DNA of 43,402 bases from Catenulispora sp. (lineage in GTDB: Bacteria; Actinomycetota; Actinomycetes; Streptomycetales; Catenulisporaceae): NCBI GenBank assembly GCA_013362315.1, contig JABFWL010000197.1, positions 1-43,402 on the forward strand, read 5' to 3'. The notes beneath the pieces are model-generated. The model did no database searches and had not been told where the DNA came from. It worked only from the letters and a program-made list of their open reading frames with translations. Numbering within the stretch: the first letter of the stretch is position 1; every line of letters begins with the position of its first letter. Below, in pieces: positions 1 to 43,402 of this stretch. The translations under genes and the position numbers were made by a program.

Positions 1-1
1 G

Positions 2-718
2 GGGGCGAGCGCGGCCGGCGGCGCCGGCGCGAACCAGCCTCTCGAGCCGCGCCTGGCTCCGGTCGGCGCCGCCGTCCGCCGCGCCACCGCCGCCGACCCG
101 CTGCGGATCCTGGTCACCGGCGACTCGCTGTCCGACTTCGACGGGCAGCAGCTGGCCCGGATGGCGGCCGCGCAGCACCTGCCGGCCAAGGTCCGGGTGG
201 AGCCGCGCAACGGCACCGGCCTGACCCAGCCGAACGTCTTCGACTGGTCCGACGAGGCCGCGCAGGAGGCCGCCGGCTACGACCCGGACGTGGTGGTCAT
301 GGTGCTCGGCGCCAACGACGGCTGGCCGCTGCGCGGCGCCGACGCCGGCTCGGACCGCTGGGTGGCGGAGTACTCGCGCCGGGTGCAGGCCGTGACCCGC
401 GACTTCCTGGCCGGCGACCCGCAGCGCCGGGTCTACTGGGTCGGGCCGCCGGTGCCGCGCTCGGAGCCGTGGATCCACATCTTCGACCGGATCAACGCCG
501 CGGTGCGCGCCGCCGTCCCGAACGTCCCGGGCCTGCGCTACGTCGACGTCGCCGGGCCGACCTCGGAGGCCGGCCACTACACCGACTATCTGACCGACGC
601 CGACGGCCACCGGGTGCTGGCCCGCCAGCACGACGGCATCCACTACAGCTTCCCGGGCTCGGTGTTTCCGGCCAGGATCATCCTGACGGCGCTGCGCGGG
701 GAATACACGCTGGGCTGA
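2..718 (+). CDS. SGNH/GDSL-type hydrolase (DUF459-like), 5' end missing
   Basis: The frame is open from base 2, so the gene starts before the window; 238 residues are visible. They carry the SGNH-hydrolase blocks in order: GDSLSDF (block I, nucleophile Ser) near residue 42, LGANDG (block III, oxyanion Asn) near 105, and DGIHYS (block V, Asp and His of the triad) near 211. Small esterases and acyl-transferring enzymes of this fold act on esterified sugars or lipids; the actinobacterial DUF459-like group is usually membrane-anchored or secreted, which fits the Ala/Gly/Pro-rich linker at the visible start. The substrate cannot be told from the sequence. The gene ends 93 bases before the cysteine desulfurase start and looks like a separate unit. 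Confidence 0.8.
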   Translation, partial: GASAAGGAGANQPLEPRLAPVGAAVRRATAADPLRILVTGDSLSDFDGQQLARMAAAQHLPAKVRVEPRNGTGLTQPNVFDWSDEAAQEAAGYDPDVVVMVLGANDGWPLRGADAGSDRWVAEYSRRVQAVTRDFLAGDPQRRVYWVGPPVPRSEPWIHIFDRINAAVRAAVPNVPGLRYVDVAGPTSEAGHYTDYLTDADGHRVLARQHDGIHYSFPGSVFPARIILTALRGEYTLG

Positions 719-741
719 CCGGCTTGAGGCCAGGGGACGGG

Positions 742-775
742 CCGATCACCGGGCCGGCCACCGGACCGATCACCG
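742..775. repeat. Short direct repeat CCGATCACCG, two copies
   Basis: CCGATCACCG occurs at 742-751 and again at 766-775, with a related CCGGCCACCGG between them. It lies in the spacer between the hydrolase and the cysteine desulfurase, just upstream of a likely -10 element. It could be a tandem operator or just simple sequence. Confidence 0.4.
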
Positions 776-794
776 CCCCCGTCCACTCAGCCCT

Positions 795-800
795 TAGAAT
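795..800 (+). promoter_or_regulatory. Probable -10 element of the cysteine desulfurase gene
   Basis: TAGAAT lies 11 bases before the ATG at 812, so the mRNA leader would be only about 5 nt. No Shine-Dalgarno sequence precedes the start, which fits near-leaderless initiation, common in actinobacteria. No convincing -35 hexamer is visible. Confidence 0.45.
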
Positions 801-811
801 CGCAGCTAATC

Positions 812-1984
812 ATGGCCGTATATCTGGATCACGCCGCGACGACCCCCATGCTCCCGGCCGCCGTCGACGCGATGACGGCCCGGCTGGGCGTGACGGGCAA
901 CGCCAACTCCCTGCACGCCGCCGGCCGCGCCGCCCGCCGGGTGGTGGAGGAGTCCCGCGAACAGATCGCCGAAGCCCTGGGCGCCCGGCCCTCCGAGGTG
1001 GTGTTCACCTCCGGCGGCACCGAGAGCGACAACCTCGCGGTCAAGGGGCTGTACTGGGCGCGCCGGGACGCCGACCCGCGGCGCCGCCGGGTGCTGGCCG
1101 CCAAGATCGAGCACCACGCGGTCCTGGACCCGCTGAGCTGGCTCGGCGACCACGAGGGCGCCGAGCTGGAGTGGCTGCCGGTGGACCGGGCCGGCCGGGT
1201 CGACCCCGAGGCGCTGCGCGCGGCGATCGAGAAGGACCCGGACACGGTGGCGCTGGCCACGGTGATGTGGGCCAACAACGAGGTGGGGACGGTGCAACCG
1301 ATCCGCGCCCTGGCCGGGATCGCGCACGAGTACGGAGTCCCGCTGCATTCGGACGCGGTTCAGGCGGTCGGGGCACTGGACGTGGACTGGGCGTCGAGCG
1401 GCCTGTCGGCCATGACCTTCACCGGGCACAAGATCGGCGGCCCGATCGGGGTCGGCGCGCTGCTGCTGGGACGCAAGACCGAGGCGGTGCCGGTGCTGCA
1501 CGGCGGCGGGCAGGAGCGGGACGTCCGCTCCGGGACGCTGGACACGCCGGCGGTCGCGGGATTCGCGGCGGCGGTGGCGGAGAGCGTGAAGCACCGCGAG
1601 GCGAAGGCGGAGCTGCTGACGGAGCTGCGGGACGACCTGGTGGCGCGGGTGCGCGAGGCGGTGCCGGACGTGATCGTCAACGGCGATCGGGGGCTGGGGA
1701 GCGGACTGCCGGGGATCGCGAACATGGCGTTCCCGGGCTGCGAGGGCGACTCGCTGCTGATGCTGCTGGACGCGCGCGGGATCGAGTGCTCGACCGGATC
1801 GGCGTGCTCGGCCGGAGTGGCGCAGCCGAGCCACGTGCTGCTCGCGATGGGGCTGTCCGGGGAGCTGGCGCGGGGGTCGTTGCGGTTCTCGCTGGGGCAT
1901 ACCTCGACGAAGGCCGATGTGGACGCCTTGGCGGAGGCGATCGGGCCGGTGGTCGGGCGGGCTCGGGCTGCCGGGTTGAGTTAG
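812..1984 (+). CDS. Cysteine desulfurase (NifS/IscS family)
   Basis: PLP-dependent class V aminotransferase-fold enzyme that removes sulfur from L-cysteine, forming alanine and an enzyme persulfide for Fe-S clusters and tRNA thiolation. The 390 residues match the family length. The N-terminus YLDHAATTP is the family signature. The PLP lysine is K207 in GHKIGGPIG, the substrate loop Cys is C332 in STGSACSAG, and EHHAVLD carries the PLP-stacking His. The ATG at 812 gives the standard N-terminus directly. mnmA lies about 2 kb downstream; MnmA needs persulfide sulfur, so the pair probably supplies tRNA 2-thiouridylation. Cytoplasmic. The family assignment is secure; the exact sulfur acceptors are inferred. 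Confidence 0.95.
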
Positions 1985-1997
1985 CCGCGTTCAGAAC

Positions 1998-2025
1998 ACC
2001 GCCGCAGAGCGCTGCTGCCGGCGGT
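1998..2025 (+). terminator. Terminator-like hairpin after the cysteine desulfurase
   Basis: ACCGCC plus GCAG (1998-2007) pairs with CTGC and GGCGGT (2015-2025), with one bulged C and a 7-nt loop, 14 bases after the stop codon. There is no T-tract, as is usual in high-GC actinobacteria. Confidence 0.5.
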
Positions 2026-2145
2026 ACGGGATCGGTATGTGTCCGGTCGGTTGTGGCCGCTTCAGGCCACGCTGTTGACTCGGCGTCGAGTAAGCCAGGA
2101 CTCTGATTTCCTCGGGCAAGCATCGTGCACGCTGATGGAGGAATC

Positions 2146-2748
2146 ATGCGTCTGAGGAACCATATATCGCCACCTTCGCCACCCTCGCCGCGTAAGCGGC
2201 TCCTCGTACCGCCGGTAGTGCTGCTGCTCCTCGGAGCCGTGATGGCGGCCGCGCCTGCTCGGGCGTCCGCTGATCCGGGGCTGAAGTGGGTCGACGACTC
2301 GATCAAGGCGCAGTTGGTGCGGCATCCCGGGGGAGTCGTCTCAGGGAACTCCATCCGCTACGCCAACGAGGACGTGACTCTCACCTACAAGCCGGCTACC
2401 GCACCTGGAGCCGTTGCGCCTGACGACTTTGCCGGGTGCAGCAGTAATGAGGTGTGCCTTTACACGACGACAAGCGTGGACGCTTCTGGTATTCGGCTCA
2501 GCACCGGATCACTGTGGTGCCCGTGGGAGAAGACAAACAGCCTCCTTGACCTGCGGAACTATGGGCTGGCCAACCAGGTCCGCGCGGCCGACAACGAGAG
2601 TGCGTTGTGGGCCGAGGGGATCTGGTCGAAGGATTGGGTTCGGGGTGAGCAGTGGAAGATGGCTCCTTATGGGATTCTGCTCAATTTGAACACCAACAAC
2701 ATCACGTTCCTCAATGTGTGTCTCAAGGAAGGTGATTTGGAGTACTAG
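2146..2748 (+). CDS. Secreted peptidase-inhibitor I36-like protein
   Basis: About 200 residues. I start it at the ATG at 2146 because GGAGGA (2137-2142) sits just upstream; a GTG at 2125 in the same frame would place that ribosome site inside the gene. The N-terminus has basic residues, a hydrophobic stretch (PPVVLLLLGAVMAA) and an Ala-x-Ala cleavage site, so the product should be exported. Around residue 95 CSSNEVCLYT, then a Trp-rich part and a late Cys, resemble the Streptomyces metalloproteinase-inhibitor family I36 (beta-gamma-crystallin-like fold), whose hallmark is C-x(3-5)-CLY. The match is partial and the role as an inhibitor is inferred. Its third positions are less GC-rich than those of its neighbours, which may hint at recent acquisition. 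Confidence 0.65.
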   Translation: MRLRNHISPPSPPSPRKRLLVPPVVLLLLGAVMAAAPARASADPGLKWVDDSIKAQLVRHPGGVVSGNSIRYANEDVTLTYKPATAPGAVAPDDFAGCSSNEVCLYTTTSVDASGIRLSTGSLWCPWEKTNSLLDLRNYGLANQVRAADNESALWAEGIWSKDWVRGEQWKMAPYGILLNLNTNNITFLNVCLKEGDLEY

Positions 2749-2794
2749 GCCAGAACTGGGCCAGAACCAGGCCAGTCTTAGCCAGTGCTAGGCC
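2748..2794. repeat. 11-bp tandem repeat spanning two convergent stop codons
   Basis: Units starting at 2748, 2759, 2770 and 2781 follow GGCCAG plus five variable bases (last unit one base shorter), then GGCC at 2791. The array begins on the stop codon of the I36-like gene and contains the stop codon of the opposing reductase gene. Confidence 0.75.
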
Positions 2795-4026
2795 GCTACT
2801 TCGGCCAGCGGGACGGCCGGGTCCGTCAGGTGCGCCACGTCGATCTCGGCGCGGCCGAGGATCAGGGCTCGTACCTCGTCCACCACGTCCCAGATGTTGA
2901 CGTTCATGCCGGCCAGGACGCGGTTGTCGGGGCTGAGCCAGAAGGCCAGGTAGGCATGGGAGTCGCCGCGGAACACGACCCGGTCGTAGCCCTCGGGATG
3001 GCCGACGAACTCCATGCCGAGGTCGTACTGGTCGCTGAAGAAGTAGGGCAGGCGGGTGTACTCCAGGTCGGTGACGCCCATCATGGAGGCGGCTGCCACC
3101 TTGGGCTGGTGCAGGGCGTTGGCCCAGTGCTCCACCCGGATCGGCCTGCCGTAGAAGGGGTGCCGGGCCCGGGCCACGTCGCCGGCGGCGAAGATGTCGG
3201 GGTCGGGGGTGCGCAGGGTCTGGTCCACCAGGACGCCGTCGTCGACCGGCAGGCCGGCTTCTTCGGCCAGGCCGGTGTTCGGGGTGATGCCGACGGCCAC
3301 CAGGATGTGGTCCGCCTCGATCTCGGTGCCGTCGGTGAGGCGGACCCGGCTGGCGATCTGGGTGCCGTCGGTGTCTTCGAGGGTGAAGGAGTCCACCCCG
3401 GTGTTCAGGCGCAGGTCGACTCCGTGGGCGCGGTGCAGCTCGGCGAAGCGGGCGCCGACCTCGGGGCCGAGGGCGCGCAGCAGCGGTTGCTCCGCCGCCT
3501 CCAGGACGGTCACCTCGACGTCCTGTTCACGGGCCGCGGCGGCCACCTCCAGGCCGATCCAGCCGGCGCCGATGATCACCAGACGGGAGCCGGGGATGAG
3601 CTGGCTGCGGGTGCGTTCGCTGTCCTGCAGAGTGCGGAAGTAGGACAGGTTCGGGGCGTCGCCGCCGGGGATCGGGAGGCGCTTGGGGCTGGAACCGGTG
3701 GCCAGCAGGAGCTTGCCATAGGGGACCTCGGTGCCGTCGTCGAGGCGTACCAGGTGGCGCTCCCGGTCGATGGCCACGGCGGTGCGGCCCAGGCGCAGCC
3801 CGACGCGGTTCTCCACGTACCAGGCGCCGGACTCGTGGACGAAGACCTTGTCCCGGCCCTCTTTGCCGAGCAGGTAGCCCTTGGACAGCGGCGGCCGTTC
3901 GTAGGGCAGGTCCAGCTCGGTGCCGATCAGCTCGATGGGGCCGTCCCAGCCGTCCTCGCGCAGCGCCTGCGCGGCCTTGGCGCCGGCCAGGCTGGCGCCG
4001 ATGATGACCATGGCGTCGCCGCTCAT
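2788..4026 (-). CDS. FAD/NAD(P)H-dependent ferredoxin reductase-like protein
   Basis: A 412-residue flavoprotein of the putidaredoxin/rhodocoxin reductase type, which passes electrons from NAD(P)H through FAD to a 2Fe-2S ferredoxin, often serving a cytochrome P450 or dioxygenase. An N-terminal FAD Rossmann motif (VIIGASLAGAKAA), a second NAD(P)H Rossmann motif near residue 150 (VIIGAGWIGLEVA), the FAD-binding IFAAGDVAR near 280 and a C-terminal reductase domain are visible in the expected order. No ferredoxin, P450 or oxygenase gene is adjacent, so the partner is unknown. It is transcribed divergently from mnmA across 71 bases and converges on the I36-like gene, where the stop codons are 40 bases apart. 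Confidence 0.88.
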   Translation of the reverse strand: MSGDAMVIIGASLAGAKAAQALREDGWDGPIELIGTELDLPYERPPLSKGYLLGKEGRDKVFVHESGAWYVENRVGLRLGRTAVAIDRERHLVRLDDGTEVPYGKLLLATGSSPKRLPIPGGDAPNLSYFRTLQDSERTRSQLIPGSRLVIIGAGWIGLEVAAAAREQDVEVTVLEAAEQPLLRALGPEVGARFAELHRAHGVDLRLNTGVDSFTLEDTDGTQIASRVRLTDGTEIEADHILVAVGITPNTGLAEEAGLPVDDGVLVDQTLRTPDPDIFAAGDVARARHPFYGRPIRVEHWANALHQPKVAAASMMGVTDLEYTRLPYFFSDQYDLGMEFVGHPEGYDRVVFRGDSHAYLAFWLSPDNRVLAGMNVNIWDVVDEVRALILGRAEIDVAHLTDPAVPLAEVAA

Positions 4027-4085
4027 GGGTTCCTCCGCTTCGTGGTTGGCCCGATATGACCCGTCTCACAGTCAACCATTGCACG

Positions 4086-4091
4086 TACCCT
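4086..4091 (+). promoter_or_regulatory. Probable -10 element of mnmA (leaderless)
   Basis: TACCCT is followed by six bases and then the ATG, which puts the expected transcription start on or next to the start codon. No Shine-Dalgarno sequence is present. The same arrangement occurs before the MetE-like gene at 7742. Confidence 0.5.
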
Positions 4092-4097
4092 TGAGAC

Positions 4098-5174
4098 ATG
4101 CGTGTCTTGGCAGCGATGTCCGGTGGTGTCGACTCGGCGGTGGCGGCTGCCCGGGTCCGGGATGCCGGTCACGAGGTGACCGGTGTGCATCTGGCGCTGT
4201 CCCGGAACCGGCAAGCCCTGCGCGACGGTGCCCGGGGGTGCTGCACCATCGAGGATTCGCACGACGCGCGGCGCGCCGCCGACATGCTCGGCATCCCCTT
4301 CTACATCTGGGACATGGCCGAGCGGTTCCACGAGGACGTGATCGACGACTTCGTGGCCGAGTACCAGGCCGGGCGCACCCCGAATCCCTGCCTGCGGTGC
4401 AACGAGAAGATCAAGTTCGCCGCCGTGCTGGACAAGGCCCGGGCGCTGGGCTTCGACGCGGTGGCGACCGGTCACTACGCGCGGCTGGTGGACGGTCCTG
4501 AGGGCCGTGAGCTGCACCGCGCTGCCGATCCGGCGAAGGACCAGTCATACGTGCTCGGTGTGCTGGACGTCGAGCAGCTAGCGCACTCGATGTTCCCGCT
4601 GGGGGACGACACCAAGACGGCGGTGCGGGCCGAGGCCGCAGAGCGCGGACTGTATGTGGCCAAGAAGCCGGACAGCCACGATGTGTGCTTCATTCCAGAC
4701 GGCGACACGAAGGCATACCTGGCCAAGACGCTGGGCAGTGAATCCGGCCCGATCGTCGACAGCGCCGGCCGGATCGTCGGCGAGCACGACGGTGCCTGGG
4801 GCTACACCATCGGACAGCGGCGGGGGTTGAGGATCGGGCATCCGGCCGGGGACGGCCGGCCGCGCTACGTGCTGGACATCTCGCCGGTGACCAACACGGT
4901 GACCGTCGGTACCGCCGAGGAGCTGGACGTCACCGGGCTGTCGGGGATCAAGCTGCGCTGGTGCGGACCGGAGTTCAGCGGCCGGGTCGAGTGCCACGCC
5001 CAGCTGCGGGCGCACGGCGAGGCCGTGCCGGCCACCGCGGAGCGGACCGGGCCGGACAGCGTCGAGGTGATGCTGCACGAGGCGGTGCGGGGGCTGGCGC
5101 CGGGGCAGGCGGCCGTTTTGTACGACGGCACGCGGGTTATCGGGTCGGCGACGGTGGCCGCGACGTCCCGCTGA
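4098..5174 (+). CDS. mnmA: tRNA-specific 2-thiouridylase MnmA
   Basis: Adds sulfur to C2 of the wobble uridine in Lys, Glu and Gln tRNAs, using ATP to adenylate the base and a persulfide sulfur from a cysteine desulfurase. The 358 residues match the family. The PP-loop [10 protein letters not shown] is at residues 8-17. The catalytic pair is C98 (in NPCLRCN, with C101) and C197 (in [10 protein letters not shown]), positions close to those in E. coli Mnm[10 protein letters not shown] near residue 235 is another family signature. It starts at the ATG at 4098 with no ribosome site but a -10 hexamer six bases upstream, so the mRNA is probably leaderless. The cysteine desulfurase 2 kb upstream is its likely sulfur source. 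Confidence 0.96.
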
Positions 5175-5255
5175 CACAACCGTTTGGCGCTCAACGGCGT
5201 CGGTTAGGGTCGTAGGGCGAAAAAACCCGATCCGAAAGAACTGGGGAGGGACCTT

Positions 5256-7031
5256 ATGGGTTCTCGACGCGTGCTCCTGGCGATAGCCGCGACCGCCACC
5301 TCGCTCGCCGTGGTCACCGCGGGCTGCTCCGGCGGCGGCTCGAAGCCGAAGCCGGCGGCGAACGGTGCTCCGGGGTCCGCGACCAGCTCGGCCGACGACG
5401 TGTCCGGTCCGAAGTCGGTGGCCGAGGCGTTCTTGGCGGCGTGGCAGGCCGGCGACTACGCCAAGGCGGGGTCGCTGACCGACCTGCCGGACAAGGCCGG
5501 GCCGCGGCTGAAGCAGGTGATGACGTCGCTGGCGCCCAAGAGCATCGAGCTCAAGCTGGGCTCCCAGGTGAACGCGCCGCAGACGAGCAAGTCCGCGTCC
5601 GGGACTCCTTCAGGGGCGGCGACCCCCGGTGCCGGCACGTCCCCGGGTGCCACGCCCGGTGCCACGCCCAGCGCGCCCAGCAGCTCCGGGACGCCGAACC
5701 CGCTCGACACCGCCGTGCACTTCGACTTCAACGTCACCGACTCCTTCGACGGGGACCTGAAGTGGGAGTACTCCTCGACGATGGCGGTGCTGCCGGCCAC
5801 CGGGGACAAGCCCCCGCTGGTGCACTTCGCCTCGGCGGTCATCAACCCGCAGCTGAGCGCGGCCTCGAACCTCAAGGCGGTGCCGCCGGCGGTGCCGGTC
5901 GCCGACCGGCACGGCGTGGTGCTGTCCGCCACGGCGCACCCGACCCTGAGCAGCGTCCTGTCCAAGCTGGCGGTCGCCAGGCCGAAGAACGCCGGCGCGC
6001 CCTCGCTGCTGATCCAGTTCGTGGACAACAACACCGGCAACCCGATTCCCGGCTCCACGCCGGTGCAGATCGGGGCCGCGAACTCCACAGCCGGTTTGCA
6101 GCTGTCCTCCACGCTCGACGACAAGATCCAGACCGAGGCGGAGAAAGCGCTGGCGCCCTACCCCGAGTCCGGCATGGTGGTGATCAAGCCGTCGACCGGC
6201 GAGGTGCTGGCGATGGCCGCCAACTCCAAGACCAACCCGAAGATGGCGTTCATGGCCACCCGGGCGCCGGGGTCGACGTTCAAGACGGTCACCTCCACCG
6301 CGCTGATGCTGGCCGGCATGAAGCTGGACGACCCGGCGGAGTGCACCGCCACCGCGCAGGTGGGGACCCAGACGTACCACAACGACGAGGGGCTGAAGGA
6401 CGGCTTCTCGGGCGCGACCCTGCTGACCGCCTACGAGAAGTCGTGCAACACCTCCTTCGTGAACGCGGTCCTGGGCCACAACCTGCCGAACGACGCGCTG
6501 ACGAAGACCGCGCACGACTACTACGGCATGAACCAGCCGTGGGACATGGGCATCGGGGCGGCCACCTACGGCACCCCGGGCCAGCAGCAGGTCCCGGCCG
6601 CCGACGGCCGTGACCTGTTCGCCGCCGAGGCGTTCGGCCAGGGCCGGATCACCATGGCCCCGCTGACCATGGCCTCGGTCGCCGCCACGGTCGCCACCGG
6701 GCAGTTCCACCAGCCGATCCTGATCCCGGACTTCCAGGGGCCGGCGAAGGCCACGCCGCTGCCCGGCGACGTCAAGGCGAACCTGCAGACCATGATGAAG
6801 GGCGTGATCACCGACGGCACCGCCACGTCGCTGGCCGGGATCTCGCCGACGCTGGGCGCCAAGACCGGCTCGGCCGAGCCGAACAGCAAGGACAAGACCG
6901 ACTCCTGGATGATCGCGATGGACCCCGACCACGACATCGCGGTCGGAGCCCTGGTGCTGAACGCCGGCTTCGGCAACTCGGCGGCCGGCCCGGCGATCGC
7001 GGCGATGATGAAGGGCGCGGGGCTGAGCTGA
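5256..7031 (+). CDS. Lipoprotein penicillin-binding protein (class B-like transpeptidase)
   Basis: Cell-wall D,D-transpeptidase acting outside the membrane. The start ATG has a strong ribosome site (GGGGAGGG). A lipoprotein signal ends in VTAGC (Cys about residue 25), so the protein should be lipid-anchored. Residues 50-200 look like an NTF2-like/MecA-N domain, interrupted by a Thr/Pro/Gly/Ala-rich stretch near residues 110-150; the rest is the transpeptidase domain. All three active-site motifs are present: S340-T-F-K343, S396-C-N398 and K536-T-G538. The length of 591 fits actinobacterial PbpA-like proteins, but the lipoprotein anchor replaces the usual N-terminal membrane helix. It is followed by a bidirectional terminator. 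Confidence 0.9.
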   Translation: MGSRRVLLAIAATATSLAVVTAGCSGGGSKPKPAANGAPGSATSSADDVSGPKSVAEAFLAAWQAGDYAKAGSLTDLPDKAGPRLKQVMTSLAPKSIELKLGSQVNAPQTSKSASGTPSGAATPGAGTSPGATPGATPSAPSSSGTPNPLDTAVHFDFNVTDSFDGDLKWEYSSTMAVLPATGDKPPLVHFASAVINPQLSAASNLKAVPPAVPVADRHGVVLSATAHPTLSSVLSKLAVARPKNAGAPSLLIQFVDNNTGNPIPGSTPVQIGAANSTAGLQLSSTLDDKIQTEAEKALAPYPESGMVVIKPSTGEVLAMAANSKTNPKMAFMATRAPGSTFKTVTSTALMLAGMKLDDPAECTATAQVGTQTYHNDEGLKDGFSGATLLTAYEKSCNTSFVNAVLGHNLPNDALTKTAHDYYGMNQPWDMGIGAATYGTPGQQQVPAADGRDLFAAEAFGQGRITMAPLTMASVAATVATGQFHQPILIPDFQGPAKATPLPGDVKANLQTMMKGVITDGTATSLAGISPTLGAKTGSAEPNSKDKTDSWMIAMDPDHDIAVGALVLNAGFGNSAAGPAIAAMMKGAGLS

Positions 7032-7068
7032 CGCCGCTGGGCTGAGCTGACGCCGGCCCTCGACGACG

Positions 7069-7094
7069 ACGCCCCGGGCTTCGGCCCGGGGCGT
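7069..7094. terminator. Bidirectional terminator between convergent genes
   Basis: A perfect 10-bp G/C stem (7070-7079 with 7084-7093) closes a TTCG tetraloop, with a further A-T pair outside. It lies between the penicillin-binding protein stop (7031) and the stop of the opposing gene (7109), so it can serve both directions. Confidence 0.85.
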
Positions 7095-7108
7095 TGGCCG
7101 TTTTCGGC

Positions 7109-7585
7109 TCAGCTGTCGAACCGCACGAACAGCCCCCGGTCGTCGGCCTTCGCCAGCAGCGCCAGCAGCGACAGCGAGCGCAGCAGCTGCCCGCACCGGT
7201 AGGCGTCCCACCCGCCGTCGGCCGCGCCGTCCGCCGCCGCCCACTGCTCGGCCAGCGCGTCGACGTCGTGGTCGCTCAGATGCGCCAGCCGCGACCCCAG
7301 CGCCGGCCGCACCGGCAGCAGCACCGTCCCGCCGTCGTCCGGCCCCTCGTGCGCCGGGGTCAGCACCGCCTCGCGGACCTCCGCCGGATCGTTCCCGGTC
7401 ACCAGCAGGTCCAGGTCGATCAGCTGCGCCGGGTCCAGGTCCCCAGCCGGAACCGTGTCCAGCTCGGCCAGCGACGGGGCGGGGACGGCCGGGTCGGGCC
7501 GGTCGGCCGGATCAGCCGGGCCGCCCTGGTCGGCGACCACCGCTGCCAGCTCGTCAGGGCTCGCGGCGAAGAACACAGTCGGCAC
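7109..7585 (-). CDS. Small acidic cytoplasmic protein of unknown function
   Basis: I do not recognise this protein. It starts PTVFFAASPDELAA and is about 158 residues long from the GTG at 7585. I prefer this start because GGAG lies 7 bases before it; an in-frame GTG at 7606 would add seven residues but has no ribosome site. There is no signal peptide or membrane helix. The N-terminal two-thirds is rich in Asp, Pro and Ala; the C-terminal third (a DVDALAEQWAA helix, a GWDAYRC segment, an LLRSLSLLALL helix) looks like a compact helical domain. Third positions are strongly GC-biased, supporting real coding over the overlapping plus-strand frame. It sits between cell-wall and DNA-repair genes without an evident operon. 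Confidence 0.6.
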   Translation of the reverse strand: MPTVFFAASPDELAAVVADQGGPADPADRPDPAVPAPSLAELDTVPAGDLDPAQLIDLDLLVTGNDPAEVREAVLTPAHEGPDDGGTVLLPVRPALGSRLAHLSDHDVDALAEQWAAADGAADGGWDAYRCGQLLRSLSLLALLAKADDRGLFVRFDS

Positions 7586-7729
7586 GGGCGGGCTCCAGGA
7601 GGTCACCGGTCGCCAAACTAGGGGCGCTCAGGAGATGAACAGTCGTAGTGCTGGTCACAATATCGGCGGCGCGCCTTCCTGGCTCCCGCATTGGTCACTC
7701 CGACGGGTGAAGCCGGATCACGCCTTCGT

Positions 7730-7735
7730 TAGGGT
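7730..7735 (+). promoter_or_regulatory. Probable -10 element of the MetE-like gene (leaderless)
   Basis: TAGGGT is followed by six bases and the ATG at 7742; a weak -35 (TGAAGC at 7708-7713) lies 16 bases upstream. No Shine-Dalgarno sequence is present. A leaderless transcript is inferred. Confidence 0.45.
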
Positions 7736-7741
7736 CGTCCC

Positions 7742-8755
7742 ATGCAGCAACCTCCGCGCGCCACCGGCATCGGCTCCCTTCCCGGCATCGACCCTGGTGC
7801 GGCGCACCGACTGGTCTTCGACGAGCTGCCGGACCTGCCGTTCCTGCCCGAGCTCCCGGCGCGCGGCGTGGGCGCGGACATGACCGGGCGCGGGACCGCG
7901 CTGCTGGTCGACCTCTACGCCGAGGTGCAGCCCAGCGGCTGGCGGCTCGCCGACCGGCCCGGGCGCGACGCCCGCCGCGCGGCCTCCTTCCTGCGTCAGG
8001 ACCTGGACTTCCTGGAGGAGAACGCCCAGGAGTTCACCAAGACGCTCAAGGTGCAAGCCGTCGGCCCCTGGACCCTGGCCGCCACCCTGGAGCTCCGGCA
8101 CGGCGACCGCATGCTCTCCGACCTCGGCGCGGTCCGCGAGCTGGCCGAGTCCCTGACCGAAGGTCTCAAGCAGCACCTCGCCGAAGTCAAAAAGCGCGCC
8201 CCGGGCGTCGAAGCGGTCCTCCTGCAACTCGACGAGCCCGCGCTGCCCGGCGTCCTCAGAGGCACCGTCCCCACCGCCAGCGGCTTCGGCAAGCTCCGCG
8301 CGGTGGAAGAGCCCATCGCCCGTGAAACGCTCGCGAAGCTGATCGAGGCGCTGAAAGACGCCGGGGCCGACATCGCCGTCCACTGCTGCGCCCCGGACGT
8401 GCCCGTCGACCTGCTGCGCAAGGCAGGCGCCCAGTACCTCTCCTTTGACGCCCTGGCCTCCGGTATCGACAGTGAGTCGCCCCGCGACGAGCAGCTGGGC
8501 GAAGCCATCGAAGCCGGCGTCGGCCTCATGCTCGGCGTGGTCCCGGCGACGGACCCGCCGCGCGCCCCCGGCGTCAACCAGCTGCTGGACAAGGTGCTGT
8601 CCCTGTCCCGGCTGGGTTTCTCGGCACAGCAGCTGGCGGAAGCCACAACGATCACCCCCACCTGCGGGCTGGCCGGCGCCACCCCGCCCTGGGCTCGCCA
8701 AGCCTTGGTCCTCGCGCACCGCACCGCCGACGCGCTGGCGGACAAAGCCTCCTGA
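7742..8755 (+). CDS. MetE-like protein (UROD/cobalamin-independent methionine synthase fold)
   Basis: 337 residues, less than half of full-length MetE (about 750), corresponding to a single barrel of the UROD/MetE-like superfamily. It opens with ATGIGSLPG, the usual start of this group. Possible zinc ligands are visible: HCCAPD near residue 215 and TCGLAG near 305, comparable to the H-x-C and Cys ligands of the MetE catalytic domain. In full MetE this domain moves a methyl group from folate to homocysteine; a stand-alone barrel without the N-terminal half may use another methyl donor or thiol acceptor, so the reaction is open. It lies about 100 bases before ligA and appears to be transcribed from its own leaderless start. 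Confidence 0.8.
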   Translation: MQQPPRATGIGSLPGIDPGAAHRLVFDELPDLPFLPELPARGVGADMTGRGTALLVDLYAEVQPSGWRLADRPGRDARRAASFLRQDLDFLEENAQEFTKTLKVQAVGPWTLAATLELRHGDRMLSDLGAVRELAESLTEGLKQHLAEVKKRAPGVEAVLLQLDEPALPGVLRGTVPTASGFGKLRAVEEPIARETLAKLIEALKDAGADIAVHCCAPDVPVDLLRKAGAQYLSFDALASGIDSESPRDEQLGEAIEAGVGLMLGVVPATDPPRAPGVNQLLDKVLSLSRLGFSAQQLAEATTITPTCGLAGATPPWARQALVLAHRTADALADKAS

Positions 8756-8815
8756 ACTGCGGGAGTGTCAGTGGCTGGCAGTAGATTCTTTGCTGTCAGA
8801 ACCAAGGACTCTCTG

Positions 8816-8839
8816 CTGTTAAACCAGCTGTCAAACCAG
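8816..8839. repeat. 12-bp tandem repeat upstream of ligA
   Basis: CTGTTAAACCAG (8816-8827) is followed directly by CTGTCAAACCAG (8828-8839), and then a degenerate third copy. A related CTGTCAGAACCA occurs at about 8794. The array occupies the ligA upstream region, just before its ribosome site, and is unusually A/T-rich for this genome. Confidence 0.7.
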
Positions 8840-8852
8840 CTCAGCCCAGTGA

Positions 8853-11042
<2,190 letters not shown>

Positions 11043-11150
11043 CATGATGGCCGGGTAAGCCGTCAAGTCCCAGGCGAAACCTTTACGGTCCGTCTCTGGT
11101 CGGCGACGTTCTGATACGGCAGTATTGCTGAGTCAGAGGAGCTTGAGCGC

Positions 11151-13610
11151 GTGCACCGACGAGACCGGTACGGGAGGGTCCGCTCCATGCACCGACCGTT
11201 CGAGCCGGAGTACGGCCCGAAGGCCGATCCCGGACGCCTGTACGCCTTCGTCGCGGTGGTCAGCGCGGCCGGGATCACGCTGCTGGTCGCGCTGCTGGCG
11301 CTGAACTGGAAGAGCTCGGGTCCCACCGCCGACTCGCTGCCGACCCTGGTCACCACCATGTGCCTGGTCTTCCTGGGCGAACTGCGGCCCCTGATGCGGC
11401 TGCAGCACACCAACCGGGAGGCCGCCACCACCACGGTGTTCACCATCGCCCTGCTGATGCTGGCCGGCTGGCCGCTGGCGGCGATCGTGCAGGCCGCGGC
11501 CTCGCTGGTGGGCGGCGCCGCCGGGCGCAAGACCTGGTGGCGCACGCTGTTCAACGTCTCGCAGTTCACGCTGTCGCTCGGCGCGGCCTGCGTGGTGCTG
11601 CAGGTCTTCGACGTCGTCCCGACCCCGGACCGGCCGTGGACGCCGAGCGTGTCCTACCTGGTCGCGATCCTGCTGGCCGGGATCGCCTACTTCACCGTCA
11701 ACCTGCTGCTGGTCTGGCAGGCGGTGGCGATCTGGACCGGGGTCTCGGTGCGGGTCGTGGCGCTGCGGGAGTGGAAGGTGGAGCTGCAGGTGGTCGGCGC
11801 CTCGGTGGTGCTGGCCCCGCTGATCACCGTGGTGATGCGGCACGAGCCGTTCCTGATCATCCTGTTCGTGCCGGTGCTGCTGGTCTTCTACCGCAGCGCC
11901 CTGGCCTTCGACGAGAGCGAGTGGCAGTCGCTGCACGACCCGCTGACCGCGCTGCCCAACCGCAAGGCCCTGCGGCGCCAGGCCGAGGCGATGCTGGGCT
12001 CCACCGGCGAGCCGGAGCCGCGCAGCCGGTCCTCGCTGTACGCCACCGGCCGCGCCCCGGCCGTGATGGCGTTCCCGCCCGGCCGCATCGGGCTGTTCCT
12101 GCTGGACCTGGACCGGTTCAAGGAGGTCAACGACACCCTCGGGCACGCCGCCGGCGACGAGCTGATCCGCGAGGTGGCGCAGCGGCTGTCGGCGGCGGTG
12201 CGGTCCGAGGACATGGTGGCCCGGCTCGGCGGCGACGAGTTCGCGGTGCTGCTGCCCGGCCTGCCGGACGTGGAGGCCGCCAAGCAGCTGGCGCAGCGGC
12301 TGCTGGACGCGGTCGCGGTGCCGTTCCGGCTGCACGGTTTCACCCTGGACGTGGAGGCCTCGCTCGGGATCGCGCTGCACCCCGACGACGCCCAGCACTA
12401 CGACGTGCTGCTGCGGCACGCGGACGTGGCGATGTACGAGGCCAAGCGCGGCAAGACCGGCTACGTGCGCTACGACCCGGCCCGGGACCGCAACAGCCCG
12501 GACCGGCTGGCGCTGCTGTCCGATCTGCGCGGCGCCCTGGAGGGCGGCCGGATAGAAGTGCACTACCAGCCGCAGGCCTCGTTCCGGGACGAGCGGGTGG
12601 TCGGCGTCGAGGCGCTGGCCCGCTGGCGGCACCAGACCCGCGGCGCGATCTCGCCGGAGACCTTCGTGCGGCTGGCCGAGTCCAGCGGCCTGATGCCTCG
12701 GCTGACCGAGTACATCCTCGACGTCTCGCTGCGGCAGGCGGCCCTGTGGTGGCGGGCCGGCCACGGCGTCCCGCTCGCGGTGAACGTCTCGCTGCGGGAC
12801 ATCGAGAACGCCGGGTTCGTGGAGATGGTGTCCCGCAAGCTCGCGCAGCACAAGGTGCTGCCGGAGGCGCTGCGTCTGGAGATCGCCGAGCGGGTGCTGG
12901 TCGGCGGCTCGCAGACCGCGCGCACCACGCTGCTGGACCTGTCGAAGCTCGGCGTGCGGCTGTCCATGGACGACTTCGGTACCGGCTACGCCTCGCTGCT
13001 GACGCTGCGCCGGCTGCCCTTCGACGAGATAAAGATCGACCGCTCGTTCGTCAGCGGCCTGGGCTACGACACCGACGACGCCGCGATCGTCCGCTCGACC
13101 ATAGACCTGGCGCACTCGCTGGGGCTGCGGGTGGTGGCCGAGGGCGTGGAGGACCCGGCCACGTGGACGGCGCTGCAGGGCTACGGCTGCGACGAGGCGC
13201 AGGGCTGGCTGGTGGCCAAGGCGCTGCCGGCCGGCGAGATCTCCGCGCTGCTGGCCGAGAAGACGCCCGGGGGCGGGCCGGCTGGGTCGGGATCGGCGGG
13301 ATCGGCGGTGTTCTCGGCGGGATCTGCGGGATCGGCGTCGGCCGGATCGTCGGTGTCGGCGGGATCGTCGGTGTCGGCGGGATCGTCGGTATCGTCGCCG
13401 GTGCCGGGACCAGGGACGGCGGCCAAGGCGTCGGTGATACCGGGCGCTGCTATGCCGGGTTCAGCGCTATCGGGGTCAGCGTTGCCAGGTCCGGCGTTAC
13501 CGGGCTCGGCGTTATCGGGTCCGGCGATAGCCGGCTCGGCGATGTCGGGCTTTCCGAAGCCCTCGGCCTCCGCCGCTCAGAGTGGGCCGCCGGAACAGCT
13601 CTCGGCCTGA
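11151..13610 (+). CDS. Membrane GGDEF-EAL protein (cyclic-di-GMP synthase/phosphodiesterase)
   Basis: 819 residues. GTG start with GAGGAG nine bases upstream. Residues 20-260 hold several hydrophobic helices, a membrane sensory region. The GGDEF domain follows with DLDRFKEVND and an intact G360-G-D-E-F364 active site, then an EAL domain with E487-A-L and later DDFGTGYASL, so both synthesis and hydrolysis of cyclic-di-GMP are possible. The last 110 residues are low complexity, Gly/Ser/Ala/Pro in short repeats (see 13344 and 13455), and would lie in the cytoplasm. Cyclic-di-GMP controls development in sporulating actinobacteria; the sensed signal is unknown. No operon partner is evident. Confidence 0.93.
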   Translation: MHRRDRYGRVRSMHRPFEPEYGPKADPGRLYAFVAVVSAAGITLLVALLALNWKSSGPTADSLPTLVTTMCLVFLGELRPLMRLQHTNREAATTTVFTIALLMLAGWPLAAIVQAAASLVGGAAGRKTWWRTLFNVSQFTLSLGAACVVLQVFDVVPTPDRPWTPSVSYLVAILLAGIAYFTVNLLLVWQAVAIWTGVSVRVVALREWKVELQVVGASVVLAPLITVVMRHEPFLIILFVPVLLVFYRSALAFDESEWQSLHDPLTALPNRKALRRQAEAMLGSTGEPEPRSRSSLYATGRAPAVMAFPPGRIGLFLLDLDRFKEVNDTLGHAAGDELIREVAQRLSAAVRSEDMVARLGGDEFAVLLPGLPDVEAAKQLAQRLLDAVAVPFRLHGFTLDVEASLGIALHPDDAQHYDVLLRHADVAMYEAKRGKTGYVRYDPARDRNSPDRLALLSDLRGALEGGRIEVHYQPQASFRDERVVGVEALARWRHQTRGAISPETFVRLAESSGLMPRLTEYILDVSLRQAALWWRAGHGVPLAVNVSLRDIENAGFVEMVSRKLAQHKVLPEALRLEIAERVLVGGSQTARTTLLDLSKLGVRLSMDDFGTGYASLLTLRRLPFDEIKIDRSFVSGLGYDTDDAAIVRSTIDLAHSLGLRVVAEGVEDPATWTALQGYGCDEAQGWLVAKALPAGEISALLAEKTPGGGPAGSGSAGSAVFSAGSAGSASAGSSVSAGSSVSAGSSVSSPVPGPGTAAKASVIPGAAMPGSALSGSALPGPALPGSALSGPAIAGSAMSGFPKPSASAAQSGPPEQLSA
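13344..13397 (+). repeat. 18-bp tandem repeat in the GGDEF-EAL tail
   Basis: Three copies starting at 13344, 13362 and 13380, the first two nearly identical (GGATCGTCGGTGTCGGCG). They keep the reading frame and encode repeated Ala-Gly-Ser-Ser-Val-Ser. Confidence 0.8.
13455..13550 (+). repeat. 15-bp degenerate tandem repeat in the GGDEF-EAL tail
   Basis: About seven units of five codons each, protein pattern Pro/Ser/Ala-Gly-Ser/Pro-Ala-Leu/Ile/Met. The unit is a whole number of codons, so gain or loss of copies would not break the gene. Confidence 0.75.
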
Positions 13611-13652
13611 TCCGGCGCTCCTGCCGAACCTCCGCGGCGCTACCGTACCGCC

Positions 13653-14498
13653 GTGGACATCCTTCGCTACACCGCTTTCAGCACCGATCCCTCCGGCGGC
13701 AACCCGGCCGGCGTCGTCCTGGACGCCCGGGGCGCGGACGACGCGGCGATGCTCGCCGCGGCTGCCGAGATCGGGTATTCCGAGACCGCTTTCGCCCTCC
13801 CGCTGGAGTCGGCCGGTGACCGGCATCTCCGACTGCGGTTCTTCAGCCCGCTGGCCGAGGTCTCCTTCTGCGGCCACGCCACCATCGCCACCGCCGTCGC
13901 CTACGCCGAGCGGCACGGCAGCGGCGACCTGACCTTCCAGACCATGGCCGGGACCGTCGAGGTGGCCACCGCCGCCGACGCCGCCGGCGTGATCACCGCG
14001 ACGCTGCTCAGCGTTCCGCCGCGCCAGGAGCCGCTCGCCGACGACGTCCTCGCCGCGCTGCTGGCGGCGCTGCGCTGGACCTGCGACGACCTGGACCCGG
14101 CCCTGCCGCCGCGCCTGGCCTACGGCGGCGCGTGGCACCCGATCATCGCCGCCGCCGACCGGTCCCGGCTGGCCCGGCTCGACTACGCCATGGACGAGCT
14201 CGCACCGCTGATGGCCGAGCACGGGTGGACCACGGTCGACCTGGTGTGGCGGGAGTCGGCCGAGGTGTTCCACGCCCGCAACCCGTTCCCGCCCGGCGGC
14301 GTCTACGAGGACGCCGCGACCGGCGCGGCCGCTGCCGCGTTCGGCGGATACCTGCGCGCCCTCGGACTGGTCGAGGCGCCGGCCACGATCACCGTCTACC
14401 AAGGCTTCGACATGGGGCGCCCCAGCATGCTGACGGTCGGCATCCCGGCCGGAGCCGGCGGGATCTCGGTCAGCGGGACGGCCGTCGTACTACCCTGA
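13653..14498 (+). CDS. PhzF-family isomerase/epimerase-like protein
   Basis: 281 residues with the PhzF signatures: the start DILRYTAFSTDPSGGNPAG, the catalytic glutamate E44 in YSETAF, SFCGHATIA in the first half and EDAATGAAAAAFGGYL in the second. PhzF enzymes are double-barrel proteins resembling diaminopimelate epimerase; the named one isomerises a chorismate-derived intermediate of phenazine synthesis. No other phenazine genes are nearby, so this is a family member of unknown substrate. GTG start without a strong ribosome site. It ends 42 bases before the kinase gene and may be co-transcribed with it. Confidence 0.88.
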   Translation: MDILRYTAFSTDPSGGNPAGVVLDARGADDAAMLAAAAEIGYSETAFALPLESAGDRHLRLRFFSPLAEVSFCGHATIATAVAYAERHGSGDLTFQTMAGTVEVATAADAAGVITATLLSVPPRQEPLADDVLAALLAALRWTCDDLDPALPPRLAYGGAWHPIIAAADRSRLARLDYAMDELAPLMAEHGWTTVDLVWRESAEVFHARNPFPPGGVYEDAATGAAAAAFGGYLRALGLVEAPATITVYQGFDMGRPSMLTVGIPAGAGGISVSGTAVVLP

Positions 14499-14540
14499 TA
14501 TCCAGCCTGTTTCCGTCCGGGCGCCACTTGGGGGGACCAC

Positions 14541-15995
14541 GTGAGCATCGGATCGACCGGGGCCGGCCACCGCCGGGACCTGCTCGTCGGCGGCCGCTAC
14601 CGGCTGTCGCACCGCCTCGGCTCCGGCGGCTACGGCCGGGTGTGGCTGGCCCACGACACTGTTCTGGCGGCGGACGTCGCGGTCAAGGAGGTGCTGCTGC
14701 CGCCCTCGCTGAGCGCGGACGAGCTGGGCATCCGGCTGGCTCGCGCCGAACGCGAGGCCCGCAACGCCGCGCGGCTGCGGGGCCACCCGAACGTGGTCGC
14801 GGTGTACGACGTGGTGGTCGAGGCCGGCGTGCCATGGACCGTGATGCAGCTGGTCCGCGGCCGTTCGCTCGCCGAACAGCTGGTGGCCGGCGGGCCGCTT
14901 TCGCCGGAGCAGGCCGCGCGCGTGGCCGAGGGACTGCTGCGCGCGCTCTCCGCCGCGCATCAGGCGGGTCTGCTGCACCGCGACGTGAAACCGGCGAACG
15001 TGCTGCTCGCCGACGACGGCATGGTGCTGCTCACCGATTTCGGCATCGCGGTCTCGGCCGAGGATCCCGGGCTCACCGCCGCCGGGGCGGTCGTCGGGTC
15101 GGCGGAGTACCTGGCGCCGGAACGCGTGCGCGGACAGGACGCGGGGCCGCCCTCCGACCTGTTCTCGCTCGGTGTGACGCTCTACGAGGCGGTCGAGGGC
15201 CTGTCGCCCTTTCGCCGCGCTGAGACCGCCGCGAGCTTCGGCGCGGTGCTGCTGGACACGCCGCCGGCGCCGAGTCGCGCGCCGGGAGCGCTCGGCGAGG
15301 TGATACGAGGGCTGATGATCAAGGAGCCGGAGCGGCGGATGACCGCTGGGGCCGCGCTCGCGACGCTCGCCGGGGCCGGTGTGCCGGACCCGGTCTCGAC
15401 CGCCTCGAACCCGCCGCCCGTGAGTCCGCTACAGCCTGCCGCCGCACCGACCGCCGCTCCACCGACCGTCGCCGCTTACCAGCCTCCGCTCGCCGGTAGT
15501 CCGGCACAGCCGAACCAGCCCGGCCAGCTGCCGCCCCGCCGTCGAGACCCGGCCCGCGTCCTCGTCCCTCTGCTCTTCGCCGCCTATTTCGCGGTCGTCG
15601 CCTATCTCCCCGCCTTCACTCTCCCGCGCGACAAGCTCTCCTTCGACTTCCCCGATCCCACCACCGTCCGTACCTGGCAGCTTTTCCGCTGGTTCCCCGG
15701 CGAGGCCGGCGGCTTGAAAGTCGCGACGGTCCTGCAGCTCGTCGGCATCGCCGCCGCTCTCGTCGCCTTGGCTGCCCTGACCCCGCGCCGAGGTCCAGCT
15801 CTGCGCGTCGTCGCCTACCTCGGGGCGCTCTTCGCCGGCGGCCTGGAGATCTTCACCGACCTGCACTACGGCGGTCCCTGGTCCACCGGTATACCCATCG
15901 GCCCCGGCTACTGGTGCCTGTGGCTCGGCATGGCCGCGCTGGCGGTCGCCGTCCCAGCTCGGGACGCGGTCTCCCGGAGACGGAAAGTCGCCTGA
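14541..15995 (+). CDS. Membrane Ser/Thr protein kinase
   Basis: 484 residues. An Hanks-type kinase domain occupies residues 15-275, with G-loop LGSGGYGRV, ATP lysine K49 (VAVKE), catalytic H146-R-D148-V-K and D166-F-G. A Pro/Ala/Thr-rich linker (about 285-330) leads to a C-terminal module with four predicted membrane helices, separated by a long extracytoplasmic loop after the first. There are no PASTA domains, so it is not PknB-like; the multi-pass C-terminus may sense a membrane or envelope signal. GTG start, preceded by GGGGGGACC. The target proteins are unknown. Confidence 0.92.
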   Translation: MSIGSTGAGHRRDLLVGGRYRLSHRLGSGGYGRVWLAHDTVLAADVAVKEVLLPPSLSADELGIRLARAEREARNAARLRGHPNVVAVYDVVVEAGVPWTVMQLVRGRSLAEQLVAGGPLSPEQAARVAEGLLRALSAAHQAGLLHRDVKPANVLLADDGMVLLTDFGIAVSAEDPGLTAAGAVVGSAEYLAPERVRGQDAGPPSDLFSLGVTLYEAVEGLSPFRRAETAASFGAVLLDTPPAPSRAPGALGEVIRGLMIKEPERRMTAGAALATLAGAGVPDPVSTASNPPPVSPLQPAAAPTAAPPTVAAYQPPLAGSPAQPNQPGQLPPRRRDPARVLVPLLFAAYFAVVAYLPAFTLPRDKLSFDFPDPTTVRTWQLFRWFPGEAGGLKVATVLQLVGIAAALVALAALTPRRGPALRVVAYLGALFAGGLEIFTDLHYGGPWSTGIPIGPGYWCLWLGMAALAVAVPARDAVSRRRKVA

Positions 15996-16006
15996 CGTCC
16001 CGCGAC

Positions 16007-16048
16007 TAGGATGGCTACGGTTGTCCGAAACCCCAGTCCACACCGTAG
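16007..16048 (+). promoter_or_regulatory. Likely gatCAB promoter -10 and leader hairpin
   Basis: TAGGAT (16007-16012) is a reasonable -10 hexamer. Just downstream CTACGGT (16015-16021) and ACCGTAG (16042-16048) form a perfect 7-bp inverted repeat within the likely leader, ending 12 bases before the gatC start. Its role is unknown. Confidence 0.4.
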
Positions 16049-16060
16049 GGATCCGAGCAT

Positions 16061-16372
16061 ATGCCCGCTATCACCCGTGAAGAGGTCGCCCACCTGGCGC
16101 GGCTGTCACGGCTCGACCTGTCCGAAGACGAGCTCGTGCACTACGCCGAGCAGCTGAACGTCATTCTCGGTTCGGTGGCCCGTGTCAGCGAGGCCGTGCA
16201 GCAGCTCGGTCAGGGCCAGGACATCCCGCCGACCTCGCACGCGCTGCCGCTGGTCAACGTCACCCGGCCGGACGTGGAACGGCCGTGCCTGGACCCGGCC
16301 GAGGTGCTGGGGCAGGCCCCGGCCGCGCAGGACCAGCGGTTCCGGGTGCCGCGGATCCTCGGGGAGGACTGA
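16061..16372 (+). CDS. gatC: Asp-tRNA(Asn)/Glu-tRNA(Gln) amidotransferase subunit C
   Basis: 103 residues, typical of GatC. The N-terminal REEVAHLARLSRLDLSEDEL is the family signature, followed by HVTRPD-like and DPAEVLGQAP elements near the C-terminus. GatC wraps around GatA and GatB and stabilises the heterotrimer that amidates misacylated Glu-tRNA(Gln) or Asp-tRNA(Asn). First gene of the gatC-gatA-small ORF-gatB operon; three bases separate it from gatA. Confidence 0.95.
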   Translation: MPAITREEVAHLARLSRLDLSEDELVHYAEQLNVILGSVARVSEAVQQLGQGQDIPPTSHALPLVNVTRPDVERPCLDPAEVLGQAPAAQDQRFRVPRILGED

Positions 16373-16375
16373 GCG

Positions 16376-17884
16376 ATGAGCACTGCTTTCGACGGTGACC
16401 TGACCCGCGGCACCGCGGCCGCGCTGGCCGCCGCCATCAAGGCCGGCGACGTGACCGCCACCGAGGTGGCGCAGGCGCACCTGGACCGCATCGCCAAGGT
16501 CGACGAGAAGGTGCACGCCTTCCTGCACATCGACGCCGAGGGGGCGCTGGCCCAGGCCGCCGCGGTGGACGCCAAGCGCGCCCGCGGCGAGGAGCTCGGC
16601 CCGCTGGCCGGCGTGCCGCTGGCGCTGAAGGACGTCTTCACCATGCGGGGCGTCCCGACCACCTGCGGCTCGAAGATCCTCGAGGGCTGGCGGCCGCCGT
16701 ACGACGCCACCGTGACCCGCAAGCTGCGCGAGGCCGACCTCGTCATCCTCGGCAAGACCAACATGGACGAGTTCGCGATGGGCTCCTCCACCGAGAACTC
16801 CGCCTACGGCCCCACCCGCAACCCCTGGGACCTGACCCGCATCCCCGGCGGCTCCGGCGGCGGCTCCTCGGCCAGCCTCGCGGCCTTCGAGGCGCCGCTG
16901 GCCATCGGCACCGACACCGGCGGCTCGATCCGCCAGCCGGCCTCGGTCACCGGCACGGTCGGCGTGAAGCCCACCTACGGCGGCGTCTCCCGCTACGGCC
17001 TGGTGGCCTTCTCCTCCTCCCTGGACCAGGGCGGCCCCTGTGCCCGCACGGTCCTGGACGCCGCGCTGCTGCACGCCGCGATCGCCGGCCACGACCCGCT
17101 GGACTCCACCTCCATCGACCAGCCGGTCCCGGACGTCGTGGCCGCGGCGCAGCGGGCCGATGTCTTGGGCATGCGGATCGGCGTGGTCAAGCAGTTCGAC
17201 GGCGAGGGCTACCAGGCCGGCGTCCTCAGCCGCTTCCACGAGGCCGTGGACCTGCTGCGCGAGCTCGGTGCCACCGTCGTGGAGGTCGACTGCCCGTCCT
17301 TCGACTCCGCGCTGTCCGCCTACTACCTCATCGCCCCGTCCGAGTGCTCCTCGAACCTGGCCCGCTTCGACGCCATGCGCTACGGCCTGCGCGTCGGCGA
17401 CGACGGCGTCAACGGTGTCGAGGAAGTCATGGCACTGACCCGCGAGGCCGGCTTCGGCCCCGAGGTGAAGCGCCGCATCATGCTCGGCACCTACGCCCTG
17501 TCCTCCGGCTACTACGACGCCTACTACGGCTCGGCCCAGCAGGTCCGCACCCTGATCATCCGCGACTTCGACCGCGCCTTCGCCGACGTCGACGTGCTGG
17601 TCAGCCCCACTACCCCGACCACCGCCTTCAAGATCGGCGAACGCGTCGACGACCCGATGGCGATGTACCTGGCCGACCTGTGCACCATCCCCACCAACCT
17701 CGCCGGCAACGCCGGCATGTCCATCCCGGTGGGCCTCGCCCCCGAGGACGGCCTCCCGGTCGGCCTCCAGATCATCGCCCCGGCCATGGCCGACGACCGC
17801 CTCTACCGCGTCGGCGCGGCCCTCGAGACCGCTCTGAACACCAAGTGGGGACACCCGCTGATCGAGGAGGTGCCGTCCCTGTGA
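16376..17884 (+). CDS. gatA: Asp-tRNA(Asn)/Glu-tRNA(Gln) amidotransferase subunit A
   Basis: 502 residues, an amidase-signature enzyme that frees ammonia from glutamine for GatB. The Ser-cis-Ser-Lys triad is present: K85 in ALKDVF, S160 in the Gly/Ser-rich loop and S184 in [11 protein letters not shown] (assigned by motif spacing in known GatA). Preceded by GGGGAGG within the end of gatC. Its TGA overlaps the GTG of the next small gene, showing translational coupling. Confidence 0.97.
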
Positions 17885-18105
17885 GTCCGAAGAAAACCAA
17901 GAGCCGAGGCAAGATCGGCACCGTGTTCGCCATCGGCAGCTCCGTGACCCTGGCGCCGGTCCTGGCCCGCCGCTTCAAGGAGGCCCGCGCCAAGGGCGAC
18001 AAGCTGGCGATCGCCGACGTCACGGTGTCGGCCGCCGCGCTGGCGATCGGCGTGCTTCAGGCGCTGCGGGCGCGTAAGAGCTCCGAAAAGAAGGGCGAGG
18101 CCTGA
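17881..18105 (+). CDS. 74-residue basic membrane protein between gatA and gatB
   Basis: I do not recognise the family. The GTG start overlaps the gatA stop as GTGA, and gatB begins two bases after its stop, so it is a translationally coupled member of the gat operon. The N-terminus is lysine-rich ([10 protein letters not shown]), followed by two moderately hydrophobic stretches ([15 protein letters not shown] and [16 protein letters not shown]) separated by a charged loop with a KEARAKGDK segment, and a basic C-terminus. It could be a small two-pass membrane or membrane-associated protein. No catalytic motif is visible. A partner of the amidotransferase, or a passenger, are both possible. Confidence 0.75.
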
Positions 18106-18106
18106 G

Positions 18107-19612
18107 ATGACCACGAGCACTATGAGCCTGCCCACCTATGACGAAGCTCTGGCCTCCTACGACCCCGTCATGGGCCTGGAGGTCCACGTCGAGCTGGGCA
18201 CCGCCACCAAGATGTTCTGCGGCTGCCCGACCGGCTTCGGCGCCGAGCCCAACACCCAGACCTGCCCGACGTGCCTGGGCCTGCCCGGCTCGCTGCCGGT
18301 GGTGAACGCCGTCGCGATCGAGTCGGCGATCCGGATCGGGCTGGCGCTGAACTGCGACATCGCCGAGTGGTGCCGGTTCGCGCGGAAGAACTACTTCTAT
18401 CCGGACATGCCGAAGAACTTCCAGACCTCGCAGTACGACGAGCCGATCGCCTTCAACGGGTACCTCGACGTCGAGGCCGCCGGCCGGACGTGGCGGATCG
18501 AGATCGAGCGCGCGCACATGGAGGAGGACACCGGCAAGTCCACGCACGTCGGCGGCGCGACCGGCCGCATCCACGGCGCGGACTACTCGCTGGTCGACTA
18601 CAACCGGGCCGGCATCCCGCTGATCGAGATCGTCACCAAGCCGATCACCGGCGCCGGTGAGCACGCGCCGGAGGTGGCCAAGGCCTACGTCGCCGAGCTG
18701 CGCGAGCTGATCAGGGCGCTCGGGGTCTCCGAGGCCCGCATGGAGCTCGGGCAGATGCGCTGCGACGCCAACCTGTCGCTGCGCCCGCTGGGCACCGAGA
18801 AGTTCGGCACCCGCTCGGAGACCAAGAACGTCAACTCCCTGCGCTCGGTGGAGCGCGCGGTGACCTTCGAGATCCGCCGCCACGCCGCAGTCCTGAACGC
18901 CGGCGACAAGGTGGTGCAGGAGACCCGCCACTTCCACGAGAACGACGGCACCACCTCCCCGGGCCGGGTGAAGGAGGAGGCGGAGGACTACCGCTACTTC
19001 CCCGAGCCGGACCTGGTCCCGGTCGCGCCGTCCCGGGAGTGGGTGCAGGAGCTGCGCGGGACGCTGCCGGAGCTGCCGGGCGCGCGCCGCAAGCGGCTGC
19101 AGGCCGACTGGGGCGTGAGCGACCACGACATGCAGTCGATCCTGAACGCCGGCGCCGTCGACCTGATCGTCGAGACGGTGTCCCTGGGCGCCGCCGCCGA
19201 CCAGGCCCGCAAGTGGTGGATGGGCGAGCTGGCGCGCCGCGCCAACGAGGACGACGTCGACCTCGGCGCGCTGCCCATCACCCCGGCGCAGGTCGCCGAG
19301 GTCGTCGCGCTCACCGCGGCCGGCAAGCTGAACGACAAGCTGGCCCGCCAGGTGATCGAGGGCGTGCTGGCCGGCGAGGGCTCCCCGGAGGAGGTCGTCG
19401 CCAAGCGCGGCCTGGCCGTGGTCAGCGACGACGGGGCGCTGCTGGCCGCGATCGACGAGGCCATCGCCGCGTTCCCCGATGCCGCCGAGAAGGTCCGCGG
19501 CGGCAACCAGGGACCGGCCGGCCAGCTCATCGGCGCGGTGATGAAGGCCACCCGCGGCCAGGCGGACGCCGCGCGGGTGCGGGAGCTGCTGCTGGAGCGG
19601 CTGTCCGGCTGA
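18107..19612 (+). CDS. gatB: Asp-tRNA(Asn)/Glu-tRNA(Gln) amidotransferase subunit B
   Basis: 501 residues. The GatB cradle domain is recognised by [18 protein letters not shown], the C-x-C...C-x2-C zinc-type cysteines ([13 protein letters not shown]), and the [18 protein letters not shown] signature; the C-terminal helical and YqeY-like tail (from about 345) follows. GatB phosphorylates the tRNA-bound Glu/Asp and uses the ammonia from GatA. The ATG at 18107 follows the previous stop by one base; a second ATG at residue 6 is also possible. Confidence 0.97.
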
Positions 19613-19663
19613 GGCAGTCGAAGACAGTGAGCCGATGAGGCAGGACACTGCGACAGCGGCGGA

Positions 19664-19698
19664 GCGGCGGGCCGTCTTCCCTGGGGAGGCGGCCCGTC
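19664..19698 (+). terminator. Terminator hairpin of the gatCAB operon
   Basis: A stem of about 16 bp with three G-U pairs (19664-19679 with 19683-19698) and a loop of about 3 nt, about 50 bases after the gatB stop. No T-tract. Confidence 0.65.
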
Positions 19699-19764
19699 GG
19701 CTTGCGCCGGGGCGCGGGTGTTTGTAGCGGGGGCGGTTTGTAGCGGGCCTACCTCGACGGCGGG

Positions 19765-19978
19765 TTGCCGGCGGTCGAGTGGATCGTGCGGCGGGCCCGG
19801 CGGGAGAACTCGCACCGGGCCGGCCGGGGGTTCGCGGTAGCCGAGGCGGGGGGCGAGACGCCAGTTCTGGCGGACCCGCCGGCCCGGTTCGCGGTCACGA
19901 TCGAGGACGTCGCCGTCGACGGGACGTTCCCCGCCGACGGCTTCGCCGACCGGGTCGGCGCCTGGGCGGCCGCCACGC

Positions 19979-20007
<29 letters not shown>
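19765..20007 (+). pseudogene. Short open frame, possible gene remnant
   Basis: A frame of 80 codons opens at the TTG at 19765 after an in-frame TAG at 19741. Codon use has the same strong third-position GC as real genes here, and the protein (VEWIVRRARRENSH near the start, FAVTIEDVAVDGTFPADGF in the middle) does not look random. There is no ribosome site, and it overlaps the 3' end of the opposing four-gene operon by 29 bases. It could be the 3' end of a decayed gene or a small real gene. I recognise no family. Confidence 0.35.
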
Positions 20008-22106
<2,099 letters not shown>

Positions 22107-22110
<4 letters not shown>

Positions 22111-22778
22111 AGCCGGTCCGCCTGTTCTTTCGTGATCTCCATCAGGTCACCGAGCTCCGGCGGACCCGCCTTCCGGGTCACGAAAAGCTGCTCCACGACC
22201 GTCCCGTGCTGCACCAACCCGTATCCGACGTAGTCCCCGAGCGTCGTCTTCTCGGTGTCCTGCGCCACGTACCCGGTCCCCGTCCCGGCCGGGGTCGTCG
22301 TCCACGCGTTCATCACGTCCTTCGTCTCGCTGAAGAACTGTCCGGCGCCGTCGGTGGAGCGGAACTGCACCAGGTCGAGCTCGACCTGCGTCCCGTCGGG
22401 CCGGACCCACACCGTCCGTGCGGCGCGCCGGAAGCCCTCCTCGTTGAGCGTCGCCAGCGCGCGGTCGGGGTGCTCGAAATACTCGGCCAGGTGCCCGATC
22501 GTCACCCAACTCCGCGCTGGCAGGAGCGGGCTGTCGTGGGCGTCGGCGGGCCCGTCCAGCAGCAGCTCCCGCAGATCCCCGTCCAGCTTCGCGCCGTCGT
22601 CCGTCTTCGGGTCCGGCTTCTCGGCCGCCGCGGGCGCCACCGCCGCCGCGACCGTGTGCGGCACCGGCGGCAGCGGCGTCGGCGGCCGCGAGTACTGGAC
22701 GGCGAACCCGCCCGCCACGCCGCCGGCCAAGCCCAGCGCCACGGCGCTGGAGAACAGCGATCCGGTCCGTCGCTTCAC
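22107..22778 (-). CDS. Single-pass membrane protein, second gene of paralogous cassette
   Basis: 223 residues, the smallest of the four and without a cytoplasmic arm: MKRRTGS is followed at once by a Gly/Ala-rich membrane helix (about residues 8-28) and a Pro-rich linker. The outer domain has [13 protein letters not shown] and [17 protein letters not shown], matching the two shared motifs of the other three. The GTG start overlaps the upstream stop as GTGA, and its own stop overlaps the next GTG in the same way. No family recognised. Confidence 0.82.
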
Positions 22779-23599
22779 GTGCCCGCGCTCCCGGTGTCCA
22801 GCCGGGCGATCTGCTTGCGCACCCGGTCGATCAGCACAGCGTGGTCCACCGGCGGTTCGCCGAAGACGTTCACCTCGAAGAAGACGTCGCCCCGGAACCC
22901 GATGCCGCGCAGCCGGGCCTCGTGGGTGGCGGGGTCCATCGGGATGTCGTAGGCCTTCTCATCCGGGTAGCCCGGGATCGGGAACGCTTTCCACGTCGTG
23001 CCCGGACGGTCGCCGGTGAGCCACGCCTGCGCGCTGGCCGGGGTGGCGAACTGCAGCAGGCGCACCATCACGTGGTACTTGCCGTCGGCGGTCTGGTAGG
23101 CGCGCGTCGCGCCGCCTAGGTAGTGCAGCTGGTCTAGTTCTTTCAGGACGTCCGCGCTGCTTCCGTACCACTTGGAGACGGTGTCTTTGGTCAGCGGGTC
23201 GCCGTCGACGGTGCCGATCACCGAGGCGTCGGAGGGCACCGTCATGAGGAAGAAGCGGATGTCGCCGGTGTGGACGCCCTTGGAGACTTTGCCGGTGATC
23301 GTGGGGGTGGGTGTTGTGGGGGTGGGGGTGGGGGTTGGAGACGGCGAAGTGCTTGGGGTTGTGGGCGTCGGTGTCGGAGTTGGCACGGAAGTCAGCGAAC
23401 TCGCATCGACGGTTGGTGAACTGGACGCGGCACCGGCGGCTAGGGCGCCAGCCGAACCTGAACCTGAACCCGAAGACCCGTCCCGGCCCCACGCGACCAC
23501 GCCTCCGGCGGTTCCGCCCGCGATCAGCACCCAGCCCGCGGCGAGTGCCGCCACGGTTGCACGTCTGCGCCCCGCGCCGGGAATCCCCACTCCTGGCAC
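22775..23599 (-). CDS. Single-pass membrane protein with Thr-Pro stalk, first gene of paralogous cassette
   Basis: 274 residues. A short basic N-terminus and one membrane helix (about 14-37) are followed by a Gly/Ser linker and a Thr-Pro-rich stalk (about residues 70-100), which would lie outside the membrane, unlike the inner Pro-Glu arms of the third and fourth members. The outer domain has HTGDIRFFLMTVP and VMVRLLQFATPASAQAW, matching the shared motifs. GTG starts at 23599 or 23590 are possible; AAGGA lies very close to the first and at a better distance from the second. First gene of the four-gene unit, divergent from the alcohol dehydrogenase. Confidence 0.82.
   Translation of the reverse strand: MPGVGIPGAGRRRATVAALAAGWVLIAGGTAGGVVAWGRDGSSGSGSGSAGALAAGAASSSPTVDASSLTSVPTPTPTPTTPSTSPSPTPTPTPTTPTPTITGKVSKGVHTGDIRFFLMTVPSDASVIGTVDGDPLTKDTVSKWYGSSADVLKELDQLHYLGGATRAYQTADGKYHVMVRLLQFATPASAQAWLTGDRPGTTWKAFPIPGYPDEKAYDIPMDPATHEARLRGIGFRGDVFFEVNVFGEPPVDHAVLIDRVRKQIARLDTGSAGT
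23303..23334 (+). other. Potential G-quadruplex inside the cassette's first gene
   Basis: Five runs of three to five G on the plus strand, separated by loops of 1, 6, 1 and 1 bases. The plus strand is the template strand of the gene here, so a quadruplex could hinder transcription or replication. It encodes the Thr-Pro stalk. Confidence 0.6.
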
Positions 23600-23696
23600 T
23601 GTCCTTCACACCCCTGATTCAGCTGTTCCGCCACGAGAAAGCGATCTTCCCACCCCGCCGCCCTTGGCGAACGTATGAACCAGATCACGGTTGGGC

Positions 23697-23770
23697 CACG
23701 ATCTGTTGTACGGGCAAGACCTGCGCTGGGGGTCACGATCTGTACGGTGGGACAAGATCTGCACCGGACA
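23697..23770. repeat. 37-bp imperfect tandem repeat in a divergent promoter region
   Basis: CACGATCTG occurs at 23697-23705 and 23734-23742, and CAAGACCTGC / CAAGATCTGC at 23715-23724 and 23753-23762. A half-site in the opposite direction, CAGATC, is at 23681. The repeats lie in the 313-base gap between the cassette's first gene and the alcohol dehydrogenase; the rest of the gap shows no other clear element. Confidence 0.65.
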
Positions 23771-23912
23771 TATGGTCCACCGATCGGCGGCAGCCGCCAC
23801 CCGGGCGCGCCCGCCCGATTGCGCAGCCGTGCGCGCCGCGTCAGGGTGGGGAGGCGACGCACTCATACGTCCCTGGCCACCGCCCAGGGCCCGGCGGAAG
23901 GCGGAAGCCGCG

Positions 23913-24953
23913 ATGAAGGCCCTTCAGTACCCGGCGGTGGGCGCCGCCCCGGTGGTGGTCGACGTCGAGGACCCCGAGCCCGGGCCCGGCCAGGTGCTGC
24001 TGAAGGTCACCGCGGCCGGGGTGTGCCACTCGGACATCGCCGTGATGGGCATGCCGGCCTCAGCGTTGCGCTTTCCGCTCCCGCTGACCCTGGGCCACGA
24101 GGGCGCCGGCACTGTGGCCGCACTTGGCGAGGGCGCTACCGGCTTTGCCGTGGGGGACAGTGTGGCTGTGTATGGGCCGTGGGGCTGCGGCATGTGCCAT
24201 ATGTGCAGCCAGGGCAAGGAGAACTACTGCCTGCGCGCCGCCGAGCTGAAGATCTTCCCGCCGGGCCTTGGTGCGCCCGGCGCCATCGCTCAGTATCTGC
24301 TGGTCGACTCTCCGCGGCATCTGGTGCCGCTCGGCGACCTCGACCCGGTGCGCAGCGTGCCGCTGACGGATGCGGGGCTGACGCCGTATCACGCCATCAA
24401 GACGTCGCTGCCGAAGCTGGTCGGTGGGAGTACGGCGGTGGTGATCGGGAGTGGGGGGCTGGGGCACGTTGCCATTCAGCTGCTGCGCGCGCTTAGTCCG
24501 GCGCGTGTGGTGGCGTTGGATGTGGCGGCGGAGAAGCTGGAGTTGGCGAAGGAGGTGGGGGCGCACGAGGTGCTGATGTCTGATGACAAGGCTGCGGGCG
24601 CGGTGAAGGAGCTGACTGGTGGTGGCGGTGCCGAGGCGGTGTTCGACTTTGTGGGGGCGCCGGCGACGGTTGCTATTGCCTCGGCTTGTGCGGGGGTGGA
24701 GTCGGACGTCACGGTTGTTGGGATCGGGGGTGGAATTGCGCAGGTGGGGTTTGGGGTCACGCCGTATGACGCGGCGTTTCGGGCGCCGTATTGGGGGAGT
24801 CGGGCTGAGTTGATTGAGGTGTTGGATTTGGCGCGGGGTGGGGCGGTGGCGGTGCAGGTGGAGACTTACGGTTTGGATGAGGCGCCGAAGGCTTATGAGC
24901 GGTTGCATGGGGGGCAGGTGCGGGGGCGGGCGGTTATTGTGCCGAATGATTGA
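23913..24953 (+). CDS. Zinc-dependent NAD(P) alcohol dehydrogenase
   Basis: 346 residues, medium-chain dehydrogenase/reductase family. Catalytic-zinc ligands C38 (GVCHSD) and H62-E63 (LGHEGAG), the structural-zinc cysteines C92, C95, C98 and C106, and the cofactor loop VIGSGGLGHVAIQLL are all present. An acidic residue (VALDVAAEK) follows the second strand of the Rossmann fold, which favours NAD over NADP. Interconverts alcohols and aldehydes or ketones; the substrate is not visible. I start it at the ATG at 23913, because the frame continues upstream only through repetitive sequence. The 3' half is markedly G- and T-rich at third positions compared with the 5' half. Confidence 0.92.
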   Translation: MKALQYPAVGAAPVVVDVEDPEPGPGQVLLKVTAAGVCHSDIAVMGMPASALRFPLPLTLGHEGAGTVAALGEGATGFAVGDSVAVYGPWGCGMCHMCSQGKENYCLRAAELKIFPPGLGAPGAIAQYLLVDSPRHLVPLGDLDPVRSVPLTDAGLTPYHAIKTSLPKLVGGSTAVVIGSGGLGHVAIQLLRALSPARVVALDVAAEKLELAKEVGAHEVLMSDDKAAGAVKELTGGGGAEAVFDFVGAPATVAIASACAGVESDVTVVGIGGGIAQVGFGVTPYDAAFRAPYWGSRAELIEVLDLARGGAVAVQVETYGLDEAPKAYERLHGGQVRGRAVIVPND

Positions 24954-24980
24954 TGCCGAAGGACTGATGCTGAGCGGCTG

Positions 24981-25811
24981 ATGTCGAGCGGACTGGACCA
25001 TACTGCTGGGGTGAATACTGCTGGGGTGAGTGGATCGATCATCAACCCCAGCCGGCCACCTGCGGTGGCGGCGGACTCTGACGCTGAGGCGGCGGTCCGC
25101 GACGCGAATCCGCAGTATGTCCTGCCGCTCGTGGTCCGTATTGAGCGTGGTGCGCCGCCGCAACGCACCGATGCTTTGGAGACGGCGGCGCGAGCCGTGC
25201 TCACCTTTCTCGCCGACCCCCGCTCCACCGAGCCCGACGGCGAGTGGACGCCGCTCGTTGAGGCTTGGAGTGACGGCCGTATTCGAAAGGTGGTGCGGCG
25301 GGCGCGGGGTGCTGAGTGGACCCGGGCTGAGGCGCTGCCCGGTATCACTGTCATTGGTACTGGAGCCGGGACCGACACCTACGCCGACAAGCGCCCCGAG
25401 CCGGCCCAGGTGCGCGTCTTCCCGCCGGTGCCTCTCGACGGCTGGCCCAAAGACCTTGCACGCCTCCAGGTCTCTGGCACTGACCTCACGGATGCCGAGC
25501 CGCCCGCGCACGTTAAGGCCGGATCCCAGCCGGTTCTGTGGCTCAATCCTGACTTGGAGATGACCGCTGGCAAGGCCATGGCTCAGGTGGGACACGCTGC
25601 TCAGCTCGCGTGGTGGCGGCTGACCGAGGGGCAGCGCAAGGCCTGGGCTGCTGAGGGCTTCGGCCTCGCCGTCCGCGTCGCGACGCGGGAGGACTGGCCG
25701 GTGCTCGTTGGCTCTGGGCGACCGGTGGTGCGCGATGCTGGCTTTACCGAGGTTGCGCCGGGTTCGTGTACCGCGGTCGCGGATCTGCCGGTGCTTGGCG
25801 TAGGCGGCTAG
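24981..25811 (+). CDS. Peptidyl-tRNA hydrolase Pth2-like protein
   Basis: Up to 276 residues. The C-terminal part matches the Pth2 fold: WLNPDLEMTAGKAMAQVGHAA near residue 190 resembles the Pth2 G-K-x-x-A-Q-x-x-H-A active-site motif, and DAGFTEVAPGSCT near the end resembles the conserved D-A-G-x-T-x-x-x-x-G-x-x-T. Pth2 releases tRNA from stalled peptidyl-tRNA in archaea and eukaryotes; here an N-terminal region of about 175 residues of unknown role is added, so the substrate is uncertain. The start is not fixed: ATG 24981, GTG 25011 and GTG 25026 are in frame, and the last two fall in a 15-bp repeat. Confidence 0.78.
   Translation: MSSGLDHTAGVNTAGVSGSIINPSRPPAVAADSDAEAAVRDANPQYVLPLVVRIERGAPPQRTDALETAARAVLTFLADPRSTEPDGEWTPLVEAWSDGRIRKVVRRARGAEWTRAEALPGITVIGTGAGTDTYADKRPEPAQVRVFPPVPLDGWPKDLARLQVSGTDLTDAEPPAHVKAGSQPVLWLNPDLEMTAGKAMAQVGHAAQLAWWRLTEGQRKAWAAEGFGLAVRVATREDWPVLVGSGRPVVRDAGFTEVAPGSCTAVADLPVLGVGG
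25001..25030 (+). repeat. 15-bp tandem duplication at the Pth2-like start
   Basis: TACTGCTGGGGTGA is at 25001-25014 and 25016-25029. Each copy carries an in-frame GTG preceded by CTGGG, so the duplication may have duplicated the start site. Confidence 0.75.
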
Positions 25812-26117
25812 CTGTTGGGGGTGGGTAAAGGCGATTTTTACGAAGCGCGGGTGTATGCGGCCTCGTGGTTCGTGGTGAGAGTCGGTCGTTCGGCTGGCGG
25901 TCGTGGTGTGCACGGGCCCGGCACCGGTGGGTCCTCCTTCGCTGGCGGTCGGTGGGGTGGCTGGCTCTCGGTCAAAGTCAAAAGCAAGTCAAGAGCTTGA
26001 TGAAGAGCCGGCGCCTTCAGCGGGGGCCTCGGTTCCCTCGGGGAACTGGCGCGAGTCCATCGGGGGGCTGGGCCGGGCGCGGCGGCTGCGGTTCGTGGGG
26101 TGGGCGGTTCGGTCCCC

Positions 26118-26272
26118 TCGGCGGCGGTCAGGTGGGCGGCGGCGCGGCGAGGCTTCGCGAGTCGGCTGGCGGTCAGGTGGGCGGAGGTGTGGCGGGGCTT
26201 CGTCGGCTCGGCGGCGGTCGGGCGGTTGGAAGCGCGGCGGGGCTCTGCGATTCGGCTGCCGGTGGGGCGGGT
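26118..26272. repeat. Degenerate 44-46-bp minisatellite upstream of the cyclophilin gene
   Basis: Units beginning TCGGC(G/T)GGCGGTCAGG-like at 26118, 26162, 26208 and 26252 (last one partial). They fill the centre of the 540-base gap between the Pth2-like gene and the cyclophilin; the remainder of the gap is G-rich with no recognisable gene. Long open frames cross it, but their proteins are Gly/Arg low complexity and I do not regard them as genes. Confidence 0.6.
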
Positions 26273-26350
26273 GCCACTCGCGCGTTTACCATCCGGCTCG
26301 TTCTGGGAAACACCAAGCGTCCTGACCAACCTCTCAGGGAGCTGAAATTC

Positions 26351-27106
26351 ATGCGGATACCCCGCTTTACCAGTAGGGCTGGGCGGCTGGCGGTTGCTGC
26401 CGGGCTGTTGTTCGGTCTGAGTGTCACTGTTGCTGCCAGTGCTGGTGCGTCTGGCGGTGCTGAGCCGGTGCGGCCTGGGCATGCCACGGTGGTTGCCGAT
26501 GGGGGTGGCGTGGTGGGTCGCGCTGCTGTCAGTAGTGCTGCTGACCCGTGCGGTTATGTGCCGGCTGTTCCGGCTGATCGGTTCAAGGGCATTCCGCAGT
26601 TTGATGCGGTGAAGGCGGCGCAGCCCTACACGGTGACGTTCCATACGCCCCAGGGGGACATCACCGTCAAGGCGCTGACTGCGGCGGCGCCGTGTACCAC
26701 CTACTCGTTCCGCTACCTCATCGAGCACGACTACTATGACGGGACGCACTGTCATCGGCTTACCACTCAGCGGCTGTGGGTGCTGCAGTGTGGGGACCCG
26801 ACTGGTACCGGCAGCGGTGGGCCTGGGTACTCGTTCAACGATGAGAACCTGGCTGGTGCCACGTATCCGGCGGGGACTGTGGCGATGGCTAATGCCGGGC
26901 CGAACACTAATGGCAGCCAGTTCTTCTTCACGTGGAAGGACACCAAGTTGCGGCCGAATTACACCCCTTTCGGGGTGGTCGTCGGTGGCATGGATGTGCT
27001 GCAGAAGATCGCTGCTGATGGAGAGGACGACCAGAACGCAGCTGGGGACGGGTACCCGAACGACTACGTGGTCTTCCATAGCGTGCACATTCACCCGCGC
27101 TGGTAG
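26351..27106 (+). CDS. Secreted cyclophilin-type peptidyl-prolyl isomerase
   Basis: 251 residues. ATG at 26351 with AGGGAG ten bases upstream; a longer in-frame opening exists but runs through the minisatellite. A signal peptide (RAGRLAVAAGLLFGLSVTVAASAGA) exports it. The cyclophilin domain starts near residue 90 with YTVTFHTPQGDITVKAL, followed by FNDENLAGATYPAGTVAMANAGPNTNGSQFF (catalytic region) and FGVVVGGMDVLQKIA. The first catalytic stretch reads YYDGTHCHRLTT rather than the usual F-H-R, so the arginine is kept but its neighbours differ. Assists folding of exported proteins. A strong terminator follows. Confidence 0.9.
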   Translation: MRIPRFTSRAGRLAVAAGLLFGLSVTVAASAGASGGAEPVRPGHATVVADGGGVVGRAAVSSAADPCGYVPAVPADRFKGIPQFDAVKAAQPYTVTFHTPQGDITVKALTAAAPCTTYSFRYLIEHDYYDGTHCHRLTTQRLWVLQCGDPTGTGSGGPGYSFNDENLAGATYPAGTVAMANAGPNTNGSQFFFTWKDTKLRPNYTPFGVVVGGMDVLQKIAADGEDDQNAAGDGYPNDYVVFHSVHIHPRW

Positions 27107-27133
27107 AGCTTTTCGGTTTCGCATCAGTTCGGT

Positions 27134-27159
27134 GGCCGTCGGATTTCCGGCGGCCTTTT
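27134..27159 (+). terminator. Rho-independent terminator of the cyclophilin gene
   Basis: A 9-bp stem with one G-U pair (27134-27142 with 27147-27155), ATTT loop and a TTTT tract, with a further CTTTTTGG after it. The most classical terminator in the window. Confidence 0.88.
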
Positions 27160-27229
27160 GCTTTTTGGTTGAACCTTCTCGGATTCCAGGCGGGGGTGCT
27201 CCGGAATGCGAGACACTTTCGGGCGGTCG

Positions 27230-27258
27230 TTGACGGCGGCCCTTTGCGCTGTCACTCT
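27230..27258 (+). promoter_or_regulatory. Promoter of the ssu operon
   Basis: TTGACG (27230-27235), 17 bases, then CACTCT (27253-27258), a weak but acceptable -10 (A and T at the key positions). The expected start, seven or eight bases on, falls on the ATG of the leader peptide at 27266, so the leader is probably translated from a leaderless mRNA. Confidence 0.6.
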
Positions 27259-27265
27259 CAGTGCT

Positions 27266-27349
27266 ATGAACCCGAGCCGGCTCCTTGTGGCTCGCCGTCA
27301 CGTCGATCTGCGGCGGACCGCGAGCGCCATCTGTCGCTGCGGCTTCTAG
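27266..27349 (+). CDS. Cysteine-type leader peptide of the ssu operon (27 residues)
   Basis: The small frame begins MNPSRLLVARRHVDLRR and ends SAICRCGF before TAG. It contains the RRHVDL...SA-x-C core of the short actinobacterial leader peptides found before sulfur-assimilation genes, where ribosome stalling on Cys codons near the end couples cysteine supply to downstream expression. Here two Cys codons (TGT and TGC) lie four and two codons before the last sense codon. There is no ribosome site, and the promoter start falls on the ATG, as expected for a leaderless leader. Position, sequence and the operon that follows agree; attenuation itself is inferred. Confidence 0.85.
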   Translation: MNPSRLLVARRHVDLRRTASAICRCGF

Positions 27350-27482
27350 TCTTCGCCGGTTCCGGCCCTTTCATCGCTTCGGCAAAGCCGCTGTTGCGTT
27401 TTCTCAGTTCGGCTGCACCGAGAATGCCTGCACTGACAGCACACTGACAATCTGCCGCACCCATTTTTGCTTTACCCTTTTT
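27350..27482 (+). promoter_or_regulatory. Probable attenuator region between leader peptide and ssuE
   Basis: This 130-base untranslated stretch carries a GCCGG-TT-CCGGC palindrome just after the leader stop, and two mutually exclusive short pairings: CGGC (27380-27383) with GCCG (27387-27390), or AGCCG (27386-27390) with CGGCT (27410-27414). It ends at the ribosome site GAGGAG of ssuE. The switching model is a guess from these pairings. Confidence 0.5.
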
Positions 27483-27495
27483 GAGGAGCTTCGGC

Positions 27496-28074
27496 ATGCC
27501 CACCATTCTGGCTGTCTCCGGCAGCCCGTCGACGACGTCCCGCACCGCGTCGGCCACCGATCACGCACTGGCGCTGTTGCGGGCGCAAGGCCATACCGTG
27601 TCGCATGTCGCCGTCCGCGATCTGCCGGCCGGCGATCTGCTCTCCGGCTTCCGTGACACGCCGGCGCTGTGGAGCGCCGGCGACGCGGTCGCGCAGGCGG
27701 ACGGCATCGTCATAGCCACGCCGGTATACAAGGCTTCCTACACCGGGCTGCTCAAGGCGTTCCTCGACCTGCTGCCGGAGAACGCGCTGGCCGGCAAGGT
27801 GGTCCTGCCGCTGGTCACCGGGGGGACGATCGGGCATCTGCTGACCATCGACTACGCGCTGCGGCCGGTGCTGACCGCGCTCGGCGCCGACCATGTGGTG
27901 CAGGGCCGGTTCCTGCTCGACTCCGACATCATCCGCGGCGAGGCCGGCGGCACCCGGCTCACCGCCGAGGCCGAGCGCCGGCTGGCGGACTCGGTGGCCG
28001 CGTTCACCGCCGCGCTGGACCGTCGTGCGGCCGCCGCCCCGGCGCTGAAGCTGGTCGCGGGGGCGGCGAGATGA
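27496..28074 (+). CDS. ssuE: NADPH-dependent FMN reductase (SsuE-like)
   Basis: 192 residues. Supplies reduced FMN to the flavin monooxygenase encoded at the end of the operon. The flavodoxin-like fold shows VSGSPSTTSRT (phosphate loop), ATPVYKASYTGLLKAFLDLLP and LVTGGTIGHLL, all typical of SsuE/MsuE reductases. I start at the ATG at 27496, seven bases after GAGGAG; a TTG at 27481 in frame would precede the ribosome site. Its stop overlaps the ssuA start as ATGA. Confidence 0.92.
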   Translation: MPTILAVSGSPSTTSRTASATDHALALLRAQGHTVSHVAVRDLPAGDLLSGFRDTPALWSAGDAVAQADGIVIATPVYKASYTGLLKAFLDLLPENALAGKVVLPLVTGGTIGHLLTIDYALRPVLTALGADHVVQGRFLLDSDIIRGEAGGTRLTAEAERRLADSVAAFTAALDRRAAAAPALKLVAGAAR

Positions 28075-29081
28075 CCGCCACCAGCAGACGCGGCTTCCTG
28101 GGACTGGTCGGGGCCGCCGCGCTGACCACCGCCTGCGGCGCCTCCGGCAAGGGCGCCGGCAAGACCACCAAGCTGCGTTATCAGGGCAACGCCGGATCCG
28201 TCACCCTGCCCGAGCTGGCGGCCGACCTCGGATATCTGGGCACTGTCACCCTGCAGTGGGTCGGCAACACCACCAGCGGCCCGCAGGACATCCAGTCGGC
28301 GGCCACCGGTCAGACCGACTTCGGGGGCGCGTTCAACGGCGCCGTCGCCAAGCTCCACGCCGCCGGCGCCCCGATCACCGCTGTCATCAGCTACTACGGC
28401 GTCGACAAGGACTCCTACAACGGCTACTACACCCTGGCCGACAGTCCCATCTCCGGGGCGAGCGACCTGTTCGGCAAGAAGGTCGGCATGAACACGCTCG
28501 GCGCGCACTACGAAGCCGTGCTGGACATCTACCTCAACCGCAACGGCGTCACCGGTGACGCGGTGAAGAAGGTGGAGCCGCTGGTGGTGCCGCCGGTCAA
28601 CACCGAGCAGACCTTGCGCGCCCGGCAGATCGACGTCGGCTGCCTCGGCGGCATCCTGCGGGACAAGGCGCTCGCCGCCGGCGGCATCAAGCCGCTGTTC
28701 TCCGACTATGACCTGCTCGGCGAGTTCAGTGCCGGCACGTATGTGTTCCGCAACGACTTCATCGCGAAGAACCCTGAGACCGTCACCACCTTCACCACCG
28801 GCGTGGCCAAGGCCATCGAGTGGGCCCGCACCACGCCGCGCGACCAGGTCGTCGACCGCTTCACGAAGATCGTGCAGGCCCGCGGCCGCAACGAGGACAC
28901 CGCCACCCTGAAGTACTTCAAGTCCTTCGGGGTGGCCGGGACCGGCGGCGTGATCGCCGAGAAGGAGCTGACCACGTGGATCACCTGGCTGGAGCAGCAG
29001 GGCCAGATCCCGGCGGGCAAGGTCAAGGCCTCGGCCGTCTACACCAACAAGTTCAACCCCTTCGCGAAGGGAGGGTCCTGA
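28071..29081 (+). CDS. ssuA: Sulfonate/aliphatic-sulfur ABC transporter binding lipoprotein (SsuA-like)
   Basis: 336 residues. The N-terminus carries a twin-arginine-type motif (SRRGFLGL) and a lipobox ending TTAC (about residue 20), so it is probably folded before export and lipid-anchored. The rest is the SsuA/TauA-type periplasmic-binding fold (LRYQGNAGS, QSAATGQTDFGGAF, GKKVGMNTLGAHYEAV). It captures organosulfur compounds for the SsuBC transporter. Translationally coupled to ssuE. Exact ligand not known. Confidence 0.88.
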   Translation: MTATSRRGFLGLVGAAALTTACGASGKGAGKTTKLRYQGNAGSVTLPELAADLGYLGTVTLQWVGNTTSGPQDIQSAATGQTDFGGAFNGAVAKLHAAGAPITAVISYYGVDKDSYNGYYTLADSPISGASDLFGKKVGMNTLGAHYEAVLDIYLNRNGVTGDAVKKVEPLVVPPVNTEQTLRARQIDVGCLGGILRDKALAAGGIKPLFSDYDLLGEFSAGTYVFRNDFIAKNPETVTTFTTGVAKAIEWARTTPRDQVVDRFTKIVQARGRNEDTATLKYFKSFGVAGTGGVIAEKELTTWITWLEQQGQIPAGKVKASAVYTNKFNPFAKGGS

Positions 29082-29082
29082 C

Positions 29083-29895
29083 ATGACCGCGATCCGCCTG
29101 GACGGACTGGGCAAAACCTTCCCGGTCCGCGGCGGCGACACCTTCACCGCCCTGGACGGCGTCGACCTGGAGGTCGCGGACGGCGAGTTCCTGGTCGTCG
29201 TCGGCCCCAGCGGCTGCGGCAAGTCGACGCTGCTGGATCTGATCAGCGGCCTGACGAAGCCGACGGCCGGCCGGGTCCTGCTGGACGGGACGCCGGTCAC
29301 CGGCCCCGGCCTGGACCGCACCACCGTCTTCCAGCAGTACGCGCTGCTGCCGTGGCGCACCGCGCAGCGCAACGTCGAGTTCGCCCTGGAGGCCCGGCCG
29401 CGGCTGGACCGGCTCGGCCGCAAGGCGCGCGCCGAGCAGGCGCGCGAGCACTTGGCGCTGGTCGGCCTCAGCGGCTTCGAGGACCGCTATCCGCACGAGC
29501 TCTCCGGCGGCATGCGCCAGCGCGTCGCCATCGCCCGCGCGCTGGCGTCCGACCCGAAGGTGCTGCTGATGGACGAGCCGTTCGCGGCTCTGGACGCGCA
29601 GACCCGCGACGGTCTGCAGGAGGAGTTGCTGCGGATCTGGCAGCGGACCGGCACCACCGTGGTCTTCATCACCCACGGCATCGACGAGGCGGTGTTCCTC
29701 GGGCAGCGCGTCGCGGTCATGACGTCCCGGCCGGGGCAGATCAAGGAACTGGTCCAGGTGCGCCTCGGCGACCGGACGGCCGAGGCCGACGTGCGCTCCA
29801 GTCCGGAGTTCGCCGCCTACCGGCACGAAGTGTGGAGCCTGCTGCGCGACGAGGTGACGGTGGGCAGGGACAGGGAGGTCGTTTCCGTTGGCTGA
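29083..29895 (+). CDS. ssuB: ABC transporter ATP-binding protein (SsuB-like)
   Basis: 270 residues. Walker A GPSGCGKST (about residue 43), Q-loop QQYALLPW, signature LSGGMRQR, Walker B LLMDEPFAALD and H-loop FITHG are complete. Energises uptake through SsuC. Starts one base after the ssuA stop, and its end overlaps the ssuC start by eight bases. Confidence 0.94.
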   Translation: MTAIRLDGLGKTFPVRGGDTFTALDGVDLEVADGEFLVVVGPSGCGKSTLLDLISGLTKPTAGRVLLDGTPVTGPGLDRTTVFQQYALLPWRTAQRNVEFALEARPRLDRLGRKARAEQAREHLALVGLSGFEDRYPHELSGGMRQRVAIARALASDPKVLLMDEPFAALDAQTRDGLQEELLRIWQRTGTTVVFITHGIDEAVFLGQRVAVMTSRPGQIKELVQVRLGDRTAEADVRSSPEFAAYRHEVWSLLRDEVTVGRDREVVSVG

Positions 29896-30772
29896 GATAC
29901 CGCTGCTCCACGTGCACGACCCGGCCGGGGTGAACCCGGGCCGCGGGGCCGGGATCGTCCCCGGCGCGTCCGCGGCGAAGGGGGTCAGGGCCGTCGTCGC
30001 CGGCGCGGCGCAGGTGCTGACAACCGTCGGCAAGCGCACCGTCGCGATCGCCGCCTTCCTGGTGCTGTGGGAGGTCGCCCCGCGCCTCGGCCTGGTCGAC
30101 CGGACCTTCCTGGTGCCGTTCTCCGACGCCGTCAGGGCCCTGATCGAGCTGGCGGAGAACGGGCAGCTGTGGGACAACACCCGCGCCAGCCTGGGACGCT
30201 CGCTGGCCGGCTTCGGGATCGCCATCGCCGCCGGGGTCCCGCTGGGCCTGCTGATCGGCTGGTACCGGCCGGTCGCCGAGATCCTCGGGCCGCTGCTGGA
30301 GCTGTTCCGCAACACCGCCGCGCTGGCGCTGCTGCCGGTGTTCATCCTGCTGCTCGGGATCGGCGAGACGTCGAAGATCGCCATCGTCGTCTACGCCTGC
30401 ACCTGGCCGATCCTGCTGAACACGGTCAGCGCGGTGCGCAGCGTCGATCCGGTGCTGGTGAAGTCGGCGCGGTCGATGGCGCTGCCGGCGCCGCGGCTGT
30501 TCGCCAAGGTGATCCTGCCGGCCAGCGTGCCGACCATCTTCACCGGCATCCGGCTGGCCGGCTCCGGCTCGATCCTGGTGCTGATCGCCGCCGAGATGGT
30601 CGGCGCCAAGGCGGGCCTGGGCTACCTGGTCAACACCTCGCAGCAGAACTTCGCGATCCCCGACATGTATGCCGCGATCATCGCCATCTCGGTGCTCGGC
30701 CTGGTCTTCAACCAGCTCCTGGTAACGCTGGAACGCCGGCTGACGCGGTGGCGCCCGGCCGCGGGCGCCTGA
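29888..30772 (+). CDS. ssuC: ABC transporter permease (SsuC-like)
   Basis: 294 residues with about six membrane helices. The cytoplasmic loop that contacts the ATPase is ARSMALPAPRLFAKVILPASVPTIFTGIRLA (about residues 195-225), the conserved EAA loop of nitrate/sulfonate/taurine permeases. TTG start at 29888, nine bases after GGGAGG and inside ssuB. An N-terminal Gly/Pro-rich region of about 40 residues precedes the first helix. Confidence 0.92.
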   Translation: MAEIPLLHVHDPAGVNPGRGAGIVPGASAAKGVRAVVAGAAQVLTTVGKRTVAIAAFLVLWEVAPRLGLVDRTFLVPFSDAVRALIELAENGQLWDNTRASLGRSLAGFGIAIAAGVPLGLLIGWYRPVAEILGPLLELFRNTAALALLPVFILLLGIGETSKIAIVVYACTWPILLNTVSAVRSVDPVLVKSARSMALPAPRLFAKVILPASVPTIFTGIRLAGSGSILVLIAAEMVGAKAGLGYLVNTSQQNFAIPDMYAAIIAISVLGLVFNQLLVTLERRLTRWRPAAGA

Positions 30773-30852
30773 TCCTCACCCGATCCGTACCCGAATTCGC
30801 CCAACCCGCACCCGACCTCGCCTGATCCGCACCGGACTCCAAGGACCCTGTC

Positions 30853-32205
30853 ATGACCGCCGAACCACGCCAGCTTCACCTGAACGCCTTCCTCATGACG
30901 CCCGGCCACCACGACGCCGCCTGGCGCCATCCGGACAGCCAGCCGCACCGCGCCACCGACGTCACCTACTTCCAGCAGCTCGCGCAGACCGCCGAGCGCG
31001 GCAAGCTCGACTCCATCTTCTTCGCCGACGGCCTGGCGGTGTGGGGACGGCTGCGCAGCAACGTCTCCGGCGGCCTGGAGCCGTTGACGCTGCTGGCCGC
31101 GATCGCCGCGGTCACCAGCCGGGTGGGTCTGATCGCCACCGCCTCGACCACCTTCAACGAACCCTTCCACCTGGCCCGCAAGTTCAGCTCGCTGGACCAC
31201 ATCTCCGGCGGCCGGGCCGGCTGGAACATCGTGACCTCCGGCAGCGTCACCGAGGCCCACAACTTCAACCTCGACGAGCACCTCGACCACGCCGTCCGCT
31301 ACCAGCGCGCCGCGGAGTTCCTGGAAGTCGCCACCGGGCTCTGGGACAGCTGGGACGACGACGCGGTGCTGCTGGACAAGGACGCGGGGATCTACGCCGA
31401 CCCGGACCGGGTCCACGAGATCCAGCACGTCGGCCCGTTCTTCCAGGTGCGCGGGCCGCTCAACGTCCAGCGCTCGCCGCAGGGCTGGCCGCTGCTGGTG
31501 CAGGCCGGCTCCTCCGAGGACGGCAAGGAGTTCGCGGCCCGCCACGCCGAGGCGGTGTTCACCGCGCAGCAGACCCTCGCCGAGGGCATCGCGTTCGCCC
31601 ACGACGTCCGGACCCGCGCCGCGGCTCACGGCCGTGAAGGGCTGCCGCTGATCCTGCCCGGCATCTGCCCGATCATCGGCGCCACCGAGGCCGAGGCCCG
31701 GGCGCTGGAGGACGAGCTGACCGCGCTGCAGGTCATCGACTACGGACTGGCTCAGCTCTCGAACATGCTCAACGTCGACCTGTCGGAGTTTCCGCTGGAC
31801 GGGCCGCTGCCCCAGCACATCCTGCCGACCGAGGACCAGGTCAACGGCAACAAGAGCCGCTTCACCCTGGTCGCCGACCTGGCCCGGCGCGAGCGCCTGA
31901 CCATCCGCCAGATCATCGCGCGGCTCGGCGGCGGCCGCGGCCACCGGGTGGTGGCCGGCACCCCGGAGCAGATCGCCGACGCCATCGAGAGCTGGTTCCT
32001 GGCCGGCGCCGCCGACGGCTTCAACATCATGCCGCCGATCCTGCCGACCGGCCTGGACGCCTTCGTGGACCACGTGGTGCCCGAACTCCAGCGCCGCGGC
32101 CTGTTCCGGACCGAGTACACCGGCACCACCCTGCGCGAGCACTACGGGCTGCCGCGCCCCGTCGGCTCCTTCTCAAAGCCCTTGGTGTCCGCCGGCTCGA
32201 TCTGA
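30853..32205 (+). CDS. NtaA/SnaA/DszA-family FMN-dependent monooxygenase
   Basis: 450 residues, a bacterial luciferase-like two-component monooxygenase that uses FMNH2 from SsuE. LHLNAFLMTPGHHDAAWRHP at the N-terminus and SGGRAGWNIVTS are hallmarks of the NtaA/SnaA/DszA group; SsuD itself is shorter (about 380) and starts differently. The operon context says it cleaves a C-S bond to release sulfite, as SsuD or DszA do, but the substrate is not known. AAGGA lies seven bases before the ATG. The 80-base gap after ssuC contains short CCCGA/CCGCA repeats. Confidence 0.9.
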   Translation: MTAEPRQLHLNAFLMTPGHHDAAWRHPDSQPHRATDVTYFQQLAQTAERGKLDSIFFADGLAVWGRLRSNVSGGLEPLTLLAAIAAVTSRVGLIATASTTFNEPFHLARKFSSLDHISGGRAGWNIVTSGSVTEAHNFNLDEHLDHAVRYQRAAEFLEVATGLWDSWDDDAVLLDKDAGIYADPDRVHEIQHVGPFFQVRGPLNVQRSPQGWPLLVQAGSSEDGKEFAARHAEAVFTAQQTLAEGIAFAHDVRTRAAAHGREGLPLILPGICPIIGATEAEARALEDELTALQVIDYGLAQLSNMLNVDLSEFPLDGPLPQHILPTEDQVNGNKSRFTLVADLARRERLTIRQIIARLGGGRGHRVVAGTPEQIADAIESWFLAGAADGFNIMPPILPTGLDAFVDHVVPELQRRGLFRTEYTGTTLREHYGLPRPVGSFSKPLVSAGSI

Positions 32206-32282
32206 GCCGTGCTCGGTTCAATTCCTCAAATGCGTCCGTAGGTCGGCGCCGAGAGACATCGTACCCTGATACAGTCCGATTC

Positions 32283-32318
32283 ACGGCCGTCCGTCGAGCC
32301 TGCTCGACGGACGGCCGT
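32283..32318 (+). terminator. Terminator of the ssu operon
   Basis: A perfect 16-bp stem (32283-32298 with 32303-32318) and CCTG loop, 77 bases after the monooxygenase stop. No T-tract. Confidence 0.85.
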
Positions 32319-32446
32319 CGGCACTTCCCACCTGGCCGTTCAGTGCTGACACGGGGTATACGGGGTATGGATCAGAGCTTTGTTCGGCATGCGCGTCGCA
32401 CCCTGGATCGACGCGCCGGCGGCCGGCCGCCGGGGGTGCTGCCCTG

Positions 32447-33133
32447 ATGGCCGAGGCCGGACAGGGCCGCACGGGGCGGCTGGCCGACGACTTCTTCCTC
32501 ATGGTCCACGACGACCTCTCGGGTCGTCCCCGGCTGTCGGACCGCATCTTCGGCATCGGCCTGGCCGGCGCCCTCCTGAGCGAGCTGGTCGTCCTGCAGG
32601 CGATCGACGTCGTGAAAGGGGTGGTGCGGCAGATCGCCGACCGGCTGCCCGCCGGTGACACCGACGCGGCCTCCCCCCTGATCGCGGACGTGTTCCGCGA
32701 CGTGCAGGCCGAACAAAGCCTGCCGGTCCGGGACTGGCTCAACTACCTGAGCCAGCGCGCTTCCGACGACGTCGCGCGCCGCCTGGAGGCCGAGGGCCTG
32801 GTCTATCTCAAGCCGTCCCCGTTCAAGGCCCTGGGCCGGCCGGGCCGGTGGCTGCCCCACGACCTGGCCAGCGCCGGCTGGCCGGCGATCGACGTGAAGC
32901 TCAAGATCTACAACGGCCGGGCGGATCAGCACACGCTGATGCTGTTCGGCCTGGCCCGCGCCACCGGGCTGAAACACCCGTCGCTGTGGGAGGTCGAGGA
33001 CCGCCTGCAAGACCCCGCGGCGTGGGAGCAGACCCTCAGACCGCTCGCCGACCACCACCCGTCGCTGCTGGAGCTGCTGGCGCACACCGAGGTGGTGGTC
33101 GGCAGCGCGGTCACCAGCGGACGCATCAGCTGA
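32447..33133 (+). CDS. GPP34 family protein (GOLPH3/Vps74-like)
   Basis: 228 residues. DDFFLMVHDDLSGRPRLSDRIFGIGLAGALLSEL at the N-terminus is the typical actinobacterial form of the GPP34 domain. In eukaryotes the family binds phosphatidylinositol-4-phosphate at the Golgi and recruits glycosyltransferases; in bacteria its role is not established, although it is common in actinobacteria. Mostly alpha-helical and cytoplasmic or peripheral to the membrane. Ends 37 bases before the permease gene, likely the same transcript. Confidence 0.88.
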   Translation: MAEAGQGRTGRLADDFFLMVHDDLSGRPRLSDRIFGIGLAGALLSELVVLQAIDVVKGVVRQIADRLPAGDTDAASPLIADVFRDVQAEQSLPVRDWLNYLSQRASDDVARRLEAEGLVYLKPSPFKALGRPGRWLPHDLASAGWPAIDVKLKIYNGRADQHTLMLFGLARATGLKHPSLWEVEDRLQDPAAWEQTLRPLADHHPSLLELLAHTEVVVGSAVTSGRIS

Positions 33134-33170
33134 CAGTGCCATCCCCTCCATCACACACCAGGAGTTTCCC

Positions 33171-34673
33171 GTGCCCACGAGATCACCCGCACCGAGCAAA
33201 GTCGCGGCGGCGCTGGCCAAGGACCGGCTCGGCGTCACCAGCGTGATGTTCTTCATCCTGGCCGGCGTCGCGCCGCTGACCTCGATCGAGGGCGTGGTCC
33301 CGCAGGCCTACGCGGTTACCGGCCTGACCAGCGTCCCGGCCGCGTTCCTGGTGATCGCGGTGGTGCTGTGCGTCTTCGCGGTCGGCTATGTCGCGATGGC
33401 CCAGCGGATCCCGAACGCCGGTGCCTTCTACGCCTTCATAGCGCAGGGCCTCGGCAAGCCGGTCGGAGTAGGTGGCGCCCTGGTCGCCGTGGTCGCCTAC
33501 AACCTGCTGCAGGTCGGCATCTACGGGATGATCGGCCCGTTCATGGCCTCCTACGCCAAGGACAACTTCAGCATCGACGCCCCGTGGGGCGTGTGGGCGT
33601 TCGGCACCTGGGCGCTGGTGACCGTGCTGGGCCTGATCCGGGTGGACCTGAGCGGCCGGCTGCTCGGCGTGCTGTCGGTGATCGAGCTGCTGATCATCGT
33701 CGCGCTGTCGATCCGCGGCCTGTCGCATCCGGCGCCCGGCGGCGTCAGCGTGAAGGAGCTGTCTCCGACCAGCCTGCACCTGGCGGGCCTCGGCGCGGTG
33801 CTGGCCGTGGCCGTCCTCGGCTTCACCGGCTTCGAACAAGCCCCGGTCTTCAGCGAGGAGGCCCGCGACGCCCGGCACACCGTACCGCGCGCGACCTTCG
33901 TGTCCCTCGGTGTGATCGCCGTCGTCTATGCCGCAGCCGCCTTGGCGATGAATGCCTACTACGGCGACCAGGTGATCGCCACCGCGCAGGGCCAGCAAGG
34001 CTCTGAGATGCTCTTCGACATGGCGCCCGGTCTGCTCGCCAGCGTCGGCCGCACGCTGTTCGTGACCAGCCTGCTCGCCGCCGCGCTGGCCTTCCACAGC
34101 GCCGTCGGCCGGTACATGTGGGCGCTCGGTCGCGAACGCGTCCTGCCCTCCGTCATGGGCTCGACCGGGGCCAACGGTGTCCCGCGCGCCGCCTCCGCGG
34201 TGCAGAGCGTCCTGGGCGCCGTGGCGATCCTGCTGGCCTTGACCTTCCACTGGGACCCCATGGGTCAGCTGTTCTTCTGGGGCGGCACCACTGGCGGCTT
34301 CGGCGTCCTCCTGCTGCTCACGGCCACGTCGGCAGCGGTGGTCAGGTACTTCCTCAAGACTCCGGACGGCGAGCAGCTGTGGCGCCGCCTGGTGGCCCCG
34401 GCCGTGTCCGCCGTCGTGCTGGCTGTCATCGCAGGGCTCTGCGTTTACTACTACGACGTGCTGCTCGGTGTGCCCTCGGGATCCTGGCCCACGATTCTGC
34501 TGCCCGGCGTCTTCGCCATCGCGGCCGCCGTCGGCATTGTCTGGGCCCTGATCCTCAAGCGCATCGAACCCCAGGCCTACACCACGATCGGCCTGGGCAG
34601 CGCCGCCACCCTGGCGCGCACCGGCGCCGACTTCATCCCCGCCACCGTGGCCGCCGCCGAGGGGAGCGCGTGA
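33171..34673 (+). CDS. APC-superfamily amino-acid permease
   Basis: 500 residues with about 12 membrane helices. AGVAPLTSIEGVVPQ in helix 1 and GFTGFEQAPVFSEEARDARHTVPRATFVSL in the helix 6 region are standard for amino acid-polyamine-organocation transporters. GTG start with AGGAG six bases upstream. The stop overlaps the next ATG (TGATG), so it is translationally coupled with the acetyltransferase, which may act on the transported compound. Substrate unknown. Confidence 0.9.
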   Translation: MPTRSPAPSKVAAALAKDRLGVTSVMFFILAGVAPLTSIEGVVPQAYAVTGLTSVPAAFLVIAVVLCVFAVGYVAMAQRIPNAGAFYAFIAQGLGKPVGVGGALVAVVAYNLLQVGIYGMIGPFMASYAKDNFSIDAPWGVWAFGTWALVTVLGLIRVDLSGRLLGVLSVIELLIIVALSIRGLSHPAPGGVSVKELSPTSLHLAGLGAVLAVAVLGFTGFEQAPVFSEEARDARHTVPRATFVSLGVIAVVYAAAALAMNAYYGDQVIATAQGQQGSEMLFDMAPGLLASVGRTLFVTSLLAAALAFHSAVGRYMWALGRERVLPSVMGSTGANGVPRAASAVQSVLGAVAILLALTFHWDPMGQLFFWGGTTGGFGVLLLLTATSAAVVRYFLKTPDGEQLWRRLVAPAVSAVVLAVIAGLCVYYYDVLLGVPSGSWPTILLPGVFAIAAAVGIVWALILKRIEPQAYTTIGLGSAATLARTGADFIPATVAAAEGSA

Positions 34674-35275
34674 TGACCCGCGAGCATCACCTCATCGAGG
34701 CCCAACTCTCCGATACCGACGTCCTGAGCCAGGTCATCGCCTTGTCCTTCCACGCACTGGCGCCCTCGGAATGGCTCATCGCAGACCCCGCCGAACGCAC
34801 CCGCATCTTCCCCGGCTACTTCCGCCTCTACGTCACGGACGCCATGACGCGCGGCCGCGTCTACACCACCGAAGACCGAACAGCAGCCGCCCTCTGGCTT
34901 CCCGGCGGCCCGACCGCCGACCCGGAACCGGCCGATTACGACGAACGCCTGTCCGCCGAGACCGGCCCGCACATCGAAAGGTTCCGCCTCTTCGACGCCA
35001 TCCTCGCCAAGCACCACCCTGCCGCCTTCTCCCACGACCATCTGGCGATCCTGGCGGTCCATCCGCAACACCAGAACCAGGGGATAGGCAGCGCCCTGCT
35101 ACAGACGCACCACGAGCGCCTGGACAGCCGCGACCCAGCCGGTGTGGCGTATCTGGAAGCGAGCGACGCGGGAACACGCGAGCTGTATCTCAAGCACGGC
35201 TACCGCGACCACGGCACGCCGATCGAGCTGCCGGAAGGGCCGTCGATGTATCCGATGGTGCGGGCCGCCCCGTAA
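34673..35275 (+). CDS. GNAT N-acetyltransferase
   Basis: 200 residues. The acetyl-CoA pyrophosphate loop is visible as LAVHPQHQNQGIGSALL (Q-x-x-G-I-G), followed by the C-terminal YLEASDAGTRELYLKHGY element typical of GNAT enzymes. ATG at 34673 overlaps the permease stop. Acetylates an amine; coupling to an amino-acid permease suggests a small amine or amino-acid derivative, which is an inference. Confidence 0.88.
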   Translation: MTREHHLIEAQLSDTDVLSQVIALSFHALAPSEWLIADPAERTRIFPGYFRLYVTDAMTRGRVYTTEDRTAAALWLPGGPTADPEPADYDERLSAETGPHIERFRLFDAILAKHHPAAFSHDHLAILAVHPQHQNQGIGSALLQTHHERLDSRDPAGVAYLEASDAGTRELYLKHGYRDHGTPIELPEGPSMYPMVRAAP

Positions 35276-35291
35276 CACGAAGCGGCCCGCA
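35259..35291. terminator. Bidirectional terminator between acetyltransferase and MerR gene
   Basis: GCGGGCCGC (35260-35268) pairs perfectly with GCGGCCCGC (35282-35290), plus a T-A pair outside and a 13-base loop. The left arm overlaps the last codons of the acetyltransferase gene; the opposing MerR gene stops at 35297. Confidence 0.75.
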
Positions 35292-35296
35292 TCCGC

Positions 35297-36118
35297 TCAG
35301 AAGGGATAGGCGACGTCGCAGACCTCGTCGTCCGGCTTGGCGGCGTCCCATTCCGCGAAGTACACCTCACGCGGCGCCTGTGCGGTGGAGTGCCCCTGCT
35401 CGGTCACCCAGCGGAATACCGCGTCGAACGCCGACAGGATCTGTGGGAAGCCGACCTGCGCCTTGGTGATCCGGACGTATGCCTCCCGGTGAGCCGGCTC
35501 GGTGCGGGTCGGGGCGTCGAGCTTGTCCGCCGCGTCGGGGTCCACCGGCACGCAGACCTCCGCCGGGCCGTCGCTGTCGTGGTTGACCTCGCCGTGGTAG
35601 ACCACGAACGGCGCGCCGGCCGGGCCGCCCGCCGGCCCGGCGGCCGCGAGCAGGCGCCCCATCGCCTGGCCGATGAAGCCGGGCAGCTCTTCGGGGGTGA
35701 TATGGCGCTGCTCTGTGAGCACCAGCTGCGCCGGGACGTCGCGGGTGTGGACGGTGTGCGTCATGATGTGGCCTCCTTCGTGGCCGGACACCTCTTCGCG
35801 AACCCGGGCGGCGAGCCACCGCTGCGCGGCGAACCTGGCCTCGACCTGCTCCCAGTAGTCCGCGACCAGCCCGGCCCGCTCCGCGCGCGGCGCCGCGAGC
35901 ACCCGCGCCACGTCGGCCAGCGGCATGTCGAGCCGCCGCAGCCAGACGATCAGCCGCGCGTCGGCCAGCCGCCCGGCGCGGTAGCGCCGGTAGCGGTTGG
36001 CGGCGTCGACCTCGTCGGGGACCAGCAGCCCCTGCTGCTCGTACAAGCGCAGCGCCTTCGCCGACAGCCTCGCGCGGCGGCCGAACTCGCCGCTGGACAA
36101 CAGCTCGTCGTCGGGCAT
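35297..36118 (-). CDS. MerR-family regulator with GyrI-like effector domain
   Basis: 273 residues. Residues 8-75 form the winged-helix MerR domain (GEFGRRARLSAKALRLYEQQGLL), followed by a helical linker; residues 125-273 match the GyrI/BmrR effector-binding domain that takes small hydrophobic or drug-like ligands. This architecture is that of multidrug-sensing activators such as BmrR. There is no efflux gene next to it, so the target may be the acetyltransferase/permease pair or its own promoter. Its promoter region has the classical MerR spacing. Confidence 0.9.
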   Translation of the reverse strand: MPDDELLSSGEFGRRARLSAKALRLYEQQGLLVPDEVDAANRYRRYRAGRLADARLIVWLRRLDMPLADVARVLAAPRAERAGLVADYWEQVEARFAAQRWLAARVREEVSGHEGGHIMTHTVHTRDVPAQLVLTEQRHITPEELPGFIGQAMGRLLAAAGPAGGPAGAPFVVYHGEVNHDSDGPAEVCVPVDPDAADKLDAPTRTEPAHREAYVRITKAQVGFPQILSAFDAVFRWVTEQGHSTAQAPREVYFAEWDAAKPDDEVCDVAYPF

Positions 36119-36182
36119 CGATTCGGTGTCCTGTTCCTCATGGGATCGGTACGGGCCGCGCCGGTCGGCCGGCCCGATCCCA

Positions 36183-36213
36183 AACCTCGGGCCTGCCCTT
36201 GGGGCGAGGTCAA
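36183..36213 (-). promoter_or_regulatory. MerR-type promoter with 19-bp spacer
   Basis: On the minus strand TTGACC (36213-36208) is followed by 19 bases and GAGGTT (36188-36183). A CCTCG...CGAGG dyad overlaps the spacer (36185-36189 and 36205-36209). Long 19-bp spacers with an operator dyad in them are the hallmark of MerR-activated promoters. The gene starts about 58 bases after the predicted transcription start, so self-regulation is likely. Confidence 0.65.
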
Positions 36214-36288
36214 GCCTCTCGCAACATCAGCAGTCCCGCGGCAGGGGAGACATCGGTCCCGCCTCTCTTGAGATGGAAACTGTTTCAT

Positions 36289-37221
36289 TTACGCCAGCGG
36301 GGTCGCGTCCGACGGCGCTCCCGTCACGCGGGCCAAGCCGACCGATTCAGTCGATCGGCGCAACGCAGGCAGGGCCGCCGCGGACGAGTCGGGCGCGGCG
36401 TGCCGAGCCCGCAGCCGCCGGTACATCAACGCCATGGCATACGCGGCCGTGCCGACCGCCGTGATCGAGAAGCTCGGCGGCATCCGCGGCACCAGATACG
36501 CCGCCACGAGCCCGGTCCACATCTCGCCGATCGCGAGCCCGACCGCCAGCACGAAGCCGCGCCAGGGCCGGTCCGTCAGGGCCAGCGCCGCTCCGGCCGG
36601 TGCGGCGAGCAGCCCGAGCAGCAGCAGGGCTCCCACCGCCTGCGTGGCCTCGGCGGTGGCCGCGCCGACCATGGCCAGGAAAGCGAACCCCACCGTACGG
36701 ACCGGCACCCCGCGAGCGGCGGCCACCGCCTCGTCCACCGTCGCGAACAGCAGCGGCCGGGCGATCAGCAGCATCACCGTGAGCACTCCCACGCCGACTC
36801 CCAAAGCCGTCCGCGCCTGGGATGACGACAGGCCCAGGATCGAACCGAAGAGCACGTTGACGGTCCCGGAGCCGTTGCCCGCTCCGGAGCGGTCGGTGGT
36901 GTACAGGGTCAGGAAGAACACGCCCAACCCCAGGATCCAGGCGAAGACGTTGCCGATCACCACGTCGTCGGCCCGGCCGCGCCGGCCCAGCGCCCCGATC
37001 AGCAGCGCGACCGCGATGGTCGCGGTGAACAGCCCGATGCGCAGGTCCACGCCGAAGGCGAGCGCCGCCAGCGCGCCGGTGAACGCCACATGGGACAGGG
37101 CGTCGCCGGTGAACACCTGCGCGCGCAGCACCAGGAAGAACCCGACCGCCCCGCACGCGGCGGCGATCCCCGTGCCGCCCAGCAGCGCGTAGACCATGAA
37201 CGGATGGCTGAACATGCTCAT
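36289..37221 (-). CDS. Zinc/manganese ABC transporter permease, second copy
   Basis: 310 residues, ABC-3 family (ZnuB/MntB-type) with about eight or nine membrane helices. The segment RPLLFATVDEAVAAARGVPVRTVG is the family's cytoplasmic loop and closely matches that of the preceding permease. Starts at the ATG at 37221, whose codon overlaps the previous stop (ATGA). Last gene of the metal-import operon; a hydrophilic tail of about 40 residues ends the protein. Confidence 0.88.
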   Translation of the reverse strand: MSMFSHPFMVYALLGGTGIAAACGAVGFFLVLRAQVFTGDALSHVAFTGALAALAFGVDLRIGLFTATIAVALLIGALGRRGRADDVVIGNVFAWILGLGVFFLTLYTTDRSGAGNGSGTVNVLFGSILGLSSSQARTALGVGVGVLTVMLLIARPLLFATVDEAVAAARGVPVRTVGFAFLAMVGAATAEATQAVGALLLLGLLAAPAGAALALTDRPWRGFVLAVGLAIGEMWTGLVAAYLVPRMPPSFSITAVGTAAYAMALMYRRLRARHAAPDSSAAALPALRRSTESVGLARVTGAPSDATPLA

Positions 37222-38120
37222 GAGACCCCCAGCGCCCGCGCGACGTGGCGGCGGCCGGTGCCGTGTCGGCGGGTCGCGAAGCCGAACAGCTGCGCCAGCA
37301 CATAGCAGCCGAAGGCGAACGTGGTGATCCAGAACCCGATCGGATACGGCGAGAAGTACGCCGCGCCCAACCCGAACCACGTCACCAGCGCGGCGATCGC
37401 CACCGCGAGCCCCAGGCCGAGCGCCGGGCGGACGGTCAGCCGCTGCGCGGTCGCGGCGGGCATCACCAGCAGCGCGAACACCAGCAGCGAACCGGTGATC
37501 TGCGAGACCTCGGCGGTCGCGGCGCCCAGCAGCACCAGGAACGCCACGCCGAGCAGCCGGACCGGCACGCCGCGGGCGGCGGCCACGGCCGGATCGACCG
37601 AGGCGAACACCAGCGGGCGCCCGATGAGCGCGATCGCGGCCAGCACCGCCGCCGCGACCCCGGCCAGCACCGCGACCTGGCCGGGCGTGACGCCGAGGAA
37701 GCTGCCGAACAGCAGGGAGTCGGTTCCGTTGAGGAAGCCCTTGTAGAGGGACACGAACAGCATCCCGCAGGCCAGCGTGAACGCCTGCACCACGCCGGTC
37801 AACGCCGACTCCTCGGCGCCGCCCCCGGCCCCGTCGCGTGCCAACGCGGCGATTACCGCCGCCGCCCCGACGCAGAACCCGAAGTAGCCCCAGGATGCGC
37901 TCAGACCGAGGTAGACAGCGGCCGCCGCGCCCGGGAACCCGGCCAGCGCCACGGTGTGACCGGCGAAGGCTTGCCGCCGTAACACCATGAACCAGCCGAC
38001 CACCGCCGCCAGCACCGCGACGATCGTGCCCGCCCGGTAGGCGTTGACCATGGAGTCCAGCTGCCACATCTGCTGGACGTCGGAGACCAGGTTCCAGGAC
38101 AAGCCGGTGTCAGCGGACAT
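37218..38120 (-). CDS. Zinc/manganese ABC transporter permease, first copy
   Basis: 300 residues, ABC-3 family with about eight or nine membrane helices. RPLVFASVDPAVAAARGVPVRLLG is almost the same as in the second permease, so the two are tandem duplicates that probably form a heterodimeric channel. The ATG at 38120 lies 11 bases inside the end of the ATPase gene. Confidence 0.88.
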   Translation of the reverse strand: MSADTGLSWNLVSDVQQMWQLDSMVNAYRAGTIVAVLAAVVGWFMVLRRQAFAGHTVALAGFPGAAAAVYLGLSASWGYFGFCVGAAAVIAALARDGAGGGAEESALTGVVQAFTLACGMLFVSLYKGFLNGTDSLLFGSFLGVTPGQVAVLAGVAAAVLAAIALIGRPLVFASVDPAVAAARGVPVRLLGVAFLVLLGAATAEVSQITGSLLVFALLVMPAATAQRLTVRPALGLGLAVAIAALVTWFGLGAAYFSPYPIGFWITTFAFGCYVLAQLFGFATRRHGTGRRHVARALGVS

Positions 38121-39123
38121 CGCCGGCCTCCGCGTCCATCCCGGCGTCCATCCCGGCGCCCATTCCCGTGCCGGCCTCAGCGTTCATTCCCATGCCTGCC
38201 CCGACTCGCACGACGGCGCCGGCATGCCGGTCGCCGTGCGGCGCCGGAGCCTCCGGGCCGCCGACCACCACCAGCCGACCGTCAGAGGCCTGCAACACCT
38301 CCACCGGAGTGCCGAACAGCCGGGTCAGCGTCTCCGTGGTGATGACCTCGGCCGGGGTCCCAGCCGCGGCGCCACCCTCGGCCAGGTACACCACCCGGTC
38401 CAGATACGGCAGGATCGGGTTCACGTCGTGCGCGACCATCACCACCGCGACATCCTGCGACCGGGATATCCGGCCGATCAGCGCGGCCACCGCCGCCTGG
38501 TTCGGCAGATCCAGCGAGTCCAGCGGCTCGTCCAGCAGGAGCAGCCGCGGCCGCCGCACCAGGGCCTGGGCGATCAGCAGCCGCTGCTGCTCGCCGCCGG
38601 AGCATCCGCCGATCGGACGGTGCGCGTAGGCCGTCGCACCGACCAGTTCGATCACCTCGTGGATCCGGGCCTCGGCGGCGCGCTGCCGGGTGCTGAACCG
38701 CCCGGCCGCGGGCAGCGGGATGCCCCACCGGTCCCCGTCCAGGCCCAGCCGCACCACGTCGGTGCCGCGGATCCGCAGCGCGGCGTCGAAGTTCCGGCGC
38801 TGCGGCAGGTAGCCGATCTCGCCGCCGGCCGTCCCGGGCCGGCGCCCCAGGACCCGCACCTCGCCGGAGGCGGCCGGAAGGACGCCGAGCAGGACCTTGA
38901 TCAGCGTGGACTTCCCGACCCCGTTCGGCCCCAGCACCGCCACGAACTCGCCGCACGCCACCGCCACGTCGACGCCGCCCCACAGCGTGCGCCCACTCAC
39001 CACAGCCGCAGCTTGACGGAGCTCGACAAGGTTCTCGTGGAGGTGCTCCTCGCCGGTGTCCGCGATCGCCCCGTTCTTTCTTACCGAGTCCTTCCCCGGC
39101 GCGTCCTTCACCACCGCCTCCAC
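38110..39123 (-). CDS. Metal ABC transporter ATP-binding protein
   Basis: 337 residues; ZnuC/MntA-type. Walker A GPNGVGKST (about residue 66), signature GCSGGEQQR, Walker B LLLLDEPLDSLD and H-loop VAHD are complete. Compared with usual lengths (about 250) it has about 30 extra N-terminal residues and a tail of about 45 residues that is Gly/Met/Ala-rich and contains two histidines (HGDRHAG) and repeated GMG/GMD units. GTG at 39123 is only one base from the stop of the binding protein; the true start may be further in. Confidence 0.88.
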   Translation of the reverse strand: MEAVVKDAPGKDSVRKNGAIADTGEEHLHENLVELRQAAAVVSGRTLWGGVDVAVACGEFVAVLGPNGVGKSTLIKVLLGVLPAASGEVRVLGRRPGTAGGEIGYLPQRRNFDAALRIRGTDVVRLGLDGDRWGIPLPAAGRFSTRQRAAEARIHEVIELVGATAYAHRPIGGCSGGEQQRLLIAQALVRRPRLLLLDEPLDSLDLPNQAAVAALIGRISRSQDVAVVMVAHDVNPILPYLDRVVYLAEGGAAAGTPAEVITTETLTRLFGTPVEVLQASDGRLVVVGGPEAPAPHGDRHAGAVVRVGAGMGMNAEAGTGMGAGMDAGMDAEAGDVR

Positions 39124-39124
39124 C

Positions 39125-40078
39125 TCAGTGACCCGTCGCCTGCGCGAGCGCCGCCTTCAGGGAGGTCAGCTCGCCGACCATCCAGTCCTGGAACGAGGCT
39201 CCAGCCGGAGACAGCGTCTCGGTCACCGCGGCCACCGGGATACCGGCGTCCTTGGCCGCCTTCACCTGCTCGGCGATGTCCGGCGTGGAGTTCTGCGAGT
39301 TGTAGACGTAGACCTTGATCTGCTCGCCCTTGATCTGGGCGTCGATGGTGCTCTTGTCCGCCACCGACGGATCGTTGCCCTCGGAGATGTCCTTCAGGAA
39401 GGAATAGGGGGTGAGCATCTTCAGGCCGGTGGAATCGGCCAGCGGGGAGACGATGGATTCCGACGCCCCGATCGGCGTGTTCGAGTACTGAGCCTTGATG
39501 TCCGCCTCAAGCCGGTTGTAGGCGGCCAGCGTGGTGCCCTCGAAGTCCTGCTTCTGCTGGTCGAAGTATGCGGCGTCGGCCGGATCCAGCTCCTTGTACT
39601 GGGCGGTGATCGCGTCGATCACTTTGTAGACGCTGTCGTGCGAGTACCACTGGTGCGGATTGTCGCCCTCCTTCAGGCCCACGACATCGCCCACCGTCAG
39701 CACCCGGCGGCCCGACGCGGGGTTCGCGGACACCAGCTTCGGCGCCCAGGAGGCGTCGTAGCCGACGCCGTTCTGCACGAACAGCTGCGCGCCGGCGATG
39801 AGCTTGGCGTCGTTCGGTGTGGCCTCGTAGGAGTGCGGGTCGGTGTCCGGATTGTTGATGATCGAGGTGACGCTCACGTGGTCCCCGCCGAGCTGGCCGG
39901 CGATCGAGCCCCAGAAGTTCTCCGCCGCCACGACGGCCAGCTTCGTCGGAGCCGCCGACTCGGCCGCCGATCCGGTCGCCGCCTTGGCCGCCGACTGCGT
40001 CGAACATCCGGCGCTCACCGCCGCGCTCACACCACCCACCACTATCGCTCCGACCAGGCGTTTCCCGCTTCCGCGCAT
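39125..40078 (-). CDS. Metal-binding lipoprotein of ABC importer (ZnuA/TroA-like)
   Basis: 317 residues. A signal peptide ends in VSAGC (C25), so it is a lipoprotein. Cluster A-I fold: the first His is in DTDPHSYEATP, the second in DNPHQWYS, and the third position reads E (GASESIVSPL) where ZnuA has His; an acidic ligand is expected near TETLSP. This His-His-Glu-Asp/Glu set resembles manganese-type TroA/PsaA proteins, but the operator upstream is of zinc-regulator type. Charged His-rich loops of classical ZnuA are absent. First gene of the four-gene importer. Confidence 0.9.
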   Translation of the reverse strand: MRGSGKRLVGAIVVGGVSAAVSAGCSTQSAAKAATGSAAESAAPTKLAVVAAENFWGSIAGQLGGDHVSVTSIINNPDTDPHSYEATPNDAKLIAGAQLFVQNGVGYDASWAPKLVSANPASGRRVLTVGDVVGLKEGDNPHQWYSHDSVYKVIDAITAQYKELDPADAAYFDQQKQDFEGTTLAAYNRLEADIKAQYSNTPIGASESIVSPLADSTGLKMLTPYSFLKDISEGNDPSVADKSTIDAQIKGEQIKVYVYNSQNSTPDIAEQVKAAKDAGIPVAAVTETLSPAGASFQDWMVGELTSLKAALAQATGH

Positions 40079-40101
40079 GCCAAGGCCCCCTCATTCGATG
40101 A

Positions 40102-40116
40102 TGAAAACCGTTTTCA
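40102..40116. promoter_or_regulatory. Zur-type operator, near-perfect 15-bp palindrome
   Basis: TGAAAACCGTTTTCA is a 7-1-7 palindrome (TGAAAAC / GTTTTCA) close to the actinobacterial Zur box TGAAAATCATTTTCA. It ends 24 bases upstream of the binding-protein start at 40078, so zinc-loaded Zur would block the promoter. Confidence 0.8.
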
Positions 40117-40135
40117 CTAAGTCGCCAGGAGCATA

Positions 40136-40150
40136 TGAAAATCGTTTCCG
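40136..40150. promoter_or_regulatory. Second, weaker Zur-type box
   Basis: TGAAAATCGTTTCCG matches one half of the Zur consensus well (TGAAAAT) and the other partly. It begins 34 bases from the start of the first box, roughly three helical turns, so cooperative binding is possible. Confidence 0.5.
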
Positions 40151-40244
40151 ATAAGCAAGGGGGGTCCGGCCGGGCCGCACCGCCGGCCGCCGCGCCGGGG
40201 AGTCGTTCCCAGAGCCTTTACATAGAATTTACGGATTCGCGGCA

Positions 40245-40273
40245 TTGACGCCGGCAGCGATCTTGTCTAATTT
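40245..40273 (+). promoter_or_regulatory. Promoter of the large secreted protein gene
   Basis: TTGACG (40245-40250), exactly 17 bases, TAATTT (40268-40273). The predicted start at about 40280 leaves a 160-base leader before the GTG at 40441. Confidence 0.7.
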
Positions 40274-40295
40274 CCCATCTGGCAAGACAGAGTTC

Positions 40296-40388
40296 TGAGC
40301 CCGCTCTCCACCGGGCTCAATCCCCACCTGGACGTACCGCTTCGAGCGGCGGCAACCCTGCGCGCCCGAAACGTGCGTCGGATTTCGG
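40296..40388 (+). other. Structured 5' leader with three hairpins
   Basis: TGAGCCCG (40296-40303) pairs with CGGGCTCA (40312-40319); CCGCT (40337-40341) pairs with AGCGG (40345-40349); CCGAAA (40366-40371) pairs with TTTCGG (40383-40388). All are perfect. They fall inside the leader of the secreted protein gene. I recognise no riboswitch consensus. Confidence 0.5.
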
Positions 40389-40440
40389 CACCACTGCGCC
40401 ACCCCACCGCCAGTGCACCACCCGAGATCGGAGAGACCAC

Positions 40441-42330
40441 GTGTCCCGTCCCCCCAAGCCCGGTTCCCGCCGGGCGCTGCGCACGGCGCTCGCCGTCGCA
40501 GGCTGTGTCACGCTCGGCGTCGCGGGCAGCGCGGCTGTCGCCGCGGCGACGCCGGCCCCGCACTCCAGCGTGACGGCCAACCCGTACAACCCGTCGTACG
40601 GCCACCCCTACCGGCACGGCGTCATCCCCACCGTCCAGCAGCACCAGAAGATGAAGGCCTGGGACGCCACCCACGCGTCGCCGGCCGCGACCGGACCCGA
40701 GACGCTGTCCTACGGCGGCGGCATCGACGGCATCGGCGTCCAGGACGGCGGCAAGAGCAAGGTCTACCTGGTGTTCTACGGCTCCCAGTGGGGGTCGCAG
40801 AGTACTGATGGCAACGGCAACGCCAAGTTCTCCGGCGACCCGGACGGGGCCGCCTCCGCCGCGCAGCAGATGTTCAAGGGCATCGGCACCAACAACGAGC
40901 TCTGGTCGGCCGACCTCACCCAGTGGTGCGACGGCGCCGGCGTGGCCGCCGGCGCGGTCGCGTGCCCGACCAACCTGCCGGCCGCGCAGTACATCAACTA
41001 CCAGTCCGGCGGCGTGCTCGCCGGCGTCTGGGAGGACACCTCGACCGCATCCCCGGCCACGGCCTCCGGCCACCAGCTCGGCCAGGAGGCGGTCAACGCC
41101 GCCGCCCATTTCGGCAACACCTCCGCGGCCGCCAACCGGGACGCCTACTACGTGATCCTGTCCCCGCACGGCACCAACCCGGACAGCTACCAGGGCCAGT
41201 ACTGCGCGTGGCACGACTACAACGGTGACAGCACCCTGACCGGCGGCGCGGTCTCGTCCCCGTACGGCGACATCGCGTTCTCGAACCAGCCGTACAACAT
41301 GGACTCCGGCTCCGGCTGCGGCGTGGGCTTCGTCAACAGCCCCGGCACCCTGGACGGCTGGACCATCACCATGGGCCACGAGTGGCACGAGATGATGTCC
41401 GACCAGAACCCGGCGGGCGGCTGGACCAACCACACCGGCTCCTCCTACGACGGCCAGGAGAACTCCGACGAGTGCGCGTGGCTGTCCCCCGGGACCTCCG
41501 GCGGCGCGGCGAACGTGTCCTTCGGCTCCTTCGGCACCTACGCCGAGCAGGCCAGCTGGTCCAACGACACCAACGCCTGCGCCATCTCGCACCCGATCGT
41601 CAACCACGGCGGCTCGACCGACACCGTCACCGTGAGCTCGATCCCGGCGCAGAGCTGGACCGTCGGCACCGCCGTCAGCCTGCAGGTCAGCGCCAGCTCC
41701 TCGGCCGGCAAGACCCTGACGTACTCGGCGACCGGCCTGCCGGCCGGCGTGTCGATCAACAGCTCGACCGGTCTGATCTCCGGCACCCCGAGCGCCAGTG
41801 CCAGCGGCACCGCCACGGTGACCGCCAGCGACTCCACCCCGGCTTCCGGCTCGGCCAACTTCTCCTGGTCGGTCGGCACCTCCGGCGGCGGCGGCAACGT
41901 GATCACCAACGGCGGCTTCGAAACCGGCACCCTGTCCGGCTGGACCGCCTCCGGCGTCACCTCGGTGACCACTTCCGGGCCGCACGGCGGCACGCACGCC
42001 GCGCAGCTCGGCAACACCAGCCCGAGCAACACCTCCTCGATCGCGCAGACCTTCACCGCGGCCTCGGGCGACAGCCACGTCTCCTTCTGGTACAACGTGA
42101 CCTGCCCGGACACCGTGACCTACGACTGGGCCACGGCCACGCTGAAGGACAACACCACCGGCACCACCAGCACGGTCCTGGGCAAGACCTGTGTCTCGTC
42201 CTCGGGCTGGAAGCAGGTGACCGCGTCGGTCACGGCCGGCCACAGCTACACGCTGACCCTGACGTCCAAGGACGACAACTACACCGGCGACGCCACCTAC
42301 ACGAAGTACGACGACGTCGCGACTTCGTAA
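40441..42330 (+). CDS. Secreted protein with HEWHE motif, Ig-like and C-terminal carbohydrate-type domains
   Basis: 629 residues. GTG start with GGAGAG upstream. A signal peptide (RRALRTALAVAGCVTLGVAGSAAVAAA) exports it. Residues 90-385 form an unrecognised globular domain with a zinc-type candidate site, TMGHEWHEMMSDQNPAGGW at about residue 310, reminiscent of the HE-x-x-E-x-x-T/SD-P-x-x-GW element of several actinobacterial secreted proteins. Residues 395-480 look like a putative-Ig (He_PIG) domain (AGVSINSSTGLISGTP); residues 487-629 begin NGGFETGTLSGWTASG, typical of a jelly-roll binding domain. Enzymatic role, if any, is not established. Confidence 0.82.
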   Translation: MSRPPKPGSRRALRTALAVAGCVTLGVAGSAAVAAATPAPHSSVTANPYNPSYGHPYRHGVIPTVQQHQKMKAWDATHASPAATGPETLSYGGGIDGIGVQDGGKSKVYLVFYGSQWGSQSTDGNGNAKFSGDPDGAASAAQQMFKGIGTNNELWSADLTQWCDGAGVAAGAVACPTNLPAAQYINYQSGGVLAGVWEDTSTASPATASGHQLGQEAVNAAAHFGNTSAAANRDAYYVILSPHGTNPDSYQGQYCAWHDYNGDSTLTGGAVSSPYGDIAFSNQPYNMDSGSGCGVGFVNSPGTLDGWTITMGHEWHEMMSDQNPAGGWTNHTGSSYDGQENSDECAWLSPGTSGGAANVSFGSFGTYAEQASWSNDTNACAISHPIVNHGGSTDTVTVSSIPAQSWTVGTAVSLQVSASSSAGKTLTYSATGLPAGVSINSSTGLISGTPSASASGTATVTASDSTPASGSANFSWSVGTSGGGGNVITNGGFETGTLSGWTASGVTSVTTSGPHGGTHAAQLGNTSPSNTSSIAQTFTAASGDSHVSFWYNVTCPDTVTYDWATATLKDNTTGTTSTVLGKTCVSSSGWKQVTASVTAGHSYTLTLTSKDDNYTGDATYTKYDDVATS

Positions 42331-42370
42331 GGGATATTCGTAAGAGGCAGCTGAGCTGACAGCGCCATCC

Positions 42371-42399
42371 GGACCGGCCCTCGCTGAGGGGGCCGGTCC
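42371..42399 (+). terminator. Terminator after the large secreted protein gene
   Basis: GGACCGGCCC (42371-42380) pairs with GGGCCGGTCC (42390-42399) around a 9-base loop, followed by TTT. It lies 41 bases after the stop. Confidence 0.8.
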
Positions 42400-42486
42400 T
42401 TTGCGTGGGCCGGTCCGGCGTTCCCGGCTCCCCAGCCGATAGCCTGGCCACAGCAAGAGGTATCAGGGTACGGATGGGAGACGGTA

Positions 42487-42921
42487 ATGCGCAGGAGCCT
42501 TCGTTGGACCGCCCTGGCCGGGGCGGTCGCCGCCGGCGTCACGCTGATGCCCGCAGTGGCCAGTGCCACGCCTTCGTCGGGCGTGTCGGGGACCATCATC
42601 AGCAAGACCACCATCGCCGGCAAGGACTACATCCTGCGCCAGATCACCATCCAGCCCGGCGGCAGCACCGGCTGGCACTGGCACGACGGCACGCTGTACG
42701 CGTACGTCGAACGCGGCACGCTGACCCATACCGACGCGGACTGCACCACGACCGACGTCTACAACGGCGGCGCGGTCTTCACGGAGCCGAGCGGCGCGGG
42801 CAACGTGCACATCGGCCGCAACCTCGGGACGACGCCGCTGATCCTGGACGTCCTGTATGTGGATCCCGCTGGCAGCCCGCTGTCGGAGGACGCGCCGAAC
42901 CCGGGATGCGGCTTCCAGTAA
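42487..42921 (+). CDS. Secreted single-domain cupin
   Basis: 144 residues. GGGAGA five bases before the ATG. A signal peptide (RRSLRWTALAGAVAAGVTLMPAVASA) is followed by a cupin barrel; the first cupin motif is GWHWHDG with two His and the usual E about ten residues later (VERGTLTH), and the second motif has H (NVHIGRN). These metal-binding residues suggest an exported mono-cupin, but its substrate is unknown. Confidence 0.85.
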   Translation: MRRSLRWTALAGAVAAGVTLMPAVASATPSSGVSGTIISKTTIAGKDYILRQITIQPGGSTGWHWHDGTLYAYVERGTLTHTDADCTTTDVYNGGAVFTEPSGAGNVHIGRNLGTTPLILDVLYVDPAGSPLSEDAPNPGCGFQ

Positions 42922-43004
42922 CCGGCTGGTCCGCCTGCCCTCGTTTGACGACTGAGAAACCGGTCTTGCGCCGGAATGGAGGGCGCTGACAAACTCCTCT
43001 GCGT

Positions 43005-43020
43005 GTGAGAGCGCTCTCAC
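43005..43020. promoter_or_regulatory. LacI-type operator, perfect 16-bp palindrome
   Basis: GTGAGAGCGCTCTCAC is fully palindromic with a central CG, as in LacI/GalR-family operators. It lies 47 bases before the start of the last gene; an additional half-site TCTCAC follows at about 43030. Confidence 0.65.
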
Positions 43021-43067
43021 TCACGGGCTCTCACACTCATCGGGGCGCTACGGGGAGGAACGCCGGC

Positions 43068-43402
43068 GTGAGGTCCACCGTGCGCAGGCTGGCTGCGCAA
43101 CTCGGGGCGACATGCGCGGCCGTCGCGGTGACCTTCGGCACGGCCGCGTTCGCGATCCTCGTCGCGGTGACCTGGACCACGACCCTGCCCGCCGGAGCGC
43201 TGAGCGACGTGTCCGGCTCGCCGGACGCCGCGCTCACCGTCCGGTGGACGCCCGGCGCCGACGGCTTCGCCGCCGGGGTCCGCACCGGCGCGGCGCGCAT
43301 CGGCGACGCGCTCGCGGCGTCGGGGGCGTCGCAATCGCTCAGCACCGAGCTGATCACCCAGTCCGGATTCCTCACCGTGTTCTCCCGCGGCCTGCCCCGC
43401 TC
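43068..43402 (+). CDS. Membrane protein of unknown function, 3' end missing
   Basis: GTG at 43068 with GGGGAGGAA about eight bases upstream; the frame stays open to the end of the window (111 residues). A basic N-terminus and one membrane helix (TAAFAILVAVTWTTTL, about residues 25-42) are followed by what should be an extracytoplasmic region. I do not recognise the family; ABC permease or exported anchored protein are options. Likely controlled by the palindrome just upstream. Confidence 0.6.
   Translation, partial: MRSTVRRLAAQLGATCAAVAVTFGTAAFAILVAVTWTTTLPAGALSDVSGSPDAALTVRWTPGADGFAAGVRTGAARIGDALAASGASQSLSTELITQSGFLTVFSRGLPR

Follow-up and report, generated by a model that had tools for sequence, protein, structure and literature searches.

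Short leaderless reading frames that respond to cysteine have been described in mycobacteria (Canestrari 2020, as cited in PMC9031893, PMC9094748 and PMC13236596), and the cysteine genes of M. smegmatis are, in a statement that cites the same work, under translation attenuation (PMC13236596). Cysteine leaders of mycobacterial cys operons and others had been noted by Seliverstov 2005 (PMC1262725), whose passages on them report leaders without terminators and suggest the involvement of Rho. Before the cysS gene of Rhodobacterales, the uORFC-8-2 motif is presented as a cysteine-codon upstream frame for which ribosome-mediated attenuation has been proposed (PMC8632094).

Here, we describe a comparative analysis of a short frame upstream of ssuE in a 43,402-nucleotide stretch of DNA from a Catenulispora-like genome; "the window" denotes this whole stretch. 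An earlier note on this DNA had placed a 27-residue frame behind a TTGACG-17-CACTCT promoter shortly before ssuE. The positions are as it described, frame and promoter are conserved in relatives, and 146 bases separate the leader stop from the ssuE start. The encoded peptide is MNPSRLLVARRHVDLRRTASAICRCGF, with its TAG stop codon at 27347-27349. The leader and the elements around it are as follows.

27134..27155, plus strand: terminator-like hairpin of the upstream gene, then TTTTGCTTTT (terminator scan)
27206..27214, plus strand: box ATGCGAGAC upstream of the -35 element, conserved in the 8 ssuE relatives
27230..27235, plus strand: -35 element TTGACG, identical in 8/8 ssuE relatives
27253..27258, plus strand: -10 element CACTCT, starting at -13 from the ATG, at the family-wide peak
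27266..27349, plus strand: leader peptide frame, 27 codons and TAG, putatively leaderless (family match, relatives)
27278..27334, plus strand: core of 19 codons matched by NF042934 (protein residues 6-23 on profile positions 2-19)
27280..27286, plus strand: GCTCCTT in Leu codons, which might pair with the Shine-Dalgarno region of ssuE (prediction)
27290..27325, plus strand: possible hairpin in the core, GCUCGC...GCGAGC (RNAalifold, 8 relatives)
27332..27334, plus strand: TGT, leader codon 23, the invariant codon for Cys, proposed as the sensor (relatives and family comparison)
27338..27340, plus strand: TGC, second Cys codon, not conserved among relatives

The two promoter elements are 17 nt apart, the -10 element is preceded by TGT in the manner of an extended -10, and the A of the leader ATG lies 8 positions past the last -10 base. 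A generic sigma-70 scan, whose -10 rule calls for at least four of six matches to TATAAT, found no promoters in the leader region. A 47-residue version of the leader, read from an in-frame ATG at 27206, was rejected since its start falls upstream of the conserved promoter. The box ATGCGAGAC, perhaps a regulator site, lies 15 bases ahead of the -35 element here and 14 in most relatives, one of which has ATACGAGAC instead. Further upstream, the terminator-like hairpin would set the leader transcript apart from the upstream gene, a weak argument on its own, as one such hairpin was found against a shuffle mean of 1.1.

The leader matches the NCBIfam entry NF042934 ("putative leader peptide") with 36.2 bits (cut-off 27, E 3.1e-9), and with 35.6 bits in the genome search. 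Its scores with the mycobacterial equivalogs NF042936 and NF042933, 25.1 and 17.8 bits, both fall below their cut-off of 45, and Rfam gave no match in the window at gathering score. By this match over a curated cut-off, the present peptide joins a known actinobacterial family of cysteine leaders as a new member, the assignment that the earlier note had made from the peptide. With it, the family now reaches an organosulfur operon of a Catenulispora-like genome. NF042934 was found in 14/14 genomes of the bacterial family, in 258/394 genomes of the class (229 over the cut-off) and in 17 of the 246 genomes of a phylum draw, where only one match falls outside the class, an incomplete one that does not reach the cut-off; it is absent from 14/14 well-known control genomes. 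The source genome, which is 81.6% complete, carries at least 8 such leaders, seven found by peptide search and one more on contig C632; two further peptide-search matches (C423, C609) were discarded because long open frames contain them.

The nearest named relatives of SsuE come from Catenulispora and Catenulisporales assemblies, and among the SsuE-like loci of 14 family genomes the leader stands before ssuE at 8 of 11. All eight have TTGACG as the -35 element, followed after a spacer of 17-18 by CACTCT (2), CACTGT (1) or CATTCT (5). From the first Cys on, the ssuE leaders end in CRC, CCC, CPG or CPD. The sensor is therefore not the pair of Cys codons that the earlier note had named: the first Cys is conserved and encoded by TGT throughout, whereas the second is not conserved, since the ssuE leaders diverge past the first. 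A run of Cys codons is not found here, the sequence being CRC and the relatives sharing a single conserved Cys. Among degenerate codons at invariant residues, 16/18 are identical across the eight ssuE leaders versus 35/100 in SsuE itself (Fisher p 3e-5, relatedness ignored).

The spacing of promoter and start codon was compared across the family. Close upstream of the core, an in-frame ATG is present in 120 of 157 unique leaders, only GTG in 34 and neither in 3. In 56/120 ATG leaders, position -13 or -12 is the first base of a [TC]ANNNT hexamer; the next most frequent position has 13. Shine-Dalgarno-like 4-mers occur in only 18 of these 120, the base before the ATG is C in 77% of them, and the commonest place of the invariant Cys is codon 23 (34/120), which it also occupies here. 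The -10/ATG spacing of the present leader fits a family-wide leaderless design, and on these comparative grounds, with the -10 spacing conserved among relatives and at the family peak, the claim that the leader is leaderless probably stands.

One codon of these leaders is almost invariant across the family. We fetched 180 NF042934 matches, 60 from loci returned by searches and 120 picked from ranked lists, which span 117 genomes, 43 genera and 24 families. In this set, where strong matches are over-represented because of this way of choosing, the last core position is Cys in 180/180 leaders and its codon TGT in 179/180 (156/157 unique cores). Codons ending in G or C make up 0.6% (1/157) at the invariant Cys, as against 68-98% in the 18 other core columns. 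The sole TGC, in L203, precedes a Sir-like gene and looks genuine. The other Cys codons within the same leaders are TGC rather than TGT by 197 to 58, and those seven codons upstream of the invariant Cys by 71 to 4. TGT is common as well in the next two codons downstream (14/22 in the first, 12/24 in the second), mainly in leaders of the mycobacterial type with Cys runs. As background, the Sir genes at 25 of 30 loci have TGC 141 times and TGT 4 times; this count is preferred to the rough 302 to 91 of the downstream-gene frames, because those frames were selected with a simple score and include at least one that is misframed (L093). A check that made no use of the leader search applied the peptide pattern alone upstream of 41 SsuE-relative loci and 30 Sir loci, five of the latter having no usable anchor; it gave 20 SsuE and 20 Sir leaders, with TGT in 40/40, and 30 of these 40 lie outside the 180.

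The base that follows TGT is also constrained, being C in 110, T in 35, A in 11 and G in 1 of the 157 unique leaders. One codon later G occupies the same place in 49/152, compared with the 1/157 after TGT (Fisher p 2e-16), and it follows TGT in 3/40 gene-anchored leaders. Leader stop codons are TGA in 133/157 unique leaders. Within the 19-mer, all 157 unique cores have Arg6, Asp10, Arg13 and Cys19, and 156 have Leu11. A special role for AGC at Ser16 (87/96) was set aside, as AGC and TCN are two mutations apart and AGT does occur (5). In the source genome UGU is the rare Cys codon, and the two tRNA-Cys genes found (30/39 tRNA loci scanned) both have the anticodon GCA, so UGU would be read by G-U wobble.

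These comparisons suggest that the sensing point is one fixed Cys codon, nearly always TGT, and the lack of a 3' G suggests that the decoding context of that codon matters. The TGT rule points at the very codon where cysteine sensing would take place, and it reduces the choice between codon, peptide and RNA as sensor to a one-base test. A statement of the rule was not found in the open-licence literature, although Canestrari 2020, which is outside that set, may mention it; RRHVDL gave only an unrelated occurrence there.

The genes behind the leaders bear on what is being regulated. The downstream frames of 156 unique leaders fell into 26 clusters, one representative of each being named by Pfam, except that the SsuE cluster was named by a TIGRFAM-type profile match. 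The commonest clusters are rhodanese (27, one of them misframed), DUF4395 (26) and PALP enzyme (19), followed by nitrite/sulfite reductase (16), luciferase-like monooxygenase (13 + 1) and cysteine dioxygenase (10). Smaller ones are PAPS reductase (6), SBP_bac_5 (5), NMT1 (4 + 3), SsuE (4), sulfatase (4), TauD (3), permeases (2 + 1), flavin reductase (2) and DUF1684 (2), and eight genes occur once, among them APS kinase, CbiX and SBP56. By these profile names the targets are mostly genes of sulfur metabolism, the cysteine dioxygenase cluster and some transporters not being obviously so. The sulfur context that the earlier note had claimed is thus seen class-wide, and here in ssuE.

Several of these targets deserve separate mention. 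A distinct leader subtype, RRVHMDLVRYAGCVC, likewise with TGT, precedes cysteine dioxygenase in 10/156 cases (L146, L157, L195, L197, L201, L202 and four others); for a target that looks catabolic, a response in the other direction would seem to be needed. Genes for SBP56, a member of a dicarboxylate symporter family and DUF1684 proteins stand behind the leaders L220, L162, L028 and L221; this position may point to roles connected with sulfur for these proteins. DUF4395, found for example behind L106 and L087, is one of the two commonest downstream genes, a frequency in line with a sulfur role for this unknown protein.

Behind the present leader lie the following features.

27483..27489, plus strand: GAGGAGC, Shine-Dalgarno region of ssuE
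27496..28074, plus strand: ssuE, NADPH-dependent FMN reductase (TIGR03567, 211.2 bits, cut-off 164)
28071..29081, plus strand: NMT1/SsuA-like substrate-binding lipoprotein (PF09084; TIGR01728 under cut-off)
29083..29895, plus strand: ABC transporter ATPase of the taurine/nitrate/sulfonate type (profile matches)
29888..30772, plus strand: ABC transporter permease (PF00528)
30853..32205, plus strand: NtaA/DmoA family FMN-dependent monooxygenase (TIGR03860, 575.3 bits, cut-off 279.7)

The name "ssu operon" is loose, because the monooxygenase is of the NtaA/DmoA type and the binding protein scores 45.4 against the SsuA-family cut-off of 163.5 (TIGR01728). The monooxygenase was rejected as SsuD, having only 61.7 bits with TIGR03565, whose cut-off is 518.

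We propose, with a probability of about 0.78, that a leaderless cysteine leader of the NF042934 type controls this operon for organosulfur uptake and oxygenation and switches it on when Cys-tRNA is short. What comparison shows is the frame and its family membership, a promoter spacing of the leaderless kind, the invariance of the TGT and the setting among sulfur genes; that the ribosome stalls, that it does so for want of cysteine and that expression then goes up is what we infer. Transcription would start at the leader ATG or within a base or two of it, and the ribosome would translate 22 codons to reach the TGT at codon 23, to be wobble-read by tRNA-Cys GCA. With the ribosome at this codon, some 8-13 residues would separate the RRHVDL stretch from the peptidyl-transferase centre. 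A shortage of charged tRNA-Cys would make the ribosome dwell at codon 23, and ssuE and its downstream genes would be expressed more strongly, either if Rho were unable to load on a C-rich stretch past the leader or if the ssuE start were made accessible. Against this proposal stand the TGC exception L203; the single conserved Cys codon, unlike the poly-Cys mycobacterial leaders; and the cysteine dioxygenase targets, whose catabolic look is awkward for a switch that is on at low cysteine. So do the lack of an intrinsic terminator between leader and ssuE, the failure of simulated ribosomes to open the Shine-Dalgarno region, and a leader RNA that is not unusually stable (z -0.41).

How a stall might act on expression was approached by simulating a Shine-Dalgarno switch, in which the mean unpaired probability of that region was computed with a ribosome placed on the leader. 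For 130 usable leaders it was 0.227 in the free RNA, 0.271 with the ribosome at the Cys codon and 0.270 at the stop, and for the 109 leaders with a control block it was 0.247 free, 0.275 stalled and 0.258 in the control; shifts of more than 0.05 were upward in 47 leaders and downward in 19. In the eight ssuE leaders it went from 0.153 free to 0.121 with one ribosome at codon 23, and was 0.141 with two queued ribosomes, 0.199 with three and 0.130 in the control. As modelled, ribosomes did not open the ssuE Shine-Dalgarno region, and we judged that the simulation lends the switch no support. Between leader stop and Shine-Dalgarno region the composition of 130 leaders is C 0.434 versus G 0.276 (upstream control 0.341 versus 0.337); such a C-over-G stretch fits Rho but is not specific to it, and Rho is a possible agent.

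A peptide-based reading, in which the core stalls the ribosome from within the tunnel, the Cys codon sets only the register and a thiol or another sulfur signal might be the ligand, draws on core residues (Arg6, Asp10, Arg13, Cys19) that are invariant while their codons vary, and on the fixed spacing from core to Cys. Arrest by the peptide alone would leave unexplained why TGT and not TGC is required and why G is missing after it, and we consider this reading rather unlikely. A combination of the two ideas, that the whole family senses cysteine at one UGU which is followed by a non-G base and keeps a constant register to an arrest-prone peptide, is offered tentatively, at less than even odds; if true, the UGU sensor would unite a codon-starvation attenuator with nascent-chain arrest. 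Through its wobble-read UGU the sensor could follow the charging of tRNA-Cys and, perhaps, tRNA modification that depends on sulfur.

The same third-base bias at codon 19 of the core and the codon identity among the ssuE leaders of the genus could instead mark an RNA or DNA signal, made of the TGT, the next base and other leader bases, to which the peptide is secondary. RNAalifold predicts both a core hairpin and a pairing of the leader Leu codons with the ssuE Shine-Dalgarno region. With 13/14 pairs of the core hairpin invariant in the 8 relatives, these pairs give no covariation evidence, and the covariation analysis that the earlier note had suggested for the leader-ssuE region turned out not significant in these relatives, either for the core hairpin or for the leader/Shine-Dalgarno helix (117/500 shuffles reach the score). 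Other subfamilies did not reveal the core hairpin on inspection, and five aligned gene clusters had no conserved block past the leader, gene start regions excepted. A signal at the nucleotide level is doubtful.

Classical attenuation at an intrinsic terminator between leader and ssuE is very improbable: by eye, a pairing of GCGGCTT, close to the end of the leader, with AAGCCGC before a T-rich stretch is possible, but a terminator scan found none in 27350-27495 and this pairing is absent from the aligned relatives. A chance frame without function can be dismissed, for although short frames are common (14 of at least 20 residues overlap 27200-27700), this one scores over the curated NF042934 cut-off and is conserved with its promoter in 8 relatives, and the leader-versus-SsuE codon identity already contradicts chance.

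Compared with known systems, the preferred reading of a cysteine-codon leader shares with uORFC-8-2 an upstream frame with cysteine codons and a proposed ribosome-mediated attenuation; that motif, as its description in PMC8632094 has it, differs in its tandem Cys codons, the dominance of UGC and the presence of an intrinsic terminator. The leaders in the account of Seliverstov 2005 (PMC1262725) likewise combine a short frame, Cys codons near the stop and no terminator, and differ in having runs of Cys codons where the present leader has one conserved codon. The Cys-rich leaders Ms4527A and Ms5788A (NF042936, NF042933), the mycobacterial frames of Canestrari 2020, have a related core and stand before sulfur genes, as here, and their leaderless design is one that the present leader probably shares; the present leader lacks their Cys-codon run and scores under their cut-off of 45. 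In the relatives fetched for this mycobacterial type the invariant last Cys is likewise TGT. Closest of all is NF042934 itself, annotated as cis_reg_atten: the entry gives no mechanism past "putative leader peptide", we found no difference from it that excludes membership, and its core and invariant Cys are the same as those described here.
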